Below are positions 1 to 64,000 of a DNA stretch of 64,000 bases, piece after piece; the stretch's first letter is position 1, and each line of letters starts with the position of its first letter. The stretch comes from Pseudothermotoga hypogea DSM 11164 = NBRC 106472 (GTDB lineage Bacteria > Thermotogota > Thermotogae > Thermotogales > DSM-5069): contig NZ_CP007141.1 in the NCBI RefSeq assembly GCF_000816145.1, positions 186,001 to 250,000 on the forward strand, in the 5' to 3' direction. Below the pieces are notes generated by a model. That model saw nothing but the letters and a program-made list of their open reading frames with translations. It did no database searches and was not told the DNA's origin. The position numbers and the translations under genes were made by a program.

Positions 1-1
1 G

Positions 2-1612
2 GCCAGAGCCATTTTGGTTGTGAATGCAATAGACGAGGCCAAAAAGAAAGGATTGATCATAGATAAGCAAGAACTTTCGAAACATCTGAAGGTGCCCGTC
101 GTGCTCACGAGCGCGCTGACCGGCGAGGGCATACATGAGCTGCTGGATTGCATAGTCTCAACGGCCTCCACGGAACAGAAGAAGGTGCTCTTCAACTTCA
201 GCGACGAAACCGAGAAAATGATCCAACAACTGGCCACGTTGATAAAAACCCAGGTTGGTGAATCGGCTTCACGTTGGTTCGCTATAAAGTACCTCGAGGG
301 AGATCCGCACACGGTGGAACAACTCTCGCGTTTCGATCTTCAATCAAGCGTCAAGCCAGGGAGTTTGAAGAGCCAAATCGCTCGAGAACGTTACGATCAC
401 ATCCAGCTCATCGTCAAGGAATCGGTCGCGGCAATTTCCAAGGAACTTTCCATGAGCGAAGCCATCGATCACGTTCTGACCCACAAATTCATTGGCATAC
501 CAGTGTTCCTCGCACTGATGTATCTGGCGTTCAAGTTTGCTTTTGAAACGGTCCAACCGCTGAGCGATCTACTCGAGAACACGTTCAGTCGTTTGGCAGA
601 CCTCGTGACGGCTCACTTGGGTGATGGAATGATCGCCTCGATGCTCGCCGATGGAGTCTTAGGTGGCGTGGGTGCCGTACTCGTTTTCGTTCCGAACATT
701 TTCGCGCTCTTTTTCTTGCTTGGAATAATGGAAGATTCAGGCTATCTACCACGAGCCGCTTTCGTCATGGATAGAGTCATGTACAGTCTGAAACTGTCAG
801 GCAGGTCTTTCATGTCCTTCCTCCTCGGTTTCGGATGCTCTGTACCCGCGGTGCTTTCAACCAGGGGCATGCCGGACACACGGGAGAGGATTGTGTCCGT
901 GCTGTCTGTTCCCTTCATCTCCTGCAGTGCTCGATTGCCGGTTTATCTTCTGATCGCATCGATCTTCTTCAGCCGAAACCAAGGTATGGTGGTTTTCTCA
1001 ATCTATCTGCTGAGCATGTTCGCCGCCATGATCAGCTCACTCGTCTTGAACAAGGTCATTTTCAAAGGTCAACGCAGCGTTTTCATTCTCGAACTTCCAA
1101 GGTACAGACTGCCGTCTTTCAAGAATCTTACGCTGTACACGTGGCTGAGGGGTAAACATTTCCTTGTCAAGGCAGGCACGATCATCTTCGTATCCTCGCT
1201 CGTCCTCTGGGCGCTGATGTACTTTCCAAATCCAAACGATGTGACACAGTCGTTCGCTGCACAGATTGGTAGAGCGGTCTCGTTCGTTCTCAAGCCTTTG
1301 AAGTTCGACTGGCGTGCTTCTACGGCCCTGTTCTTCGGTGTCGCGGCGAAGGAGATCATAGTTTCGACGTTCGGCATGCTGTTCAACACGACGGACGAAG
1401 GCCTGGCGGCACAACTTTCACAGTTGTTTGACCCCGTGACGGCGTTCAGTTTCATCGTCTTCGTCATGGCGTACATTCCGTGCTTCGCAACGCTCGCGAC
1501 CATCAAGTCGGAGATCGGTACCAAGTACGTAGTCATCACAATCTTCTACAGTCTCTTCATCGCTTACGTGTTGGCACTCGCTGTGAGAATGATGGGAGGT
1601 ATCTTCGTATGA
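2..1612 (+). CDS. feoB: Ferrous iron transport protein B, C-terminal part (5' end outside window)
   Basis: FeoB is the GTP-gated inner-membrane Fe(II) importer. The reading frame is open from base 2, so the N-terminal part of the G domain lies off the left edge. The fragment has 536 residues. It starts just before the G4 motif (NAID, about residue 8), and the G5-type SAL lies near residue 36. The membrane part carries the Gate signatures: FGCSVPA, SCSARLP and, near the C-terminus, IPCFATL, each with the conserved Cys. A complete FeoB has roughly 650-700 residues, so about a fifth is missing. The stop overlaps the next start by 4 nt. The family call is firm; the missing start cannot be judged. 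Confidence 0.93.
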   Translation, partial: ARAILVVNAIDEAKKKGLIIDKQELSKHLKVPVVLTSALTGEGIHELLDCIVSTASTEQKKVLFNFSDETEKMIQQLATLIKTQVGESASRWFAIKYLEGDPHTVEQLSRFDLQSSVKPGSLKSQIARERYDHIQLIVKESVAAISKELSMSEAIDHVLTHKFIGIPVFLALMYLAFKFAFETVQPLSDLLENTFSRLADLVTAHLGDGMIASMLADGVLGGVGAVLVFVPNIFALFFLLGIMEDSGYLPRAAFVMDRVMYSLKLSGRSFMSFLLGFGCSVPAVLSTRGMPDTRERIVSVLSVPFISCSARLPVYLLIASIFFSRNQGMVVFSIYLLSMFAAMISSLVLNKVIFKGQRSVFILELPRYRLPSFKNLTLYTWLRGKHFLVKAGTIIFVSSLVLWALMYFPNPNDVTQSFAAQIGRAVSFVLKPLKFDWRASTALFFGVAAKEIIVSTFGMLFNTTDEGLAAQLSQLFDPVTAFSFIVFVMAYIPCFATLATIKSEIGTKYVVITIFYSLFIAYVLALAVRMMGGIFV

Positions 1613-1932
1613 AGTTCCTTCTCTTGATTGAATGGCTGGCAGCGTTCTTGCTGTTTTTCTTGATGCTGAAAGACGACGCCATGCTTGCCTTTTGTGTGCT
1701 CATCTTTTCGCTCATCTATTTGTTCGGTCTCTTGGAATCAAGGAAAGATCCTCAGAGGATACACGCACACGGCATGGTTGGGGGCATCATGTTCTTCGTT
1801 GCCGCAGTTTTGACCTTTCTGAACGATCTGGCGAGGTTTGAGTTGAAGTTCAACCTGTCCAGGACTCTTTTGATTCTACTTGGTCTGGTGGGCCTGATCC
1901 AGGCACGTGCGGTGAGAAAGCAGTTCAAATGA
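1609..1932 (+). CDS. Small membrane protein in the feoB operon
   Basis: The product has 107 residues. I do not recognise the family. The ATG overlaps the feoB stop codon (ATGA), so the gene is translationally coupled to feoB. Hydrophobic stretches at about residues 3-22, 26-43 and 59-76, and a fourth near 85-98, suggest three or four membrane segments; the C-terminus is basic. The 3' end overlaps the convergent phosphate permease gene by 8 nt. A role beside Fe(II) uptake is suggested only by position. Confidence 0.72.
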   Translation: MKFLLLIEWLAAFLLFFLMLKDDAMLAFCVLIFSLIYLFGLLESRKDPQRIHAHGMVGGIMFFVAAVLTFLNDLARFELKFNLSRTLLILLGLVGLIQARAVRKQFK

Positions 1933-3136
1933 ATCGAAGGATGAGCAGGTAGAATCCGGCCGAGACAAGTGCACTCACAGGAACAGTCGCGAACCATGAG
2001 ATCAGGATGTTCTTCAGGACCCCAACGTTGACGAGCTCTACTCCGCGTGCGGTCCCGACACCAACGACTGATCCAACCACCACGTGCGTGGTCGAGATGG
2101 GCAGGCCGAGTACCGAAGCGAAGAGCACCGTTGAGGCAGTGCTGAAATCGATACAGAAACCTCGAGAGTTGTTCAGCTGCGTGATTTCTTCTCCTACCGT
2201 TTTCATCACGCGTGCCCCAAGAAGAAGTGCTCCCGCAGAAATACCGAGTCCACCGAGCGCCAGCAACCACATCGGCACTCCTACTTTCTGGGCAACGTTT
2301 CCATGCGAGACGATCCAGTAAACGAGAGCCACCGGACCAATGGCGTTCGCAACATCGTTGGCTCCGTGTGAAAAGCTCACATAACAGCTCGTCATGATCT
2401 GCAGACGTTTGAAAATCGATTCCACATATTCATATTCGTCCGAACCAGCCGGCTGTATTTTTCTGAAAAACGTTGTCCCCAGAACACCGATCACAGCTGC
2501 TATGATCAAAGACCATCCTAAGGCCCTGTCAAACTGCATCTTCAAGGTTTTCAGTGCGAACAACAGACAGACGATGAAAAACGTCGTAAAGATGATCAAC
2601 GGTATCGATCTCTTCATCGCCATTGCCGGATGGGACTTTCTCAAGATCACATAGGAAATGATCTTGAACACTGTGTACGCCAACAACCACCCAACGATTG
2701 GTGACAGAACCCAGCTGATGACTATACTGGCCATCTTGTTCCAGTTGATCGCATGCAGACCTGCGTTTGCTATACCAAAACCCGCCATACCACCGACGAT
2801 CGAATGTGTCGTCGATACGGGCATTCCCCAAACCGTCGCGAGCAAGATCCAGACCGATGAACCCAGCAGTGCTGCAAGCGCTCCGGCGAGGACCTGTCTT
2901 GGATCGTTCATGAATTCCACCTTGATGATCCCTTTGGTTATCGTTGTGACCACGTGTGAACCGAACATCACCGCGCCGAGAAATTCCAAAACTGCCGCGA
3001 TCATGACTGCCTGTCTGGGAGTTATCGCGCGAGAACCAACAGCCGTCGACATGGAGTTTGCCACGTCGTTTGCCCCTATGGAGAAGGCCATCAAGAAACC
3101 TACGATGAACGCTACCAGCAGTATCACTCGGATCAC
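1925..3136 (-). CDS. pit: PiT-family inorganic phosphate transporter
   Basis: This is a 403-residue membrane protein of the PiT family, secondary transporters that couple phosphate uptake to a cation. Both family signatures are present: GANDVANSMSTAVGSR near residue 22 and SHGANDVANAIGPVA in the second half, giving the inverted-repeat layout of PiT proteins. The length is normal. A GTG start lies 4 nt after the stop of the PhoU-like gene, so the two are co-transcribed. DUF47 proteins beside PiT are usually taken to be its regulators. The exact cation, and phosphate over another oxyanion, are inferred from the family. Confidence 0.92.
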   Translation of the reverse strand: MIRVILLVAFIVGFLMAFSIGANDVANSMSTAVGSRAITPRQAVMIAAVLEFLGAVMFGSHVVTTITKGIIKVEFMNDPRQVLAGALAALLGSSVWILLATVWGMPVSTTHSIVGGMAGFGIANAGLHAINWNKMASIVISWVLSPIVGWLLAYTVFKIISYVILRKSHPAMAMKRSIPLIIFTTFFIVCLLFALKTLKMQFDRALGWSLIIAAVIGVLGTTFFRKIQPAGSDEYEYVESIFKRLQIMTSCYVSFSHGANDVANAIGPVALVYWIVSHGNVAQKVGVPMWLLALGGLGISAGALLLGARVMKTVGEEITQLNNSRGFCIDFSTASTVLFASVLGLPISTTHVVVGSVVGVGTARGVELVNVGVLKNILISWFATVPVSALVSAGFYLLILRFI

Positions 3137-3140
3137 TCCT

Positions 3141-3827
3141 TCAACTTTTTGCGATCATTCGCACTTTTTCAGCGACGTTCTCAGCGTGGTCCGCCGCTCG
3201 CGTCAAGAGTCGCGTCAGCTTTTCGAGGTACATGATGTCCACAGGATGCAACACGTTCTTCAGCGAGAAGACCTTCTTTGCCAAAGCGAGGGACAGTCTG
3301 TCTGTTCCGCTTTCGTCGGATTCAACCTTTTGCGTCAGCGCGTTTTCCTCGCCGGCAATAACAGGAGAGAAGGAAGATTCAACGAGCTTCAGAAGTTCGT
3401 GTACCGACTCGACCATGAATTTGATGGCGTCCTGAACTCTTTCTGCGAGTTCAAACAACATGTCCGTCAGTTCCTTCGGCAAAGGTTTGTCGAATCTGTA
3501 GATGCAGAGCATTTTCAAAAAATCGTCCACCGCATCGATCACAGCATCCTGATCGTGGAGTATCAGTAGAAGATCCACTCTGTCGAAATAAACGAACTTG
3601 AGCTTTGAGTAAACTTCCCTGATGCGAACCTTTATTTCGTCAGCTTCGTCCTCCAGTTTGTCCACCAGCTGCGCCAGATCTTCAACCGGCTCGTGTCGTA
3701 AGAACTTTCCCAGCGCCACTGGAATCTGTTCTGCGGACTTTTCAACGAGTCGCGCGTGTTCATACAACAGTTTCAAGGGTGATTCTTGCGGAAAGAGTTT
3801 TCCGAGGAACCTCGTCATGGTTTGCAC
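3141..3827 (-). CDS. PhoU-like DUF47 protein, putative regulator of PiT
   Basis: The protein is all-helical with about 228 residues and has the heptad-rich, charged pattern of the DUF47/PhoU-like family (TIGR00153). The N-terminal KLFPQESPLKLL and the internal repeats of VEDLAQLVDKLEDEAD type are characteristic. It lies directly upstream of pit, the usual pairing, and probably modulates phosphate uptake. Two starts are possible: the GTG at 3827, or an ATG three codons later at 3818 that has a better-placed GGGGTG. The downstream start may be the real one; the difference is three residues. Confidence 0.87.
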   Translation of the reverse strand: MQTMTRFLGKLFPQESPLKLLYEHARLVEKSAEQIPVALGKFLRHEPVEDLAQLVDKLEDEADEIKVRIREVYSKLKFVYFDRVDLLLILHDQDAVIDAVDDFLKMLCIYRFDKPLPKELTDMLFELAERVQDAIKFMVESVHELLKLVESSFSPVIAGEENALTQKVESDESGTDRLSLALAKKVFSLKNVLHPVDIMYLEKLTRLLTRAADHAENVAEKVRMIAKS

Positions 3828-3833
3828 CCCACT

Positions 3834-4991
3834 TCACGCATAGAATAGGTACGCTACGAAGGCAGTCACGCCGATCAGCGGTAGCATTTTCAAAACGGCT
3901 TTCGAAAGGTCCACCTTGAAGTAGTTCAGTGTCAGGATCAGGCACAAATGGACAGGCGACAGAAGAACCCCAAGCACAGAGAAGACGTAGACAAGAAGGC
4001 CGAGTCGTTCACCACCCATGCCAACGACAACTGGGTAGGATATGCCCAGACTCGCGTGAGTTATACCCGTGGACATGCCAGAAAGAAGTGGCAGAAGTAT
4101 TGCGACGAATTTCGTGCTCAAACCGAGGCTCGTCAATTCAAGACTGACACGTTCACCCAAACCAAAATCCATCATCGCATGCTTGAACATGAAAACGAGC
4201 AGAATGATCGGAACAACATCGAGCCTTCTCAAAGTCCGTTTCACTGCCTCAGACACGTGGTTTGTCCTCAGAAACGCATACGAAAGGCTCACCAAGAGGA
4301 GAGCGAGCCATCCTTCCATTTTGAACAGGAGTATCATGAATCCAACAGAGAGAACCAAAATCAACGGCCACAGCTGTTTCCACTCTGAACGACTCAATTT
4401 GTTGAATTTCGGTAACTTCAAGCCATTCAGATATACCCAGCCTGCCAAGAAGGACACGAAGAACAGCGGGGAGAGCTTCAAAGATACGGAACCTATCTTC
4501 GTTGAAGTGAGACCCGCGAGCAGGTACATCGCTGGATAAACTGGCCAGAAGAATTCCAAGCAGTGTCTGAACCAGTAATTGGTCAACAGCTTGTCGAGGT
4601 TGGACATGCCTTCGCCCATTCGGTCCACCATGGGTGCAGTGAACATCGCACCTGCGGGCATGGGCATAAGGCCGATCGCCGACGGTATGAACACCACCGC
4701 TCCCATTGATCCTTGAAAGAGTTTTTGAAAAGACTCCGTCATTCTTCGAGCATCCTTTGATACATCCATGATCTCGCCGAGGAAGTATATGAAGAAGATC
4801 GTCGGAATCAGTGTCAAGAAGGATCTGTCACGAACGGTAGCGAGGAAAAGTTCCACGAGCGCACCTCTCAAGACGCTGTTCATGGCTACAAACAGGCCAA
4901 AACCTGATATCATAGATAGGAGCAAAGTTTTCGTGAGTCTCTGCACCGTTACGATTAAGACCAGCGAAAGGACAACGGAGACAGTGACCAC
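3834..4991 (-). CDS. DUF401 (TIGR00529) family integral membrane protein
   Basis: The protein has 385 residues with about ten hydrophobic segments and resembles the DUF401 family, membrane proteins related to secondary transporters with no assigned substrate. Motifs include a PMPAGAMFTAPM loop and a C-terminal LLSPVHLCLILTLNYF. The frame stays open to 5351, but that extension runs antisense through alaX and has no membrane character. I place the start at the GTG at 4991, preceded by GGGAGGA with a 5-nt gap. The gene sits 7-16 nt upstream of the PhoU-like gene, so it probably belongs to the phosphate operon. A transport function is inferred. Confidence 0.8.
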   Translation of the reverse strand: MVTVSVVLSLVLIVTVQRLTKTLLLSMISGFGLFVAMNSVLRGALVELFLATVRDRSFLTLIPTIFFIYFLGEIMDVSKDARRMTESFQKLFQGSMGAVVFIPSAIGLMPMPAGAMFTAPMVDRMGEGMSNLDKLLTNYWFRHCLEFFWPVYPAMYLLAGLTSTKIGSVSLKLSPLFFVSFLAGWVYLNGLKLPKFNKLSRSEWKQLWPLILVLSVGFMILLFKMEGWLALLLVSLSYAFLRTNHVSEAVKRTLRRLDVVPIILLVFMFKHAMMDFGLGERVSLELTSLGLSTKFVAILLPLLSGMSTGITHASLGISYPVVVGMGGERLGLLVYVFSVLGVLLSPVHLCLILTLNYFKVDLSKAVLKMLPLIGVTAFVAYLFYA

Positions 4992-5039
4992 AAGATTCCT
5001 CCCACAGAAGATTCTAATATTCACACGGGGTGAGCGCAT

Positions 5040-6152
5040 GTGATCAAAATTAAGAGATTGTATGAGGAAGGCAAAGACTTGTTTGCCGTGAGCGATGAAA
5101 GCCCGTTCTATCCGGACGGCAAAGGCGGTCAGCTGGGAGATAGAGGCACCATTGGACCGGCCAAGGTACTCTATGTGAAAGAAGTGAACGGCGAAGTCCA
5201 TCACAAAATCGATGAGCCCATTGAGCCGGGAGAGTACGACTTCGAGATCGATCAAGCCAGGCGAAAAGACATCGCCACGCAGCACACAGCACAGCACATC
5301 CTTTCTGCAGCCTTTTTGAAAGTCGTTCAGGCGCAAACTGTGAGTTTTCACATGGGAGAGAAGACGTCCACGATCGACATTGATTTACCCGTCCTCACAG
5401 AAAGAACTATCGAAGATGTGGAAAGACTTGCGAACGAGATCGTTAAGAGCTGTGTGAATGTAGAGATTCTTTTCGTCGAGAGAGAAGAAGCTGAGAAGAT
5501 GAATTTAAGAAAATCCCTCAGCGAGAAGGTTGGACAAACAGTCAGAGTTGTGAAGGTTCAGGATTTCGATCTGTCGGCGTGTGGCGGTTTCCACGTGGCA
5601 AACACCGGAGAGATTGGGATCATCAAGATCGTTGATTGGGAAAAAGTCAAGCAGAATCTGACGCGAGTTCATTTCGTTGCCGGCGAGAGGGCCCTCAAGC
5701 ATTTTCAACAGTGCGTTTTTGTGACAAAAAACCTTCAAAAAACACTCACCTGTTCTCTTAGCGATCTTGCGATCAGGATCGAGGCCCTCATCGAAAAGAT
5801 TAGATCTCTTTCGTCTACACTGGATCGACTCTCAGAGGAACATGCACGCTTCATCAGCACGAATCTACCAAAAAGGAAGATCTTCGAATACGAAGTCGCA
5901 TTTTATGAAGGTTTCCCGAGCGTGGCGAGGGCTTTGTTGAAACAACCTCTTGCCGATCTTTTGGTCTGCAAACTCGAAGACGAGTTCGCCATCAGTTCCG
6001 ACAGGATCGATTGTGGCCAGATCGTTTCAAAGCTGAGATCCGTCCTGAACGTCCCGGGTGGTGGTGGGAAGAAACGAGGCTCGATCAAGATCAGCATGGA
6101 CATGGAAGAGTTTTTGAATCTTCTCGAAAAAGCCTTGGAGGTGGAAAAATGA
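5040..6152 (+). CDS. alaX: AlaX-type alanyl-tRNA editing protein
   Basis: This is a free-standing relative of the alanyl-tRNA synthetase editing domain, expected to hydrolyse mischarged tRNA(Ala), classically Ser-tRNA(Ala). The zinc and catalytic residues of the second-additional domain are all present: HTAQH (H82, H86) and CGGFH (C181, H185). A central helical region follows, and the C-terminus ends in a glycine-rich VPGGGGKKRG resembling DHHA1. The length of 370 residues fits the longer AlaX class. The GTG start follows GGGGTGAG at proper spacing. The next gene overlaps by 4 nt. The gene is divergent from the DUF401 gene. Confidence 0.86.
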   Translation: MIKIKRLYEEGKDLFAVSDESPFYPDGKGGQLGDRGTIGPAKVLYVKEVNGEVHHKIDEPIEPGEYDFEIDQARRKDIATQHTAQHILSAAFLKVVQAQTVSFHMGEKTSTIDIDLPVLTERTIEDVERLANEIVKSCVNVEILFVEREEAEKMNLRKSLSEKVGQTVRVVKVQDFDLSACGGFHVANTGEIGIIKIVDWEKVKQNLTRVHFVAGERALKHFQQCVFVTKNLQKTLTCSLSDLAIRIEALIEKIRSLSSTLDRLSEEHARFISTNLPKRKIFEYEVAFYEGFPSVARALLKQPLADLLVCKLEDEFAISSDRIDCGQIVSKLRSVLNVPGGGGKKRGSIKISMDMEEFLNLLEKALEVEK

Positions 6153-7174
6153 AGATCTCGCTTGCGAAACTTCCAACACCGATTGAGATGCTCACGCGAC
6201 TTGGAAAACGTTATGAGCGTGAAATACTCGTCAAGAGGGACGACATGACCGAGTTCATCTCGTCCGGCAACAAGATTCGAAAACTCGAATTTCTTCTGGC
6301 GGATGCGCTTCGCCAGGGTTGTGACACGGTCTTCACCTGTGGAGGAGAACAGTCGAACCACGCACGCGCAACCGCCCATCTGTGCGTCAAGTTGGGTTTG
6401 AAACCGGTTTTGTTTCTGAGGGAGAGTCAGCCCGAACAGGGCAACAACTCAATGAGAAAAATCAGGAACTTCTTCGCGAGCGATGAGGCGGAACGAAGTT
6501 ACTTCAAAGAAGTGGTCAACGGGAACCTCTTGATCGACAAACTGCTCGGTGCACAGATCGTTTTTGTGACACAGCAACAGTACTCGAGAATAGATGAAGT
6601 GTTCGAAGAGTACAGGCAGAAATACGAATCTCAGGGGCGCAGAGTCTACGTGATACCGGAAGGTGGCTCGAATGCGCTCGGTGCACTTGGTTACGTGTGG
6701 GCCGTAGCTGAGATGACGGGTCAGATCGATCTGTCGCAGTTTGACGCGATCTATTGTGCCGTTGGCAGTGGTGGTACTTATGCGGGCTTGCTCGCGGGTT
6801 TGAGGTTCCTCGGTTACGATACGCCCGTCGTGGGCATCAACGTCACCAAGAGAGAGGCAAGTCACTTCGCTGAGAAAGTGCTGAAGATCATCGACGATCT
6901 TTCCAAATACGGAATAAGAGTGAAAGTACAACCCGACGAAGTGAAGATCCTGGACGACTTCAGTGGGCCAGCGTACGCGGTACCGACCGAGGCAGATATT
7001 GAGTGTATAAAGATGGTCGCGTCCATGGAGGGACTCGTGCTCGATCCGGTCTACACCGCAAAGACGTTCAGAGGCATGTTGCAGACGAGCAAGAGGGGTC
7101 AGAGGATCCTGTTCATCCACACCGGTGGGACCTTCGGTTTGTTCGCGCAGGCGTACAGGTTCATAGAGCCGTGA
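6149..7174 (+). CDS. PLP-dependent D-cysteine desulfhydrase / ACC deaminase-like enzyme
   Basis: The protein has 341 residues and belongs to the fold-type II PLP enzymes that include D-cysteine desulfhydrase and 1-aminocyclopropane-1-carboxylate deaminase. The PLP lysine is K42 in SSGNKIRKLE. CGGEQSNHARAT follows, and a phosphate-binding glycine loop GSGGTYAGLLAG lies near residue 210. Members in bacteria without ethylene metabolism are mostly D-cysteine desulfhydrases, which yield pyruvate, sulfide and ammonia; that choice is inference. The ATG overlaps the alaX stop by 4 nt and has GGAGGTGG upstream, so the frame's longer extension was rejected. Confidence 0.82.
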   Translation: MKISLAKLPTPIEMLTRLGKRYEREILVKRDDMTEFISSGNKIRKLEFLLADALRQGCDTVFTCGGEQSNHARATAHLCVKLGLKPVLFLRESQPEQGNNSMRKIRNFFASDEAERSYFKEVVNGNLLIDKLLGAQIVFVTQQQYSRIDEVFEEYRQKYESQGRRVYVIPEGGSNALGALGYVWAVAEMTGQIDLSQFDAIYCAVGSGGTYAGLLAGLRFLGYDTPVVGINVTKREASHFAEKVLKIIDDLSKYGIRVKVQPDEVKILDDFSGPAYAVPTEADIECIKMVASMEGLVLDPVYTAKTFRGMLQTSKRGQRILFIHTGGTFGLFAQAYRFIEP

Positions 7175-8454
7175 GAAGGATCGCTTTTTTGGCCGTCATC
7201 CCATTGACGCTCTTGCTTGCGTCTTGCATGAGCTTGAACAGCTCGACGATCAGAGTCGTCCTGCCGAGTGAGCTTTACGCCGGAAAACCTTTCGAGATGA
7301 AAGTCGGCGTGGTTGGACCACTTGGTTTCTTACTGAGGAATGTTGAAGTAAAGATCGATGGACAAACCTACACAACGGACGAATCCGGTTATGCCCGCGT
7401 CCCATTTTTCTTTCTCGACGCAGGTTCTTACGCTGTGATTTTGAGCTATGGAGATGTGAGCACGAAAATCGTTCTGAACGTCAAACCAGCTTCTTGGTTG
7501 GTCCTTTGTTGGTTTGGGGCGGACAACAACCTCTGGGAGTACGTGAACAGCGATCTCGAAGAGATGAAGAGCGCGGCGAAGGACGTTGCAGTCATCGCCT
7601 TCGTGGATCGAGACGGCACGATGAGCGATGGTATTTACGCACTCTCGATGGACTCGGTCTTCGTCAGAATAGAATTTTTCAATGAGACCAACAGTGGTTC
7701 TGGAACGAACCTCTCGTGGTTCGTTAACAAGTACGGAACTTGCGACGCGAACAAAAAGTCGTTGATACTCTGGAACCATGGAAGCGCGTGGGACGACACA
7801 GATCCGTACAGAGCAAAAGGCATCTCTTACGATGATCAGAGCAAAGACTTTCTCACGACCTTGGAACTGAAGAACGCCCTTCAAGGCACTCGTTGGGACG
7901 TACTCGGCTTCGATGCGTGTCTGATGGGTTCGGTGGAGGTCCTTTACGAACTGAAGGATTTGGCCGACTACTTTCTCGCATCTCCGGGTGAGATACCCTC
8001 CTCAGGGTGGGACTACAGGTTTCTTGCGTCCATTTCAGATTTGGACTCGAAAGGCTTCTGTGAGAAAGCCATCGATCGATGGAGGAGTTTTTACACCAAC
8101 AGATCTTACAAACCACTCTTGAACGCGTGGGACTCTGAGAAACTGAGCAAAGCTGTCAGCAGCTTGGTTGAGAAGATGAATCCTGCCAACGGCCTACCAG
8201 AAGTGAACACGGTGTATTCAACTTCCCCAAGATTGTGCGATCTCGGTGAAGTTCTGTACAGTTTTGGCTGGTCCGATGTTTTGAGCCAGTTTCAGTCAGC
8301 ACGCATCCCCCAGACAACAAACGCTTTGCTCTATTTGAGTGTGTTTCTACCGCAGAACAGTAACCAACTTGATCAATACCGCGAGATGTACTCTCAACTC
8401 TCGTTTTCGGAACACACAGGTTGGCTCGACTGGCTGGATTCGCTGTTTCATTGA
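7171..8454 (+). CDS. Clostripain-like (family C11) cysteine peptidase lipoprotein
   Basis: The protein has 427 residues. The N-terminus is a lipoprotein signal: two Arg, a hydrophobic stretch, and the lipobox LLAS-C with the lipidated Cys at residue 19. A beta-rich domain follows (about 25-115). The peptidase core then shows the C11 dyad: H203 in LWNHGSAW and C250 in FDACLMGS. C11 enzymes cut after basic residues; the substrate here is unknown. The GTG start overlaps the previous stop by 4 nt, making this the last gene of the alaX operon. No terminator is obvious, and the sequence after the stop is non-coding. Confidence 0.82.
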   Translation: MRRIAFLAVIPLTLLLASCMSLNSSTIRVVLPSELYAGKPFEMKVGVVGPLGFLLRNVEVKIDGQTYTTDESGYARVPFFFLDAGSYAVILSYGDVSTKIVLNVKPASWLVLCWFGADNNLWEYVNSDLEEMKSAAKDVAVIAFVDRDGTMSDGIYALSMDSVFVRIEFFNETNSGSGTNLSWFVNKYGTCDANKKSLILWNHGSAWDDTDPYRAKGISYDDQSKDFLTTLELKNALQGTRWDVLGFDACLMGSVEVLYELKDLADYFLASPGEIPSSGWDYRFLASISDLDSKGFCEKAIDRWRSFYTNRSYKPLLNAWDSEKLSKAVSSLVEKMNPANGLPEVNTVYSTSPRLCDLGEVLYSFGWSDVLSQFQSARIPQTTNALLYLSVFLPQNSNQLDQYREMYSQLSFSEHTGWLDWLDSLFH

Positions 8455-8690
8455 GGGTTAACCTTCGTGGACCGATATCGTTACACGAGCTTAACACGCT
8501 CGTCCGTACACATATTAATGGAGAGCGCTCTTCGGAGAAAAAATCTGCCCGGGAAAAGTCGAATCTTACATTGGCCTTGGTCTACCTTTTCGAGACATTT
8601 CAATCTCGCGCTCTCCAAAATGTTTGATTGGAAGTTTTCGCTGAACAAGCTTCCGTGTCGAAACCACGTTCGAATGACAGAAAATAGTGT
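8455..8690. other. Non-coding gap before the IS element
   Basis: About 235 bases lie between the peptidase stop and the left end of the IS element. I see no convincing gene on either strand. In particular, none of the three plus-strand frames resembles the N-terminal half of a TAXI receptor, whose 3' half survives beyond the element. A short inverted repeat around GAGCTTAACACGCTC (about 8487-8501) is the only structure. The stretch may be left over from the rearrangement that placed the IS here. Confidence 0.5.
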
Positions 8691-8698
8691 TCCACAAG

Positions 8699-8727
8699 CC
8701 CTTCTCCTTCAGGGGATGGGTAAGGAG
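8699..8727. repeat. Left-end subterminal hairpin of the IS element
   Basis: CCC-TTCTCC and GGGGA-TGGG form an imperfect hairpin with a TTCA loop at 8699-8720. An alternative stem pairs CTCCTT (8704-8709) with AAGGAG (8722-8727). TnpA of this family binds such subterminal hairpins. The precise cleavage tetranucleotide cannot be fixed from one copy. Confidence 0.6.
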
Positions 8728-8728
8728 C

Positions 8729-8755
8729 TTGTTCGTTATTAGCATGTGTTATAAT
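8729..8755 (+). promoter_or_regulatory. Possible tnpA promoter
   Basis: TTGTTC (8729-8734) and a consensus TATAAT (8750-8755) are separated by 15 bases, which is short. GGGTGAAAG then precedes the tnpA ATG. The -10 box is good and the -35 weak, so this is tentative. Confidence 0.35.
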
Positions 8756-8772
8756 TGTATAGGGTGAAAGCT

Positions 8773-9162
8773 ATGCAATTAAGAAAAACAAGATGGAGTC
8801 TTTATAATTTGAACTATCATTTTGTGTGGATACCTAAATACCGCAAAAAGATTCTGGTAGATAGCGTTAGGCAAGAGCTCGAGAAACTTATTTTTGAAAT
8901 CGCCAAAAAACATGGCATTGAAGTCCTATCTCTATCAGTTCAGCCAGACCATGTCCATCTTTTTGTTTCAGCACCACCGCGCTTATCCCCAGCTCAAATA
9001 GCCAATTTGTTTAAAGGAGTGTCTTCTAAAAAACTTCTTGAGAAGTTTCCACATCTAAGAACAAAGGAAGGATTATGGAGCAGAACATATTATGTTGGCT
9101 CAGCAGGAACGGTTTCAGAAGAGACTATCAGCAGGTACATCGAAGAATGTCAAGATATATAG
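8773..9162 (+). CDS. tnpA: IS200/IS605 Y1 transposase TnpA
   Basis: This HUH single-strand transposase has 129 residues and full length. The metal-binding HUH motif is HVH (H60, H62) in QPDHVHLF. The catalytic tyrosine is Y122 in the C-terminal helix SEETISRYIEEC, and the N-terminal YNLNYHFVWIPKYR block is typical. I chose the ATG at 8773, which has GGGTGAAAG upstream, over the in-frame TTG at 8755 and GTG at 8764. The tnpB frame begins inside the tnpA 3' end. No disabling change is visible, so the enzyme could be active. Confidence 0.92.
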   Translation: MQLRKTRWSLYNLNYHFVWIPKYRKKILVDSVRQELEKLIFEIAKKHGIEVLSLSVQPDHVHLFVSAPPRLSPAQIANLFKGVSSKKLLEKFPHLRTKEGLWSRTYYVGSAGTVSEETISRYIEECQDI

Positions 9163-9638
9163 TCAGAACTTATAAAGTGCCTGTTCCGAGAGAATTGTAT
9201 CCTCTGTGTTCTGAGCTGAACAGGCTCGCTGGTCGAATCTACAACAAAACCATGTCGCTGGTCAAGAAAGTAAAAAGCAAGAAAGGTTTCTGGCTTTCAC
9301 CAGGAGCAACACAAAAATATATCCTGCGCAGCAGTAGCACTATCAATATCCATACCCATTCCAAACAGGCTATAGTTCTAACCTACAAAGCACAGCTACT
9401 GGGGATTCAGGTCTGTCCTGTATGTGGTAGCAAGAATCATGCGGTTGGTCGCAACTATGAGTGTAAAAGTTGTGGATTTAGTTATCACAGGGACGGAGTA
9501 GGAGCGATAAACATCTGGCAGAGGTATCTTGGGAAGAAGTCCCAAGTAGTAGCGGGATTGGCACCCGTCAGAGGTGTAAGGTTTAAACCGCACCTCTGTG
9601 GCCATGGAGTATCAAATGCTCCATGGAAGGCAGCCTAA
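9147..9638 (+). pseudogene. tnpB: TnpB remnant with in-frame internal deletion
   Basis: The frame encodes 163 residues where TnpB normally has about 370-420. The first ~85 residues (SRYIVRTYKVPVPREL onward, with NRLAGRIYNKTMSL) match the TnpB N-terminus. After about residue 92 it jumps directly to the C-terminal zinc finger (CPVCGS and CKSCGF) and the RuvC-III piece HRDGVGAINIW. The RuvC-I and RuvC-II segments with their catalytic Asp and Glu are missing, so it cannot be the RNA-guided nuclease. The frame is uninterrupted, so a small protein could still be made. It overlaps tnpA by 16 nt. Confidence 0.82.
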
Positions 9639-9682
9639 ATGAGCTGCTAAGAATCCCATCTCCTTCAGGGAATTGGGAGTGT
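9602..9682 (+). repeat. IS right end with palindrome and terminal hairpin (omega-RNA-like region)
   Basis: A perfect CCATGGAG / CTCCATGG palindrome (9602-9609 and 9619-9626) overlaps the end of tnpB. A second hairpin, CCCATCTCC-TTCA-GGGAATTGGG (9655-9677), marks the right end. In intact IS605 elements this 3' region gives the TnpB guide RNA scaffold. Here the effector is deleted, so any such RNA would be orphaned. The role is inferred from the family. Confidence 0.55.
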
Positions 9683-10078
9683 CAAAACAACCTGGACATG
9701 TTTGCATTCCAGGTAAGCAGAGTTGCATCCGTCATCATGGACATCGAGAGCCGAATCGATGTCGTCATATTACCCGTCGATGAAGAGGCTATCCAAGCGC
9801 TCGCAAACTATCTTGGAACAACAAAGTTCTTCATAGAACCTGGCGTTTACAAGAGTGTGACCGAACCCGTTCCAACGGTGGGAGACTACACGTGCTTGGT
9901 GATAAGGGAGAACCTGCCGGAAGATCTGGTGTACAAACTTGCAGAGGCGCTTTGGAACAAGAAAGATCAGATCGCGAAGGCTTTCGTGGACATGGCTGAA
10001 TTGAACCCAGAAGAAGCGATCAGCCAAGGTGTTCCCGCACATCCCGGTTCAGTGAATTTCTGGTCTCAGCTCAAATGA
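9683..10078 (+). pseudogene. TAXI-family TRAP transporter solute receptor, 3' fragment only
   Basis: About 131 residues match the C-terminal third of TAXI receptors. Features are DVVILPVDEEA, then the FFIEPGVYK block, PVPTVGDYTCLV, NLPEDLVYKLAEALW and VPAHPGS near the end. The N-terminal two thirds, including the signal peptide, are absent: recognisable sequence starts right at the IS right end, and the DNA left of the IS does not supply the missing part. The frame is open into the IS, but no secreted receptor could be made. A TRAP permease gene follows, so this was its receptor. Confidence 0.82.
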
Positions 10079-10083
10079 GATTT

Positions 10084-10103
10084 GAGGGGGCGAAAGCCCC
10101 CTC
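10084..10103 (+). terminator. Intercistronic stem-loop between TAXI fragment and TRAP permease
   Basis: GAGGGGGC-GAAA-GCCCCCTC is a perfect 8-bp stem with a GNRA tetraloop just after the TAXI stop. Only a short broken T-tract (CCTTTC) follows. It is more likely a partial terminator or mRNA-stabilising hairpin than a full stop, as is common downstream of abundant receptor genes. Confidence 0.6.
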
Positions 10104-10126
10104 AGCCTTTCAATGAGGTGATAGAG

Positions 10127-11983
10127 ATGCGGAAACTCAAAGGAGTAACATACTACTTCGCATTCTTATCACTCGTGGCGATGGGCGTGTTCCACATCTA
10201 TACTGCTATATTTGGCACGTTTGAAGCTTATTTGCAGAGAAACGTACATTTGATCTTCGCGTTGCCGCTGGCTTTCATCTTTTATCCCGCCACGAAGAAC
10301 AGTCCAAAAGATAGAGTACCGTGGTACGACTGGATTTTTGCTGGTTTGTCTGTGTTGCCTGGTCTGTATGCCATCTTGAATTATGAAATGATCATCTACA
10401 GGATGGTCCAGGTTGAAGAGGTCACGACTGCTCAAATCGTCCTTGGAACACTTCTGGTCGTCATGGTACTGGAAGCGACCAGGAGGATCGTCGGACTCGC
10501 GTTGACAATACTTGCAGCAGCCTCTGTGTTTTACATGTACGTGGGACATCTCCTTCCAGGACAGCTAAAGGGAATGTACGTCACCTATGACAGAATCATA
10601 GAACATCTCTACCTGACCGGGGAAGGTATCTTCTCGACACCGCTCGGAGTGTCTGCCACCTTTGTGATGCTTTTTCTTATCCTTGGAGGCTTTCTTGAAC
10701 ACAGCGGTGTTGGCGAGTACTTCATGGACCTTTCCAAGGCACTCGCAGGTAAAACGATCGGTGGGCCAGCAAAGATCGCGGTTGTGAGCTCTGGGTTGTT
10801 CGGGAGCATATCTGGTTCAGCTGTTGCTAACGTTTACGCAACCGGCACTTTTACGATCCCGATGATGAAACAGCTGGGCTTTTCTCCGGTGTTCGCTGGT
10901 GCTGTAGAAGCCGTGGCGAGTAGTGGTGGACAGATCATGCCACCAATCATGGGTGCAGCAGCATTCATCATGGCTTCCTTCCTTGGGATTCCCTACAAGC
11001 AGGTCATGATCGCTGCCTTTGTACCTGCGTTTCTGTATTATTTCTATGTGTTCATGTCAGTTCACACGAGGGCTATAAAACGTGGTTTGAGGGGCCTTCC
11101 AGCCGAAATGATCCCGTCTATAAAACACGTTTTGAAGAAACTCTACGTGCTGGCACCAATAATCGTTCTGGTGGTCATGATCATGCGAGGTTACACTCCC
11201 ATGAGATCTGCACTCATCGCGATAATCGTGAGCTGGTTTGTCTCACTGCTTGACAAGAGGTATCGCATGGGTCCAAAAGGCGTACTCAATGCTATCTATG
11301 ATGGTTCAAAGAATGTCTTCGTTGTGGCCATCGCCTGTGCGGCAGCAGGTATCGTCGTTGGTGCCGTAACCCTGACGGGCTTAGGCTTCAAGCTGGTTAG
11401 CTTCATATTCAGCCTGGCGCAGAACATACCTTTCTTGGCGCTGGTCATGGTCATGCTCATGTCTATAGTTTTAGGGATGGGTTTACCGACGACCGCGGCG
11501 TACATAGTTGCTTCCGCACTGGCTGTTCCTGCCCTCATAAGGCTCGGTTTCAAAGCGTTACCATCCCACATGTTCGTCTTCTATTATGCTGTTTTCTCGG
11601 CGATCACACCGCCCGTGGCGCTCGCAGCTTATGCGGCGAGTTCAATTTCCGGTGCGAAGCCCTCTGAAACGGGTTATCAGGCGTTTCGGCTTGGCCTGAT
11701 CGCCATGATCATACCGTACGCGTTCATGTACGATACTGGGTTCTTGTTGCAGGCAAGCTGGATGAGAAATCTACTCTCACTCGCCGCCGGGTTAGTCTCG
11801 GCGATGGCGCTCAGCTACGCGATCGAAGGTTTCCTCAAGACGAAGCTCAATTTGGTATCAAGGATCCTGCTGGGTGCGATCGGTGTGTTAGTGCTCTTTC
11901 CCATACTCTGGCTCAAAATTCTGTGCATCGTCGCTTTCGCAATTGTTTTCGCACAGTTTTCTATGAGAGCGGAAAAGATTTGA
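10127..11983 (+). CDS. TRAP transporter fused permease (DctQM, 4TM/12TM fusion)
   Basis: This is a 618-residue multispanning protein that joins the small (DctQ-like, about residues 1-140) and large (DctM-like) membrane subunits, the arrangement that partners TAXI receptors. DctM-type motifs include GLFGSISGSAVANVYATGTF, the EAVASSGGQIMPPIMG block and GMGLPTTAAYI. The ATG follows GAGGTGATAGAG. The length is normal and the frame intact, so the membrane part looks functional even though its receptor gene is destroyed just upstream. TRAP systems import carboxylates with Na+ or H+; the substrate here cannot be deduced. Confidence 0.9.
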   Translation: MRKLKGVTYYFAFLSLVAMGVFHIYTAIFGTFEAYLQRNVHLIFALPLAFIFYPATKNSPKDRVPWYDWIFAGLSVLPGLYAILNYEMIIYRMVQVEEVTTAQIVLGTLLVVMVLEATRRIVGLALTILAAASVFYMYVGHLLPGQLKGMYVTYDRIIEHLYLTGEGIFSTPLGVSATFVMLFLILGGFLEHSGVGEYFMDLSKALAGKTIGGPAKIAVVSSGLFGSISGSAVANVYATGTFTIPMMKQLGFSPVFAGAVEAVASSGGQIMPPIMGAAAFIMASFLGIPYKQVMIAAFVPAFLYYFYVFMSVHTRAIKRGLRGLPAEMIPSIKHVLKKLYVLAPIIVLVVMIMRGYTPMRSALIAIIVSWFVSLLDKRYRMGPKGVLNAIYDGSKNVFVVAIACAAAGIVVGAVTLTGLGFKLVSFIFSLAQNIPFLALVMVMLMSIVLGMGLPTTAAYIVASALAVPALIRLGFKALPSHMFVFYYAVFSAITPPVALAAYAASSISGAKPSETGYQAFRLGLIAMIIPYAFMYDTGFLLQASWMRNLLSLAAGLVSAMALSYAIEGFLKTKLNLVSRILLGAIGVLVLFPILWLKILCIVAFAIVFAQFSMRAEKI

Positions 11984-12003
11984 GGGCGCTTCTCTGCGCC
12001 CTC
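11982..12003. terminator. Bidirectional stem-loop between convergent genes
   Basis: GAGGGCGC-TTCTCT-GCGCCCTC forms an 8-bp stem overlapping the TRAP permease stop and ending one base before the isomerase-like gene's stop. T-tracts are weak on both sides. Its place between convergent stops supports a terminator role for both. Confidence 0.55.
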
Positions 12004-12004
12004 T

Positions 12005-12808
12005 TCAATGAAGAAACCGCATCAGTTTCTCAAAAGCTATTCGCGTTGTTTCGCAGGCCGGCTTGTCCCAGTAATCTTGGTTGAAGAGCTCCACGCTGAC
12101 CGGCCCGTCGTATCCAATCTTTTCCAGTGTCTCGAAGAAGTCTCTGAGCGGGAGTATGCCATCGCCCGGCATGATCCTGTCTGAATCTTTGACGTCTTCG
12201 ACTTTTGGTAAATCGTTCACGTGTACGACAACGATCTTTCGAGCATCTATCTCCTCGAGTTCCTCAAGCCGTGAATCACCTGAGAAGAAGTGGCACGTAT
12301 CCACGATCAGGCCGACGTTGTCTTCATTCACCTGGCGAACAATCTCCCACGCTACGGTCAGTTTGTTCACAGAGCAGTTTGAAAAACCAAGAAATTCGAA
12401 TCCAAGTCTCACGCCAAAACGACCAGCGATCTTCGACATCTCTTTCAACACATCCACAGACTCTTTCACGATTCTCACTTCATCGAGTTTTTCTCTCAAG
12501 AATCCTGGCACGACGACGATGGCTTCCACGCCGAGCTCCCTTGCGATTTCACATAGTTCTTCACATTCTTTGAGCTTCTCCTGTCTGTTTTCAGAGAAGG
12601 TGGCCTGCTCGATGGAATTGATCGTCAAAGGCTTCAGTGCGTTCTGTTCGAGCAGTTGTTTTACAACCTCGACTCCACCAGTCTTGAGCGTGCTCAGCAG
12701 TTTGCTCTTCCAGATTTCGATCATCTCAAATCCCGCCAAACGCGCACAAACAATGTCTTCGGCCAAGGTCGCCTTAATAATTGTGGCACCATTGAATGCG
12801 AGCTTCAA
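12005..12808 (-). CDS. Sugar phosphate isomerase/epimerase-like TIM-barrel protein
   Basis: The protein has 267 residues of the xylose isomerase-like TIM barrel (AP endonuclease 2) family. Metal and catalytic strands are recognisable: LGFEFLGF, VDTCHFFSGDS, VVHVNDLP, GDGILPLRDFF and PVSVELFN. These residues bind a divalent metal in relatives such as IolE, hydroxypyruvate isomerase and ketose 3-epimerases. The substrate is unknown. A TTG start is preceded by GGGGTGA. It is monocistronic, with a promoter overlapping that of the divergent polysaccharide genes. Confidence 0.78.
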   Translation of the reverse strand: MKLAFNGATIIKATLAEDIVCARLAGFEMIEIWKSKLLSTLKTGGVEVVKQLLEQNALKPLTINSIEQATFSENRQEKLKECEELCEIARELGVEAIVVVPGFLREKLDEVRIVKESVDVLKEMSKIAGRFGVRLGFEFLGFSNCSVNKLTVAWEIVRQVNEDNVGLIVDTCHFFSGDSRLEELEEIDARKIVVVHVNDLPKVEDVKDSDRIMPGDGILPLRDFFETLEKIGYDGPVSVELFNQDYWDKPACETTRIAFEKLMRFLH

Positions 12809-12827
12809 ACCCGTTCACCCCAATTCG

Positions 12828-12855
12828 ATAATAGCGCAAAGCGTTGAGACACCAA
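12828..12855 (-). promoter_or_regulatory. Promoter of the isomerase-like gene
   Basis: On the minus strand TTGGTG (12850-12855) and TATTAT (12828-12833) are spaced by 16 bases, 20 nt upstream of the TTG start. It overlaps the -35 region of the plus-strand promoter, so the two could exclude each other. Confidence 0.5.
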
Positions 12856-12873
12856 CAAGTTGTGTGTTAAAAT
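12844..12873 (+). promoter_or_regulatory. Promoter of the sugar transferase gene
   Basis: TTGAGA (12844-12849) and TAAAAT (12868-12873) are spaced by 18 bases, about 40 nt before the GTG start. It is the best sigma-70-like match in the divergent gap. Confidence 0.5.
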
Positions 12874-12913
12874 AACGACGGTCCAAAAGTAGGGCAAACC
12901 TGGAGGGAAATCC

Positions 12914-14182
12914 GTGAGAAAGTACAATCCTCTTGTGCTGTATCTGGCAGGCTATGGCGTTCTTAGTCTTGTCTATTTCCTTCTTAGCGGTTCAATCGGC
13001 GGTTCTCTTCTTTTGCCTTTGGTGTGCTGCTTGGCGCTTTTCTCGTTCAGAACTTTCGACAGAGAGCACCTAACCGATTTCAACCAGCTGCTCGTAAGAT
13101 CGTTCGTTGCAATTGCCCTTTCCAACATCATTAACTACATCATCCTTCGCTTGATCTACCTGTCGTTCTTCCAAGGCTTTGGAAGAGTTAGGCTCACGGC
13201 GCTTGCCGTGCACACGATCATCTGTGGACCAGCGGTGGCTCTGATTGGTTATTCTCTGTTCAGTGTATTGAGAAGGAAGATCAGGCCATACCGTTACGCC
13301 GTGATCGGCGGGGAAAAAGAGATAAAAGAATTGCTCAAAGAGATAGAACAGAAGAGCGACGAGTACAGATTCGTTCAGTTCATCGAAAACAAAGACCAGC
13401 TGAAAACACTCAATGACGAGATCGATGGTATTGTTGTTTCAGACTACAACCTTTACGAATTCTTTCAACCGGAGCTCGCGAGGCTGAACCTCAACAACAT
13501 CATCTTTCTTCCGCACATCGCCGAGACTGTGTTGAAGAGGATTCCTTTAAAACTCGTAGAGAAATTCAAAGCTTATTATGAAACTTCTTTCAACGCCATC
13601 GTGGAGGATGCTTACAAGAGGATCTTGGATGTGGCCTTGGCCACTTTGGCGCTCGTTATCACCTCTCCCATCGTTCTGATCATTGCGATATTGATCCTTC
13701 TGGAAGATGGACGACCGATCTTATACAGGCAAAAACGTGTTGGGAAGGATGGCAAAGAGTTCGAGTTTGTGAAGTTGCGTTCGCTGAAACAGCGAGATTT
13801 TGACCCAGACAATCCAAACAGGAATATCGAGCAGAGGATGCTGAAAATAGGAAAGTTCATTCGGAAGTACAGACTTGATGAGTTACCACAGTTCTGGTTG
13901 GTGCTGAAGGGTGACATGAGCGTTGTTGGTCCAAGACCGGAGATGGTAGAGTATCATCTGCAGTACGTGAACAGGATTCCTTACTATCACTACAGACTCA
14001 TACTCAAACCTGGCTTGACCGGTTGGGCACAGATAAACTACCAGCACACAACGACGTTCGAAGAGTACAAAACGAAGTTGGAGTACGATCTGTATTATGT
14101 CAAGAACCACTCGATCTTGCTGGATCTGAGCGTGATACTCAAAACATTGGAAGCCGTCGTTTTCAAGAGAGGTGCACGCTGA
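12914..14182 (+). CDS. Undecaprenyl-phosphate sugar phosphotransferase (bacterial sugar transferase family)
   Basis: The protein has 422 residues with a WbaP/ExoY-like layout. The N-terminal ~115 residues hold four hydrophobic segments, a soluble middle domain follows, and the C-terminal catalytic Bac_transf domain begins at KRILDVALATLAL (about 235) after a further membrane stretch. Hallmarks are ILYRQKRVGKDG, a KLRSLKQRD-type segment, the KIGKFIRKYRLDELPQFW block and SVVGPRPE. These enzymes start surface polysaccharide or glycan synthesis by moving a sugar-1-phosphate to undecaprenyl phosphate. The GTG start follows CTGGAGGG. The stop overlaps the next ATG (TGATG). Confidence 0.88.
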   Translation: MRKYNPLVLYLAGYGVLSLVYFLLSGSIGGSLLLPLVCCLALFSFRTFDREHLTDFNQLLVRSFVAIALSNIINYIILRLIYLSFFQGFGRVRLTALAVHTIICGPAVALIGYSLFSVLRRKIRPYRYAVIGGEKEIKELLKEIEQKSDEYRFVQFIENKDQLKTLNDEIDGIVVSDYNLYEFFQPELARLNLNNIIFLPHIAETVLKRIPLKLVEKFKAYYETSFNAIVEDAYKRILDVALATLALVITSPIVLIIAILILLEDGRPILYRQKRVGKDGKEFEFVKLRSLKQRDFDPDNPNRNIEQRMLKIGKFIRKYRLDELPQFWLVLKGDMSVVGPRPEMVEYHLQYVNRIPYYHYRLILKPGLTGWAQINYQHTTTFEEYKTKLEYDLYYVKNHSILLDLSVILKTLEAVVFKRGAR

Positions 14183-15180
14183 TGAAGTGTGTGATCTTGG
14201 CGGGTGGTAGTGGAGAGCGCTTTTGGCCGCTTTCAACACGAGAAACTCCAAAACAGTTTTTGAAACTCTTTTCTGACAAAACTTTGTTGAGAGAAACTTT
14301 CGAAAGGATCGCGGCAAGGCTCGATCCAAAAGACATCTACATCGTCACCAACAGGGCCTACGCCGAGCTTACTCACATGGATGTACCAGAGATTCCCAGG
14401 GAAAATGTCCTTCTCGAGCCATTGAAGAAAAACACCGCACCCGCGTGTACCTATGCCACATTGAAGTTCGATCCGAGTGAAACGATTTTCATCGTTCCTG
14501 CCGATCATTACATTTCAAACGTTGAAAAATTCTGGTGTTGCGTCCAGCTTGGTCAAAACACTTTGCAGGAGTATGAGGCGATCATCACGTTTGGTATAGT
14601 TCCTTCCCGAGCCGAAACGGCCTACGGGTACATCGAGGCAGGAGAACGAATCGATGAGAACATCTTCGAAGTGATCAAATTCCACGAAAAGCCCGATCAT
14701 CAGACGGCTCTGTCCTACTTGGAGAAAGGAAATTACTTTTGGAACAGTGGTATGTTCATGTACAAGGCTGGCTACTTCACCGAGCAGATGAAAAAGCATG
14801 CTCCTCAGGTGATCGAACCATTTTTGAAGAAAAAAGACTTGGAACAGATCTATCAAGAAGTTCCTTCGATAAGCATAGACTATGCGCTCATGGAGAAGGC
14901 AGACAGGATCATCATGGTGAAAGCTGACTTCGTCTGGTCGGATGTTGGCAACTTCAATTCGCTTAAGGACCTTGGTGTGAAGAACTCGCAGCTCACTGTT
15001 GTGATGAACGGGGAAAACCTCTTCGTGAAAACAAGTAAACCAGCGATAGTGATAGGTGTCAGCGACGTGGTCATAGTTGAGAACGAGAACGGTATCCTGG
15101 TATGCAAGATGGACCAGATTGACAAAATCAGAGAGGCTTTGAAGGCTCTACAGCAAAAGAGAACCGATAGTCAGCATTGA
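14182..15180 (+). CDS. manC: Mannose-1-phosphate guanylyltransferase
   Basis: The 332-residue nucleotidyltransferase begins with the GMP signature GGSGERFWPLSTRETPKQFL (residues 8-27) and has VPADHYI, the FHEKPD and YFWNSGMF blocks and DFVWSDVG. It makes GDP-mannose from mannose-1-phosphate and GTP. It lacks the C-terminal isomerase domain of bifunctional ManC proteins, so it is the short monofunctional form. Co-transcription with the sugar transferase suggests that a mannose-derived glycan is being built. The symbol is used in the broad family sense. Confidence 0.86.
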   Translation: MKCVILAGGSGERFWPLSTRETPKQFLKLFSDKTLLRETFERIAARLDPKDIYIVTNRAYAELTHMDVPEIPRENVLLEPLKKNTAPACTYATLKFDPSETIFIVPADHYISNVEKFWCCVQLGQNTLQEYEAIITFGIVPSRAETAYGYIEAGERIDENIFEVIKFHEKPDHQTALSYLEKGNYFWNSGMFMYKAGYFTEQMKKHAPQVIEPFLKKKDLEQIYQEVPSISIDYALMEKADRIIMVKADFVWSDVGNFNSLKDLGVKNSQLTVVMNGENLFVKTSKPAIVIGVSDVVIVENENGILVCKMDQIDKIREALKALQQKRTDSQH

Positions 15181-15377
15181 AATGATACCCTTTTATTTCT
15201 TCCGGCGAGCTCTTGAATCTTGAAGATTCTTCGTACAGATCCAATGTTGTGCACCCAGCTTCTTGTGTAAAACACCATGTGTCCGTTCGTACGTGCCCTC
15301 ATTGTTCATGGTATATGTGAAATGGCTCGAAATTCTTGAACTGAGCGTACCTTTGCTAAGTTTTGCGTTCAGATCGA

Positions 15378-16661
15378 TCATAATCGTCTTCTCATCCTGG
15401 GATCCACAACGAATCTTAAAAGATAAAACAGATTGAACACTCCGATCACACCTGTCAACAAAAAGGCGAGGGTATGTCCAAGAAGATCGATCATCTTTCC
15501 ACAGATGAGCGGTGCAACAAAAGAGAACGGTGCTATCAGAAAATACAGCGAACCCATGTAGAGTTCTTTGCGCTTGCTCGACGTCATGTCCAATGTGATT
15601 GCCATGCTTCCAACGTTGCCCGTTGTGTTCACCACCCCCATGAGTGCGTATACAACGTAGGCCTGCTCCACACGCTTAGAAAACACGGCAAGGAGAGTCG
15701 CTGAAACGTAACAAACCTTACTCACGATCAGGTTCAGCTTGTGCCCCATCTTGTCACCAATTGGTCCGAACAGGAAGGATGAAGCACCCTGAAAAGCCAA
15801 GACAATAGCAGTGAAGATCGCGGCTGAGTCGTCAGGAAGTGAGAACTTCTTGAGAAGGTAAACCGTTACGAAACCACCCGAACTGAACATGAAGCTACTG
15901 ATGATCCTCTCTATCAAGAAGTTCCTGAAGTTCTTGTCTGCGAAAACGTGTCTCATCTTTTTTATGTAACTGAGGACCGGTTCATCGTCGTAAATCCGCT
16001 CGTCTGGCACCTCTCTGGTGAGCGACAAGAAGAGTAAGGACAACATGAAGAAAACAAAGCCTGTGAAGAACACGTAAGCAAAGTTCTTGGGAAATGGATG
16101 GTTCGCGAGCAAATTCCTCGCGATGAACGATCCACCTATACCCATGATCGCACCCAGACCACTTCCCACGGCGAAGTACGTTCCCCTCCTGCGTGAATCT
16201 ATGACTTTTTCTATCATGCTCATCCATGGTGGACCCAGAAAACCCATGGCAAAGATGGCGATACCCATAGTTGCGATTGAAAGATAGAGCGAAAGCTTGG
16301 GAGAAAAACCAACCAAGTACAATGCGATGAGTCCAATGAGAAAATACGGAATTCTCTCCAACATCGTCACCTTGAGCACGAGGTCCAGCTTTTTGGCCGA
16401 ACGTTCTGCGTATTTGGCACCCCAGATCGCAGGTATGCCCCAACCAAGGTTCGTTATCGCCGAGATCAAACCAAGTTCGATGTTGGACGCACCAAGGTTC
16501 TTAGCGAAAACTGGGAAAATCGTGAAGACGGAGCCAAAGGTCATACCGACGCTGAAAAAAGCGTTGTCAATCGAATTGACAACGAAGTTCCAGCGATAAT
16601 CTTTCTCTGTGAGCCTTTTCACATCCGTACGCCAAAACTTCAGAAAGTTCATCAAAGACAA
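15378..16661 (-). CDS. Major facilitator superfamily transporter
   Basis: The protein has 427 residues with twelve predicted membrane segments and short loops. An MFS-like GPIGDKMGHKL loop lies between segments 7 and 8, and a long cytoplasmic stretch with charged residues (about 195-235) separates the halves. The N-terminal ~25 residues are soluble. The substrate is not apparent. Nothing nearby forms an operon with it. The gene is convergent with the guanylyltransferase gene, and the 197-base gap between them shows no strong terminator. Confidence 0.85.
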   Translation of the reverse strand: MSLMNFLKFWRTDVKRLTEKDYRWNFVVNSIDNAFFSVGMTFGSVFTIFPVFAKNLGASNIELGLISAITNLGWGIPAIWGAKYAERSAKKLDLVLKVTMLERIPYFLIGLIALYLVGFSPKLSLYLSIATMGIAIFAMGFLGPPWMSMIEKVIDSRRRGTYFAVGSGLGAIMGIGGSFIARNLLANHPFPKNFAYVFFTGFVFFMLSLLFLSLTREVPDERIYDDEPVLSYIKKMRHVFADKNFRNFLIERIISSFMFSSGGFVTVYLLKKFSLPDDSAAIFTAIVLAFQGASSFLFGPIGDKMGHKLNLIVSKVCYVSATLLAVFSKRVEQAYVVYALMGVVNTTGNVGSMAITLDMTSSKRKELYMGSLYFLIAPFSFVAPLICGKMIDLLGHTLAFLLTGVIGVFNLFYLLRFVVDPRMRRRL

Positions 16662-17079
16662 CGCAACCTCCCAACAGATCGTACTACAGATCAGTACTCT
16701 GTGTTAAACCCTTTGTGTTCGATCTGGTCGTGGAACCAGCTTGCGATATCGGACGGAACGAGCTCACCAAAACCTTTTAACTTCTGCACCAGATAGTCTA
16801 TCGCGTCTCGTTTTGGCAAAATCAAACCGATCTTGATTCCAGAATGACACATGAGACCTTCGGATTGGATCGCACTGTCCGAACCAGAAAGGGTTCACGC
16901 AATCACTCGAGGATATTGCACCTCATGGGTATAAAAGTTTTTGAACAAATCGGTTAGTAACCTGCCGGTACAAAACGGATGCTTTTACACGACTCAACTG
17001 AGTGGTCGGGCAGAAAAGGTGAAACAGCGATCAAAGTTTTCTTGGCATGCCTCGGATCAAGCGACCAAAGGTTGTTCAT
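16662..17079. other. 418-base intergenic region upstream of the MFS gene
   Basis: This gap holds the promoter region of the minus-strand MFS gene and, at 16691-16894, a short protein-like open frame described separately. From about 16900 to 17079 I see no gene, hairpin or repeat that stands out. Confidence 0.5.
16691..16894 (-). pseudogene. Possible C-terminal remnant of an unknown gene
   Basis: The minus strand is open for about 67 codons between TGA codons, ending in IEHKGFNTEY. The internal part (HSGIKIGLILPKRDAIDYLV) has ordinary protein composition. The only ATG (16852) lacks an SD sequence, so it looks like the tail of a decayed gene rather than a working one. I do not recognise the family. 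It could also be chance. Confidence 0.28.
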
Positions 17080-17958
17080 TCACGCTTTAATTCGCCACAG
17101 CAACGAATTCTTGATCAAGTCTTTTTCCACGTGACCTTCGTCCAGGAGGTAACTGAGATAGGCGTGAACCGTTGATCTGTACAGAACAAACTGCACAAAG
17201 TTCTTGACTTCGATGTCGAATCTACCCAGCAGCATTCGAAAAAGTTCGTCGAACGTGTGTGGTGTTCTCAAAAGATTCAGAATCTCGTTCGAGACGTTTT
17301 GAACAACCTTTCTGTTGAGGTTCAACAACTCAGTTATGTCACCGGTGAGATCACCATGGGATGGTAAGAAGAAATCGTAGTTCGATTTTTCGAGTAGCTC
17401 GAGTGTTTGCAGAAAATTCTTCACGTCGTACACAACGAACATCTTATATTTCTCGATAGCTCCTTTTGAAAACAAGGCATCCGCACAGAAGAGAACTTTG
17501 TCCACGGCAACACCGATCTGGTTGGGTGAATGGCCGGCGAGTGGAACAATGTTTAGAGTTACGTCTTGAAGTGTGATCGTGCCGGGCTCAAGCGTTTCGT
17601 CCACTCGACACGGTTTCGCCATGAGGAACTTGGTTTGGAGTTCCTTCGGCGGAGCAGCGCCGAACAGGTAAAACGGTTCCAGGATCGGACTTTCTATGAT
17701 ATGTCTTTCTATTTCTGGAGCCATTATGTGAACCGAAAACTTGTCCTTCAAGAATGCGTTGCCACCACAGTGATCAGCGTGGGAATGCGTGTTGATGAGA
17801 AACTTCGCTGGTTTTTCCAGGAGTCGACAGAGTTTTCTCGCGAAGTTTTCATCTATCCCGCTGTCCACGAGCACAGCCGAGTCCTTTGTGTAGACGATAC
17901 AAATATTCACGGGGTTGGGAACATAGCAGACTTGGCCTACGATCTTTCTGATCTCCAT
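17080..17958 (-). CDS. MBL-fold metallo-hydrolase
   Basis: The protein has 292 residues of the metallo-beta-lactamase fold. Metal ligands are visible: HSHADH (residues 58-63), GHSPNQIG with the next His, a central CADALF Asp, and PSHGDLTG with the last His. The C-terminal ~90 residues are helical, as in glyoxalase II-like and related hydrolases. The substrate is unknown. The ATG at 17958 has GAGGTGGAG upstream; the much longer frame reaching 18174 has no family support. The gene is divergent from the transglycosylase gene. Confidence 0.88.
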   Translation of the reverse strand: MEIRKIVGQVCYVPNPVNICIVYTKDSAVLVDSGIDENFARKLCRLLEKPAKFLINTHSHADHCGGNAFLKDKFSVHIMAPEIERHIIESPILEPFYLFGAAPPKELQTKFLMAKPCRVDETLEPGTITLQDVTLNIVPLAGHSPNQIGVAVDKVLFCADALFSKGAIEKYKMFVVYDVKNFLQTLELLEKSNYDFFLPSHGDLTGDITELLNLNRKVVQNVSNEILNLLRTPHTFDELFRMLLGRFDIEVKNFVQFVLYRSTVHAYLSYLLDEGHVEKDLIKNSLLWRIKA

Positions 17959-18089
17959 GCTCCACCTCACGAAGCGAGATAGTGTAGATTTCTCGCTACA
18001 TTCGATGATACACCCATCTAAAAGATATCTGCCTTTACTTTCGAATGGTAAACTCAAAAATGAAGACACCTCGGGGGGAGGAATGAAGG

Positions 18090-18974
18090 TTGCGAAAAAT
18101 CTTGTGCCTGTCTTTATTATCTGTCGTATTTTCGGTGCTCGTCTCCAATCCGCTGGTGTTTTTGAACGATCCACGGACTACCTTCTGTTTCGACTTTCAA
18201 GTTGATCGCTTCAGGTTCTCTCTTTTCTTGCCATTGGTACGATCCATCGCACCAATCGATTGGTTTTTGCCAAAAGAGAACGCAGTAATTCTGAAAGGAC
18301 TGATCAAAGTCGAATCTGATTTCTTCGTGCATGCGCTCTCAGAAAAAGGCGCGATGGGTTTGACCCAGCTGATGCCATCCACGGCTAAAGAACTCGGTGT
18401 GCTGAACCCGTTCAACGTCTTCCAGTCTGTGGATGGTGCCAACCGTTATTTGAAAGATCTTCAGAAGCGGTTTAACAGCGTCAATCTTGCCCTTGCTGCC
18501 TACTACGAAGGACCAACAAGAGTCGCAAGACAAGGTCCGAGCGTTGAGGGATTGAAGTACGCTCAAAAGGTTTTGAACAGTGCAAGGGATTTCGAAAACA
18601 GAACGGCCTTTTTCAAAGATGCGGTGTACTTTGAACCTTATTTTGAGCTCGGAAAACACTTTTCGGGTGGTGTGAACTTCTATCTTTCTTTGCTCGGGGT
18701 AGCGTATCTGACTGGTGGTTTGAACGTTTCTGACAGGGTCTCTCAACATGTGTTTGTGTATCCGAACATCACCGATTCGGTCTCTTTGATTCTTGGCGAG
18801 AGGGATCTCAACCTGGTCGGAGGTTTTTTCTTCCGAAAGATGCCCGATTTCGGCATACAACTTCTTGTAGGAAAGAACGAACTCGATGTGAACGCGCTGG
18901 CTCGAGTGTGGAGGTTCTACATAACGGCGGGCTTTTCACAGCAGAGACTTCGCGTTGGCTTCATCTTCAAATGA
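18090..18974 (+). CDS. Secreted lytic transglycosylase-like protein (SLT domain)
   Basis: The protein has 294 residues. A signal peptide (RKILCLSLLSVVFSVLVS) is followed by a goose-lysozyme-like SLT domain at about residues 55-165. The catalytic Glu is E75 in IKVESDF, followed by KGAMGLTQLMPSTA and LALAAYYEGP, the classic SLT motifs. The C-terminal ~130 residues are beta-rich and may be a small barrel or wall-binding region. It should cut peptidoglycan in the periplasm. The TTG start has GGGAGGA seven bases upstream; the ATG at 18084 is in another frame. Confidence 0.83.
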   Translation: MRKILCLSLLSVVFSVLVSNPLVFLNDPRTTFCFDFQVDRFRFSLFLPLVRSIAPIDWFLPKENAVILKGLIKVESDFFVHALSEKGAMGLTQLMPSTAKELGVLNPFNVFQSVDGANRYLKDLQKRFNSVNLALAAYYEGPTRVARQGPSVEGLKYAQKVLNSARDFENRTAFFKDAVYFEPYFELGKHFSGGVNFYLSLLGVAYLTGGLNVSDRVSQHVFVYPNITDSVSLILGERDLNLVGGFFFRKMPDFGIQLLVGKNELDVNALARVWRFYITAGFSQQRLRVGFIFK

Positions 18975-18989
18975 TTGGAAAAAATGAAA

Positions 18990-19007
18990 GGCCCCCTCGC
19001 GGGGGCC
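18990..19007. terminator. Bidirectional terminator
   Basis: GGCCCCC-TCGC-GGGGGCC has a 7-bp all-GC stem between convergent genes. On the minus strand it is followed by TTTCATTTTTT, a good T-tract. It should end transcription of the DUF2922 gene, and probably of the transglycosylase gene as well. Confidence 0.8.
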
Positions 19008-19012
19008 CAGAT

Positions 19013-19222
19013 TCAGAGCAAGTTGAAGAATTCGTTCGTGACCGTCTCGACTATCGCGGCTCTGTCTTTGACGAAGGTCGAAGGAAGTGCTCCAAGACTT
19101 ATCAGCATGTCCATGGCCTCGGATACCTGTTCGCTCGTCAAGTCTTCCTTAGGGTTGGGTATAGTGATCCTGCGTCTCTTACCGTCCTCTTCGTTCACAA
19201 AATCGAGGAACAATCTCTTCAT
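19013..19222 (-). CDS. DUF2922 family protein
   Basis: The small protein has 69 residues and matches the DUF2922 pattern: an N-terminal strand LFLDFVNEEDGKRRRITIPNPK, then an acidic helix and DRAAIVET. DUF2922 and DUF1659 genes occur as a tandem pair in Firmicutes and Thermotogae; the function is unknown. It lies 13 nt after the DUF1659 gene and ends just before a terminator, so the pair forms a short bicistronic unit. Confidence 0.8.
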   Translation of the reverse strand: MKRLFLDFVNEEDGKRRRITIPNPKEDLTSEQVSEAMDMLISLGALPSTFVKDRAAIVETVTNEFFNLL

Positions 19223-19235
19223 GCTTCACACCTCC

Positions 19236-19430
19236 TCATATTACCTGTGTCGTGGTGACGAGGTACGCTTCTTGAACGGTGTAGTCGCTCAGAGAGTCGA
19301 TCAGGTTGGCAATCTGTTCAGCCTGAACAGTGGTGACGGAATCTTCCACGGCAAAGGTGCCACGTCTGAGGACCGGCCTACCGCTTTCGTCGACTTCACC
19401 CGTGTTGTAAACGATCCTGATCTGTTTCAT
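19236..19430 (-). CDS. DUF1659 family protein
   Basis: The small protein has 64 residues with the DUF1659 pattern: KQIRIVYNTG, a variable middle, TVQAEQIANLIDSLS and a C-terminal YLVTTTQVI. The function is unknown. The ATG at 19430 has AGGGAGGTG eight bases upstream; a GTG three codons earlier is less well placed. A palindrome resembling a LacI-type operator lies 23 nt upstream. Confidence 0.8.
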   Translation of the reverse strand: MKQIRIVYNTGEVDESGRPVLRRGTFAVEDSVTTVQAEQIANLIDSLSDYTVQEAYLVTTTQVI

Positions 19431-19452
19431 GCTCAACACCTCCCTTCGATTT

Positions 19453-19466
19453 TGGGAGCGCTCCCA
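19453..19466. promoter_or_regulatory. LacI-family-like operator palindrome
   Basis: TGGGAGCGCTCCCA is a perfect 14-bp palindrome with the central GCGC typical of LacI-family operators. It lies in the 5' leader of the DUF1659/DUF2922 unit, between an AT-rich promoter-like stretch (TATACT and TATATA) and the SD sequence. That is a suitable place for repression. No regulator gene is nearby. The regulator assignment is inference. Confidence 0.48.
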
Positions 19467-19892
19467 TAAAGATATATACGAAAGTATACTTTAACGGTCG
19501 GGAACGGCTGTATGGTAAGACTGTTTCGAACGCGGGAGAGTGTGTTTCTCAAGAGGGCGAAACGCTTGTTCTTTGTCCCTCTTTGAAGAGTGAAGTAGGG
19601 TAAATGCTCAGCGATTGGTGATTAGCTTCAAGGCTGATGTTTTGTTCGATCTGTGCGCTGATCAAGAATTCGACGATTAGACCAACACGTAGGGTACTTG
19701 AGGCTTGAGATCGTGGGGCATAGATGTATCCGTTGTGAAAGTTCCGCTGCGTCAGCTTTGAAAGCCTGCGATGTTAAGAGTTCAAAAAGCAAATCACCAA
19801 TCTTCCTCTGCCTGCGCGAGATTCGATTCTGTGTGTTCGCTGTGCTACAATACAGTAAAGAGGTTTTGAAGCATTAGTTGGGGGGACCGCAT
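19467..19892. other. Long intergenic region between divergent genes
   Basis: About 425 bases lie between the DUF1659 leader and the nuclease-like gene. The left ~50 bases are AT-rich (TATATACGAAAGTATACT) and likely hold the minus-strand promoter. The middle has no convincing gene; a minus-strand stretch around 19650-19810 translates to protein-like sequence without a start and may be a remnant. GGGGGGACC precedes the next start. Confidence 0.45.
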
Positions 19893-20900
19893 GTGAGGGA
19901 TTATCTTGAGACGGCCCTAAGGAATCTTCGGTACCTGAGAGAACAGAACGCATCGAGTGAGCAGGATCTCAAAAGATTGGTTGTCGAACCCGTACTGTTG
20001 TGGATCGGGATAGACGTGTACGACCCAGCAGTTTTGAGAGAGGAATTCAAGATTCCGCAAGTGAAGGCACTCACACGTGCAGACTACGTGATCATGAAGG
20101 ATGGCAAGCCGATCTTGGCGATCGAAGCGAAAGGCACGGAGGAAAATATCGAAGATGGTCTGAAACAGTTGATAGATTACTGCAACTATGGCAACGTGAG
20201 ATTCGGTGTTATCACCAACGGGAAAGACTGGTGGCTTGTGGATGAACAATGGAAGCAGAACCCTCAGCGCGTGTTCTTCAAGCTCTCGCTCGATTCCGAA
20301 AGAGTGTCCCTGTTGAAATTGTTGTCACCACAGAATTTTCATCTGCTCGAGGAGTTCGCTCAAAACGTGGAAAAAATCTTGCAACTGGATCTGACACCAA
20401 CGCTCAAGGAGAAGTTCTTGGACACAACAGCCAAAGAGTACATTGAAAAGATCGGCACGAAGGAACCGTCCCCACCATCCATCACTGAGGGATGGATCGA
20501 TCTTGATCGACTGCTTCAACTGATGAAAGACAAGAACATCAGAAAGTTCATAAAATGTCCCGAGAAGGTCATGATAAACTCCAAAGCAATGAGTGCGGAG
20601 TCTTGGACACAAGTGTACCGTGAGTTCGTGATCGCTTATGCTGAGAAGATAAAAGAGCCAATCAAGTTTCCAAAGGCGCAAAATCAGCCCCTAATATGTT
20701 TCGACCATCTGCCATCTGGCGTGAATCCTTTGAATTACAGTAGACTCCAAGTTAAGGGAAAGACGCTTTTTTTATTGACTTGTCTTGCAACATATGACAA
20801 ACTTAGGGCCATCAAATACTTTCAACAAGTACTGCAATTACCTCCAGACAGCGTTCTTTTTCCAAAGGAATGGTTTGAAGAACTTGCTTCGAGCAAATGA
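19893..20900 (+). CDS. HsdR N-terminal-like (PD-(D/E)XK) protein, orphan
   Basis: The protein has 335 residues. Residues ~1-130 resemble the N-terminal nuclease domain of type I restriction HsdR subunits and related proteins: SEQDLKRLVVEPVL, then RADYVIMKDGKPILAIEAKG holding the D...ExK core, and RFGVITNGKDWWL. The C-terminal ~140 residues are a separate domain I do not recognise. No HsdM, HsdS or motor domain is adjacent, so it is an orphan. It may be a defence or repair nuclease, or a relic. I chose the GTG at 19893, which has GGGGGGACC upstream, over the TTG at 19878. Confidence 0.7.
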   Translation: MRDYLETALRNLRYLREQNASSEQDLKRLVVEPVLLWIGIDVYDPAVLREEFKIPQVKALTRADYVIMKDGKPILAIEAKGTEENIEDGLKQLIDYCNYGNVRFGVITNGKDWWLVDEQWKQNPQRVFFKLSLDSERVSLLKLLSPQNFHLLEEFAQNVEKILQLDLTPTLKEKFLDTTAKEYIEKIGTKEPSPPSITEGWIDLDRLLQLMKDKNIRKFIKCPEKVMINSKAMSAESWTQVYREFVIAYAEKIKEPIKFPKAQNQPLICFDHLPSGVNPLNYSRLQVKGKTLFLLTCLATYDKLRAIKYFQQVLQLPPDSVLFPKEWFEELASSK

Positions 20901-20965
20901 CAGGACTTGTTGAGACTTTTGGATGGTCCAAACGTTTCGAAGGGTGCAGAGGGGGTCTGGAGCTA

Positions 20966-21799
20966 TCACTTTATCGCCCCCACGGTTATTCCTTCTAAGA
21001 AGTATCTCTGGAAAGCGAAGAAGACTATCAGCATCGGTATCGCAGCATAGGTCGAACTGGCCATGTGTAGAGCGAACTCTAAGGGAACCTCTTCTCTTAT
21101 CATGACAAGACCAGCTTGAAGCGTCTTCATCGCCGTTGTGTTGGTCACGATCAGTGGCCAGAGAAAAGCGTTCCACTCGTTGACAAATGTGAAGATTCCA
21201 AGAACCGCTATCGCTGGTTTTGAAATCGGAAAGATGATTTTCCAGAACGTCTGAAATTCCGAAGCACCATCTATCCTTCCGGCTTCAATGATCTCATCCG
21301 GCAACGTTACCATGAACTGTCTCATCAGAAAGACACCGAACGGCGCCGCCACACTGGGTAGAATTAAACCCCAGTAGGTGTTTATCATCCTAAGGCTTGA
21401 GACTATCACATAGAGTGGTATGAGAGTGACCTGGCTTGGTATCATCATCGAGCCTATGTAGAGCCAAAAGAAGATTTTCGCACCGGGGAACTTTTTCTTT
21501 GCCAGAGCATAGCCAGCCATCGCACAGAGAACAATCCTGGCCACCGTCACAGAGCCAGCCACAACAAAGCTGTTGATGGTCCATCTCAAAATGTAGGGCC
21601 TGTGGAACAAATATTTGAAGTTCGTCAGAGTAACGCTTTTCGGGAGGATCTCCGGAGGAAACTTCAAAACCAGTGTTGGCGGCTTCAACGCCGTAACGAC
21701 CATCCAGTAAAGTGGTATGAAAGCCATCAAACCGAGCAACGATAGTATTATGAGAGAAACCACGTTTTTGATCAAACGTTTTCGATTAAGTTTTCTCAT
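20966..21799 (-). CDS. Carbohydrate ABC transporter permease (MalG-like)
   Basis: The 277-residue permease has six membrane segments and the EAA loop DEIIEAGRIDGASEFQTFWK, followed by IIFPISKPA. The N-terminal GLMAFIPLYWMVVTALKP is typical of the MalG/UgpE group. It is the last gene of a binding protein - permease - permease operon, 9 nt after the MalF-like gene. No ATPase gene is present; many sugar importers of this class share an MsmK-like ATPase encoded elsewhere. Confidence 0.91.
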   Translation of the reverse strand: MRKLNRKRLIKNVVSLIILSLLGLMAFIPLYWMVVTALKPPTLVLKFPPEILPKSVTLTNFKYLFHRPYILRWTINSFVVAGSVTVARIVLCAMAGYALAKKKFPGAKIFFWLYIGSMMIPSQVTLIPLYVIVSSLRMINTYWGLILPSVAAPFGVFLMRQFMVTLPDEIIEAGRIDGASEFQTFWKIIFPISKPAIAVLGIFTFVNEWNAFLWPLIVTNTTAMKTLQAGLVMIREEVPLEFALHMASSTYAAIPMLIVFFAFQRYFLEGITVGAIK

Positions 21800-21808
21800 G
21801 CGATCACC

Positions 21809-22687
21809 TCAATACTGAACGTTTGAGCCAAGCCATTTGAATTGGAGTATTCCCAGCCCAACAAGTATCACGAACATGACCATCGACATCGCCGACGCCA
21901 AACCAAGGTTGTAATCTCTGAACGCGGTTGTGTAGACCAGATACGCCACCGTGATTGTGGAGAACTCTGGACCGCCCTGCGTCATCACGTAGATGTTTGA
22001 AAAAGTTTGGAAGTTCGCAATCGTGCCCATCACAAGTGCGTAGAGAATCGTTGGCTTGAGCAGTGGAACTGTGATTTTCGTGAAGATCTTCCACGAACTC
22101 GCCCCCTCCAACTTCGCAGACTCAAAATAGTATTCCGGTATCGACGCCATCGCTGCAGAGAGTAAAACGATCGTAGAACCTCCACCCATGATGACCTGCA
22201 TGGCGATGAGAGAAGGCATAGCAGTCAACTTGTTCCCAAGCCATATGACCGGATTGAGTCCAAGCAGTTTCATGAAATAGTTGAGCAAGCCAAAAGTCGG
22301 GTTGAAGATCCACAACCATATCAGGGAGATTATCACCGACGAAGTGACGTGTGGAAGGTAAAACACCGTTTTGAAGAACGTCTTGATCGGCTTTCGAAAA
22401 GGATAAATGAGAACGGTGACGAGCAACGCCTTGCCGAGCCACAACGGAACGACACCAAAGGTGTAGATGAAAGTGTTTAGCAGTGCTTTCCTGAAGAGCC
22501 AATCGCTGAATATCTCTCTGTAGTTTTCAATCCCGATGAACGTCTTCGAGAAAACATTGTAGTCGAACAAACTCAGATAGACTCCGTTACCCACCGGAAG
22601 AAGGAAAAAGATGAGGAAAAACGCAAAGTGTGGAAGCAAGAAAAAGTAAGCGTATCTGTGTTTGTAAATCCTTTTCAAAAGATTCAA
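21809..22687 (-). CDS. Carbohydrate ABC transporter permease (MalF-like)
   Basis: The 292-residue permease has six membrane segments. The EAA loop reads EYYFESAKLEGASSWKIFTK, followed by ITVPLLKPTI, which contacts the ATPase. An N-terminal YFFLLPHFAFFLIFFLLPV and a FVGIENY-like FIGIENYREIF block are typical of the family. It pairs with the downstream MalG-like permease. A strong stem-loop separates it from the binding-protein gene and probably lowers its expression relative to the receptor. Confidence 0.91.
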   Translation of the reverse strand: MNLLKRIYKHRYAYFFLLPHFAFFLIFFLLPVGNGVYLSLFDYNVFSKTFIGIENYREIFSDWLFRKALLNTFIYTFGVVPLWLGKALLVTVLIYPFRKPIKTFFKTVFYLPHVTSSVIISLIWLWIFNPTFGLLNYFMKLLGLNPVIWLGNKLTAMPSLIAMQVIMGGGSTIVLLSAAMASIPEYYFESAKLEGASSWKIFTKITVPLLKPTILYALVMGTIANFQTFSNIYVMTQGGPEFSTITVAYLVYTTAFRDYNLGLASAMSMVMFVILVGLGILQFKWLGSNVQY

Positions 22688-22714
22688 GTCGCATCACCTC
22701 GAGAATATTGAAAT

Positions 22715-22736
22715 GGGACGGCCCGACGGCCGTCCC
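22715..22736 (-). terminator. Intercistronic stem-loop after the binding-protein gene
   Basis: GGGACGGCC-CGAC-GGCCGTCCC is a perfect 9-bp stem between the binding-protein stop and the first permease. A weak T-tract follows in the minus direction. Such hairpins allow high receptor and low permease expression through partial termination or by protecting the 3' end. Confidence 0.72.
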
Positions 22737-22756
22737 AAATTTTCCGGTCCTTGGTT

Positions 22757-24106
22757 TCACTTCACTTTCTTGAGGATCCTGTTCGCTTCTCTGACGAAGT
22801 CGTTCAAAGCTTGCTCAGGTGTTTTCGACTTAGAAAAAGTAGCTTCGAGTGCGGCGACAAAGTGTGCATTCATTTGAGACCACGGGAACTCCTGACTTCC
22901 AAAGAATTCCATCCCGTACTTATCCATGATCTGGGCGTACCTTCTGACCTGTTCGTTCATGTAGGGATCGTCCTTGTAAAGAAGCTCGTTGACGGACCTT
23001 CTCGCGGTGAGATAATTAAGTGTTTCCAACAGAGCGATGTTCTCATGATTGGTGATGAATTTGAGGAACTCGAAGATCATGTCTCTTTTCTTCGGATCGC
23101 TCTGCTTGAAGACTATGAAACCACTACCTCGAGCGTACGCGACTGGGTCCTTTCCCTCAACGTGCGGGAACGGTGCAACTACTGGATAGAAAGCCTCTGA
23201 GAGACGGCCCTCTCTCACATAACGTGTGATTCTTCCTATCTCGTACGGGCCACCGAAGCCTATGCTCACCTTGTGGGTATGGAAAAGATTTATAACACCA
23301 TAGATGTCGAGAGCCTCGGCACCCTTCGGCGCAACTCCGTGTTTTTCTATAAGGTCAAGGACAAACTGAAGTCCTGCGATCGCCTCGGGGCTGTTCAGTA
23401 TCACTTCAGTCTCGTCTTCATTGGTCAATCTGCCACCGTGTGCATAGATGAAGTTCAAAACGTTGTGCACCATGTCACTTTTTGCGCCGAGTCCAATGGC
23501 ATAATGATCGATCTGACCGTCCCCATCGCTGTCCCAGGTTAGTTTCTTGCAAACTTCGACGAACTCTTCCATCGTCCAGCCTTCGTTGACGATCTTTCTC
23601 CAGTCTATGCCAGCCTTTTCAAAATCGGGTGTGTACAGAAGCATCGTCGCACCCATTCCGTTGGTTCCGTAAACCCAGGGCCACATGTAGTGTTTACCGT
23701 CGACGTAACCTGCCTTCAGACACTGTTCGTAGAAGTCTTTCCAATCTTCTGGGGACAAATAATCATCGATGGGTTCCAGCAAACCGCTCTTCGCCCAGCG
23801 ACTGTCCCAAACAGGCCCTTTGAAGAAATCTGGCTGGGTTTTTGTTGCGATCGCAGCTGCGAGTTTCTGCGCGTACTCCTGGTTCGTCACGAGGACATAC
23901 TTGACCTCCACGTCTGGGTGTAGTTTCATGAACTCTTCTGAAATCCACTTGGGAAATTCTTCTCCCGTCAGTGGCTTGTCGGCAGGATGACCAGGAGGTG
24001 CTATTCTCCAAGGATTGATCCACCAAGTTATCGTGATCTTTGCCGAGAACAAAGCTGTCCCGACGAGAAGCAACAACGCCAGCAAGACCTTCCAACTTGT
24101 TTTCAC
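22757..24106 (-). CDS. Extracellular sugar-binding protein of an ABC transporter
   Basis: The 449-residue family 1 solute-binding protein has a signal peptide (KVLLALLLLVGTALFS-A). No lipobox Cys is seen, so it is probably periplasmic within the toga. The fold is supported by ITITWWINPW, the PDFFKGPVWD and WTMEEFVEVCKKLT blocks, a DSDGDGQIDHYAIG loop and GSGFIVFKQSDPKK. The aromatic-rich N-terminus is typical of oligosaccharide receptors, but the ligand cannot be named. An inverted repeat lies 25 bases upstream of the start. Confidence 0.9.
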   Translation of the reverse strand: MKTSWKVLLALLLLVGTALFSAKITITWWINPWRIAPPGHPADKPLTGEEFPKWISEEFMKLHPDVEVKYVLVTNQEYAQKLAAAIATKTQPDFFKGPVWDSRWAKSGLLEPIDDYLSPEDWKDFYEQCLKAGYVDGKHYMWPWVYGTNGMGATMLLYTPDFEKAGIDWRKIVNEGWTMEEFVEVCKKLTWDSDGDGQIDHYAIGLGAKSDMVHNVLNFIYAHGGRLTNEDETEVILNSPEAIAGLQFVLDLIEKHGVAPKGAEALDIYGVINLFHTHKVSIGFGGPYEIGRITRYVREGRLSEAFYPVVAPFPHVEGKDPVAYARGSGFIVFKQSDPKKRDMIFEFLKFITNHENIALLETLNYLTARRSVNELLYKDDPYMNEQVRRYAQIMDKYGMEFFGSQEFPWSQMNAHFVAALEATFSKSKTPEQALNDFVREANRILKKVK

Positions 24107-24130
24107 AGAAATCTCCCCTTTCTATTGTTT

Positions 24131-24156
24131 GGCAGAAGTCGATTTTGGCTTCTGCC
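24131..24156. promoter_or_regulatory. Inverted repeat in the leader of the sugar ABC operon
   Basis: GGCAGAAG (24131-24138) and CTTCTGCC (24149-24156) are perfect 8-bp arms with a 10-base spacer, upstream of the binding-protein start. It could be a regulator site or an mRNA hairpin. No T-tract follows, so it is not a clear terminator. Confidence 0.4.
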
Positions 24157-24471
24157 GTGCTCTTATCACAGATCAAAAACGCTGACTGGTACAAAGAATT
24201 ACGACCAAGGTCTTCGCGAATATCCGTACGAGAAAATTTCTCAGAAGATTAAAGACTTTTCCAGAGTCAGGACCAAATGTGCTTCAAAGCCCCGCAGATC
24301 AGTTTCAGTAGGATTATTATACTGCGTGGGGCGCTTACATGGACAGCAAAGAATTCACTCTTTTGATTCACTGCGTTACTCCATTACAGAGTTGGCCAAA
24401 CCAGTTCCAAGTGGCGAGCTCAATTGTTCAAAGAAACCCATCCCGAGTAAGTTTCTTGATGATCGGTTGCA
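24157..24471. other. Intergenic region upstream of the sugar ABC operon
   Basis: About 315 bases lie between the leader of the sugar operon and the 3' end of the DUF499 gene. TATAAT on the minus strand near 24319-24324 is the best -10 candidate, but no good -35 accompanies it. I see no terminator after the DUF499 gene, so its transcription may run into the sugar operon, which is on the same strand. Confidence 0.4.
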
Positions 24472-27015
24472 TCACCATGGCTCAGTCTCTTCTTCTTCGA
24501 TCTTGACATTGCTCTGCATCAGTGCTTCTTTCACTCTGTTCTCGTATTCGTCTTTATCCAAGCTTCCGCCAGTCGCCTTCACATCGATTTGAAGGTTGAT
24601 GCTACTGAATCTACTTTGCAAATAGTTGATCGTTCTAACGACCTCTGAGACCTTTCCGAAAGGAACGTTCAGCTTCAGGTGGACGCTCTTATAAGCACGT
24701 TCTGGCTTTTTCTCTTGCTTCAGTTCGGCGACATCCTCCGAAATCCTCTGATCCGTTTCTTTCTGGACCGTGGGTTTGTACGCGTCTTCTTTCGAACTGG
24801 AGATTTTCGAACATAACTCGCTCGAAACTACGATCTCTCCCTCGTCAAGTCGAACTTGAACTTCCTTTTTGAAATGATCACACATCGGCCCGTTTTCTCC
24901 AAGTCTTCCGAGTCCGAATAGACCTATCTTTACACCCTCTGCCAAACCTTGCGCAAGGACTTCCTTCGAAACTACCCTGGTTTCTCCAGGTGTTCTCAAC
25001 AAAGCTTCGTACAGTTTCTTCGTCTCGACATAGTCCTGGTTCGACAGGTACCTCCCCTTGATCAAGACCGGCGCTATCTTTTGAACTATATGTCCCTCAC
25101 TTCTCAACCGTTCGCATACCTCGGATACCAACGAATTTGCACCGAAAGCTGGAATCTCGAGATCGATTTCTTGGAAATCAGCAACGACAGGAACGAAGAG
25201 CCTACGATAGTACTTCCTTAGCTCTTCGTAGAGTCTTGATTTGAGCGACTTTATTTTTTCTTCCAACTGCTTTTTTTGATTCTCCGTTAAACTGGTCACT
25301 TCTTCCCGTACTTGCTCTGTGGCTATCAAACTCCTCAAGAACTTTTCGAACTCTATTCTTTGATCTTCGTCTGGACAGAGAAAGAACAGCACGTTGCGGT
25401 TCACGCGAGGTTTATCGCCACAACTCTCCAGGAACTCCATTCGAGACTCGGGTTCCTTCAACACAACGAGCTTCAAACGCTCGTCGTCGGGAACATCCTT
25501 GTGATTCGCTGGCCAAACGTAAACTTTGAGCGTTCTATCATCTTTCCTCGCGAATTCTTGAATGATCTGTCTTTCCCTCTCCACGACTTTCTCGTCGTCT
25601 ATGTTCTGTTCCCTGCTGATCAACATATTGTTCAAGTTCGGCTGATTGGTGAAGAACCACCCTTCCTCGGACAAATAGAAGAGTTTCTCCCTCAATTTTG
25701 ACAGAACTGTGTCCACGATCGAACTTGGCACCGTGGGGTAGACCACGCTGTTCTTGATTTCCTGTGCCGTCACTCCTTTCTCTCCCTTGCCAGAAAATGA
25801 ATACATGAAGATCGTGGTGCTCACGACACTCCCGAGCTTGTAGGATTTGTAAGAAACCTGAATTTCCTCGTCCACCGCCGCTGCACCGGAATTCGGCGAA
25901 GTTATGTCTTGAAAAATGACGCTTTCCCATTCGGGTCCAAGGTGTTTCGTCAGTTCTCTCTCTATCTCCGGATCATTCAGATTGAAATCCCCAAGTCTTA
26001 TGAACGGGATTTCTTTATCTATCAAATCGCGAACGACCAAGGCGAGCAACCTCAGAACTCCCCTCGTCCTTTGGAACGTGGGAAAAGAACCCCACCTCTT
26101 GTACAAGACTTCGATCACATCAGGCTTGAATGGATAGCTCTTCAAGAAACGCTCCCTGTACCACGATGCTTCCTCGCTCTTCAAGAGTTTTTCCTCCACA
26201 GCGTATCGCACGAAATCGTCCACGATCTGCTTCGCCTTCTCCTCGTCGACCCTTTCAAAGAGTCTCTTCCTCACGATGTACTCTATCTCGTCATCTAAAA
26301 CTGGTGTGTAGATTCTCTCGGTCCTTCCCACCAGTTTTTGCAACTGTAGAAACAGATTCGCCGCGTTTTCGTCGTAGTGTTCTGGCGTACTCGACGGCAA
26401 GGTCAAAACCACAAGAGCTTTTCCCACAGAAGAAACAGCACCCGTTAACTCCTGCAGGAAAGCCAGCGTTTGGGACGCCAAATTCGAATCACCGACTCTT
26501 ATCGCCGCAGCTTTCGTCGCGTACTCCAAGATTTCGTCAATCAACACGAGAACCGGTGAACCTTCAGAGAGTAACTCGATCAACTTGTCCTTCCCTGGGG
26601 CGGAGTCCCCCTTGGTCTTGTCTTCGCAACCTGTGAGCTGTCTCTCCATTTCCTCCCAGAGCCGCACTTCCTTCGCATCGAAGGCTGTCCCGTCAAGTAC
26701 GACGACATTCACTCCCCACTCTTTAGCCTTGTGGTAGAGAGCGATCAGGGCATGAGTTTTGCCACCGCCGAACGGCGTTTGCAACTGAATCACGGGATCT
26801 CCAGTGCCCCTCATCAAACGATTCTCAGCCACCTCGATGAGGTTTCTCAGGCCCTTCGTTTCGTAAGTTTTCCTGAAGAACAGGTCTTTATCTGTGTATT
26901 CGATTGGTCCCTTGTTGTTCTTCACCTGCCACAGATCGGCGGCGAAAACGTCCATGGTGAGTCTTCCTTCTATTATGTCGCGGTGGGGTATCGCCACCTG
27001 CGTGAAGGCGATCAT
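24472..27015 (-). CDS. DUF499 domain P-loop ATPase of a defence-type cassette
   Basis: The 847-residue protein opens with the family's characteristic block (VAIPHRDIIEGRLTMDVFAA, residues 7-26). Walker A is TPFGGGKTHAL (80-90) and Walker B is VLVLIDEILEY (155-165). The C-terminal ~150 residues are charged and end in a repeat-like KLNVPFGKVSEVVRTI region. DUF499 proteins (COG1483) are AAA-like ATPases found beside DUF1156 methyltransferases and Snf2 helicases, an arrangement predicted to restrict foreign DNA. The biochemical role is not known to me. The start overlaps the stop of the methyltransferase C-part by 4 nt. It is the last gene of the operon. Confidence 0.86.
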   Translation of the reverse strand: MIAFTQVAIPHRDIIEGRLTMDVFAADLWQVKNNKGPIEYTDKDLFFRKTYETKGLRNLIEVAENRLMRGTGDPVIQLQTPFGGGKTHALIALYHKAKEWGVNVVVLDGTAFDAKEVRLWEEMERQLTGCEDKTKGDSAPGKDKLIELLSEGSPVLVLIDEILEYATKAAAIRVGDSNLASQTLAFLQELTGAVSSVGKALVVLTLPSSTPEHYDENAANLFLQLQKLVGRTERIYTPVLDDEIEYIVRKRLFERVDEEKAKQIVDDFVRYAVEEKLLKSEEASWYRERFLKSYPFKPDVIEVLYKRWGSFPTFQRTRGVLRLLALVVRDLIDKEIPFIRLGDFNLNDPEIERELTKHLGPEWESVIFQDITSPNSGAAAVDEEIQVSYKSYKLGSVVSTTIFMYSFSGKGEKGVTAQEIKNSVVYPTVPSSIVDTVLSKLREKLFYLSEEGWFFTNQPNLNNMLISREQNIDDEKVVERERQIIQEFARKDDRTLKVYVWPANHKDVPDDERLKLVVLKEPESRMEFLESCGDKPRVNRNVLFFLCPDEDQRIEFEKFLRSLIATEQVREEVTSLTENQKKQLEEKIKSLKSRLYEELRKYYRRLFVPVVADFQEIDLEIPAFGANSLVSEVCERLRSEGHIVQKIAPVLIKGRYLSNQDYVETKKLYEALLRTPGETRVVSKEVLAQGLAEGVKIGLFGLGRLGENGPMCDHFKKEVQVRLDEGEIVVSSELCSKISSSKEDAYKPTVQKETDQRISEDVAELKQEKKPERAYKSVHLKLNVPFGKVSEVVRTINYLQSRFSSINLQIDVKATGGSLDKDEYENRVKEALMQSNVKIEEEETEPW

Positions 27016-28244
27016 CCGAACAACCCCCTCCTAAAGCTTTTCAGTTCCTCTAAATGTTTGTCTTTACCGCTCAAAAATCCGTCCAGCAACTTTTTCTCTT
27101 TGCTTTCGATCGATAGAGTTTCCGAAATCGCTTGAGCCACTCTGTAGAACGCGTCTCTCAAACCGTATCCAGTTTCGAAGAGCACGTTCTTCATCTCCTC
27201 TTTTTCCCCGTTCTTCCAAAGCAGAAGCACTCTGTGCAGGACGTCTATCATTTCAGTTTTGTTCTCCAAATCTTTCAGATTCCTCTCGTGGGGTCCAAGG
27301 ACCCTCACGAACTCTTTTTCTTTCTTTATGAAACCCTTGTTCCACTCTCTTTCTATGTCGATTCCAGTTGATTGGGCAAGTTTTCTCGCTTCGTCGAACT
27401 CGACCTTCGACTCTCCGTAGGTCCACCTCCACAGCACGTAGAACCTCGTCAGCGGAGAAAGCTCTGCTGAAATGCCGTCGTGTAGAATCTTCTTCACGGT
27501 GTAATCAGTGACGATCTCCCTAACATGATCGATCAGCTTCGCCGCCGTCATGACGTTCCCCTCGTAATCCATGACCTTCTCGTACTTTCCAAACACCTCT
27601 ATCGCTGACCCTATCCCAGCAACGAAGTAGTCCGCACCACTGATGCCTTCTTCCCACAGCCTATCAAGTCTCTGTCGCACGCGTTCTTTTATCTCTTCTT
27701 TAACGTCTTTGAGCCAACCGATGGACTTCCTCTCCATCTTTCTGCACACGAAGTAGATGGAAGAGGACAAAGCCGCGGATTCTTTCGCCCTAAGTCTCGA
27801 CTCCATCTCCGTGTCGATGGGCCACGAGGCGGTGACCACGAGTCCGGATTCCAGAAGTGATGTGATGAGTGTTTCCCATCCGGAGGTAGATTTATGCGTG
27901 TAGACGATCGTCGCGATGCCGTTCGGTTTCAAAACCCTGTATATCTCTTTGAGAGCCTTTTTGAGCATCTCCTCGAAGTACCTTTTACCAGCATCTCGGC
28001 CTCCTTCTCTGTGGGAATAGGCGACGATCTCTTTGGATTTTGGCGTCAACGGCGTTACGAACAAGTCGGGGTATAGATCTCCAACACTTCTTTTCAACCA
28101 CACGTAGAAGAAGTCCGAAAGGTAAGAGTAACCCACATTGTCGTAGTACGGCGGATCAGTGAAAACAGCATCGAAGTAGTTGTCTGGGTAGGGAAGTTCT
28201 GTGGCGGAGCCTTGAATAACTTTGGGGATCAAGAGTTTTTTCAT
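27012..28244 (-). CDS. DUF1156-type adenine DNA methyltransferase, C-terminal chain (split gene)
   Basis: The 410 residues correspond to the C-terminal part of COG1743/DUF1156 methyltransferases. The catalytic motif IV is DPPYYDN (residues 30-36), preceded by VIQGSATELPYPDNYF and followed by SDFFYVWLKR. The chain has no SAM-binding FxGxG motif, which sits in the separate N-terminal chain encoded 630 bases upstream, beyond mntA-hepT. The two add up to about 906 residues, a normal full length. The ATG overlaps the hepT stop by 4 nt and the stop overlaps the DUF499 start by 4 nt, so translation is coupled on both sides. Activity would need assembly with the N-chain. Confidence 0.88.
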   Translation of the reverse strand: MKKLLIPKVIQGSATELPYPDNYFDAVFTDPPYYDNVGYSYLSDFFYVWLKRSVGDLYPDLFVTPLTPKSKEIVAYSHREGGRDAGKRYFEEMLKKALKEIYRVLKPNGIATIVYTHKSTSGWETLITSLLESGLVVTASWPIDTEMESRLRAKESAALSSSIYFVCRKMERKSIGWLKDVKEEIKERVRQRLDRLWEEGISGADYFVAGIGSAIEVFGKYEKVMDYEGNVMTAAKLIDHVREIVTDYTVKKILHDGISAELSPLTRFYVLWRWTYGESKVEFDEARKLAQSTGIDIEREWNKGFIKKEKEFVRVLGPHERNLKDLENKTEMIDVLHRVLLLWKNGEKEEMKNVLFETGYGLRDAFYRVAQAISETLSIESKEKKLLDGFLSGKDKHLEELKSFRRGLFG

Positions 28245-28594
28245 TCTTTTCCCTCCAAAAGTTCAACATATATTTTTTCAAAGGACGATTTCAGGGACGG
28301 GAGTTCTTCTTTTATGATTTTCCAGATTATTTCATGATCCACACCATGGTAGAAATGTATGATCTTATCTCTTGTCTTTGCCAGAGAGTTCCATGGAATT
28401 TCCTCAAATCTATCTCTCACTTCCTTGGGAAGTTGTTTTACAGCTTCGCCTATAATCTCAAGCTTTCTAACTACTGCGCTCGATGTCTTGTCATCCTGTA
28501 TGAAATCTTCATAAGACATTCCTTGCGTAAATTCCTCGATCCTTGCCATGGCTTCAAGTATGTCCTTTATGTAAAGGGAAGATTTCCGTTTCAT
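28241..28594 (-). CDS. hepT: HepT-like toxin (HEPN ribonuclease)
   Basis: The 117-residue all-helical HEPN/DUF86 protein carries the active-site motif RX4HXY: R75, H80 and Y82 in TRDKIIHFYHG. HepT toxins are RNases whose Tyr in this motif is AMPylated by the partner MntA; that is family knowledge. All key residues are present, so it should be competent. The DNA is AT-rich (about 34% GC over 28261-28380 by hand count). It overlaps mntA upstream and the methyltransferase C-chain downstream by 4 nt each. The setting inside a split methyltransferase gene is unusual. Confidence 0.92.
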   Translation of the reverse strand: MKRKSSLYIKDILEAMARIEEFTQGMSYEDFIQDDKTSSAVVRKLEIIGEAVKQLPKEVRDRFEEIPWNSLAKTRDKIIHFYHGVDHEIIWKIIKEELPSLKSSFEKIYVELLEGKE

Positions 28595-28881
28595 ACCCTC
28601 TCAACCTCCTTTAATATATCACTCTTAATTTCCTCTCTAAGAAGCTTTTCCCTCACAAGGTCAACCTCACAACCAAGAAGCTTTTCAAGTTCATCCCACA
28701 ACTCAAAAAATTTGAGCCCAATTGGTCTCTCAATTTCAATAAGAATATCTACATCGCTTGTTTCTTTTTGCTCACCCCTTGCATAAGAGCCAAATACTCC
28801 GAGTATAACTACACCGTATTTTTCCCTTATCTCCTCTTTGTGCTCACTGAGAATCTCTTTAATCTCCTCTAAGCTCTTCAT
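28591..28881 (-). CDS. mntA: MntA-like minimal nucleotidyltransferase antitoxin
   Basis: The 96-residue protein carries the GSX10DXD motif (G31, S32, D43, D45 in VFGSYARGEQ...DVDILIEI) of minimal nucleotidyltransferases. As the antitoxin of the HepT/MntA pair it would inactivate HepT by AMPylation. The ATG overlaps the stop of the methyltransferase N-chain by 4 nt and its own stop overlaps the hepT start by 4 nt. GC is about 39% over 28621-28860 by hand count. The order, antitoxin before toxin, would let the antitoxin be made first. Confidence 0.92.
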   Translation of the reverse strand: MKSLEEIKEILSEHKEEIREKYGVVILGVFGSYARGEQKETSDVDILIEIERPIGLKFFELWDELEKLLGCEVDLVREKLLREEIKSDILKEVERV

Positions 28882-30368
28882 CCTTTCTCCTCCTCCAATT
28901 CGACAGGCGGAATCTGGGAGAGGTGGGAGAGGTTCTCTAGCGTCTCATCAAGTACAGAATTCCAACCACTTGGATGTTCATATACGCACATTTCTACATA
29001 ATCCCATAACATCGGCAATGCCTGTCTACTATAGGTAAACCCGACTGCCTCAGTTTGTGGAATTAAGCGACATAAGGAAGAATTCCTATCAGCCAACCTA
29101 TTTATCCCAAGCCCCAAATAACTCACCACTGCCTTTGCATACTCCTCATCGTACCCCTCTTCGATCATCTTTTTATATGCCTGTCTCACCTTTTCTGTGA
29201 AAGTAATCAGAGCGAGCTTTTGTCGGGGGTTGAAAAGGTCGCCCCATTTGAACATGCCATACCTTTGTACACGAAAACCAAGTGTCTCTTTTGGTGGTAA
29301 TGGCTCATCTGGCACAGGATCGATCCCCCACTCTTCCATCAACTTTTGCCTCTTCACCTTAAGCTGCTCCTCCGCCTTCCTGAACACCTCTAAGTCTCTC
29401 TCCGTCGCCAGTCTGTAGTGTTTGCCGTCTGAATTCTTCTTTCTCAGAACGACGACGATCATCCTCTCCCCTGTTCTGCCAGTTTGAAACAGTTTTCGAG
29501 TCGCCTTGTCGTCTATGACGTTACCGCACGCGGGACAAACAACGAATGCCTTGGAGACGGTACCCTTGGATGAATCGAAATCTTTCGGCATCGCTTCGTA
29601 CCCATCCCCGACAATTTTAAATTCGACCTGTTTTCCATCCACATACGGGTAGAGGAAGATCTTCTTCTTGTCCTTGTTCGCGAGCCAGTATTGTCGCATC
29701 AGCGGTATTTCTATTCCACAGGACGGATTCTGGCATGGCACTGTCCTCGCCCAGATGTATCCAACTGGGATCGAACCGTCTTCGTCCTCTGGATAGTAAC
29801 CGCCAAGTTCCTTCCTCGACTCTTCCGAAACCCACCTACCCCATCTCTTTACGTCTTCGACCAGCCGATTGGCCTGTCTTTCGACCTCGACCATCCCCAC
29901 TCTTTCTTTGATCCTCGTCACTCTTCCGTACTTCTGGGGGTATTCGAGGGTACACTTCAGGATGAGCACCGCTACTGGGTTGTACTCGACGGCGTGTGTC
30001 TCGCAACCGAGCCTGAGAGCCTCCAGAGGTATCGAGCCTCCTCCCGCGAATGGGTCCAAAACCCTCGGTGGTTTTCCTCCGTTGGCGTTGAGTATGTCTC
30101 GCCTCGCCTTTTCGACGATCTGTCGGTTCAACGAGTTTTCCCACTTCGAAAGCTCCACTATGAACTGTTGCTTTTTGTTCCACTCCGCAGGATCATCCTC
30201 GGCCAAGATCAACGCAGCGTAGGACGTTGCCCTCGAACTCGCAAGGGGTCGTCTTGCCCACCAAATATGAAGTGTGGAGATATGTCCATGTCTTACGAGC
30301 TTTTCTTTTCGGGAGATATCGCTCACTTCCTTGAGGGGAAAGCTTTGTTCTATGAACCTTCTTTCCAC
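28878..30368 (-). CDS. DUF1156-type adenine DNA methyltransferase, N-terminal chain (split gene)
   Basis: The 496 residues start with the DUF1156 signature (FIEQSFPLKEVS, then RHGHISTLHIWWARRPLASS). The SAM-binding motif I is DPFAGGGSIPLEAL (about 105-118). A zinc ribbon is formed by CQNPSC (212-217) and CPACG (278-281). The chain stops at LSHLSQIPPVELEEEKG, just where relatives continue into the DPPY-containing part. I place the start at the GTG at 30368, with GAGAGGTG eight bases upstream and five bases after the helicase stop, not at the ATG at 30404 inside the helicase gene. The last ~100 codons are more AT-rich than the rest. Confidence 0.88.
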   Translation of the reverse strand: MERRFIEQSFPLKEVSDISRKEKLVRHGHISTLHIWWARRPLASSRATSYAALILAEDDPAEWNKKQQFIVELSKWENSLNRQIVEKARRDILNANGGKPPRVLDPFAGGGSIPLEALRLGCETHAVEYNPVAVLILKCTLEYPQKYGRVTRIKERVGMVEVERQANRLVEDVKRWGRWVSEESRKELGGYYPEDEDGSIPVGYIWARTVPCQNPSCGIEIPLMRQYWLANKDKKKIFLYPYVDGKQVEFKIVGDGYEAMPKDFDSSKGTVSKAFVVCPACGNVIDDKATRKLFQTGRTGERMIVVVLRKKNSDGKHYRLATERDLEVFRKAEEQLKVKRQKLMEEWGIDPVPDEPLPPKETLGFRVQRYGMFKWGDLFNPRQKLALITFTEKVRQAYKKMIEEGYDEEYAKAVVSYLGLGINRLADRNSSLCRLIPQTEAVGFTYSRQALPMLWDYVEMCVYEHPSGWNSVLDETLENLSHLSQIPPVELEEEKG

Positions 30369-30373
30369 GATAA

Positions 30374-33300
30374 TCACACCTCTCTTTTTCCTTTGCTCTT
30401 CCATTCTTCCGGTTCGACCAGGTAACGAACGACCTCGACCTTCTCGAAGAACTTCAAGTTCTCCGCTGGGTTGTTGACGACGTAGAGCTCAGGGTTCGTC
30501 GCTGCGTTCACAACGATGTACAACCAATAATCGTTCTTGAGTTGTTTGGCCTTCATTAGCTCGTTCGGAGTCAGGGCTATTTGACCACACCCTGCCCTCG
30601 CCTTCACCTCGATGTACCTGACTTCCCCTTCACCCTTGGAACGAATATCGAATCCGAGGTTCTCCCTCGAGACATCCTTTGGTTCTCTTCCATGCTTTCT
30701 TTCGTATTCCATGGCGATCTGTATTCCGATCCGTTCGATCTCTTCATCTCGAATCATCTCGTCGGCCGTTCGAGCGACAACCCTCACGACCGTCAAGAGC
30801 TCCAGGAAGGAGATAACCAAGTGTTGTTCTTGTTGGATTTCTTTTTCGAGTTCTTCTCTTGCCCTCTCATAGCTTTTCTTCTGCTGATCCTTGTTTAGGA
30901 TCGCAAGATCCACCTTTTCCCCGAAGGACTGTCTCTCGTAGAGTTCCGAGAGCTCCGCGTCCAGTTCACCTATTAGGTAGTCGAGGGACCGCAAACCATA
31001 CTTCCTCTTGATTTCTGCTTGTCTTTCTCTCTCCCTGCGCAGCTGCTCTTTGTACTTCTCCACGGCTTTTATCACGAACGGTAGAACCTCGCTCTCGCTC
31101 GCATTCAACGGTTCGACTGTCCCTTCGAACGGGACCAGATCCCAGAGGAGGGCTGGGTCTACTTCCCTCTTCTCTTTTCCATCATCGTAGATGGCGAAGA
31201 TCTTGCGCGCCACGACCTCGCTTCTTCCATCGACGATCTCGCCCATGTAGAACCAGATGAGCCCGTCGTATTTTCCAGAAGGATCTTCGAAGGTCGAGCC
31301 CTTCTTGACACCCTCGCGAAATTCTGTCACCACCCACTCGATCAACGCCTCCAAGAGCGGATGACCGAAGGACACGAACTCGGAATCTGGTTCTCGAAAG
31401 GCCTTTTCTTTGTCGAAAGTGATCTTTCTGTAACTTTTCATGAGTATTCCAAACTTGTTCTTGAACTCCAATTTTTCTGCTATTTTCTTAATTTCGTAGA
31501 GGATGGATCGCACCGTCAAGAAGCCATCCCTGGTTTTTTCCCATTCACCTCCAAGCCTTCTGAATGCCCTCTTGAAGAACTCCTCAACGTACTCGGGTAC
31601 GAGTCTGTATTCTTCGGCTTTCTCAAACATTTCTTTGATTCTTGAATGATCTATGTACTTTGTTGCGAGGCTTTCGCCCAGCATCTCCTTGATCCTTTCG
31701 ATGTACTCTGGGTCAACCTTGACTCTTTCATCCAACTCCTTCAACACTTCGTCCATGGTTTTCGCGTTCGTGACGGCATCGACGATCAGCTGGTGGAAGT
31801 CCTTGTCAGGATAGATCTGACCGATTATGTCAAAGACCTTATCGCTGCCAAGTTTTTCTCTTATTTCTTCCAACTTGCTCAAGAGTTTCGCTAAGACCTC
31901 GCCCTCCCTGGTGTCCTCCGTGACCAGGTTGAAGATGTACACGTCTTTCTGCTGACCGTACCTGTGGATCCTACCCATTCTCTGCTCCAAGCGCACTGGA
32001 CTCCAAGGGATGTCGTAGTTAATCATGACGTGACAAAACTGCAGGTTGATACCCTCGCCCGCAGCTTCAGTCGCAACCATGATCTGGGTCTCTTCTTTGA
32101 AAAGCTTCTCCGCCTTGATTCTCTCTTCAAGCTTCATTCCCCCATGGATGTAATTGACTTTGTAACCCCACTTTCTTATCTTGTCAACGAGGTATTCTAA
32201 GGTGTCTCTCGATTCAGTAAAAATCAATACCTTGGCGTTTCCACCCATTTCGCTCGATTTTTTGAACCCATCTTCAATGGCTTTTCTGAGCTTCGAAAGC
32301 TTCGCCTCACTCTCGCTGCGTACGATGTCATCAGCTCTCTTCATCAGTTCTTGGATGATCTTGATCTCGCCTGTGAGCTCATCTCGATCCGTAGCAAACG
32401 TCAATGTTTCCCACTCTTCCTCCCTTTTCCACCTTTCCTCCTCCTCAAGATCCTCAAGCGTTTCGTAGTCCAAGTGGTATTCTTTCTGCTTTTCCTGTCC
32501 TTTTGCGAGTATTTCTTCGAGCCTTCTCTTTCTCCTCTCCAAAGACTTCATGAGTGCGAACGTGCTCGATGCCATTCTTCTCTGGAGAATCACGAGTGCG
32601 AAGGCCACGTTTTTCTTCTTGTCGTTCTTCAGTCCCTTGTTGTACTGCTCGATCACATAGCGCGACACCTCGTTGTAGAGCTCTTTCTCCCTCTCGGAGA
32701 GCTTGAATTTGACAGTGTTTGTGAACCTCCTGGTGAAAATCGGATTGTTGTTGAAGTCTCGAAGGTCTTCTTTGAGCCTACGTATGAACAACGGATTGTC
32801 TCGGTTTTTCAAAGATTCCTCAACCATCTCAGGATTTGCGAAGAAACCTGGCTGAAGCAGGTCCAAGAACAACCTGAAATTCTCCGGATCTCCCCTGTGT
32901 GGAGTTGCAGTAAGGAAAAGCAAGTGATTTGCCACCTTCGAAAGAACCTCTCCCAACCTGTACCTCTTGGTCTTCTCGGTCTTGTTTCCATAAGAGTAAG
33001 CCGCCATCTTGTGGGCTTCGTCGACAACGACTAGATCCCACCGGACCGAGTTCAGCGTTGGTAGGATGTCGTCCTGTTTCGCGAAGTCCAAGGATGTGAT
33101 CACCCGGTCGTTGATTTCCCAGGGATTTTCACCGTAGTGGGCATCGAACGTGTGTCTATCCAAAACCGTGAACTTCTCGTCGAATTTTTCGGAAAGTTCT
33201 CGCCGCCACTGGTCTTTCAAATGTCCTGGTACCACTATCAATATCCGTGAGGCCAGCTTTCTCAGCCTCAACTCCTTAATTATCAAACCCGCCATTATCG

Positions 33301-33685
33301 TCTTCCCTGCACCCGGGTCGTCGGCTATCAGAAATCTCACCTTCGGTTGCTTCAGAACATATCCGTAGACCGCCTCTATCTGGAAGGGCAGTGGGTCGAT
33401 CTTGGAAACGTTCATCGCAAGGAATGGATCAAACAAAGACGCGTATTTGAGGCGGGTGGCTTCTATGAAGAGAAAAGCGTCTCTCGCCGGAAAGGAAAAG
33501 TCAATGGTTTGGCTGACGATCTGTAGCTGCGTTAACTCTGACTTTCTCAGAAAGCGGTTGACATACCGTTTGGTGTGTAGGGTGGAACCAACTATTTGAA
33601 CGTGCTCACCGAAGTCCACGATTTTGTCCACCCTCACCGGTTCGTTCGCGATGTTCCCTTTTACAATATCCCCCTCTTTCAACAT
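30374..33685 (-). CDS. SNF2-family helicase with C-terminal DUF3883-like domain
   Basis: The 1103-residue protein is the first gene of the defence-type operon. The SNF2/DEAD core has Walker A in DDPGAGKTIMAG (about 122-133), DEAH in VVVDEAHKM (about 222), the motif III region LFLTATPHRGD, and motifs V and VI in ATEAAGEGINLQ and EQRMGRIHRYGQ. A charged coiled segment interrupts the core (about 370-430). The C-terminus resembles DUF3883: LGFDIRS followed by RYIEVKAR, a D...ExK pattern of PD-(D/E)XK folds, so it may be a nuclease or DNA-binding module. The ATG at 33685 follows AGGGGG. Confidence 0.91.
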   Translation of the reverse strand: MLKEGDIVKGNIANEPVRVDKIVDFGEHVQIVGSTLHTKRYVNRFLRKSELTQLQIVSQTIDFSFPARDAFLFIEATRLKYASLFDPFLAMNVSKIDPLPFQIEAVYGYVLKQPKVRFLIADDPGAGKTIMAGLIIKELRLRKLASRILIVVPGHLKDQWRRELSEKFDEKFTVLDRHTFDAHYGENPWEINDRVITSLDFAKQDDILPTLNSVRWDLVVVDEAHKMAAYSYGNKTEKTKRYRLGEVLSKVANHLLFLTATPHRGDPENFRLFLDLLQPGFFANPEMVEESLKNRDNPLFIRRLKEDLRDFNNNPIFTRRFTNTVKFKLSEREKELYNEVSRYVIEQYNKGLKNDKKKNVAFALVILQRRMASSTFALMKSLERRKRRLEEILAKGQEKQKEYHLDYETLEDLEEEERWKREEEWETLTFATDRDELTGEIKIIQELMKRADDIVRSESEAKLSKLRKAIEDGFKKSSEMGGNAKVLIFTESRDTLEYLVDKIRKWGYKVNYIHGGMKLEERIKAEKLFKEETQIMVATEAAGEGINLQFCHVMINYDIPWSPVRLEQRMGRIHRYGQQKDVYIFNLVTEDTREGEVLAKLLSKLEEIREKLGSDKVFDIIGQIYPDKDFHQLIVDAVTNAKTMDEVLKELDERVKVDPEYIERIKEMLGESLATKYIDHSRIKEMFEKAEEYRLVPEYVEEFFKRAFRRLGGEWEKTRDGFLTVRSILYEIKKIAEKLEFKNKFGILMKSYRKITFDKEKAFREPDSEFVSFGHPLLEALIEWVVTEFREGVKKGSTFEDPSGKYDGLIWFYMGEIVDGRSEVVARKIFAIYDDGKEKREVDPALLWDLVPFEGTVEPLNASESEVLPFVIKAVEKYKEQLRRERERQAEIKRKYGLRSLDYLIGELDAELSELYERQSFGEKVDLAILNKDQQKKSYERAREELEKEIQQEQHLVISFLELLTVVRVVARTADEMIRDEEIERIGIQIAMEYERKHGREPKDVSRENLGFDIRSKGEGEVRYIEVKARAGCGQIALTPNELMKAKQLKNDYWLYIVVNAATNPELYVVNNPAENLKFFEKVEVVRYLVEPEEWKSKGKREV

Positions 33686-33724
33686 CCGAGAGCCCCCTTG
33701 AGACAAGTCGGCTTTTCATGTATT

Positions 33725-33752
33725 ATTTTAAATCAAAGGTATGAAAAGGCAA
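33725..33752 (-). promoter_or_regulatory. Possible promoter of the defence-type operon
   Basis: On the minus strand TTGCCT (33747-33752) and TAAAAT (33725-33730) are spaced by 16 bases, about 40 nt before the helicase ATG. It is the only sensible candidate in the short gap shared with the divergent his operon. Confidence 0.4.
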
Positions 33753-33791
33753 CAAGAATGTACAACTTTGATGACGATTCGATCGCGCACG

Positions 33792-33821
33792 TTGGAATAC
33801 ACGACGCCGCCGTGGTATTAT
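33792..33821 (+). promoter_or_regulatory. Promoter of the his operon
   Basis: TTGGAA (33792-33797) and TATTAT (33816-33821) are spaced by 18 bases. The leader peptide ATG begins 20 bases after the -10 box, so the transcript's 5' end is short and the leader RBS (AGGTGA) lies right at its start, as in classical attenuators. Confidence 0.6.
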
Positions 33822-33841
33822 ACTGTCAAAGGTGAACGATC

Positions 33842-33931
33842 ATGAGTGTGTTTGATCGCAAACTTGAAACTCTGAATCTCGTGCACCATCACGTGTTTGA
33901 CCCGGTAGCTTTCCCACCGGGCGTCACGTGA
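33842..33931 (+). CDS. hisL: his operon leader peptide
   Basis: A 29-codon frame with AGGTGA six bases before its ATG contains three consecutive histidine codons, CAC CAT CAC (codons 15-17), and ends at TGA 33929-33931. It lies immediately before RNA segments that can fold in two exclusive ways. This is the hallmark of ribosome-mediated attenuation: low charged tRNA-His stalls the ribosome at codons 15-17. The peptide itself needs no function. The symbol is used by analogy with enterobacterial hisL. Confidence 0.8.
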   Translation: MSVFDRKLETLNLVHHHVFDPVAFPPGVT

Positions 33932-33989
33932 TGGTGGAATTTGGAAGGCTACCGGGTCACATCCGAAAGGGTGTGACCCTTTTTCTTTT
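33884..33989 (+). promoter_or_regulatory. Histidine-responsive transcription attenuator
   Basis: Four segments can be paired by eye. Segment 1, CACCATCACGTG (33884-33895), includes the His codons and is the exact complement of CACGTGATGGTG (33925-33936). Inside that hairpin CCCGGT (33901-33906) pairs with ACCGGG (33916-33921). The alternative pairs GACCCGGTAGC (33899-33909) with GCTACCGGGTC (33948-33958), 11 perfect pairs. That antiterminator consumes the 5' arm of the terminator at 33954-33979. A ribosome stalled at the His codons masks segment 1 and favours the antiterminator. With histidine plentiful the terminator forms. The fold is inferred from complementarity. Confidence 0.86.
33954..33989 (+). 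terminator. Rho-independent terminator of the his attenuator
   Basis: GGGTCACATCC-GAAA-GGGTGTGACCC forms an 11-pair stem with one G-U pair and a GNRA loop, followed by TTTTTCTTTT. The next gene's SD, AGGAGGGAGAGG, comes right after. Confidence 0.92.
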
Positions 33990-34003
33990 AAGGAGGGAGA
34001 GGC

Positions 34004-34849
34004 TTGAAAAGAATCGACAAACTCGTTCGTTCTTTCGTTGATCAAGCGATGGCTGAAGGCTTCGAGCTGTTTCTGAGTCCAGAAACCGAAGTGTTGAGAG
34101 ATCTTTCGCAGATCAACGACAACGTTGTGTTCTTCCAGGCCAAGAACGGACAGTTGTTCAAGCTCAGAGACGATTACACAACGACCATCGTCGAGTTCTT
34201 CAACAAGAACGCATCAGATTCGCTGAGAGTTTGGTACTCAGGTTTCGTTTATCGTTACGATCAAACGGGGCAAATTCAGAACACCTTTCAGCTCGGTTTG
34301 GAAATCGTTCCCTACAACTCACCCCAAGACAGTTTCGTGGTCTTGAGGGTCATGCTCGAATCGATCCTCCGCTCGCTCACAGACGAATTGCTCGTTGAGA
34401 TAGGTGATTCACGGGTGATAGAAAAGTGCGTCCAGCACGTGCCAAAGAAGTTCAGAAAAAAACTCTTCGAGCTCATAGACAGAAAGGATGTGTCTGAATT
34501 GGAGTTTTTCGCATCTTTGAACGACCTGGATCTGAGCGACGTGCTGAAACTCGTTGAAGCCAGTTTCACCAAAAGGAGCGTGAACCAGCTGAAAGAATTC
34601 GAGCTGGATCCATCGATCGAAAGAGAAATAGTTGAGCTCGTGGATTTTCTGTCGGGATTTTCCGGAGTAACGGTGGAGATAGATTTTTCACTCGCCAGAA
34701 CCGTTGAAGAGTACGATGGACCCACTTTTATCTTTTTCGATCTGAAAGACCCTGCACTCATCGCCGCCGGTGGAAGGTACAGGGTGAACGAACGCACACT
34801 GGGAGTCGGTGGAACGATCTTCTTGGAGGAGAAAGCATGGTCAAGATAG
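34004..34849 (+). CDS. hisZ: ATP phosphoribosyltransferase regulatory subunit HisZ
   Basis: The 281-residue protein resembles the catalytic core of histidyl-tRNA synthetase but without the anticodon-binding domain: DNVVFFQAKNGQLFKLRDDYTTTIVEFF, split here as DNVVFFQ and LRDDYTTTIVEF, then WYSGFVYRYD and QLGLEIV. It is the HisZ regulatory subunit needed by short-form HisG to start histidine synthesis. The TTG start has AGGAGGGAGAGG upstream and lies 15 nt after the attenuator T-tract. The 3' end overlaps hisG by 13 nt. The length is somewhat short for HisZ but includes the conserved motif 3-like GGGRYRVNE region. Confidence 0.88.
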   Translation: MKRIDKLVRSFVDQAMAEGFELFLSPETEVLRDLSQINDNVVFFQAKNGQLFKLRDDYTTTIVEFFNKNASDSLRVWYSGFVYRYDQTGQIQNTFQLGLEIVPYNSPQDSFVVLRVMLESILRSLTDELLVEIGDSRVIEKCVQHVPKKFRKKLFELIDRKDVSELEFFASLNDLDLSDVLKLVEASFTKRSVNQLKEFELDPSIEREIVELVDFLSGFSGVTVEIDFSLARTVEEYDGPTFIFFDLKDPALIAAGGRYRVNERTLGVGGTIFLEEKAWSR

Positions 34850-35463
34850 CGCTCGCGAAGGGAAGGCTCGAAGATGAAGCGTTCGCGTTCTTGGAAAGAT
34901 GTGATTTTCAATTCAAAGAAAGGAGTGAGAGATCTCTGATCGTCGAGGACGTGGAGGAGCAGTTGAAGATCTTCATCGTGAAACCTTCGGACGTTCCAAC
35001 CTACGTGTTCAACAACGTTGCAGACGTCGGTATCTGCGGCACGGATTCGATAGTCGAATCGCAGTTCAGACTCGTTCAGCCCATGAAACTGCCGTTTGGG
35101 AAAGCGAGGATGGTCGTGGCGGGCTTGGAAGGCTTCAAGGTGAAGAACGGAAGTGTCAGTGTGGCGACGAAGTTCCCAGTTAGTGCGAAGCTCTATTTCG
35201 ATTCGAAGGGGCTGGACGTGAAGATCATAAAATTGCACGGGTCAGTGGAGCTCGCACCGATCGTGGGGCTCGCACCTTTGATTGTGGACATCGTCCAGAC
35301 GGGAAGGACTTTGAAGGAAAACGGACTTTCGATCTTGGACGAAGTGTACCCCATAAGCGCGGTTGTGACGTTGAACGACGTGGCTTACAGGATCAAACGT
35401 GCCGAGATTCTGGACTTCCTTGGAAGGTTGGAAAGGGGGCTTGAGCGTGAGGGTACTCGTTGA
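34837..35463 (+). CDS. hisG: ATP phosphoribosyltransferase, short form
   Basis: The 208-residue HisG catalyses the first step of histidine synthesis, joining ATP and PRPP. Its N-terminus IALAKGRLEDEA, the ADVGICGTDSIVE block and the PRPP-binding VDIVQTGRTLKENGL are diagnostic. It lacks the C-terminal regulatory domain of long HisG, so it depends on HisZ, encoded just upstream with a 13-nt overlap. The ATG follows GGAGGAGAAAGC. Confidence 0.96.
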   Translation: MVKIALAKGRLEDEAFAFLERCDFQFKERSERSLIVEDVEEQLKIFIVKPSDVPTYVFNNVADVGICGTDSIVESQFRLVQPMKLPFGKARMVVAGLEGFKVKNGSVSVATKFPVSAKLYFDSKGLDVKIIKLHGSVELAPIVGLAPLIVDIVQTGRTLKENGLSILDEVYPISAVVTLNDVAYRIKRAEILDFLGRLERGLEREGTR

Positions 35464-36736
35464 ACCAACGAAAGGTCAGATTTTCGAAATCTTGGAAGAG
35501 AGAAAGACAAACTTTCTGAATATCGAAGAAAATGTGAGGCTCATCGTCGAGAACGTCAGAAAGAACGGTCAGAGCGCTCTGGATGAGTACATTTCCAAGT
35601 ACGAAAAATGTGCGCTCAAAGGTGAGCAGATCTTGGTTCGACAGGAAGAGCTTGAATCGGCAAAGGTCGAGCCGGAGTTCGAAGAGGCGTGTGAGAAGCT
35701 TATCGAACGGCTCGAAGCGTTTCATTCGATGCAACTGGAACGATCGGTGTGGAGCCTGACAAAAAATGGCTCCTTCACGGCGCAGTTGGTTAGGCCCATC
35801 GAGAGCGTCGCGATCTACGTGCCCTCGGGAAAGAAGGTCTACTTCACAACACTTCTGATGTGTGCAATTCCTGCGAAAATCGCGGGAATCGAAAGAATCG
35901 TTGTAGCAAGCCCAGCTGACGAAGAGGGTAAACTTTCGCCATACGTGTTGCATCTGTGTCGAAGGCTCGGTGTGAAGGAAGTTTACAAGATGGGTGGTGC
36001 GCACGCAATCGCAGCACTCGCATACGGAACGGAGGTTGTAAAGAAAGTCGACAAAATCGTCGGACCCGGCAACGCCTACGTTTCTTGTGCGAAGAAGTTG
36101 GTCTTCGGTGATTGTGGTATAGACTCGGTAGCAGGCCCCACGGAGCTTTTGATCGTCGCAGACGAAACTGCTGACCCTAAACTGGTGGCAATCGACATGC
36201 TCGCACAAGCCGAGCACGACGAGATGGCGATGAGCGTTCTTTTGACGAACGACGAAGATCTGTTGGACAGAACGCTCGAAGAACTCGCAAAACAGTTGAA
36301 CGAATTGAGTGAGCCGAACAGATCGATCGCTCAAGTTTCGCTCGAGAGAAACGGACTTTCCATCTTGACGAAAGATTTGAACAACGCGATCGAGTTCGTC
36401 AACCTTTTCGCTCCAGAACATCTCGAATTGTTCTTAGAAGATCCCTTCTCACTTTTACCAAAGGTCAAGAACGCAGGTTCCGTATTCCTCGGAAGTTGGT
36501 CGGCGGAGGCGTTCGGTGACTACGGCATAGGACCCAACCACGTGCTTCCGACTTCGACCAGCGCAAGGTTCTCTTCTGGCTTGAGCGTTCAAGATTTTTT
36601 GAAGAGGATCTTCGTAACGCGCGTGAGCGAGGAAGAAGTCCTCAAGGAAGGAAGGTTCTATTCAACCTTGGCGAGGCTTGAGGGCTTCGAGGCACACGCT
36701 CGCTCGATCGAAGTGAGGATGGAGGGATCGAGGTGA
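35447..36736 (+). CDS. hisD: Histidinol dehydrogenase
   Basis: The 429-residue enzyme performs the last two NAD-dependent oxidations from histidinol to histidine. Signatures seen are PIESVAIYVPSGK, KMGGAHAIAALAYGTE, DKIVGPGNAYV, AGPTELLIVAD, QAEHDEMA and GPNHVLPTS, covering the zinc-binding Gln and His residues. The start is taken at the GTG at 35447, seven bases after GGGGG; the frame extends 16 codons upstream inside hisG. It overlaps hisG by 17 nt and hisC by 4 nt. Confidence 0.96.
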   Translation: MRVLVEPTKGQIFEILEERKTNFLNIEENVRLIVENVRKNGQSALDEYISKYEKCALKGEQILVRQEELESAKVEPEFEEACEKLIERLEAFHSMQLERSVWSLTKNGSFTAQLVRPIESVAIYVPSGKKVYFTTLLMCAIPAKIAGIERIVVASPADEEGKLSPYVLHLCRRLGVKEVYKMGGAHAIAALAYGTEVVKKVDKIVGPGNAYVSCAKKLVFGDCGIDSVAGPTELLIVADETADPKLVAIDMLAQAEHDEMAMSVLLTNDEDLLDRTLEELAKQLNELSEPNRSIAQVSLERNGLSILTKDLNNAIEFVNLFAPEHLELFLEDPFSLLPKVKNAGSVFLGSWSAEAFGDYGIGPNHVLPTSTSARFSSGLSVQDFLKRIFVTRVSEEEVLKEGRFYSTLARLEGFEAHARSIEVRMEGSR

Positions 36737-37770
36737 GTTTCAAAGCGGTGGTTGAAAGGATTAGAAAAGACGTCGAAGCGTACCAGAGCGAAACGAGATC
36801 TCCTATCTATCTGGCCTTGAACGAGAATCCTTATCCTTTTCCAGAGGAGCTGATCCGACAGTGTTTCGAATCGATCGATCCGTCGAAGGTGAACCTGTAC
36901 GTCGATTCTCCTTCGAAGGAGTTTTTGAAAGAACTCGTGGACTACCTTTCGACTGATTCTTGGAGAGCGCGAGAAGAGCAGATCAGCGTCGGAAACGGAG
37001 CGGACGAGATCATATACGTGCTCTTGCTGATGTTCAAAGACCTCTCCATATACGTCTTTCCTCCAACGTACAGTTGCTACGAGATCTTCGCCAACGCGTT
37101 GGGTGTGAAAGTGAACAAAGTGCCGCTCAGAGGAGAAAGAATCGACACGAAGACGTTGAAAGGTCTGCTGAACGAAGACTGTGTCGTGTTCTTGCCGAAT
37201 CCGAACAATCCGACGGGTCATCTCTTCGAGGAAGAGGAGATCTTCTGGTTGTTGAAGACCAAGGCTCTCTTGATTCTCGATGAAGCGTATTTCGAGTTCT
37301 CTGGAAAAACCTTTGCACCTCTGATAGAACAATTCCAGAACCTCGCGATCTTGAGAACCTTCTCGAAGGCTTTCAGCCTCGCTTCTCAGAGGATCGGATA
37401 CATCGTCGCGAATCCTTCTTTGATCGACGCTTACAACAGGGTCCGTCTGCCGTACAACGTGAGCTATCTGGGTCAAACCTTTGCGACGATAGCGTTGAGA
37501 AACAAACGTATTTTCCAAGAACGTGTGAGAAAGATCATCGAGGAAAGAGAAAGACTCAAGAACGCGTTGAGGAGCATGGGTTTGAAGGTGAACGATTCGA
37601 AGGCGAACTTCGTCTTCGTCTATCTCGAACGGGAGCGAACTGAGAGAGTCTACAGAGCCTTACTGAAGCGAGGAATCACGGTGAGAAAGACAGAGTTCGG
37701 GCTTCGCATGGCCGTCGGTCAGCCAAAACAGAACGATCTTCTAATCGAGACATTGGAGGGATCGTTGTGA
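36733..37770 (+). CDS. hisC: Histidinol-phosphate aminotransferase
   Basis: The 345-residue fold-type I PLP enzyme makes histidinol phosphate from imidazole acetol phosphate and glutamate. ALNENPYPFPEELI near residue 26, GNGADEIIYVLL, FLPNPNNPTGHLF, LDEAYFEF and the PLP lysine in RTFSKAFSLASQRIGY identify it. The GTG start overlaps the hisD stop (GTGA), and the end overlaps hisB by 4 nt. Confidence 0.95.
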   Translation: MSFKAVVERIRKDVEAYQSETRSPIYLALNENPYPFPEELIRQCFESIDPSKVNLYVDSPSKEFLKELVDYLSTDSWRAREEQISVGNGADEIIYVLLLMFKDLSIYVFPPTYSCYEIFANALGVKVNKVPLRGERIDTKTLKGLLNEDCVVFLPNPNNPTGHLFEEEEIFWLLKTKALLILDEAYFEFSGKTFAPLIEQFQNLAILRTFSKAFSLASQRIGYIVANPSLIDAYNRVRLPYNVSYLGQTFATIALRNKRIFQERVRKIIEERERLKNALRSMGLKVNDSKANFVFVYLERERTERVYRALLKRGITVRKTEFGLRMAVGQPKQNDLLIETLEGSL

Positions 37771-38363
37771 AGATAGAAAAACAAACGAATCGATGCTGCG
37801 TGGAAAGGGAAACCCTCGAGACCAATATAAAGCTGTGGCTCATAGACGATGGGAAGGGAGAGTTCACTGGATCGAGCAGGATCGGCTTTCTCGATCACAT
37901 GCTCAAGACGTTCTGTAGATTTTCGACCCTGTCTTTGAGCTTGGAACAGTTCGAGGCGGACTTGCACGTGGACATGCACCACGGGGTTGAGGACCTTGCA
38001 CTTGTCTTGGGTACGGCTTTCAGAGAGCTCTTAGACTATTCCAGAGCGAAACGTTTTGGCTATGCGATCGTTCCGATGGACGAGGCGCTGACGATGTGCT
38101 CGATCGATCTTTCTGGAAGAAGCTTCTTGAATTTTCAGGCTTCTTTTGAAACACAAAGCATCGGTGATTTCCCCGTCGAATTGATCGAAGAGTTCTTCAG
38201 GAGCTTTTCCAGCAACGCAAGGATAACTCTGCACATTGTGAAGTTGTTTGGGAAGAACTCACACCACATCGCCGAATCGATGTTCAAAGCCTTTGCTATT
38301 GCTGTGAGAAGCGCGATCGAGAAGATTGAATCTACCCAGAGCACGAAAGGGGTGATAGATTGA
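37767..38363 (+). CDS. hisB: Imidazoleglycerol-phosphate dehydratase
   Basis: This is the 198-residue monofunctional HisB. Metal-binding repeats are FLDHMLKTF and DLHVDMHHGVEDLALVLG in the first half and NSHHIAESMFKAFA in the second. It converts imidazoleglycerol phosphate to imidazole acetol phosphate. There is no phosphatase domain, so histidinol-phosphate phosphatase must be encoded elsewhere. The GTG start and both ends overlap neighbours by 4 nt. Confidence 0.96.
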   Translation: MKIEKQTNRCCVERETLETNIKLWLIDDGKGEFTGSSRIGFLDHMLKTFCRFSTLSLSLEQFEADLHVDMHHGVEDLALVLGTAFRELLDYSRAKRFGYAIVPMDEALTMCSIDLSGRSFLNFQASFETQSIGDFPVELIEEFFRSFSSNARITLHIVKLFGKNSHHIAESMFKAFAIAVRSAIEKIESTQSTKGVID

Positions 38364-38971
38364 ACGTGGCCATCGTTTCAAGCATGCCTGGAAACGTGAT
38401 GAACTTGTACAGGGCCTTGAAGGGGCTCGAACAGAGCTTGAACGTGGAACTTTTGGAAAAACCGTCACAAAGCTCTTTCGACGTGATCTTCTTGCCAGGC
38501 GTTGGGCACTTCGAAGAAGCGATGCGACGGCTCGGAGAGAACGAAATGGACAAATTCTTGCTGAACCAAGCTGAAAAGAGCTTCATCGTGGGAATATGTC
38601 TTGGTATGCAGATCCTCTTTGAAGAGAGCGAAGAGAGTGTTTCAAGCCGATCGGTTCGAGGCCTTGGTCTGCTCGAGGGCAAGGTAACGAAACTGAAGGC
38701 ACAAGTTTTACCCCACGTCGGTTGGAATCAAGTGAGATTTCAGAACGACAAGTTCAAGGACCTGGATGGAAGGTATTTTTACTTCGTTCATTCGTACAGG
38801 GTCCTGTGCGAAGAATCTTTGGTTGTCGCAACCTGTGAGTACGAAGAAGAGTTCCCAGTGGTTGTCATGAAGGACAAGGTCTTGGGAGTTCAGTTTCATC
38901 CGGAGAAGAGCCATGCGGTGGGAAAAGCCTTTTTGAAGAGGGTGTTGGAATGCGCGTCATCCCAGCGATAG
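38360..38971 (+). CDS. hisH: Imidazole glycerol phosphate synthase, glutaminase subunit
   Basis: The 203-residue class I glutamine amidotransferase has the nucleophile Cys in VGICLGMQILFE and the His-Glu pair in VQFHPEKSH. LPGVGHFEEAM is the oxyanion-side loop. It feeds ammonia to HisF. A TTG start overlaps the hisB stop by 4 nt. The 3' end overlaps hisA by 22 nt. Confidence 0.96.
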   Translation: MNVAIVSSMPGNVMNLYRALKGLEQSLNVELLEKPSQSSFDVIFLPGVGHFEEAMRRLGENEMDKFLLNQAEKSFIVGICLGMQILFEESEESVSSRSVRGLGLLEGKVTKLKAQVLPHVGWNQVRFQNDKFKDLDGRYFYFVHSYRVLCEESLVVATCEYEEEFPVVVMKDKVLGVQFHPEKSHAVGKAFLKRVLECASSQR

Positions 38972-39678
38972 ATCTTTACGATGGTCGCGTCGTGAGATTC
39001 GAACGAGGCGACAAAAAGAAGATTCATCTTTACGATTACGATCCTGTAGAATTGTTGAAACTCTTCGCAGAAGAAGGTTTTCAACTCGTGCACGTTGTGG
39101 ATCTGTCGTGCGCGATCGATGGATCAATGGCAAACGAGGTCGTGTTGAAGAAGATCTCACGGAGAAATCTCGCAAGATTCGTTCAAATCGGTGGCGGCAT
39201 CAGGAGCCTGGAGCGAGCGATTCAGCTGGTACAGATGGGGTTCAGAAGGCAGATACTGAGTTCCGCGTTGATCGAAGATCCGACGTTGATCTGCAAGTTG
39301 ATGCAGCAGGGCATCGACGTGGTGTTCTCGCTCGACACCGCTAATGAACGGGTACGAACGAAGGGATGGAACGAGACAAGCGAGCTGAACGTCGTGGAGC
39401 TTTTGAAAACACTGAAAGAGCTCGGCTTGAAAGAGGTGATTCACACCGATGTCGAAGCCGATGGAACACTCAAGGGAAGAAAACTCGATTTCACCAAACA
39501 CTTGGCACAGAAAACGAATTTGACCTTCATCGTCGCAGGTGGGATAAGTGGCGTTGAAGACCTCGAGGATGTCAGAAGGTTAAACCTCGAAGTTCCATTC
39601 GTCGATGGCGTCATCGTGGGCAGGGCCTTCTACGAGGGAAAGATAACACTGAAGGAGATGAAGAGTTATGCTTGCTAA
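38950..39678 (+). CDS. hisA: ProFAR isomerase
   Basis: The 242-residue TIM barrel begins [19 protein letters not shown] and has [12 protein letters not shown] with the catalytic Asp, [11 protein letters not shown], and [11 protein letters not shown] with the second catalytic Asp; IVAGGIS is a phosphate loop. It opens the ribose of ProFAR by an Amadori rearrangement. The gene is embedded between hisH and hisF with overlaps of 22 and 11 nt. Confidence 0.96.
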
Positions 39679-40438
39679 GCGCATCATCGCGTGCTTGGAT
39701 GTGAAGGATGGTGTGGTCGTGAAGGGAAGACAGTTCGAGAACCTCGTTTACGGTGGAGATCCTGTGGAATTGGCACAGAAGTACTGCGACTCTTGCATTG
39801 ATGAGTTGGTCTTTCTCGATATTACCGCTTCCTTGGAATCGAGAAGGACGATGATTCACGTGGTGAAGAAGGTCGCGGAGAAAACGAACATTCCCTTCAC
39901 CGTGGGTGGGGGTATTCGTGACATCGAAACTGCATCGGAGTTGATCTATGCCGGTGCAGACAAGGTGAGCATCAATACCGCCGCGGTAGAGAATCCGAAG
40001 CTGATAGAAAAAATTGCATCAAAGTTCGGTTCTCAAGCTGTCGTAGTCGCAGTCGATGCTAAGAGGACTCAACTGGGCTTCGAAGTCTTCATCCTTTCTG
40101 GAAAGAAGGCGACAGGTATCAAATTGGAAGACTGGTTAAGAAATGTTCAAGAGCTCGGTGCGGGCGAAATCCTTCTAACAAGCATAGACAAAGATGGCAC
40201 AAAAGAAGGCTTCGACCTTGAACTCATCTCGTTGGCCAGAAAGGTCTTGAAAATTCCACTGATCGCATCGGGCGGTGCCGGAACAAAACAACATTTTCTC
40301 GAAGCGTTCAAGGCAGGTGCGGATGCGGCGCTCGGTGCATCGGTGTTCCACTTCGGCTTGATCGATGTTCAAGATTTGAAGAGATACCTTTCTCAGAACA
40401 AAATCAACGTGAGACTGGATTGTTGGGAGGTCGAATGA
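39668..40438 (+). CDS. hisF: Imidazole glycerol phosphate synthase, cyclase subunit
   Basis: The 256-residue TIM barrel opens with [20 protein letters not shown]. The catalytic Asp residues are D11 in that block and the later Asp in [20 protein letters not shown] and ASGGAGT are the phosphate loops. With HisH it makes imidazoleglycerol phosphate and AICAR. The ATG overlaps hisA by 11 nt. Confidence 0.97.
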
Positions 40439-40439
40439 C

Positions 40440-41051
40440 GTGCTGAGACCCGTAGTTGTCCAAGAAGCTTTCACGAAAGAAGTTCTCATGCTGGCTTACG
40501 CTGACGAAGAGGCTTTGAGATTGACGAAAGAAACTGGCTTTGCACACTTCTATTCGAGATCGAGACAAAAGATCTGGAAGAAGGGTGAAGAATCGGGGAA
40601 CACGATGAGAGTTTTGCAGATCGTTGAAGATTGCGACAGAGATGCCTTGTTGTACCTTGTGGAATTTCCAGAGAACAAGGTGGCGTGTCATACAGGAAGA
40701 AGGAGTTGTTTCTTCAACGTCGTCCATGGAGAAAACGTGAAGGACGGACTTGGATTTCTTCAAAAACTCCACAAGATCGTCGAAGACAGGAAAAACAATC
40801 CCACAGAAGGTTCTTACACGACGAGCCTGTTCAGGACAGGTTTGGACGAAATCCTCAAGAAGTTTGGCGAAGAGAGCATAGAAGTCATACTGGCAGCGAA
40901 ACACCAGACAAAGGAAAGACTCATCAACGAAATTTCAGATCTCATATACCATCTGATCGTGTTGATGTGCGCCGAGGATGTTTCCTGGAACGACGTGATC
41001 GGGGAACTCGAGAAAAGATCAAAAAAATGTCCGGAGAATGAGAGATCATGA
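40440..41051 (+). CDS. hisIE: Bifunctional phosphoribosyl-AMP cyclohydrolase / phosphoribosyl-ATP pyrophosphatase
   Basis: The 203-residue fusion has HisI at about 1-110 ([34 protein letters not shown], the metal-binding DCDRDALL and CHTGRRSCF) and HisE at about 112-203 ([39 protein letters not shown]). It performs steps two and three of the pathway. A GTG start lies just after the hisF stop. It is the last his gene. The 212 bases that follow contain only a weak hairpin (AGACTC/GAGTCT at 41053) without a T-tract. Confidence 0.95.
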
Positions 41052-41263
41052 AGACTCGTGCTGATGAGTCTGTCACAAGATGAGTGGTTTCGGAAAAAGC
41101 AGACCATGCGTTTCTAATCACCAACTCTTGTGAAAAAACGCAGGGTGGCACAAAGAAATATCTCTGCAAATTGCTTTTAGAATGAGAAGCCACAATGTTC
41201 TTCGAGAAAAGCTTTGTTACTGAACATCAGTATGAAAAACGCTTCGAAATCTGCGCAGTACGT

Positions 41264-42136
41264 TCACACAAGATAACGCTTTGGAATCTTCGCCTTCGCT
41301 GTTAAATTCGGATCGACGAGCTGGCTCACGCCCACGTCGACGATCAAGCTTGCGAGCATGTAAGCTTCTTCGAAAGAGAGTTTTCTTGCTTCACTGATCA
41401 TCTTCACTGCGACGCGCGTGGCTTCTTCGAGCGCGTCCTCCAATTTTGGCAGAGAAACGAGTACGTATACATTTTCCTCAGTCTCCACGATGGGCCATTC
41501 GATCGTTCTGTCCTCAATGTCTATCTTCACTGTCACGGTCGCTGGAACCTCGCATGCAGAAACGCACACTTCACCGTCACCCATCACGGCATGAACATCG
41601 CCCAGAGCGAAAAGCGCACCATCTTGAAAGATGGGAAGGTGGATCTTACACCTGATGGATATTTCTTTCGTGTCCATGTTGCCGCCGTGTTTGTGTGCAG
41701 TACCGGTGGGAAACTCTTCTCGTTCGGGTGCCACACCGATTACCCCGATCATTGGTCTGATTGGGATCGAAAGATCGTTGAAGATGACATGACCATCACG
41801 AATCGGCAAGATCTTCGCTTTGAAACCCTTGACGACATTCTTGAGCACACCGAAGCCTTCCTCAGCGACTATCACACCACGGTCCGATGAGATGTTTATG
41901 TCGAGGATCTCCACCACGAGCGTTTGACCTTTTTTGGTACCTTCAACGTAGATCGGGCCTGTGGCGGGATTGACCTTTGAGAAATCGAGGTTCATCACGT
42001 TTGCTTCGTCTTGAATCTGTCCGCCGAGCGCATCGAGTGTTTCGAACTGGACCGTTTCGCCGGCGTGAACATGTGCAACAGGCTTCATGCCGGGGCTGAA
42101 GGCGTAAATCACGTTATCCTTTGGGATGACTTTCAC
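41264..42136 (-). CDS. Acetamidase/formamidase family protein
   Basis: The 290-residue protein belongs to the FmdA/AmdA family of amide hydrolases. Seen are MKPVAHVHAGETVQFETLDA, NPATGPIYVEGTKKGQTL, a GHVIFNDLSIPIRPMIG-like stretch, the His-rich GTAHKHGGNMD and LGDVHAVMGDGEVCVSACE. The metal or active-site His and Glu positions look intact. The usual substrates are formamide or acetamide; the true one is uncertain. I chose the GTG at 42136, with GAGGGTGA upstream, over the GTG at 42145. It overlaps the rarA 3' end by 23 nt and is the last gene of the UDG operon. Confidence 0.88.
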   Translation of the reverse strand: MKVIPKDNVIYAFSPGMKPVAHVHAGETVQFETLDALGGQIQDEANVMNLDFSKVNPATGPIYVEGTKKGQTLVVEILDINISSDRGVIVAEEGFGVLKNVVKGFKAKILPIRDGHVIFNDLSIPIRPMIGVIGVAPEREEFPTGTAHKHGGNMDTKEISIRCKIHLPIFQDGALFALGDVHAVMGDGEVCVSACEVPATVTVKIDIEDRTIEWPIVETEENVYVLVSLPKLEDALEEATRVAVKMISEARKLSFEEAYMLASLIVDVGVSQLVDPNLTAKAKIPKRYLV

Positions 42137-43421
42137 CGCTATCACCCTCTCTCTTTCCCCACAGCTGTTCCAACCTCTTCTTTATCGACGATTCCTTGCC
42201 AACGTCTTTTGGCACGTACAGTCTGATATCTTCAAGACCTTCGGGCATATAGCTTCTTTGAACGAAACCTCCAACATCGTGTGGATAAACGTAACCTTTA
42301 CCGTAGCCCATATTCTTCATGAGTTTGGTCACAGGATTTCTCAAGAACAGCGGTACTTCAGCATCTTTCGTCTTTGCTACCAGCTCTTTTGCTCGAGACA
42401 GCGCTTCATAAGTAGAATTGCTCTTTGGGGCTGTTGCGAGGTATATCGCCGCCTCTGCAAGGTTCAGCGCGCATTCTGGCATACCCACGTGTTCCACCGC
42501 CTGCGCAGCACTGACTGCGATCACGAGGGCGAAGGGATCTGCTAAACCTATATCTTCACTCGCGAGGATGATCATTCTTCTTGCAATGAATCTGGGATCT
42601 TCCCCAGACTCGAGCATTCGAACCATGTAGTAGAGCGCCGCGTCTGGATCACTTCCTCTGAGACTCTTTATGAACGCCGAGGCCAGATCGTAGTGATTCT
42701 CTTCTGTGTAAGTTAGAATCTTCGACGGTGAAAGCTCGGCCAGATCTTCGAGACGAAGCTTCTTCAAGCCTTTAGACAGCGTTGTTTCAACGATCGTCTC
42801 GAGCGTGTTCAACGCATATCTTGCATCACCGTTCGATTCCTTCGCAATGTACGAGAGCACCTCTTCTTCTATTTCCACTTGACTCCTCCTGAACAGCTCA
42901 TCTCTTTCAACGGCGCGTTTCATGATCTTCAGCAGATCCTCTGCGGTGAGTGGCTTGAGCTGGATCACTCGGCAACGCGAAAGTAAGGGTGCGATGATCT
43001 CGAAAGACGGATTCTCCGTGGTCGCACCGATGAGTACGATCGTTCCATCCTCCACTCGCGAGAGTAAAAGATCCTGCTGAGCCTTGTTCAATCTGTGTAT
43101 TTCGTCGATGAACAGTATGGTCCGTTTACCGTACTTTTTGAGTTCCTGAGCCCTACTGAGCACCTGCTTTATCTCTGCAGCACCGTGGAGCGACCCGCTC
43201 AGAGAATGGAATTCTGCATCGACGTATTTTCTGATCAGCTCGGCGATGGAACTCTTACCACAACCCGGAGGACCGTAGAGTATGCACGAGAAAATTGACC
43301 CAGATTCCAGCGCACGGCGAAGAACGCCGCTTTCACCGAGCACGTGGTCTTGACCCACGAGTTCGTCGAGATCCTTGGGTCTCATCCTTTCTGCGAGAGG
43401 CTCCGAACCTTGCGTGAACAT
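42114..43421 (-). CDS. rarA: Replication-associated recombination protein A (MgsA/RarA)
   Basis: The 435-residue AAA+ ATPase is related to clamp loaders. It has RPKDLDELVGQDHVLG near the N-terminus, Walker A YGPPGCGKSS, Walker B LFIDEIHRLNK, sensor 1 IGATTENPSF and the C-terminal tetramerisation block (YYMVRMLESGEDPRFIARRM with the following ASEDIGLADP). It acts at stalled replication forks. The ATG at 43421 overlaps the epimerase stop (TGATG), so the 23-codon upstream extension was rejected. Confidence 0.93.
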   Translation of the reverse strand: MFTQGSEPLAERMRPKDLDELVGQDHVLGESGVLRRALESGSIFSCILYGPPGCGKSSIAELIRKYVDAEFHSLSGSLHGAAEIKQVLSRAQELKKYGKRTILFIDEIHRLNKAQQDLLLSRVEDGTIVLIGATTENPSFEIIAPLLSRCRVIQLKPLTAEDLLKIMKRAVERDELFRRSQVEIEEEVLSYIAKESNGDARYALNTLETIVETTLSKGLKKLRLEDLAELSPSKILTYTEENHYDLASAFIKSLRGSDPDAALYYMVRMLESGEDPRFIARRMIILASEDIGLADPFALVIAVSAAQAVEHVGMPECALNLAEAAIYLATAPKSNSTYEALSRAKELVAKTKDAEVPLFLRNPVTKLMKNMGYGKGYVYPHDVGGFVQRSYMPEGLEDIRLYVPKDVGKESSIKKRLEQLWGKREGDSGESHPKG

Positions 43422-44353
43422 CACCCTCCAGATTTGAAGAACTCCAACGTGAGGGCTAAGCCTGTTTTCAAATCGATTTTGGGTTTCCAACCGAGCAATT
43501 TCTCAGCCTTCGAACAATCCAAGATGCTCTTTCTCAGGTCACCTTTCCTTGGTTCCGCATAAACGGGTTCTTTCGAATAGTTCGTCAACTCCGCGAGCAT
43601 CTTGAAGAGCTGGTTCACCGTCGTGCCGACACCCGTTGCGATGTTGAAGATGCCGCTGACCTCAGGTTTCAGAGACAGTAAGTTGGCCTCGACTACGTCC
43701 GATACGTACACGTAGTCTCTCACGTATTCACCATCGCCAAAGATGTGGACCTCTTCATTCTTCAACATTCTCGACGTGAATATGGCTACCACGCCGGCCT
43801 CACCGTTGGGATCCTGTCTTGGTCCGTACACGTTGCCGTAGCGAAGAGAAACATAATCGAGGCCCTTTTCCTTCTTGAAGAAATCCAGATACATTTCCAC
43901 ACTTCTCTTTGCGATGCCGTACGGTGAGACGGGTTTTGGGCAGACTTCTTCGTTCGTTGGTACGGGCACATCGTCGCCGTAGATGGCTCCGCCCGTGGAA
44001 GAGAAGATGAACTTTTTCACACCGTACTTCACACTCTTTTCGAGCAAAACTAAGCTACCAACGATGTTACTCATCGCGTCCTTGACAGGCTCTTTGACCG
44101 ATACACTCACACTCGCCTGCGCTGCAAGATGAAAGACGTAATCAAAATGATGGAGCATGAACACGCGTTCCATCATTTCCTCGTCCTGAATGCTCTGCTG
44201 ATAAAACAAAGCCTGCCTGTTCAAATTCTCAATCTTACCGTTGCTCAAATTGTCGACCACGACAACCCTGTGACCTTCACGAAGCAAGGCATCGACCAGG
44301 TGTGAACCTATGAATCCTGCTCCTCCCGTTACCAAGACGTTAGCCACACTCAT
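43421..44353 (-). CDS. NAD-dependent nucleotide-sugar epimerase (UDP-glucose 4-epimerase-like)
   Basis: The 310-residue short-chain extended dehydrogenase has the NAD motif VTGGAGFIGSHL at residues 7-18. The catalytic Ser is in FSSTGGAIYGD and the YxxxK is SPYGIAKRSVE. YGNVYGPRQDP and FGDGEYVRDYVYVSDV complete the pattern of GalE-like epimerases. The substrate (UDP-Glc/Gal or a relative) is inferred. It overlaps the upstream DtxR-like gene by 4 nt and rarA by 1 nt. Confidence 0.88.
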   Translation of the reverse strand: MSVANVLVTGGAGFIGSHLVDALLREGHRVVVVDNLSNGKIENLNRQALFYQQSIQDEEMMERVFMLHHFDYVFHLAAQASVSVSVKEPVKDAMSNIVGSLVLLEKSVKYGVKKFIFSSTGGAIYGDDVPVPTNEEVCPKPVSPYGIAKRSVEMYLDFFKKEKGLDYVSLRYGNVYGPRQDPNGEAGVVAIFTSRMLKNEEVHIFGDGEYVRDYVYVSDVVEANLLSLKPEVSGIFNIATGVGTTVNQLFKMLAELTNYSKEPVYAEPRKGDLRKSILDCSKAEKLLGWKPKIDLKTGLALTLEFFKSGG

Positions 44354-44880
44354 TCACCCTCTTCTTCCTCTGTTTCCTTCTCCATGGCCTTGAGGTCTTC
44401 GAGTACCTCTTCAGGAAGTGTTGGAGCGTTCACCAATTTGCGACTCTCTTCTATGAACTCTCTAAGCTCTTTCGCCTTGTCCTCGGAGAAATCGATGATC
44501 AGTCTGTAGAAATCTTTTATTCTCTCGCGTGTTCTCGCAGTAAGATAGTGTGACAAATGCCTTGCCAACTTCTCTGAGATGTCTATGGAGATACCGAGCA
44601 CGTAGTGGAAGAAATTTTTGATGCGTCTCTGTAGGGCGTACAGACTCTGAGCCTTCCTTTTTCCACGTGAGGTGAGGATGATCAAACCGTACTTTTCGTA
44701 CTCGACGTACCCGAGGTCTGCGAGCCTTCTGACCGCATTCGTGACACTCGGCAGACTGACTCCTACCCTTCTCGCAATCGTGCTGATTCTTGCAGCAGGT
44801 TGTTTCTGCTGGATCTCGTAGATCACCGTCAAGTAGTCTTCCAGTGCGGGTGTCAAAGTTTTCTTCCTACCCCTTGGCAT
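44350..44880 (-). CDS. DtxR/MntR-family transcriptional regulator with altered metal site
   Basis: The 176-residue protein has an N-terminal winged helix (LEDYLTVIYEIQQ, ARISTIARRVGVSLPSVTNAVRRLADLGYV, seen as consecutive blocks) typical of DtxR iron or manganese regulators. In the dimerisation domain the place where the family has a Cys/Met-x-x-Glu-His ligand cluster reads LARHLSHYLT, so the His survives but the Glu is Ser. The C-terminus is an acidic tail. It may have lost metal sensing or use other ligands. It sits between udg and galE-like genes with overlaps of 14 and 4 nt. Confidence 0.85.
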   Translation of the reverse strand: MPRGRKKTLTPALEDYLTVIYEIQQKQPAARISTIARRVGVSLPSVTNAVRRLADLGYVEYEKYGLIILTSRGKRKAQSLYALQRRIKNFFHYVLGISIDISEKLARHLSHYLTARTRERIKDFYRLIIDFSEDKAKELREFIEESRKLVNAPTLPEEVLEDLKAMEKETEEEEGE

Positions 44881-45472
44881 CTTGATACCTCCCTTTCAGC
44901 TCATCATAGAATTTTCGGACCTTCTTGATGTCCTGCCAAGTTAGATCCTTCGGAGAGCCTTTCTCTCTCGAAGGATTCCTCAGCAGATAACTCGGATGGA
45001 ACATGGGAAACAGTTTCTTGCCTGCCTTCCATTGAATCTCCTTGCCACGATAATCACTGATCGAGACATTTTGGTTGAGAAAGAACGAGAGTGCCGTGCT
45101 ACCAAGAGGAACGATGATCGCTGGATCGACGATCATGATCTGCGCGTAAAGAAAATGCGCACACGCTTTTTGTTCCTGCGCGTTTGGGACCCTGTTATTG
45201 GGTGGTCTACACTTGACGACGTTGCATATGTAGACTTCCTCACGAGTCAGTTGAACGGACTCGAGGATCTTCGTTAGCAACTGACCCGCTCGGCCGACGA
45301 ACGGTCGACCCGTCTTGTCCTCTTCTTCACCTGGACCTTCACCAACGAACATGATGGGTGCATAGAGACTGCCCTCACCGACGACCACGTTGGTCCTACC
45401 TTGAGCGAGCTGACAGGCTTCACATTCCTGAACTCGTTCCGTCAGGATTTGAATGAGTTCCTCTCTCGTCAA
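44867..45472 (-). CDS. udg: Type 4 uracil-DNA glycosylase
   Basis: The 201-residue iron-sulfur UDG removes uracil from DNA, important at high temperature. Motif A is GEGPGEEEDKTGRPFVGRAG, motif B FHPSYLLRN. Four Cys ligands are seen (CEACQL, KCRPP, KACAHF). It closely resembles the well-studied Thermotoga enzyme. The frame extends to 45526, but a TTG at 45472 with GGAGG upstream (giving MTREELIQIL) matches that protein's start. It leads an operon with the DtxR-like, epimerase, rarA and acetamidase genes. Confidence 0.94.
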   Translation of the reverse strand: MTREELIQILTERVQECEACQLAQGRTNVVVGEGSLYAPIMFVGEGPGEEEDKTGRPFVGRAGQLLTKILESVQLTREEVYICNVVKCRPPNNRVPNAQEQKACAHFLYAQIMIVDPAIIVPLGSTALSFFLNQNVSISDYRGKEIQWKAGKKLFPMFHPSYLLRNPSREKGSPKDLTWQDIKKVRKFYDELKGRYQDAKG

Positions 45473-45538
45473 AACTGACCCTCCACGGTGTGCATAATCA
45501 GAAACTATGTTATAGGCGTCGACCATGGTTCCAAAAAC

Positions 45539-45547
45539 ATTTTACCA
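45539..45547 (-). promoter_or_regulatory. Possible extended -10 promoter of the udg operon
   Basis: TGG-TAAAAT on the minus strand is an extended -10 element about 67 nt before the udg start. No clear -35 box is seen. It lies just past the end of the DHH gene. Confidence 0.4.
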
Positions 45548-45601
45548 TAACAGAGCGTCCATTCTTTTGGACCCGTGAAAAACATGAAAGGTTCTCTCTT
45601 T

Positions 45602-46447
45602 TTAAGTTGGCTCGAACGTCTCAAGGATGGCGTTCAAGACCGCCTGGACGTCTTTTGTTTCATATATTCTACCAGCTTTTCTGTTTTCGAAACGTCTGAG
45701 AGCGCTGTAAACCTTCTGAACGAGTTTCTTTTTGCAGTAGACCCACACACCCCAAGGCATCTTCCCGAGCAGAACCGAAAGAGAAAGCGGATACATCGCC
45801 AAATCAACAACACAGAGAAACTCGTCGTCGTCTTTGCACTCGATGATCCCGATCCTCTCTCGTGAGTCAACGATCTCGATCCTGGAAAGTCTTGTGAGGA
45901 AATCGCTGATGTCCTTGACGCGACCCTCCAGAATCAGCTCGAAAACATCCTCCAGCACGTGACCAGAGAGGAATCTGGAAAGGTACATCAGGTCTTCAGA
46001 GCATGCGGTCCTCAGAAACGCAGTCTCACTCACTAAGGCAACAGCGAAACAGAAGAGCACGTCATCGGGAAGAACTTGGCGAGAGAGATCGTACAGGTTC
46101 AACACGTTGGCACTCCTCAGCCTGATATGAGAGTAAAAGGCCTTTTCGACGAATCCTTTGTGCGGATTGTTGTGGTGGTCGAAGATACAGTAATGAGGAA
46201 CAAGAAAGGGCAACTGCTGTGGGTCCGAGGTGTCGTAAACGAAGAAAAGTTGAATGTGTGGGGGAAAGCAATTCTTCACACAGAATCTTTGCATAAGCTT
46301 TCGCACGGTCAGATCCGGTTCGTCTATATAGATTCCCCCACCGAACAGTCTGTAACCCCAGTAAGCGCTCGCGAAGCTGTCGGCGTCTGCTCTCTTGTGA
46401 GTAAGGTGAAGAAAAGGAAGATCACCACAGAGTTGATTGGTCCGGAT
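45602..46447 (-). CDS. DHH-family phosphoesterase, apparently starting at an AUC codon
   Basis: The protein has 281 residues if it starts at ATC 46447. The N-terminal LHLTHKRADADSF (D21, D23) is DHH motif I and DHHNNP (D90-H92) is motif III. The C-terminal region is DHHA1-like but lacks a clear GGH. The first ATG/GTG/TTG in frame is GTG 46306, which would delete motif I. Upstream the frame is open into mutS. AGGAGG sits exactly seven bases before the ATC codon, so an AUC start coupled to mutS is the best reading; a sequencing frameshift is the alternative. Relatives degrade nano-RNA or cyclic dinucleotides. Confidence 0.76.
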   Translation of the reverse strand: MRTNQLCGDLPFLHLTHKRADADSFASAYWGYRLFGGGIYIDEPDLTVRKLMQRFCVKNCFPPHIQLFFVYDTSDPQQLPFLVPHYCIFDHHNNPHKGFVEKAFYSHIRLRSANVLNLYDLSRQVLPDDVLFCFAVALVSETAFLRTACSEDLMYLSRFLSGHVLEDVFELILEGRVKDISDFLTRLSRIEIVDSRERIGIIECKDDDEFLCVVDLAMYPLSLSVLLGKMPWGVWVYCKKKLVQKVYSALRRFENRKAGRIYETKDVQAVLNAILETFEPT

Positions 46448-48869
46448 GCACCTTCCTCCTTTTGATCTTTTTCAGTCTCTCAGTAGAAACGACACGCAAT
46501 CTGTTTTCAAGTTCACTCTTTTCAGATATCGTCTCGAGTACTTCCCGTGCTCTGTCCACAATCTCTCTCGGTAGGCCAGCTATTTGGGCCACCTCGATCC
46601 CGTAGACTTTGTCTGCCACTCCATCAACGACTTTGTGCAAAAACACGATCGTTGATCCCTCTTCCGCCACCTGTACCGTCTTGTTCAGGACACCTTCGTA
46701 AAGGTTGGCGAGCTCCGTGAGCTCGGTGAAATGCGTGGCGAAGACACACTTGCAACTGATCTTGTTGTGTATGTACTCACTCACCGCCCAAGCGATGCTG
46801 ATGCCATCGAACGTGCTCGTACCCCGACCAACTTCGTCGAGCAGGACCAAGCTGTCTTTCGTTGCATGGTAGACGATTTTCGCAACTTCGTTCATCTCAG
46901 TCAAAAAAGTGCTTCGACCAGCGACGACGTCGTCACGCACACCCATCTTTGCGAAAATCCTATCGAAAATCGGCAGAATGGCTTGCTCCGCGGGGACAAA
47001 GCTTCCCATCTGGGCCATGACTGCGATGAGCCCAATCTGCCTGACAAAAGTAGATTTACCGCTCATGTTCGGGCCAGTCAGCACCACAAAGGAATTCTTC
47101 TCATCGAGAGTCAGGTCGTTGGGTACGAAGCCTTCAACTTTCGTCTCAACTATGGGATGTCTTGAATTTTTGAGCACGAGTTCACCATCGGAAAAAGAGG
47201 GTCTCACGTAGTTATGACGAACGGCCGCCGTGGCGAGTGAGCAGAGCACGTCGAGTGTGGAAAGCACGTCCGCAAGCTTGGCAAGCCTTGTGGAGTTCTT
47301 CCGAACCTTCGAACAGAGGTCGTTGAAAAGTTCCTTCTCTCTCTTTTCGAGCTTTTCCTTTGCCGTGATGATCTTCTCTTCTAATTGTTTCAACTCTTCG
47401 GTGATGAAACGTTCAGAGTTGACGAGCGTCTGTTTTCTGATGTACTCCTTCGGCACCCTCGAGAGATTGGACTTCGTGATCTCTATGTAATAGCCAAACA
47501 CCTCGTTGTAGCCAATCCTCAAGTTGCTTATACCGGTTCTCATCTTTTCGCGTTGTTCGATTTGTTTGAGAAAATCCTCGGCGTTGAAGACCAAGTTTCT
47601 GAGTTCGTCGAGTTCCGCATCGTATCCAACCTTGATCACGTTCCCTTCACCGACGTTCATGGATGGCTCTTCCTGTAACGCCCTGTTCAGTTCGTCGTGA
47701 AGGTCTTCAATGCAGTCTAAGTTCGACATATCGTCGAAGGCTTCATTCGTTTGCATCGCCATCTTGATGGCTGGGCACACGGATAAAGTCGATCTGATGT
47801 GCACCAAATCTTTCACCGTGGCTTTGTTGTACTCGAGACGGCCTAAGATCCTCTGAAGATCCTTCACGGCTGCCAGATACTCGGTCAATTCGTTGTGCAA
47901 GAGTTGGTCCTTAACGAGGGCTTCGACTTTGTTCAGCCTCCACTCGATCTTGCCCCTGTCCCTGAGTGGTTGCAGTAGCCACTGTTTCAAGAGCCTTGCA
48001 CCCATAGATGTCCTTGTGAAGTTGAGAACATCGAACAGACTCGTTTGCCCATTCTTCATCAACAGTCCAAGCTGTTCTATCGTAGAGGCGTCGAGAAACA
48101 CGTAGTCGTCGGATCTCAGAAGCCTTGGAGGTTTCAAGAAGATCTGCTCTGACATGAGGGTGTATCTGATATACCTCACCAGGGCGGCAAAGGCGAGTCT
48201 TCCCTCTGAAAGTTCTAAATGATCAACTATCGCCACGTTCAATGCCTGAGCGATGTCCTGATCGATGTTCGCACGGTTCAAATGCCAATCCTGAAGTGGT
48301 TCAAGAACGATGTTATTCGTGAATCTATCCTCGAGTTGACCTTTCAGCGAAGGTTCGTATAGGATCTGGCTGGCCCCGATGGATTTCAAAAGATCACACA
48401 GCTCGTCGAGATCGTTCAAAGAAGTCCAGAAAGTTTCACCCGTCGACACGTCCGCTCCCGCAACAGTGTAACGATCGTCCTGCTTGCAGACGGCCACAAG
48501 GTAGTTGTTGAGACTTCCTTCCAGCAGTTCTTCCTCGAGCAGTGTTCCCGGTGTGACGATCCTGGTAACCTCTCTGCGGACCAATCCCTTAGCTGTTGCG
48601 GGATCCTCCACCTGGTCACATATCGCGACTTTGTACCCAAGCTGGACAAGCCTTTTCAAGTAGGTGTTCAACGCATGGTAAGGAACGCCCGCCATGGGCG
48701 CACCCTGACGCTGTGTGAGAACGATGTCGAGTTTCTCAGAAACTATCTTTGCGTCATCGAAAAAAGCCTCGTAAAAGTCTCCAAGACGGAACAGAAGGAT
48801 CGCGTCCTTGTGCTTGGACTTTATTTTCATATACTGTTCCATCATCGGGGTGAGTTTCAAGGAACTCAC
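46422..48869 (-). CDS. mutS: DNA mismatch repair protein MutS
   Basis: The 815-residue protein is full length. The mismatch-reading Phe-x-Glu is in [10 protein letters not shown] near residue 33. The ABC ATPase at the C-terminus has Walker [14 protein letters not shown], the signature region [15 protein letters not shown] and Walker [17 protein letters not shown], then the [10 protein letters not shown] His. The GTG start overlaps the clpP stop (GTGA). The DHH gene overlaps its 3' end by 26 nt. No mutL is in the window. Confidence 0.97.
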
Positions 48870-49471
48870 CTTCTTTTCGGCTCGATCACCTTGTCTATGA
48901 GTCCGTACTGAAGGGCCTCGTAAGCGTCCATGAAGAAGTCCCTGTCGGTGTCCTTCTCGATCCGTTCTATGGGTTGACCCGTCTTTTCACTGAGTATCCG
49001 GTTTATGAGACTCTTTATTCTGAGCAACTCTTTGGTGATGATCTCCACATCCTTCACTGGTCCTTCGGCACCACCCAAAGGTTGATGCAACATGATTCTT
49101 GCGTTCGGTAGTGCGAAACGCTTGCCCTTCGTCCCGCTCGCCAAGAGGACAGCTGCCATGGAAGCAGCTTGACCGACACATATGGTCACCACGTCGCACT
49201 TCACATATTGCATCGTGTCGTAGATCGCGAGGCCCGCGGTGACCGAGCCACCCGGACTGTTGATGTAGAGTTGTATGTCCTTGTCGGGATCTTCAGCTTC
49301 GAGGAAGAGCAGTTGAGCCACCACGAGGTTCGCCGTGTGATCGTCGATGGGATAACCCAGAAAGACGATCCTATCTTTCAGAAGGCGCGAATATATGTCG
49401 TAGGCACGTTCGTAACGACCGGTGGATTCAATCACCGTCGGTATCAGCTGCCCTATCTGTTCCAGACTCAT
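48866..49471 (-). CDS. clpP: ATP-dependent Clp protease proteolytic subunit
   Basis: The 201-residue serine protease has the triad S104 (VGQAASMAA), H129 ([10 protein letters not shown]) and D178 ([11 protein letters not shown]). [12 protein letters not shown] is the substrate-binding strand. It assembles into the ClpP tetradecamer and works with a Clp ATPase encoded elsewhere. Its 5' end overlaps the trigger factor gene by 44 nt, so the two are coupled as in many bacteria. There is no propeptide of note. Confidence 0.97.
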
Positions 49472-50732
49472 TTGTGTTCACCTCCTCAGGTTTCACATCG
49501 AAGATCTTGCATTTTTCGAGGATCCTGTCGGTTATCTTTTCCTTGATCAATTCGTCCCTAACCTCTTCGTAGATGTCTCTTCTGTTCTTCAGGAGCGATT
49601 TGGCACGTTCCACCGAAATACCCCAGGCGAGAGCGAGCTTCTCCGCCTGCGCCATGATCTCTTCATCGCTGACTTCGATATTGTTTTGACGAACCGCCTC
49701 CGCAATGGCATATTCCACTTTGAGATCCTGCAAATAATAGCGCTTGATCGCTTCGAAGGCCTTTTCTTCGTCGTTGTCGTATTCTTTCAGCAATCTTTCG
49801 TACTCTCCACGGTTGGATTTGATCTCTTCGAGTGCACGGTTTGCAAGTCTCTCGAGTGTTTTGTCTGAGATCTTTAATTCGCTCGTTCTGATCAGCACGT
49901 CTATTGCTTGATCTCGCAAGAAATGTTTGATGTCCCTGTCGTACATTTCGCTGGCCTCTTTCTCGATGGCTTCTCTGAGTTGCTGGAGTGTTTCGTACTG
50001 CGAGTTCACCATTTTGGCAAATTCGTCGGAGACGATCGGGAGCGTTCGGCTGTTGAGTTGCAAGATCTCTATTTTATAGTGGTAGGTCTTGCCATCTTCG
50101 AAGGTCTTTTCGAACTCGACGACTTCGCCAGCTTTTTTACCGATCAGTTCGGTGACGATGGGTCTGTCGTCGTCTTTGTGGAGCACGTACTCGATTTCTT
50201 TGCTGTCCAAGAGCACCTTGTCGTTTGTTGATATCGTCATCTTCACCCTGACGAGGTCTTCATACTCTGCTGGACCTTCCTTGGGCTGAACGATCGCGTG
50301 CTGTTCCTGGAGCTCCTTCAACTTATCCTCAACGTATTTGCTCAACACGGAAAGTTTGTCGATTCTCTTCAGTTCGAATTCTTCGAACGGTTTGAGTTGA
50401 ACCTCAGGTCTTCTGTGCACCTCGACGACCAACCTCGCACCGTTCGCTTCCAAATCGATGTCTATGGGATAGACGGGCAGAATGATATCCTCTTGTTTCA
50501 AATCTTCCAAAACCTTTGACATCAGTTCCTCGAGCGTTTCGGCCTTCAGCGTTTCTGGAAACCTCGCGCGCAGGATAAACTCCGGGACCTTTCCCTTTCT
50601 GAAACCGGGAACTTCGACATCTCTTGCGATCTTTTTAAGCGCCACCGATTCTGCCGCACGTTTTTCTTCATCGTTGAACAGGTATTCGTACGTCACAACG
50701 TTCTCGTCGACGTTCACAACGTTTCTTTCCAT
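49428..50732 (-). CDS. tig: Trigger factor
   Basis: The 434-residue ribosome-associated chaperone has the ribosome-binding signature [14 protein letters not shown] near residue 44, a central FKBP-like domain (about 145-235, with [20 protein letters not shown]) and a helical C-terminal arm domain. The C-terminus ends in an acidic tail. The ATG at 50732 has AAGGAGGAG upstream. The gene follows tRNA-Gln on the same strand but is separated by a terminator. Confidence 0.94.
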
Positions 50733-50771
50733 CGCTCCTCCTCCTTCACACGCCACATTATACAACGATCA

Positions 50772-50799
50772 CAAAAAGGGCGGGCACATCGTCCCGCCC
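50772..50799 (-). terminator. Terminator of the tRNA-Gln gene
   Basis: Reading the minus strand, GGGCGGG-ACGATGTG-CCCGCCC is a perfect 7-bp stem followed by TTTTTGTG. It begins 10 nt after the tRNA CCA end. Confidence 0.87.
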
Positions 50800-50809
50800 C
50801 GCATCATCC

Positions 50810-50883
50810 TGGCTGGGAGGGGAGGACTCGAACCTCCACCGGCGGATCCAGAGTCCGCTGTCCTACCGTTAGACGACCTCCCA
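50810..50883 (-). tRNA. tRNA-Gln (anticodon CUG)
   Basis: The acceptor TGGGAGG pairs with CCTCCCA, followed by discriminator G and an encoded CCA. The D arm contains TCTAACGGTAGGA. The anticodon stem GCGGA/TCCGC frames the loop CTCTGGA with anticodon CTG. The T arm is GGAGG-TTCGAGT-CCTCC. U at position 1 fits tRNA-Gln. It would read CAG codons. Confidence 0.96.
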
Positions 50884-50924
50884 TCGCCTTTGTTATTCTA
50901 CCATCATTTTTGGTCGTTTTCAAG

Positions 50925-50955
50925 TTGGTTCGTTCATACCGTCGTGGGTTATAAT
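50925..50955 (+). promoter_or_regulatory. Possible promoter of the PEGA protein gene
   Basis: TTGGTT (50925-50930) and a consensus TATAAT (50950-50955) have a long 19-base spacer. The gene starts about 88 bases further on; the intervening leader has no obvious structure. Confidence 0.42.
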
Positions 50956-51043
50956 TAGTAGAGCTTACAGCACATGGCTTTCGAACCTGCGTTTTTGTGT
51001 TGAAAGTGTCGATCCGGAAAGATGGCGAGTGAGGTGAGAGGCC

Positions 51044-51916
51044 ATGAAACGCCTTTTACTGTTGGTTCTGGTTCTTGTTTACACAGTTGTGCTTGCGGAA
51101 TATGTCGTCGTGGTGAGGACTGAGCCCTTCTCCTGGGTTTACGTAGACGGAATCTACAGAGGCATTGCCGACATGAACGGTGTTCTGGTGCTCACGTTTC
51201 AAACGCTGGGCCAGTACAAAATTAGTGTGACCAAATCCTTCTACCTGCCTTTCGAAGGAATCGTGTTTGTAACGCAAGCGGGACAAATCGTGGTGCAAGC
51301 ACCGTTGAAACGGGCGGGACAGTTGAGGGTCTTCTCGAATGTCTATCCCGTCGAGGTGTATGCCGAAGACTACTACCTTGGAACCATCAGGAGCGTGAAG
51401 GACACAGTTCTGGTGCCAGAGGGGAGCCAGTATTTGACATTTAAGGCGAGTGGCTATCAGCCACAGACGCATCTGGTGAACGTTGCTTACGCGAAAGAGA
51501 CAGCTGTGAACTTGACCCTTGTCGAGGAAACACTCACAGTCAATCTCAAGATCGAGCCGAAAACGTTTTCCCCTAACAACGACTGGTATCAAGACGCAAC
51601 GAGCTTCTACATATACCTGTCTAAGCCAGCGGATTTGACTGTGAACATCATGGACAAATCAGGAAAGACAGTCTGGACAAAATCGCTCAAAGGCAAAGCT
51701 GGTACCAACGTTCTGGCCTGGTATGGGACCGGTGTCGAAGATGGCGAATACGTGGTGGAAGTTGTCGCGAACACAACTGAAGAATCCTACACCGCCAGGG
51801 AAACTGTCGCCGTGGACAGGAGCGTTTACACCTACACGAAAGAGAAGATCCTGACGGTATCTGCTATCGGTTTAGGAGCGGTTCTCTTGATGCTCTTGAT
51901 CTCATCTTCTCGATGA
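51044..51916 (+). CDS. Secreted PEGA-domain protein with C-terminal membrane anchor
   Basis: The 290-residue protein has a signal peptide (RLLLLVLVLVYTVVLA). Two PEGA-like beta repeats follow: one around WVYVDGIYRG (about 31-40) and one around VEVYAEDYYLGTI (about 102-114). A FlgD-like domain (FSPNNDWYQDATSFYIYLS, then WYGTGVEDGEYVVEV) occupies about 170-255. A final hydrophobic helix (VSAIGLGAVLLMLLI) could anchor it in the membrane. PEGA proteins are surface or envelope proteins of unclear function. The 3' end overlaps the convergent radical SAM gene by 53 nt. Confidence 0.8.
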   Translation: MKRLLLLVLVLVYTVVLAEYVVVVRTEPFSWVYVDGIYRGIADMNGVLVLTFQTLGQYKISVTKSFYLPFEGIVFVTQAGQIVVQAPLKRAGQLRVFSNVYPVEVYAEDYYLGTIRSVKDTVLVPEGSQYLTFKASGYQPQTHLVNVAYAKETAVNLTLVEETLTVNLKIEPKTFSPNNDWYQDATSFYIYLSKPADLTVNIMDKSGKTVWTKSLKGKAGTNVLAWYGTGVEDGEYVVEVVANTTEESYTARETVAVDRSVYTYTKEKILTVSAIGLGAVLLMLLISSSR

Positions 51917-52817
51917 TCTTGTAGGCGGACGTAACCGCTTTGACCGTGACTCGCTTTTTTTCGTCGGTCTGCATCCATCCGTTCAAACCCAGTTTGAGCG
52001 CATAATCTATGACGCGCTCGTACTCTTCTTTGTTGATCCTTCTTCCTATGACCGGGTCTGTTCGCGCACCGAAGACAGGGTTGTACTGTGACATGATCGA
52101 CACGGGTACGGAAGGTGACAGGCAAAAATAGATGAAATCAAGCACACGTTGAGATTTTGCAACATCGTTGGGAAGCACCAAATGACGAACGATTAGGCCC
52201 TTCATTCTTTTCTCATCGAATGGCCCGACTTGCCGGTGCATTTCCACCAGAGCCTTGCTCGCCACAGAGAAATAGTTGGGGACCTTCGAATACTTCCATC
52301 CAGTTTCGTCGTCAGCGTATCTCAAGTCCGCAAGGTATATGTCTACGATCCCTTCGAGTCTGCGCAGTGTCTCAACATTTTCATAGCTACTCGTGTTGTA
52401 AACCACGGGTAAGTTGAACCCGCGCTCCTTTGCGAACAATAAAGCCTCCACTGTGAACGTGATGTTCGGAGTTGGGGTGACGAGGTTCAACGTTTTCGCA
52501 CCACTTTGCTGTAAATCCAGGAAGAACTCTGCGAGCTCTTGCGTGCTCACCTCGGTGCCCAAACCTTTCTGACTGAAATTCATGTTTTGACAGTAAATAC
52601 AGCGCATGTTGCAACCGGTGAAAAAGATCGTTCCAGCGCCAGTTTCTCCACTGATCGGAGGTTCTTCCCCAAAGTGCAGAACCACGCTGGAAAGCTTCGG
52701 TCTGGCACCAACTCCACAGTGGCCAACTCGCCGACGCCGATCGGCACCGCAGCTGAGAGGACAGAGCCTGCAGTTCGATAGATTGTTTTTGAACCAATCG
52801 ATCACACGTTCAACCAT
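51864..52817 (-). CDS. Radical SAM protein of the PflX / COG1313 group
   Basis: The 317-residue protein has the radical SAM CX3CX2C motif as CNMRCIYC (C69, C73, C76). An N-terminal Cys-rich segment (CRLCPLSCG, then GHCGVG) could hold another metal or cluster, as in PflX proteins, which resemble pyruvate formate-lyase activases but have no proven target. GEEPPISGETGAGTIFF and YLADLRYADD are typical. The start overlaps the murA 3' end by 8 nt. It ends antisense inside the PEGA gene. Confidence 0.86.
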   Translation of the reverse strand: MVERVIDWFKNNLSNCRLCPLSCGADRRRRVGHCGVGARPKLSSVVLHFGEEPPISGETGAGTIFFTGCNMRCIYCQNMNFSQKGLGTEVSTQELAEFFLDLQQSGAKTLNLVTPTPNITFTVEALLFAKERGFNLPVVYNTSSYENVETLRRLEGIVDIYLADLRYADDETGWKYSKVPNYFSVASKALVEMHRQVGPFDEKRMKGLIVRHLVLPNDVAKSQRVLDFIYFCLSPSVPVSIMSQYNPVFGARTDPVIGRRINKEEYERVIDYALKLGLNGWMQTDEKKRVTVKAVTSAYKIIEKMRSRASREPLLNR

Positions 52818-54069
52818 TCTCGTACTCCACGACTGCGGAAAGTTCGGTGAGTTTTCTCGTCAGATCCTCGTAGCCTCTGAAGATCTGATCGACATCTTCG
52901 ACAATCGTTGTTCCCTCGGCCATGAGGCCCGCAATCACCAGCGCAGCTGCAGCCCTAAGATCTGTGGCCTTCACGATTGTGCCCTGCAACTTTTCCACTC
53001 CATAGACGATCGCTGTTCCATCTGTGAGTTCGATCTTACATCCGAGTCTTCTGAGTTCATCAACGTGTTGGAACCTCGATTTGAAGACTGTCTCAACGAT
53101 CACGGAAGTGCCATCGGCCACACTGAGGTAAGCGATCATCTGAGGTTGTAGATCCGTTGGAAAACCTGGATAAGGAGATACCTGAAGCTTGAGTGGCTTG
53201 GGTCGCTCGTTCATCTGGACCAAAAGGTTCTCACCGTCAAACTTGATTCGAGCACCGGACTGATTCAACGCCTCGATGGCGGCCATCATGTGATCGGACC
53301 TGACCCCCTCTAAGAGTACCTTGCCCCGTGTCGCTGCAGTCGCTATTGCGTACGTGCCGGCCTCTATACGGTCTGGAATGATCGAATGCTCACAAGCTTT
53401 CAATCGATCCACGCCTTCGATTTCGATCCTTCTACTCCCAGCTCCAAGTATCTTGGCTCCACAACTAACAAGGAAATTTGCGAGGTCGACTATCTCGGGC
53501 TCCATAGCCGCATTTTCGATTATCGTTCTCGTTCCTCCAAGCAGGGTCGCGGTGGTCATTATGTGTTCAGTCGCCCCAACGCTGGGGAAAGGAAAATACA
53601 CGTAGCATTCTTTAAGTTTCTTCTCTCTCTTTGCCCTGACGACACCATGCTCTATCTCGATGGAGAAGCCAAGTTTTTGAAGACCTTCAAGATGAAAATC
53701 CACAGGTCTGACACCGATGGAACATCCTCCGGGGAGCGAGACCGAAGCTTCGCTGCACTTGACTGCCAGCGGGCCAAGAACGTTGAAGGATGCTCGCATC
53801 TTTCTGACGGGTTCGTAGGGTACCTCGCCCTTCAAATTTGTCGAGGGTCTCAAATAGACCGTGTTTTTTTCGAACCTCACGTCGCAACCAACCGACTGAA
53901 GGATCTCCAGCATCGTACGCACATCCAGCAAATCCGGAACATTGTGAATCACGACCAGTTCATCGAGCAAAATCGTGGCCGCAAGGATGGGAAGAGCGGC
54001 GTTTTTCGCACCGGAGATCTTCACAGAGCCGTTTAGCCTTGCACCACCGTGAACGATGAGTTTGCCCAC
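52810..54069 (-). CDS. murA: UDP-N-acetylglucosamine 1-carboxyvinyltransferase
   Basis: The 419-residue MurA performs the first committed step of peptidoglycan synthesis in the cytoplasm. ISGAKNAALPILAA holds the substrate Lys-Asn. The fosfomycin-target Cys is C116 in LPGGCSIGVRPVDFHLEG, so the enzyme is of the Cys type. GATEHIMTTATL, PDRIEAGTYAIA and GFPTDLQPQ are further family blocks. It starts 1 nt after the stop of the degenerate GGDEF gene and is probably co-transcribed with it. Confidence 0.97.
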   Translation of the reverse strand: MGKLIVHGGARLNGSVKISGAKNAALPILAATILLDELVVIHNVPDLLDVRTMLEILQSVGCDVRFEKNTVYLRPSTNLKGEVPYEPVRKMRASFNVLGPLAVKCSEASVSLPGGCSIGVRPVDFHLEGLQKLGFSIEIEHGVVRAKREKKLKECYVYFPFPSVGATEHIMTTATLLGGTRTIIENAAMEPEIVDLANFLVSCGAKILGAGSRRIEIEGVDRLKACEHSIIPDRIEAGTYAIATAATRGKVLLEGVRSDHMMAAIEALNQSGARIKFDGENLLVQMNERPKPLKLQVSPYPGFPTDLQPQMIAYLSVADGTSVIVETVFKSRFQHVDELRRLGCKIELTDGTAIVYGVEKLQGTIVKATDLRAAAALVIAGLMAEGTTIVEDVDQIFRGYEDLTRKLTELSAVVEYENG

Positions 54070-54070
54070 T

Positions 54071-54700
54071 TCAGCTGACCTCCGCCTGCAACTGCTTCAT
54101 CATGTCTTCGAGGTTTGAACCGTCGTCGGGATAGGATCTGAAAGAAATCTTGACGGGAATCGCAAGATGCTGATTGATGAAGGTTTTAATTCTCTCCACC
54201 ACTTTGCGAGTGTTCTCTTTACCGATCTCGGTCAACAGGAGAACGAAGGTGTCCTCGTTGAGTCTTCCAACGCTGTCCATGGGTACTCTGATAACATTTT
54301 TCAGCAACTTCGCAAGCGCGAGCAGGTTCGCATCGAAGTTCTCATCCTTCTCGACCAGGCGTACCAGTATCAAACCGTATTCGCGATTTTCCTCGAAAGC
54401 ACGTTGATGGTAGTAACTGACGAGCTTGCTTATGTGCTCTGCAGAATACACCCTCGTGTACGGATCGATGATTCTGCTGGTTCCAATGTCTCGAACGAAC
54501 TGATCGTAGATGTCGAACTGTCTACGAATGAACTCATTGTACTCTCTGATCAGTTGCTCCATCTGAGCCTCGCGAGTTCGGTAATACTCGAGTTGATCCT
54601 CCAACATTCTGATTTTCTGGAGAAGTTCTTCTTTCTCTTCCACGAAACTTCCCTCCCTGCTCTGTCGTTCAACATCCTCAATCTTTTCATTGCGTTGCAC
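54071..54700 (-). CDS. Degenerate GGDEF-domain protein with N-terminal coiled coil
   Basis: The 209-residue protein starts with a long charged coiled coil (about 10-70) and continues with a GGDEF-like domain: DPYTRVYSAEHISKLV matches the usual DxLTGLYN entry, and SVGRLNEDTFVLLLTE matches RxGGDEF. The GGDEF signature itself reads LNEDTF, so diguanylate cyclase activity is very unlikely; a binding or scaffold role is possible. No membrane segment is seen. The start is a GTG at 54700. It leads the murA operon and could localise or regulate wall synthesis, which is inference. Confidence 0.72.
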   Translation of the reverse strand: MQRNEKIEDVERQSREGSFVEEKEELLQKIRMLEDQLEYYRTREAQMEQLIREYNEFIRRQFDIYDQFVRDIGTSRIIDPYTRVYSAEHISKLVSYYHQRAFEENREYGLILVRLVEKDENFDANLLALAKLLKNVIRVPMDSVGRLNEDTFVLLLTEIGKENTRKVVERIKTFINQHLAIPVKISFRSYPDDGSNLEDMMKQLQAEVS

Positions 54701-54756
54701 ATCGTCTTACTGAACGAGTCAAAAGCGATCGTTGTTTTGCGTCGAACTTCTCAAAA

Positions 54757-54765
54757 ATTATACCA
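54757..54765 (-). promoter_or_regulatory. Extended -10 promoter of the murA operon
   Basis: TGG-TATAAT on the minus strand is a consensus extended -10 element 57 nt before the GTG start; the -35 region is poor. It is back to back with the rpmE promoter. Confidence 0.55.
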
Positions 54766-54815
54766 TGCAGGTGAAATGTGAGTTTCGAGCTGTTCAACTT
54801 CTGCGCCGTAAAATA

Positions 54816-54843
54816 TTGACGGCATACATTCTTGTGGTATCAT
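54816..54843 (+). promoter_or_regulatory. Promoter of rpmE
   Basis: TTGACG (54816-54821) and TATCAT (54838-54843) are spaced by 16 bases, with a TGG extension before the -10 box. The rpmE ATG begins about 38 bases later, after GAAAGAGGTGAGG. Confidence 0.68.
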
Positions 54844-54881
54844 CTATAGGGTAACAAAAAGTTCGAAAGAGGTGAGGCTGA

Positions 54882-55097
54882 ATGAAGAAGGACATTCACC
54901 CACAAATGAAGCTTGTGACAGTGAAGTGTGCGTGTGGTGCGGAGCACAGGTTCTACACGACGAGGGACACCATCAGGATAGATGTGTGCTCGAACTGCCA
55001 TCCGCTTTACAGAGGTCAGGGCGCCGCAGGTTTGGTCATAGACGCTGAAGGACGCATCGAGAAGTTCAAACGCAGATACGAAGGTGTCGAATACTGA
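54882..55097 (+). CDS. rpmE: 50S ribosomal protein L31 (zinc-binding form)
   Basis: The 71-residue L31 has four Cys for zinc (C16, C18, C36, C39 in [10 protein letters not shown] and DVCSNCHP). The N-terminal MKKDIHPQ is diagnostic. It therefore belongs to the C+ class. GAGGTGAGG precedes the ATG. The S1-domain gene follows 31 bases downstream. Confidence 0.97.
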
Positions 55098-55128
55098 GGT
55101 TTCATAAATCCTTAGGGAGGGTTAGTTT

Positions 55129-55485
55129 GTGGTAAAGGTTGGCGACGTTGTGAAGAGCAAAGTCACACAAATAACAAAATTCGGAGCAGTCGTCACACTC
55201 GAGAACGGAGAGACAGGGTTCATTCACATTTCGAAGATCGCAAACCAGTACGTGAAGAACGTCGAAGATTTCTTGAAGCAAGGCCAGGAAGTCACAGCAA
55301 GGATCATCGGCAAGACGCGCGACGGCAAATGGGAACTGTCGCTGAAGGAAGAGAAGAGCCAGGAGGAACAGAAAGACGCCAAGAAAGCGGAGTTCGAGAA
55401 GAAGCTCGCAAGGTTTCTTAGGGACAGTGAGAAGAAGTTCGCCGAGTACAAGAAGAGGGCAGAGAAAAAGGGAGGAAGGTTCTGA
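55129..55485 (+). CDS. S1-domain RNA-binding protein
   Basis: The 118-residue protein has one S1 OB-fold at residues 1-75 (VGDVVKSKVTQITKFGAVV, GFIHISKIA, WELSLKE) and a highly charged Lys/Glu helical tail. It resembles small general-stress S1 proteins of the YugI/CvfD type and probably binds RNA or ribosomes. The GTG start has GGGAGGG eight bases upstream. The stop directly abuts the stop of the convergent transpeptidase gene. Confidence 0.9.
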   Translation: MVKVGDVVKSKVTQITKFGAVVTLENGETGFIHISKIANQYVKNVEDFLKQGQEVTARIIGKTRDGKWELSLKEEKSQEEQKDAKKAEFEKKLARFLRDSEKKFAEYKKRAEKKGGRF

Positions 55486-56679
55486 TCAGAAAGTCCAGTT
55501 GATTGGGAACTCTTCCGTGTTTCTGACCACCACCACCTTGGTTCCGACATCAATGAAGGCGTCGATGGTTTCTATATCTTGATTAAACATGCGGATACAA
55601 CCGTGGGAGATCCTTTTTCCGATTTCCCACGGTTTTGTTGTCCCATGTATGCCGTAAGTGGGATTCGACAGCTGAAAGAATCTCGTTCCCAGACCATTTA
55701 TGGGAGAACGTGGTGGAATGTACTCACCAAACCAGTAGAGTGCGGGGTCAATTTCCTTTTTCATGATCCAGTAAGTCCCGGGTGGGGTCATATCGCTGCG
55801 CCCAACCGCCACGGGGAAAACCTTGACGAGGAATCCATTGTAGTAAAGCGCCAACCTGCCTGTCGCTGTGTTGATCACTATGCTCGTCAAAGAAGAATCG
55901 AAGTAGACTTTCGCCAGTTTGAGCACGGTACCGGACACGATACGATTGCCGTCAGAAATACCATTCGCCAGTTCAAGGTCTGGGATGGTGAGACCATACA
56001 TGTTGGCGATCGACCAGAGAGTCTCGCCCGGTTTGACGACGTGGGTGTAGGGAGCCACTGGTTCAACGCGCATCGGAGTTGTGGAACCCCTCAATGAGTT
56101 CACCAAGCCGTGGAAGACGAACACATCCAAACTGGTTGTCTTGCGCAAACCGTACGGTAGTTCGAAGGTCAGTTTCAGGGTGTGTATGCCATCCTTAGGT
56201 TTGTCGGGTGTGTAGAGGTACAAAAGACCGTTGAAGGAGAATCTTCTGAATTTGAGGTTTTGAAAATCGCAGTCCAAAAGTTTCCAATCCTGCGGCAATC
56301 TCACGCCTATGTAGAACAGATACTTTTCCGGATCTGTGAAGAAGAACACGTGTGGATCCTGCCTGTAACTCGAGAGCTTCAAAAACGTTGGTCGAACACC
56401 GCGCATGGGATAACCGAGACTGCTTTTGCCGAAACCCTCCACTATGATCCAGTCGGTGCTTGAGACATCGAAGGTGAAGGAATTTTCCTTGGTGACCTTT
56501 GCGAGCCTGTGGCCCGTCTGAGTGAACAAATACAGTTTCGGTTGTTCACCGGCCGTGTAGATTGGCCGCAGGGAAAGTTCCATCATGTTATTCTCAAAAG
56601 ACCTGACGAACAGTTCATGAGCCGCGCCAAAGATGAGCGAGCTCGTCAAGAATAGCCAGAGCAATACGATCCTTCGCAT
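55486..56679 (-). CDS. L,D-transpeptidase with LysM domain
   Basis: The 397-residue secreted protein has a signal peptide (RRIVLLWLFLTSSLIFG-A) and a long beta-rich N-terminal region. A LysM domain (THVVKPGETLWSIANMYGL, about 213-255) is followed by a YkuD L,D-transpeptidase domain ending in the active-site ISHGCIRMF with Cys near 361. It should make or remodel cross-links in peptidoglycan. I prefer the ATG at 56679 to the TTG at 56688. It overlaps the 3' end of coaBC by 65 nt on the same strand, which is unusually long, but both termini look genuine. Confidence 0.88.
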   Translation of the reverse strand: MRRIVLLWLFLTSSLIFGAAHELFVRSFENNMMELSLRPIYTAGEQPKLYLFTQTGHRLAKVTKENSFTFDVSSTDWIIVEGFGKSSLGYPMRGVRPTFLKLSSYRQDPHVFFFTDPEKYLFYIGVRLPQDWKLLDCDFQNLKFRRFSFNGLLYLYTPDKPKDGIHTLKLTFELPYGLRKTTSLDVFVFHGLVNSLRGSTTPMRVEPVAPYTHVVKPGETLWSIANMYGLTIPDLELANGISDGNRIVSGTVLKLAKVYFDSSLTSIVINTATGRLALYYNGFLVKVFPVAVGRSDMTPPGTYWIMKKEIDPALYWFGEYIPPRSPINGLGTRFFQLSNPTYGIHGTTKPWEIGKRISHGCIRMFNQDIETIDAFIDVGTKVVVVRNTEEFPINWTF

Positions 56680-57796
56680 CTGGACCAACCCGCTTTTTCG
56701 AACCGTCTCTCTTTATGATCGTCACAGTGTTTTGATCGCTGCCCATTGCCTGCACTTCGTTCGCAACAATCATGTCAAGATTCTTCTTCCTCAACTTTTG
56801 TTCCGCGTAGGTCTCCAGCTCTTCGGTCTCCACAGCAAAACCAACCAGGATCTGCTTGCTCTTTTTTCGACCGAGCTCTTCGAGTATGTCTTTCGTCTTG
56901 ATGAGCTCGATGGAGAGTCTCTCCTCCGATTTCTTCAACTTCGAACTACTCTTCAGTGCGGGGGTGTAATCTGCTACAGCCGCCGCCATGATGACGCCAT
57001 CGACGGATTCGAACCTCTTCATTGTTTCCTCGAACATCTGCTGAGCACTCTCGATGCTGACGTACTCTTTGATGAAGAACGGCGGTCTCAAGCACGTGGG
57101 ACCAGCGATCAACGTAACCTCAGCTCCGAGCCGTGCAGCCATCCTGGCGATCTCAAAACCCATCTTTCCGCTGGAACGATTCGTTATCACGCGAACTGGA
57201 TCGATGCTCTCCCAGGTGGGCCCAGCAGTCACCAGCAAGCGAAGATCCCTGAGGGGCTTGTCGCTACCGAGTATGTATATGGCCTCCTGAACAACCTCGT
57301 TCTCTGGATACCTTCCACGACCCATTTCACCACACGCGAGGTGTCCTTCTGCGGGATCCAAGACCCACCATCCCATCCGACGGAGTTTTTCGATGTTTTC
57401 CTGTGTGATAGGATTTTCGAACATGCGCACATTCATGGCAGGGACTAAAAGCCTCTTGTCCTTCGCAAAAGCGAGAGATACCATCGTGAGCAAGTTGTCC
57501 GCGACGCCGTGTGCGATCTTTGCGATCGTGTTGGCCGTAGCAGGTGCAACCACGAACACGTCTGGCCATCTGGACAATTCCGTGTGCGGTATCCAGCCAT
57601 CTTTTATGTTGAATGCGTCCTCATCCGTGTACACCGGACAGTTGCCAACGGCAGAAAACAGATCCTTCGAGACCAGCTTCTGCGCACTCTCTGTCATGAT
57701 GATCCTCAATTCGTGCCCGTCTTTGCGCAAACTACTCACAAGCCCTAAGACTTTGTACAGGGCGATGCAGCCCGTCACGCCGACGAGGACCTTCAT
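56615..57796 (-). CDS. coaBC: Bifunctional phosphopantothenoylcysteine decarboxylase / synthetase
   Basis: The 393-residue enzyme of coenzyme A synthesis has an N-terminal CoaC flavoprotein (VVAPATANTIAKIAHGVADN, then PAMNVRMFENP) and a C-terminal CoaB synthetase (TAGPTWESIDPVRVITNRSSG, VGFAVETEE, ANEVQAMGSDQNTVTII). SSKLKKSEE holds the conserved Lys. The conserved Cys of CoaC is in HLACGEMGRGR. It lies 4 nt after rpoZ, in the operon that starts at yicC. Confidence 0.96.
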   Translation of the reverse strand: MKVLVGVTGCIALYKVLGLVSSLRKDGHELRIIMTESAQKLVSKDLFSAVGNCPVYTDEDAFNIKDGWIPHTELSRWPDVFVVAPATANTIAKIAHGVADNLLTMVSLAFAKDKRLLVPAMNVRMFENPITQENIEKLRRMGWWVLDPAEGHLACGEMGRGRYPENEVVQEAIYILGSDKPLRDLRLLVTAGPTWESIDPVRVITNRSSGKMGFEIARMAARLGAEVTLIAGPTCLRPPFFIKEYVSIESAQQMFEETMKRFESVDGVIMAAAVADYTPALKSSSKLKKSEERLSIELIKTKDILEELGRKKSKQILVGFAVETEELETYAEQKLRKKNLDMIVANEVQAMGSDQNTVTIIKRDGSKKRVGPDAKDRIALAILDELAHLWRGS

Positions 57797-57800
57797 GGGC

Positions 57801-58031
57801 TCACTTCACGTTGGGAAGCAGTATGCGCAGGATCTCTTCGTTCTTTATTCTCACGTAACCGGCCTGAATCTCCTGAAATGCGATCGAAACAGGGTTGTTT
57901 TCAATCGGTGTGACATAAGGTTTTGCATACTCTTTGAGTGCCTCTGCCCTCTTGGCTACGGCTATCGGTATAGCGTACTTGTAAGGTATCTTCTGTGACA
58001 GTCTGTCATAATGCAGTATCTGCTTGCTCAT
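57801..58031 (-). CDS. rpoZ: DNA-directed RNA polymerase subunit omega
   Basis: The 76-residue protein matches the short RpoZ: a helix with [19 protein letters not shown], then [17 protein letters not shown]. It helps assemble RNA polymerase. It overlaps gmk by 4 nt and precedes coaBC, a conserved order in many bacteria. Confidence 0.92.
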
Positions 58032-58651
58032 TTGGAATCACCTCCGTCCGAAAAGATCTTGTGAAATCCGAGCCGTTCGATCACCCTGTTGACCTTCAAC
58101 TGCTCGGCAACGATTATAGAAGTGAGTTGATCGATCGATTCCTGAAGATCTACATTGACGATGAGATACTGAAACTTCGGTATCTGTTCCAGCTCCTTCT
58201 TGGCATCCTCGAGTCTTTTGATCATATCCTCCTGGCGTTCGGTACCACGTTTCAACAAACGTTTCTTGAGTTCATCGAAAGAAGGTGGAGCCACGAAGAT
58301 GAAGACGGCATCTTTGACCTTTTTCATAACCGTCGTTGCACCTTGAACGTCTATGTCCAGTATGACGTTGACGTTGCTTCTGAGCTGTTCTTCCACAAAC
58401 CTGCGTGGTGTACCGTAGTAGTAGCCGTGAACAATGGCCCACTCTAAGAATTCGTCTTCTTTCATCATGCGCATGAAAGTCTCTTCGTCCACGAAGAAAT
58501 AATCTCGACCCTCAACTTCGTTAGGTCTCTTGGGCCTCGTCGTGCACGAGACCGAAAAGACCAGGTTCTTGACTCGTTTCATCACACCCTCGATGATCGA
58601 AGTTTTTCCAACGCCGGAAGGTCCACTTATCACATAGAGAACTCCCGCCAC
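58028..58651 (-). CDS. gmk: Guanylate kinase
   Basis: The 207-residue kinase has the P-loop [13 protein letters not shown] near residue 8, the GMP-binding [20 protein letters not shown] block, YYGTPR and the lid with RLEDAKKEL. It phosphorylates GMP with ATP. It starts 4 nt after the remA-like gene and overlaps rpoZ by 4 nt. Confidence 0.97.
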
Positions 58652-58655
58652 AGAT

Positions 58656-58931
58656 CTACCTCACTTTGCTCAGGGTTTCCTCGATCTCCACCATGGATTG
58701 CTTGAACCTCTGTGCTATGGTTTCAGGTTGAATCGCACTGAGAATGATATGGTTGCTGTCTGTAATGATGATGGCACGTGTCTTTCGCCCATAGGTCGCG
58801 TCAATGAGTTTTCCCTCGTCCTTCGCTTCCTCTTTGAGTCTCTTCAAAGGGGCAGACTCGGGGTTCACTATTGCGATGACTCGATCTCCAGAAATGACGT
58901 TTCCAAAACCTATGTTGATCAAACCGTACAC
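58656..58931 (-). CDS. RemA-like DUF370 protein
   Basis: The 91-residue protein matches the DUF370/RemA family: [20 protein letters not shown] at the N-terminus, [18 protein letters not shown], then [13 protein letters not shown]. RemA of Bacillus is a DNA-binding regulator of matrix genes. In other bacteria the gene sits, as here, between yicC and gmk and its role is unknown. The GTG start follows GGAGGTATAGAGC. Confidence 0.92.
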
Positions 58932-58954
58932 GCTCTATACCTCCTTGGAATATT

Positions 58955-59833
58955 TCATTCCAAGTTTTGAACCTGTTCTCTGAACTGTGATATCAGTACC
59001 TTTCCCCTCAGCGCCAGATCTATCAGACCTGCATCTTCTGACTTGGAAAGCACTGTGTTGAGTTCTCGAAGAATCTCCTGAGCGAGAAAATCCAGATGAC
59101 TTCCAACGGCTTCCTTGCTCGACAGCAACTCCATCGTTTTACTCAGGTGAGTCTCCAGCCTGTCGATCTCCTCACGAATGTCCAGCTTCTGCAGACTCAT
59201 CGCAACCAAGTTTTCGAAAAGGTTTGCATCGATCTGGGCGTTGTCCAAAAGTTGCTGGATCTGATTGCGAAGCTTCTCCTTCAGAGGTGGTAGCACACCG
59301 TTTGCCGTTTCCCTCAGCTTGTCGGTGAGAGCATTCAGCCCTTCCACGATCGCTTGTAGCTGCTTGGAGAGTTGCTGGCCTTCTCTCTCACGTTCCAAAT
59401 CGAGCTTCTGAAGAGCTTCCTCAACCACTTCTTCACAGATCTTCCAGATGCGTTCTTCTTGTTCCTCGGAAAGTTCAAACTTCACCAGTTCTCTGAATCT
59501 GAGCAACTGATCGAGATTTACCGGCTCTGGAATTCCAAGTTTGGTGACGAGCTCTTCGAGCCCATCGTAGTACGCCTTTGCCAACCCAAAATCGATACGG
59601 AGTGCGTCCGCTGGTGGGACCAAGAATTCGACGAACAGTTTCAAAAAAACCTTACCTCTCTTGACGTATCGCTGGATCAACTTGGTCAACTCTATCTCGC
59701 GCGAAGAAAGAAAAGACGGACAGTTCAGTTCAATGTTCAGATAACGAGAATTGAGAGCTTTTACCTCGCAGCTTACCCTATATTCTTTCGAGATCCTTTC
59801 GACCTTAGCATAGCCCGTCATGCTTTTTGGCAA
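58955..59833 (-). CDS. yicC: YicC family endoribonuclease
   Basis: The 292-residue protein has the YicC N-terminus SMTGYAKVERISKEYRVSCE and the ALNSRYLNIELNCPS block, a helical middle and the DUF1732 C-terminus (EIDRLETHLSKTMELLSSKE, SHLDFLAQEILRELNTVLSK, AGLIDLALRGK). YicC proteins are single-strand endoribonucleases. The start is a TTG at 59833 with GGAAGTGA upstream; an ATG four codons later is less likely. It is the first gene of the operon yicC-remA-gmk-rpoZ-coaBC-transpeptidase. Confidence 0.91.
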   Translation of the reverse strand: MPKSMTGYAKVERISKEYRVSCEVKALNSRYLNIELNCPSFLSSREIELTKLIQRYVKRGKVFLKLFVEFLVPPADALRIDFGLAKAYYDGLEELVTKLGIPEPVNLDQLLRFRELVKFELSEEQEERIWKICEEVVEEALQKLDLEREREGQQLSKQLQAIVEGLNALTDKLRETANGVLPPLKEKLRNQIQQLLDNAQIDANLFENLVAMSLQKLDIREEIDRLETHLSKTMELLSSKEAVGSHLDFLAQEILRELNTVLSKSEDAGLIDLALRGKVLISQFREQVQNLE

Positions 59834-59852
59834 TCATATCACTTCCTTATGA

Positions 59853-59861
59853 ATTATAGCA
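59853..59861 (-). promoter_or_regulatory. Extended -10 promoter of the yicC operon
   Basis: TGC-TATAAT on the minus strand is a consensus extended -10 element about 20 nt before the yicC start; the -35 region is poor. Confidence 0.58.
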
Positions 59862-59920
59862 TTTCCACGGCAGATAATACCCGAAATGGGCCCGTTTTCT
59901 TTTAGAATCTCGCCGTTTCT

Positions 59921-62098
59921 TCAGAAAGCTGCGCCAAATCTGAAGAAAGGCTTGAAGTTATCCCAGGTCCACTGACCGTTGAAGTTGTACGCGACTCCGA
60001 AGCCCAGCACACCCAGAAGTGGTATCGCCACGTCAAGCTCCGGACCGGCAGTGAGACTCAAAGTTGGTTGGGAAAGCGTCTCACCTGTTCCACCGACATC
60101 CACGAAAACAAGCGCGTACATCGGAAGCGTTTGAGATTTGAGATTGTACCTCAACTCTCCGCTGGCCAAGATGCCCGCCTTCGCTTTACCTCCATCCATG
60201 CCTCGCACCGAGTCGATCCCGTAGAAGAGGATCGTCTCCGGAGTGGTACCTGGGTTTTCGTACTGTTCAAAAAGCACAGCGCTCGTGAAGAATCTGAACG
60301 CACTGACGAGTTGATCGTTCCACACAGGTACGAAGATGCGCGCATCCAGTCGGAACTTCCAGTAGTCTCGATCGGCAAGAAAGTCGAACAAGCCGGCCTT
60401 GTCTACACCGAGGTATATATACTGACCACGCGCGGGAAATATAGGATCGCTCCTCGTATCATAAGAGTAGTTGCCGGAAAGAATGAGCGTGTTCTCCTTG
60501 AAATCACTGTACATTCTGTTCTCGTACGTCACGCCACCACCGAAGGCATGTCCGGAGAATCTGAGTGTGGATGCGTTACCTCCGACCTTGAGAACTTGCG
60601 TGCCATCAGTCCATTCGTAACTGAACAGCGCACCGAGAGTCGCAGGAATTTGGAACGGTTTTCTGATCGAGTAGTCGAACTGGACAAGCCTACTCTCGAA
60701 TCCGAGTTTCAACGTTGTCGAGAAGGTCTGGCCATAGCCGAACGGGTTCATCGTCGAGAATGAAAGTTCTCCGAAGAAACCCTCGTACCACGGTCTATCT
60801 TTGACGGGGCTCCAGGATATTCCGCCAGAGAGTGTGAACTTTTTGTCCTTCTCTTTGACTTCCACCACGACGGTCACGTCACGGTTTTCCGGCGTACCGA
60901 CGGGATAAACCGCCACGCCGTCGAAGAACTGCGTTCTGTTCAAAGCCGACGTGGTGTCGTAGAAATCTTTCTCCGTGAGAGGTTCACCAGATCGAAAGGT
61001 TACAAGATCTTCGACGACATAGATTTTCGTCCGATCAAAGCCCTTGAACTCCACGTTCGCAACGTACTTTTCAACTATGTTGAAGCGGAGCGTCTCGTCT
61101 TCGTCCACTGGCACGACATGGCACATGGGATAGCCGTTCTGTTTGTAAAGATCGATTATAGCCTGCATCGACCGCAAAACGTCAGGATTTCTAACGAGTC
61201 TGTACTCGCTCACGGACACAACCTTGCGTAGTTGCTCGGAACCGATCAGATTGTTTCCCGAGAACTCGATCTTTTCATACACCTTGCCTTCCTCGGGAAC
61301 GAACTTCGGTTGGACGACCTTCACCTTCATTACAACGGCTTTTTCAGAAACATTTGGTATTTCTATCTTCTCAAAATCGACGGACGTTTCCTTGCCAAAG
61401 TACACATAGTTTGCGAGTGTGGAAAAAACGGAAGAGATGTCACTGACGGTCGGATAGCAACGTTTTATGTCCTTGATCAGGAATCTCAGAAACGCTGGAG
61501 TGGTGTAGAAATCTTTGAGTGTACTGATCTTTATCTGATTTCGCACCTGTGAGATGTCCAAACCTTCCGTTTCACCCTCAAAGTATATGTCCCACAGTGC
61601 GTAAGGAACGACGTTGAACACGTAAACACTATCCTTGAAATCTCCACTGAGTTCGACGAGAAAATAGCCTGCATCTTCGAACATCTTCTTCATCGCGCTC
61701 AGGCTTTCCTTGACCTTCACCATGCTGAGCGCCTTATTTTTCTCGAGCGTGACAGCACTGGCAAGCTCTGTCGCCTTAACTATCTCCGCACCTTCAAGGT
61801 TGATCTTCCAGTCTCTGACGATAGGGTTTTCCTGAACTACAATCTGAAGTACGAAGCGACCTTCAGAGGCGACCAACTTCGGTTCGAGTGAGGAGAAATA
61901 TCCAGTGTCGAAGATCTGCTTAGCAATGTCTTGAATGGCTTCGTCCTTCAGCTCCACTCCAAGGTAATTCTTCACCAAAGGCAACAGTTCTGCTTCGGAT
62001 ATGGTCACCAACCCCACGAATCTCACGTCCGATATGACAATACCAAAGAGAAGCAATCCCAGGATCGATGAGAGCAACAACGTGAGAACCCTCTTCAT
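59921..62098 (-). CDS. bamA: BamA/Omp85-type outer membrane assembly protein
   Basis: The 725-residue protein has a signal sequence (VLTLLLSSILGLLLFG) and several POTRA-like repeats to about residue 400 (ISDVRFVGLVTISEAELLP; KVYEKIEFSGNNLIGSEQLR; YVANVEFKGFD). The C-terminal half is a 16-strand-type barrel with the lid-lock motif as SVRGMDGGK in place of the usual VRGF/Y, and a terminal Phe. It would insert barrel proteins into the toga. It overlaps the HATPase gene upstream by 4 nt, so it seems to share that transcript. Confidence 0.9.
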   Translation of the reverse strand: MKRVLTLLLSSILGLLLFGIVISDVRFVGLVTISEAELLPLVKNYLGVELKDEAIQDIAKQIFDTGYFSSLEPKLVASEGRFVLQIVVQENPIVRDWKINLEGAEIVKATELASAVTLEKNKALSMVKVKESLSAMKKMFEDAGYFLVELSGDFKDSVYVFNVVPYALWDIYFEGETEGLDISQVRNQIKISTLKDFYTTPAFLRFLIKDIKRCYPTVSDISSVFSTLANYVYFGKETSVDFEKIEIPNVSEKAVVMKVKVVQPKFVPEEGKVYEKIEFSGNNLIGSEQLRKVVSVSEYRLVRNPDVLRSMQAIIDLYKQNGYPMCHVVPVDEDETLRFNIVEKYVANVEFKGFDRTKIYVVEDLVTFRSGEPLTEKDFYDTTSALNRTQFFDGVAVYPVGTPENRDVTVVVEVKEKDKKFTLSGGISWSPVKDRPWYEGFFGELSFSTMNPFGYGQTFSTTLKLGFESRLVQFDYSIRKPFQIPATLGALFSYEWTDGTQVLKVGGNASTLRFSGHAFGGGVTYENRMYSDFKENTLILSGNYSYDTRSDPIFPARGQYIYLGVDKAGLFDFLADRDYWKFRLDARIFVPVWNDQLVSAFRFFTSAVLFEQYENPGTTPETILFYGIDSVRGMDGGKAKAGILASGELRYNLKSQTLPMYALVFVDVGGTGETLSQPTLSLTAGPELDVAIPLLGVLGFGVAYNFNGQWTWDNFKPFFRFGAAF

Positions 62099-62655
62099 TT
62101 CGATACCTCCCCTTCGAACAAGCTCTTCTCCAGTTGATCGATAACATCGTACAAGGAACTGATCACGATCGGAGAGGAAAGATCAGAAAAGATCTCGATC
62201 AACCGCGACGTCGATATCTCATAGCACGCATCCTCGTAGCACCTCTCTATGCACAATTCTACACCCTCTGGTGTCCCAGTCAGCAACGTGACCAAACAAC
62301 CCACGAGATCACCCACTTCCTGGCAGTCGACATGTGAGGTGTTGAAACATGCCGTCAGTTTCGTGCCTTTGCCTTTTTCGCTCTCAAGCTTTACGAACCC
62401 ACCAGTGGCCTCACACGCCTGTTTCAAGAACGGAAGGCCCAATCCAACCCTCCTAACTTTTGGATCGCGAGTCGTGTAAAAAGGATCAAAAACCCTGTTC
62501 AGTTCATCCTGTGTCATCCCTGTCCCGTCGTCTTCCACAGTGAAACAGAAGGTATCGCGCGTTTGAGAGATCTTCAGATGCACGTTTCTGGCCCCCGCCT
62601 TGAAAGAATTCTGAACTATGTCCATCACGTGATCAACGATCGTTCTCAGTCCCAT
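62095..62655 (-). CDS. HATPase (GHKL) ATP-binding protein of a hydrogenase-type sensory cluster
   Basis: The 186-residue protein consists of a GHKL ATPase domain with the N box (DIVQNSFKAGA), G1 box (EDDGTGM), F box (FDPFYTTR) and G2 box (VGLGLPFLKQA). A further ~75 residues contain CIERCYEDACYE, three Cys of unknown use. It has no dimerisation/His domain, so it is not a full histidine kinase; it resembles stand-alone ATP-binding proteins found with DRTGG and PHP genes near [FeFe]-hydrogenases. It overlaps the PHP gene by 10 nt. Confidence 0.86.
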   Translation of the reverse strand: MGLRTIVDHVMDIVQNSFKAGARNVHLKISQTRDTFCFTVEDDGTGMTQDELNRVFDPFYTTRDPKVRRVGLGLPFLKQACEATGGFVKLESEKGKGTKLTACFNTSHVDCQEVGDLVGCLVTLLTGTPEGVELCIERCYEDACYEISTSRLIEIFSDLSSPIVISSLYDVIDQLEKSLFEGEVSK

Positions 62656-63359
62656 ATCGTCAACACCTTGCTTGGGTCAGGATTTTTCAAGAAATCGAAG
62701 AATTCCTCTATACTCAACGCGTCGAGATCAAAACGTGTGAACCTGCAACCAATTTCGTCCGGTCTGTGTGCATCGGAGTTGGTCAAAGGCACATAGCCTG
62801 ACCTTAAGACTTTTTGCCATCCTTCCTTCGTTCTGACCTCAGCCATCCTCACACGATCGTTTGTTGGAAAGATACCCAGCTGGTACAGCACACCGAACTG
62901 CCTATCGACGTGCGCATAAACTGGAACGCCATCGAAAGCGAAAATCAGTTCCACGATCTTCTCCAGACTCATATCGACAGCTATGTGCAGGTATCCTTCT
63001 TCCATGGCTATGAACTCGTCGTTTTCGTTCACTAAGAGCTGATAACCCAGCGTTTCCGGATCGAACTCGACCTTCAGTCGGTGCCGTTTCAAAACTTCAC
63101 AGAACGTGTTTGCCACCTCGATTGAACGAAAATACGCAAGCACGTGGACTTCTTCTTGAGACGTGATCTCTATACCCCCTAACACGGGCACATCACACGC
63201 TTTTGTGAAAGATTCTAAGTTCTCGCAGCTGTTGTGATCACAGATAGCTATGATGTCGAGTCGCTTCTCTTTTGCTTTTGAACACACCACACTGGGAACC
63301 ATGGTTATATCGGCGCAGGGCGAAAGACAAGAATGTACATGAAGATCAGCTTTGATCAC
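62646..63359 (-). CDS. PHP-domain metal-dependent phosphoesterase
   Basis: The 237-residue protein has the PHP signatures DLHVHSCLSPCAD (residues 5-17), ICDHNSCEN, GIEITSQEEVHVLAYF, VYAHVDRQ and LTNSDAHRPDEIG, which supply the His and Asp metal ligands. The substrate is unknown. The GTG start at 63359 overlaps the DRTGG gene stop (GTGA); the 23-codon upstream extension lies antisense to nothing useful and inside the DRTGG gene. It is part of the sensory cluster at the right edge. Confidence 0.87.
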   Translation of the reverse strand: MIKADLHVHSCLSPCADITMVPSVVCSKAKEKRLDIIAICDHNSCENLESFTKACDVPVLGGIEITSQEEVHVLAYFRSIEVANTFCEVLKRHRLKVEFDPETLGYQLLVNENDEFIAMEEGYLHIAVDMSLEKIVELIFAFDGVPVYAHVDRQFGVLYQLGIFPTNDRVRMAEVRTKEGWQKVLRSGYVPLTNSDAHRPDEIGCRFTRFDLDALSIEEFFDFLKNPDPSKVLTIWD

Positions 63360-63688
63360 GGCTCTATGCCCATCCCGTACAACCTTCCTACGATTTCGAA
63401 AGGACTCTTGTCCGTCCTCAGTAAACAAACGCCCTCGGCCTTTGCTTTTTCAATTGTCTCGTTTGAAAAGCTGTGAGCGTTGCAGAGGACGATCGCACGT
63501 ATTCCCGTGATCACCGAAACGGCGATGATGTTGACGTGCGACTGGACCGTGACCCATATCGAGTCCGATTTGGCGTGTGCCATCACTTCACTCAGAAGGT
63601 CCCCCACACAGCCGTAGCGCACGTCGACCTCGCAGTTGCCACAACAAATTTCCAAGTTCAAGGTTTTAACAATCTCAGAAAGCTTCAT
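63356..63688 (-). CDS. DRTGG-domain protein
   Basis: The 110-residue protein resembles DRTGG-domain proteins: KLSEIVKTLNLEIC, then YGCVGDLLSEVMAH, VNIIAVSVITGIRAIVLCN and LRTDKSPFEIVGRLY. The domain is a likely regulatory ligand-binding unit related to CBS-associated domains. The ATG at 63688 has AAGGAGGG eight bases upstream, so the longer frame to 63775 was rejected. It overlaps neighbours by 4 nt on both sides. Confidence 0.86.
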   Translation of the reverse strand: MKLSEIVKTLNLEICCGNCEVDVRYGCVGDLLSEVMAHAKSDSIWVTVQSHVNIIAVSVITGIRAIVLCNAHSFSNETIEKAKAEGVCLLRTDKSPFEIVGRLYGMGIEP

Positions 63689-64000
63689 CTGCTTCCCTCC
63701 TTGTTTCTGCGAAATTCCATCTCCACGACTACTCCCGCACCAACTTTGGAGACAACCATCAAATTGTCCGAACATCTCTTCATGTTTGTGAAACCCATCC
63801 CCGCACCGAAACCCAATTCTCGCACGTAATCCGGTGCGGTCGAGTAACCTTCCTTCATGGCAAGCTCAACGTTGTCGATGCCCTTTCCTGTGTCCTCGAC
63901 ACGCACGAAGATGCTGTCAGGCTTTATGAAGCAGTAGATCGCACCCGTGCTTCCACTGTGTATCACGACGTTGGTCTCCGCCTCGTAGGTAGCGATCGCC
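63685..64000 (-). CDS. Anti-sigma-factor-like HATPase, C-terminal part (5' end outside window)
   Basis: The frame is open to the right edge and upstream codons continue the family pattern (AIATYEAETNVVIHSG). About 104 residues are present. The GHKL boxes are VEDTGKGI (G1) and GFGAGMGFTNM (G2), as in RsbW-like serine kinases or anti-sigma factors. It is the first visible gene of the four-gene sensory cluster, which in many anaerobes adjoins hydrogenase genes; those would lie beyond the right edge. Confidence 0.82.
   Translation of the reverse strand, partial: AIATYEAETNVVIHSGSTGAIYCFIKPDSIFVRVEDTGKGIDNVELAMKEGYSTAPDYVRELGFGAGMGFTNMKRCSDNLMVVSKVGAGVVVEMEFRRNKEGSR

Follow-up and report, generated by a model that had tools for sequence, protein, structure and literature searches.

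A candidate ribosome-mediated attenuator before the hisZGDCBHAF-IE operon of Pseudothermotoga hypogea and related leader elements in Thermotogota

Leader-peptide attenuation is mostly associated with Proteobacteria and Actinobacteria, apart from sporadic cases in Firmicutes. In the 64,000-nt stretch of the Pseudothermotoga hypogea genome analysed here (the window), the spacer in front of hisZ contains a short ORF with three consecutive His codons and, behind it, an intrinsic terminator. The locus thus raises the question of whether a member of the Thermotogota adjusts histidine biosynthesis by means of a translated leader, and how far such control extends in the phylum. An earlier note on this DNA had proposed a ribosome-mediated attenuator, a reading borne out by conservation, by compensatory changes and by the exclusion of a T-box: the his leader is very probably a classical transcription attenuator sensing charged tRNA-His, as judged from sequence-based evidence. 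Taken alone, the his element represents a known mechanism, and the greater interest lies in the phylum-wide set of candidate attenuators to which it belongs.

Anatomy of the his leader

The attenuator sits between a divergent gene and the operon hisZGDCBHAF-IE. Since the divergent neighbour (30374-33706) lies on the - strand and is directed away from the leader, the terminator can serve only a transcript begun in the spacer itself. The following features were assigned, all on the + strand:

33792..33821, +, promoter with -35 TTGGAA, 18-nt spacer and extended -10 TG-G-TATTAT (from sequence)
33828..33835, +, Shine-Dalgarno sequence AAAGGTGA of the leader ORF (from sequence)
33842..33931, +, leader ORF of 29 codons plus TGA, encoding MSVFDRKLETLNLVHHHVFDPVAFPPGVT (from sequence and homologous leaders in relatives)
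33884..33892, +, regulatory codons CAC CAT CAC, leader His 15-17 (from sequence; three to four His in all same-scaffold relatives)
33884..33895, +, 5' arm of hairpin 1 (anti-antiterminator), holding the His codons (folding, compensatory changes)
33898..33914, +, 5' arm of the antiterminator, 17 nt (folding, covariation)
33901..33906, +, 5' arm of the hairpin 1 inner stem, CCCGGT, pairing with 33916-33921 (folding, covariation)
33916..33921, +, 3' arm of the hairpin 1 inner stem, ACCGGG, coding for part of Pro-Pro-Gly (folding, covariation)
33925..33936, +, 3' arm of hairpin 1, holding the leader stop (folding, compensatory changes)
33943..33959, +, 3' arm of the antiterminator, sharing 33954-33959 with the terminator 5' arm (folding, covariation)
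33954..33979, +, intrinsic terminator hairpin, 11 bp, GAAA loop (folding, covariation)
33980..33989, +, terminator T-tract TTTTTCTTTT (from sequence)
33990..33996, +, Shine-Dalgarno sequence AAGGAGG of hisZ (from sequence)
34004..34849, +, hisZ, ATP phosphoribosyltransferase regulatory subunit, TTG start (TIGR00443 8.4e-27, PF13393)
34837..41051, +, regulated operon hisG, hisD, hisC, hisB, hisH, hisA, hisF, hisIE (family matches)

All parts listed in the earlier note were found again, among them the 29-codon leader with CAC CAT CAC (start ATG at 33842), the leader stop TGA at 33929-33931 within the 3' arm of hairpin 1, and the correctly spaced promoter with its TGn extension and ribosome binding site. 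The promoter block recurs as TGGTATnnTA in relatives, and AGGTGA stands at the matching place in their leaders; in the window, the leader's Shine-Dalgarno sequence lies almost on top of the inferred transcription start. The hisZ of the window is a short, diverged member of its family, and its TIGR00443 match falls below the curated cut-off.

Hairpin 1 is formed by a perfect 12-bp inverted repeat (33884-33895/33925-33936) whose 5' arm contains the His codons, as described earlier, and it encloses an inner stem that the earlier note did not see. The antiterminator had been given as 11 bp and must be corrected to 17 bp, including one G-U pair (33898-33914/33943-33959). Its exclusion of the 11-pair terminator (GGGTCACATCC-GAAA-GGGTGTGACCC, followed by the T-tract) stood, positions 33954-33959 being common to both structures. 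The leader folds at -58.1 kcal/mol compared to -35.1 kcal/mol for shuffled sequences (z = -5.96; none of 200 dinucleotide shuffles was equally stable). Deletion of the His arm, which mimics a stalled ribosome, turns the minimum-energy fold into the antiterminator (z about -6.2).

On the other side of the spacer, window positions 28878-33706 (- strand) encode a large SNF2-like helicase related to DISARM DrmD (NF038317 5e-123, below the cut-off), which is followed by an apparent DNA methylase. With this helicase and the methylase-like gene, a phage-defence island likely adjoins the his operon.

Conservation and covariation in Thermotogota

Homologues of the window's hisZ were sought in 41 relatives, and the sequence in front of them was inspected. 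Elements on the same scaffold were present in Pseudothermotoga (HHH or HHHH), in family f2 (mostly HHHH) and in two f3 genomes (HHH). A covariance model built from 13 of these same-scaffold his leaders (R1) was run over 103 Thermotogota genomes and also matched two f2 genomes on which it had not been trained (L120, L121; E about 3e-29) and one f5 genome (L125; E = 5e-12), and altogether the same scaffold with three to four His codons occurs in 16 genomes of four families. In a fifth family, f10, R1 gave a single weak match (L159). When the sequence preceding hisD was inspected in eight further f10 genomes, hisZ turned out to be preceded by a diverged leader, HHHTWR, that has a terminator of its own, so that the diverged HHH version amounts to nine genomes. 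The loss of His codons or pairing in close relatives, named by the earlier note as an observation that would speak against an attenuator, is hence not what the relatives display: both are kept. With hisD being present in 34 genomes, a His leader stands before hisZ in 25 of the 31 hisD-bearing genomes examined and was not found in the stretch read in the other six. Across these leaders the spacing between the His codons and the antiterminator arm is constant, with variation at the synonymous positions of the codons. The f2 His leaders were also retrieved independently (E = 1e-8 to 1e-5) by a second model, R2, whose training set contained non-His leaders only. Outside the phylum, a simple scan of 79 hisG loci gave a His-run leader in three (L040, L048, L066).

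Covariation, which the earlier note had suggested for relatives, was assessed in an alignment of 15 sequences (14 distinct rows), and compensatory changes were found in hairpin 1, the antiterminator and the terminator. In this alignment, which was fitted to the hairpin/terminator structure and thereby favours those stems and not the antiterminator, 95.5% of the cells in hairpin 1, the inner stem and the terminator are paired, and 34 cells are changed on both sides (shuffle mean 13.3; 0/500 shuffles as high). Slid versions of the hairpin 1/terminator pairing gave 0-10 such cells. The antiterminator reached 15 both-side-changed cells (shuffle mean 6.8; 0/500 as high), and its slide control was partly matched at -1 because Thermotoga-type leaders carry a one-base bulge. 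Of particular weight is a three-way covariation linking A33900 in the antiterminator, the shared U33957 and A33976 in the terminator: the triplet reads A-U-A in five rows, G-C-G in seven and C-G-C in two, a pattern that would not be expected unless selection acted on each of the two mutually exclusive folds.

Two genomes of family f2 (G021 and G017; L014 and L015, with L120 and L121) have a transposase gene, probably of the IS200/IS605 type, between the attenuator T-tract and hisZ, which parts the His switch from its operon. At another locus (L119, G004:C10 near 53434), a 10-N scaffold gap is flanked by a copy of the His leader on each side, which probably reflects an overlap in the assembly rather than a true duplication.

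Proposed mechanism and alternative explanations

Whereas the parts, their conservation and covariation, the exclusion of one fold by the other and the codon positions are given by sequence and computation, we infer from them the stalling of ribosomes on uncharged tRNA-His, a kinetic order of folding and a read-through that responds to histidine. When histidine is scarce, the leading ribosome would halt on the His codons and mask the 5' arm of hairpin 1; with hairpin 1 blocked, the 17-bp antiterminator could form and RNA polymerase would enter hisZGDCBHAF-IE. When histidine is plentiful, the ribosome would proceed over the 5' arm of the antiterminator to the stop codon and thereby mask that arm, while in the absence of a ribosome, or after its release, hairpin 1 should form first. 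In either case, the terminator would be free to form and transcription would end at the T-tract.

This scheme was explored in a model in which the A-site was placed on each leader codon and only RNA downstream of the ribosome was folded; it replaced a first version permitting pairing around the ribosome, which gave unphysical results. With the polymerase at the terminator loop (37 °C), the antiterminator had a predicted probability of 1.00 as long as the A-site lay anywhere between codon 11 and His 17, and of 0.00 once the A-site had reached codon 18 or beyond, and at 65 °C the picture was nearly the same (0.99-1.00 with the A-site up to His 17). The range of positions allowing antitermination consequently ends at His 17, making the His codons the last stall positions that permit it. 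Without a ribosome, hairpin 1 is predicted at 1.00 before the antiterminator 3' arm has been synthesised; at equilibrium, the antiterminator beats hairpin 1 until the 3' arm of the terminator is made. Termination in the absence of translation would therefore depend on the kinetic order of folding, as it likewise does in classical attenuators.

Two alternative folds by themselves would also fit a terminator controlled by a ligand, in which histidine itself or an RNA-binding protein would act on the hairpins and the short ORF would play no part. Such a riboswitch or protein-controlled attenuator appears very unlikely, as the distance of the His codons to the antiterminator arm is fixed while their synonymous letters vary, the codons of other leaders in the phylum switch to suit another downstream gene, no extra conserved unpaired core suited to a ligand is seen in the his leader, and no Rfam family matches it. 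A T-box specific for tRNA-His would be the obvious candidate by analogy to many Firmicutes, where his genes are often under T-box control (PMC9413887), but we regard it as extremely improbable: the T-box family RF00230 has no match in the window at the gathering score or up to E = 10, and none was detected in 103 Thermotogota genomes by a search that was positive in B. subtilis and other controls. Given how common intrinsic terminators are, and that three His codons can turn up by accident in a short ORF, an ordinary terminator with fortuitous hairpins in a divergent spacer, devoid of any regulation, also had to be considered. This explanation is highly improbable in view of the conservation, the three-way covariation, a stability z of about -6 and the exact placement before hisZ in 25 genomes, and there is no upstream + strand gene that would need the terminator.

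A further option retains the attenuator and adds a second programmed pause, with Pro-Pro-Gly at leader codons 25-27 slowing the ribosome on the antiterminator 5' arm and thus securing termination when histidine is plentiful. Pro-Pro-Gly is a known slow motif without EF-P. It follows exactly seven residues past the last His in every Pseudothermotoga, Thermotoga-type and f3 leader, whereas the stop position varies, and in the ribosome model an A-site at 33920 leaves the antiterminator unformed. However, conservation of these letters (CCACCGGG) is already explained by RNA pairing alone, since they also make up the inner stem on its 3' side, and the f5 leader (L125) has Leu-Pro-Gly while f10 leaders have none. 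An obligatory pause was dropped on these grounds, and an accessory one is rather unlikely.

Compared to hisL of Escherichia and Salmonella (RF00514), the Thermotogota leader shares consecutive His codons in a leader peptide, the logic of hairpin 1, antiterminator and terminator, and an intrinsic terminator directly before the his operon. It differs in having its stop in the 3' arm of hairpin 1, hisZ as first gene, and an unrelated peptide and RNA sequence; hisL has seven His codons, the Thermotogota leaders three to four. Rfam RF00514 gave no match in the window at the gathering score or up to E = 10, and none of the leader loci of the phylum that were submitted to Rfam matches a family. T-boxes of Firmicutes and Actinobacteria likewise respond to the charging state of tRNA by acting on a terminator in front of amino-acid genes, but they bind the tRNA directly and need no leader ORF.

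The earlier note was not aware of a described attenuator of this kind in the phylum. The 2004 survey by Vitreschak et al., which predates the Thermotogota genomes used here, is said to mention Thermotogales in its abstract among groups with candidate amino-acid attenuators, and reportedly covers branched-chain amino acids, His, Thr, Trp and Phe and not Arg, Lys, Met and Asn. In the open literature, a description of a Thermotogota attenuator was not found, in line with the earlier note, whose claim of novelty is nevertheless weakened in that this older survey may mention Thermotogales attenuators already. His attenuators are described in Proteobacteria and some Firmicutes (PMC9413887), and as of 2010 none had been shown outside Proteobacteria and Actinobacteria (Naville and Gautheret, PMC2965389, citing Vitreschak et al., 2004). 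Candidates exist in the B. cereus group, Peptostreptococcaceae and Erysipelotrichales (Ashniev et al., 2022, PMC9413887; Naville and Gautheret, 2010, PMC2965389), and neither article names Thermotogota elements. The Firmicutes candidates likewise combine a short His-run peptide with attenuator, antiterminator and terminator before the his operon or hisZ, but belong to another phylum and use another scaffold.

Candidate leader attenuators across the phylum

The his leader belongs to a wider set, which the earlier note did not see. Besides the his elements, R1 and R2 together pick up more than 40 further candidate attenuators in Thermotogota whose leader codons match the downstream gene, three of them in the genome of the window, which was searched by covariance models and read in stretches. 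Downstream genes were named by NCBIfam and Pfam, and others were read from their start. As in the his leader, the regulatory codons lie just upstream of the antiterminator arm, and in most of these leaders the stop codon is past the antiterminator 5' arm, 20-45 nt before the terminator.

In the window's genome, an Arg leader ending in LNIRRRAGCRRVQVVGT and a stop (RRR; L202, G000:C1:963437-963553) directly precedes argG; similar RRR leaders precede argG in families f1, f5 and f9 and argJ in family f10. A Trp leader ending in VQKNWWWCCPDSVG and a stop (WWW; L204, G000:C1:476671-476707, - strand) has attenuator folds and stands before a TrpB2-type tryptophan synthase beta chain, its start codon having to be CTG or an upstream GTG. 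The third (L205, G000:C1:285070-285103, - strand), a Trp leader containing YAYWWFRGK, also has attenuator folds and precedes a TrpX-like binding protein of a tryptophan ABC transporter, a TrpX-type assignment below the curated cut-off. Elsewhere, KK..K leaders were found before dapF and lysC, MMM or MIM leaders before metQ, an aspartokinase and a homocysteine-biosynthesis protein, WW leaders before trpE, and mixed K/R/H leaders before basic amino-acid binding proteins, permeases and peptide transporters. In genome G052, five consecutive Asn codons (YKFNNNNNPLDIGRWG, then stop) with alternative hairpins precede asparagine synthetase A (asnA; L240).

The antiterminator duplex has a median energy of -25.4 kcal/mol over 52 leaders, and in 41 of the 52 at most two of 200 shuffles were as good; in many leaders the margin over shuffles is smaller for hairpin 1 than for the antiterminator, and in L123 hairpin 1 is weak. 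In the single-amino-acid classes, 119 of the 246 codons lying 3-20 nt ahead of the antiterminator arm are cognate to the downstream gene, compared to 31 of 909 elsewhere in the leader, and swapping of class labels among 34 representatives gave a maximum of 55 in 10,000 swaps against 95 observed, figures that are to be read with regard to the selection of these leaders by models trained on such leaders. The metHact class (two leaders) is a label without a family match behind it, and the mixed-amino-acid classes were defined only after the leaders had been inspected. The fold switch was reproduced for trpB2, trpX, asnA and trpE, and was less clear for the two argG leaders folded. Identity between the antiterminator 5' arm and the terminator 3' arm was set aside as a test for all leaders, as its median of 5 nt is too short for significance in most of them. 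Weak model matches without a leader ORF or a fitting downstream gene (e.g., L160-L162, L165-L167, L169-L171, L212, L233, L238, L241-L244 and L246) were judged to be chance terminators.

On balance, we consider it fairly probable that in Thermotogota, where no T-box is detectable, much of the synthesis and import of amino acids is governed by ribosome-read attenuators that form a set spanning the phylum, with specificities for His, Arg, Lys, Met, Trp and Asn as well as for mixed basic amino acids; a branched-chain type and an unassigned Gln-Pro-Glu-Pro leader before citrate synthase apparently belong to it too. Within lineages, one RNA scaffold would then have changed its specificity by codon swaps before the antiterminator, and the Arg-, Lys-, Met- and Asn-specific as well as the multi-amino-acid (including mixed basic) leaders would extend beyond the classical list of attenuators. 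Conservation of attenuation in a deep-branching thermophile phylum would imply tight coupling of ribosome and polymerase there, and the mechanism would have arisen or spread more widely than Rfam records. Moreover, many specificities on related scaffolds make the change of the sensed amino acid testable, and the set provides regulon predictions (e.g., TrpX in the window's genome, MetQ and HcyBio elsewhere) for organisms with scant regulatory data.

Several further leaders were observed in this context. In f10, a NNQPEPK leader precedes citrate synthase (L145, L148, L224, L226), and the sensed amino acid could be Gln, Pro or Glu. In f8, a Val/Leu/Ile-rich leader containing VVYIVLILPAGG stands before an amidohydrolase of the Xaa-Pro dipeptidase type (L133, L134, L157, L235, L237). 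Finally, Met-type leaders (MIM..) at L136, L156, L209 and L211 precede a protein of about 190 amino acids that has no Pfam or NCBIfam match in the two cases tested (L136 and L156), and its position suggests a role in methionine metabolism.
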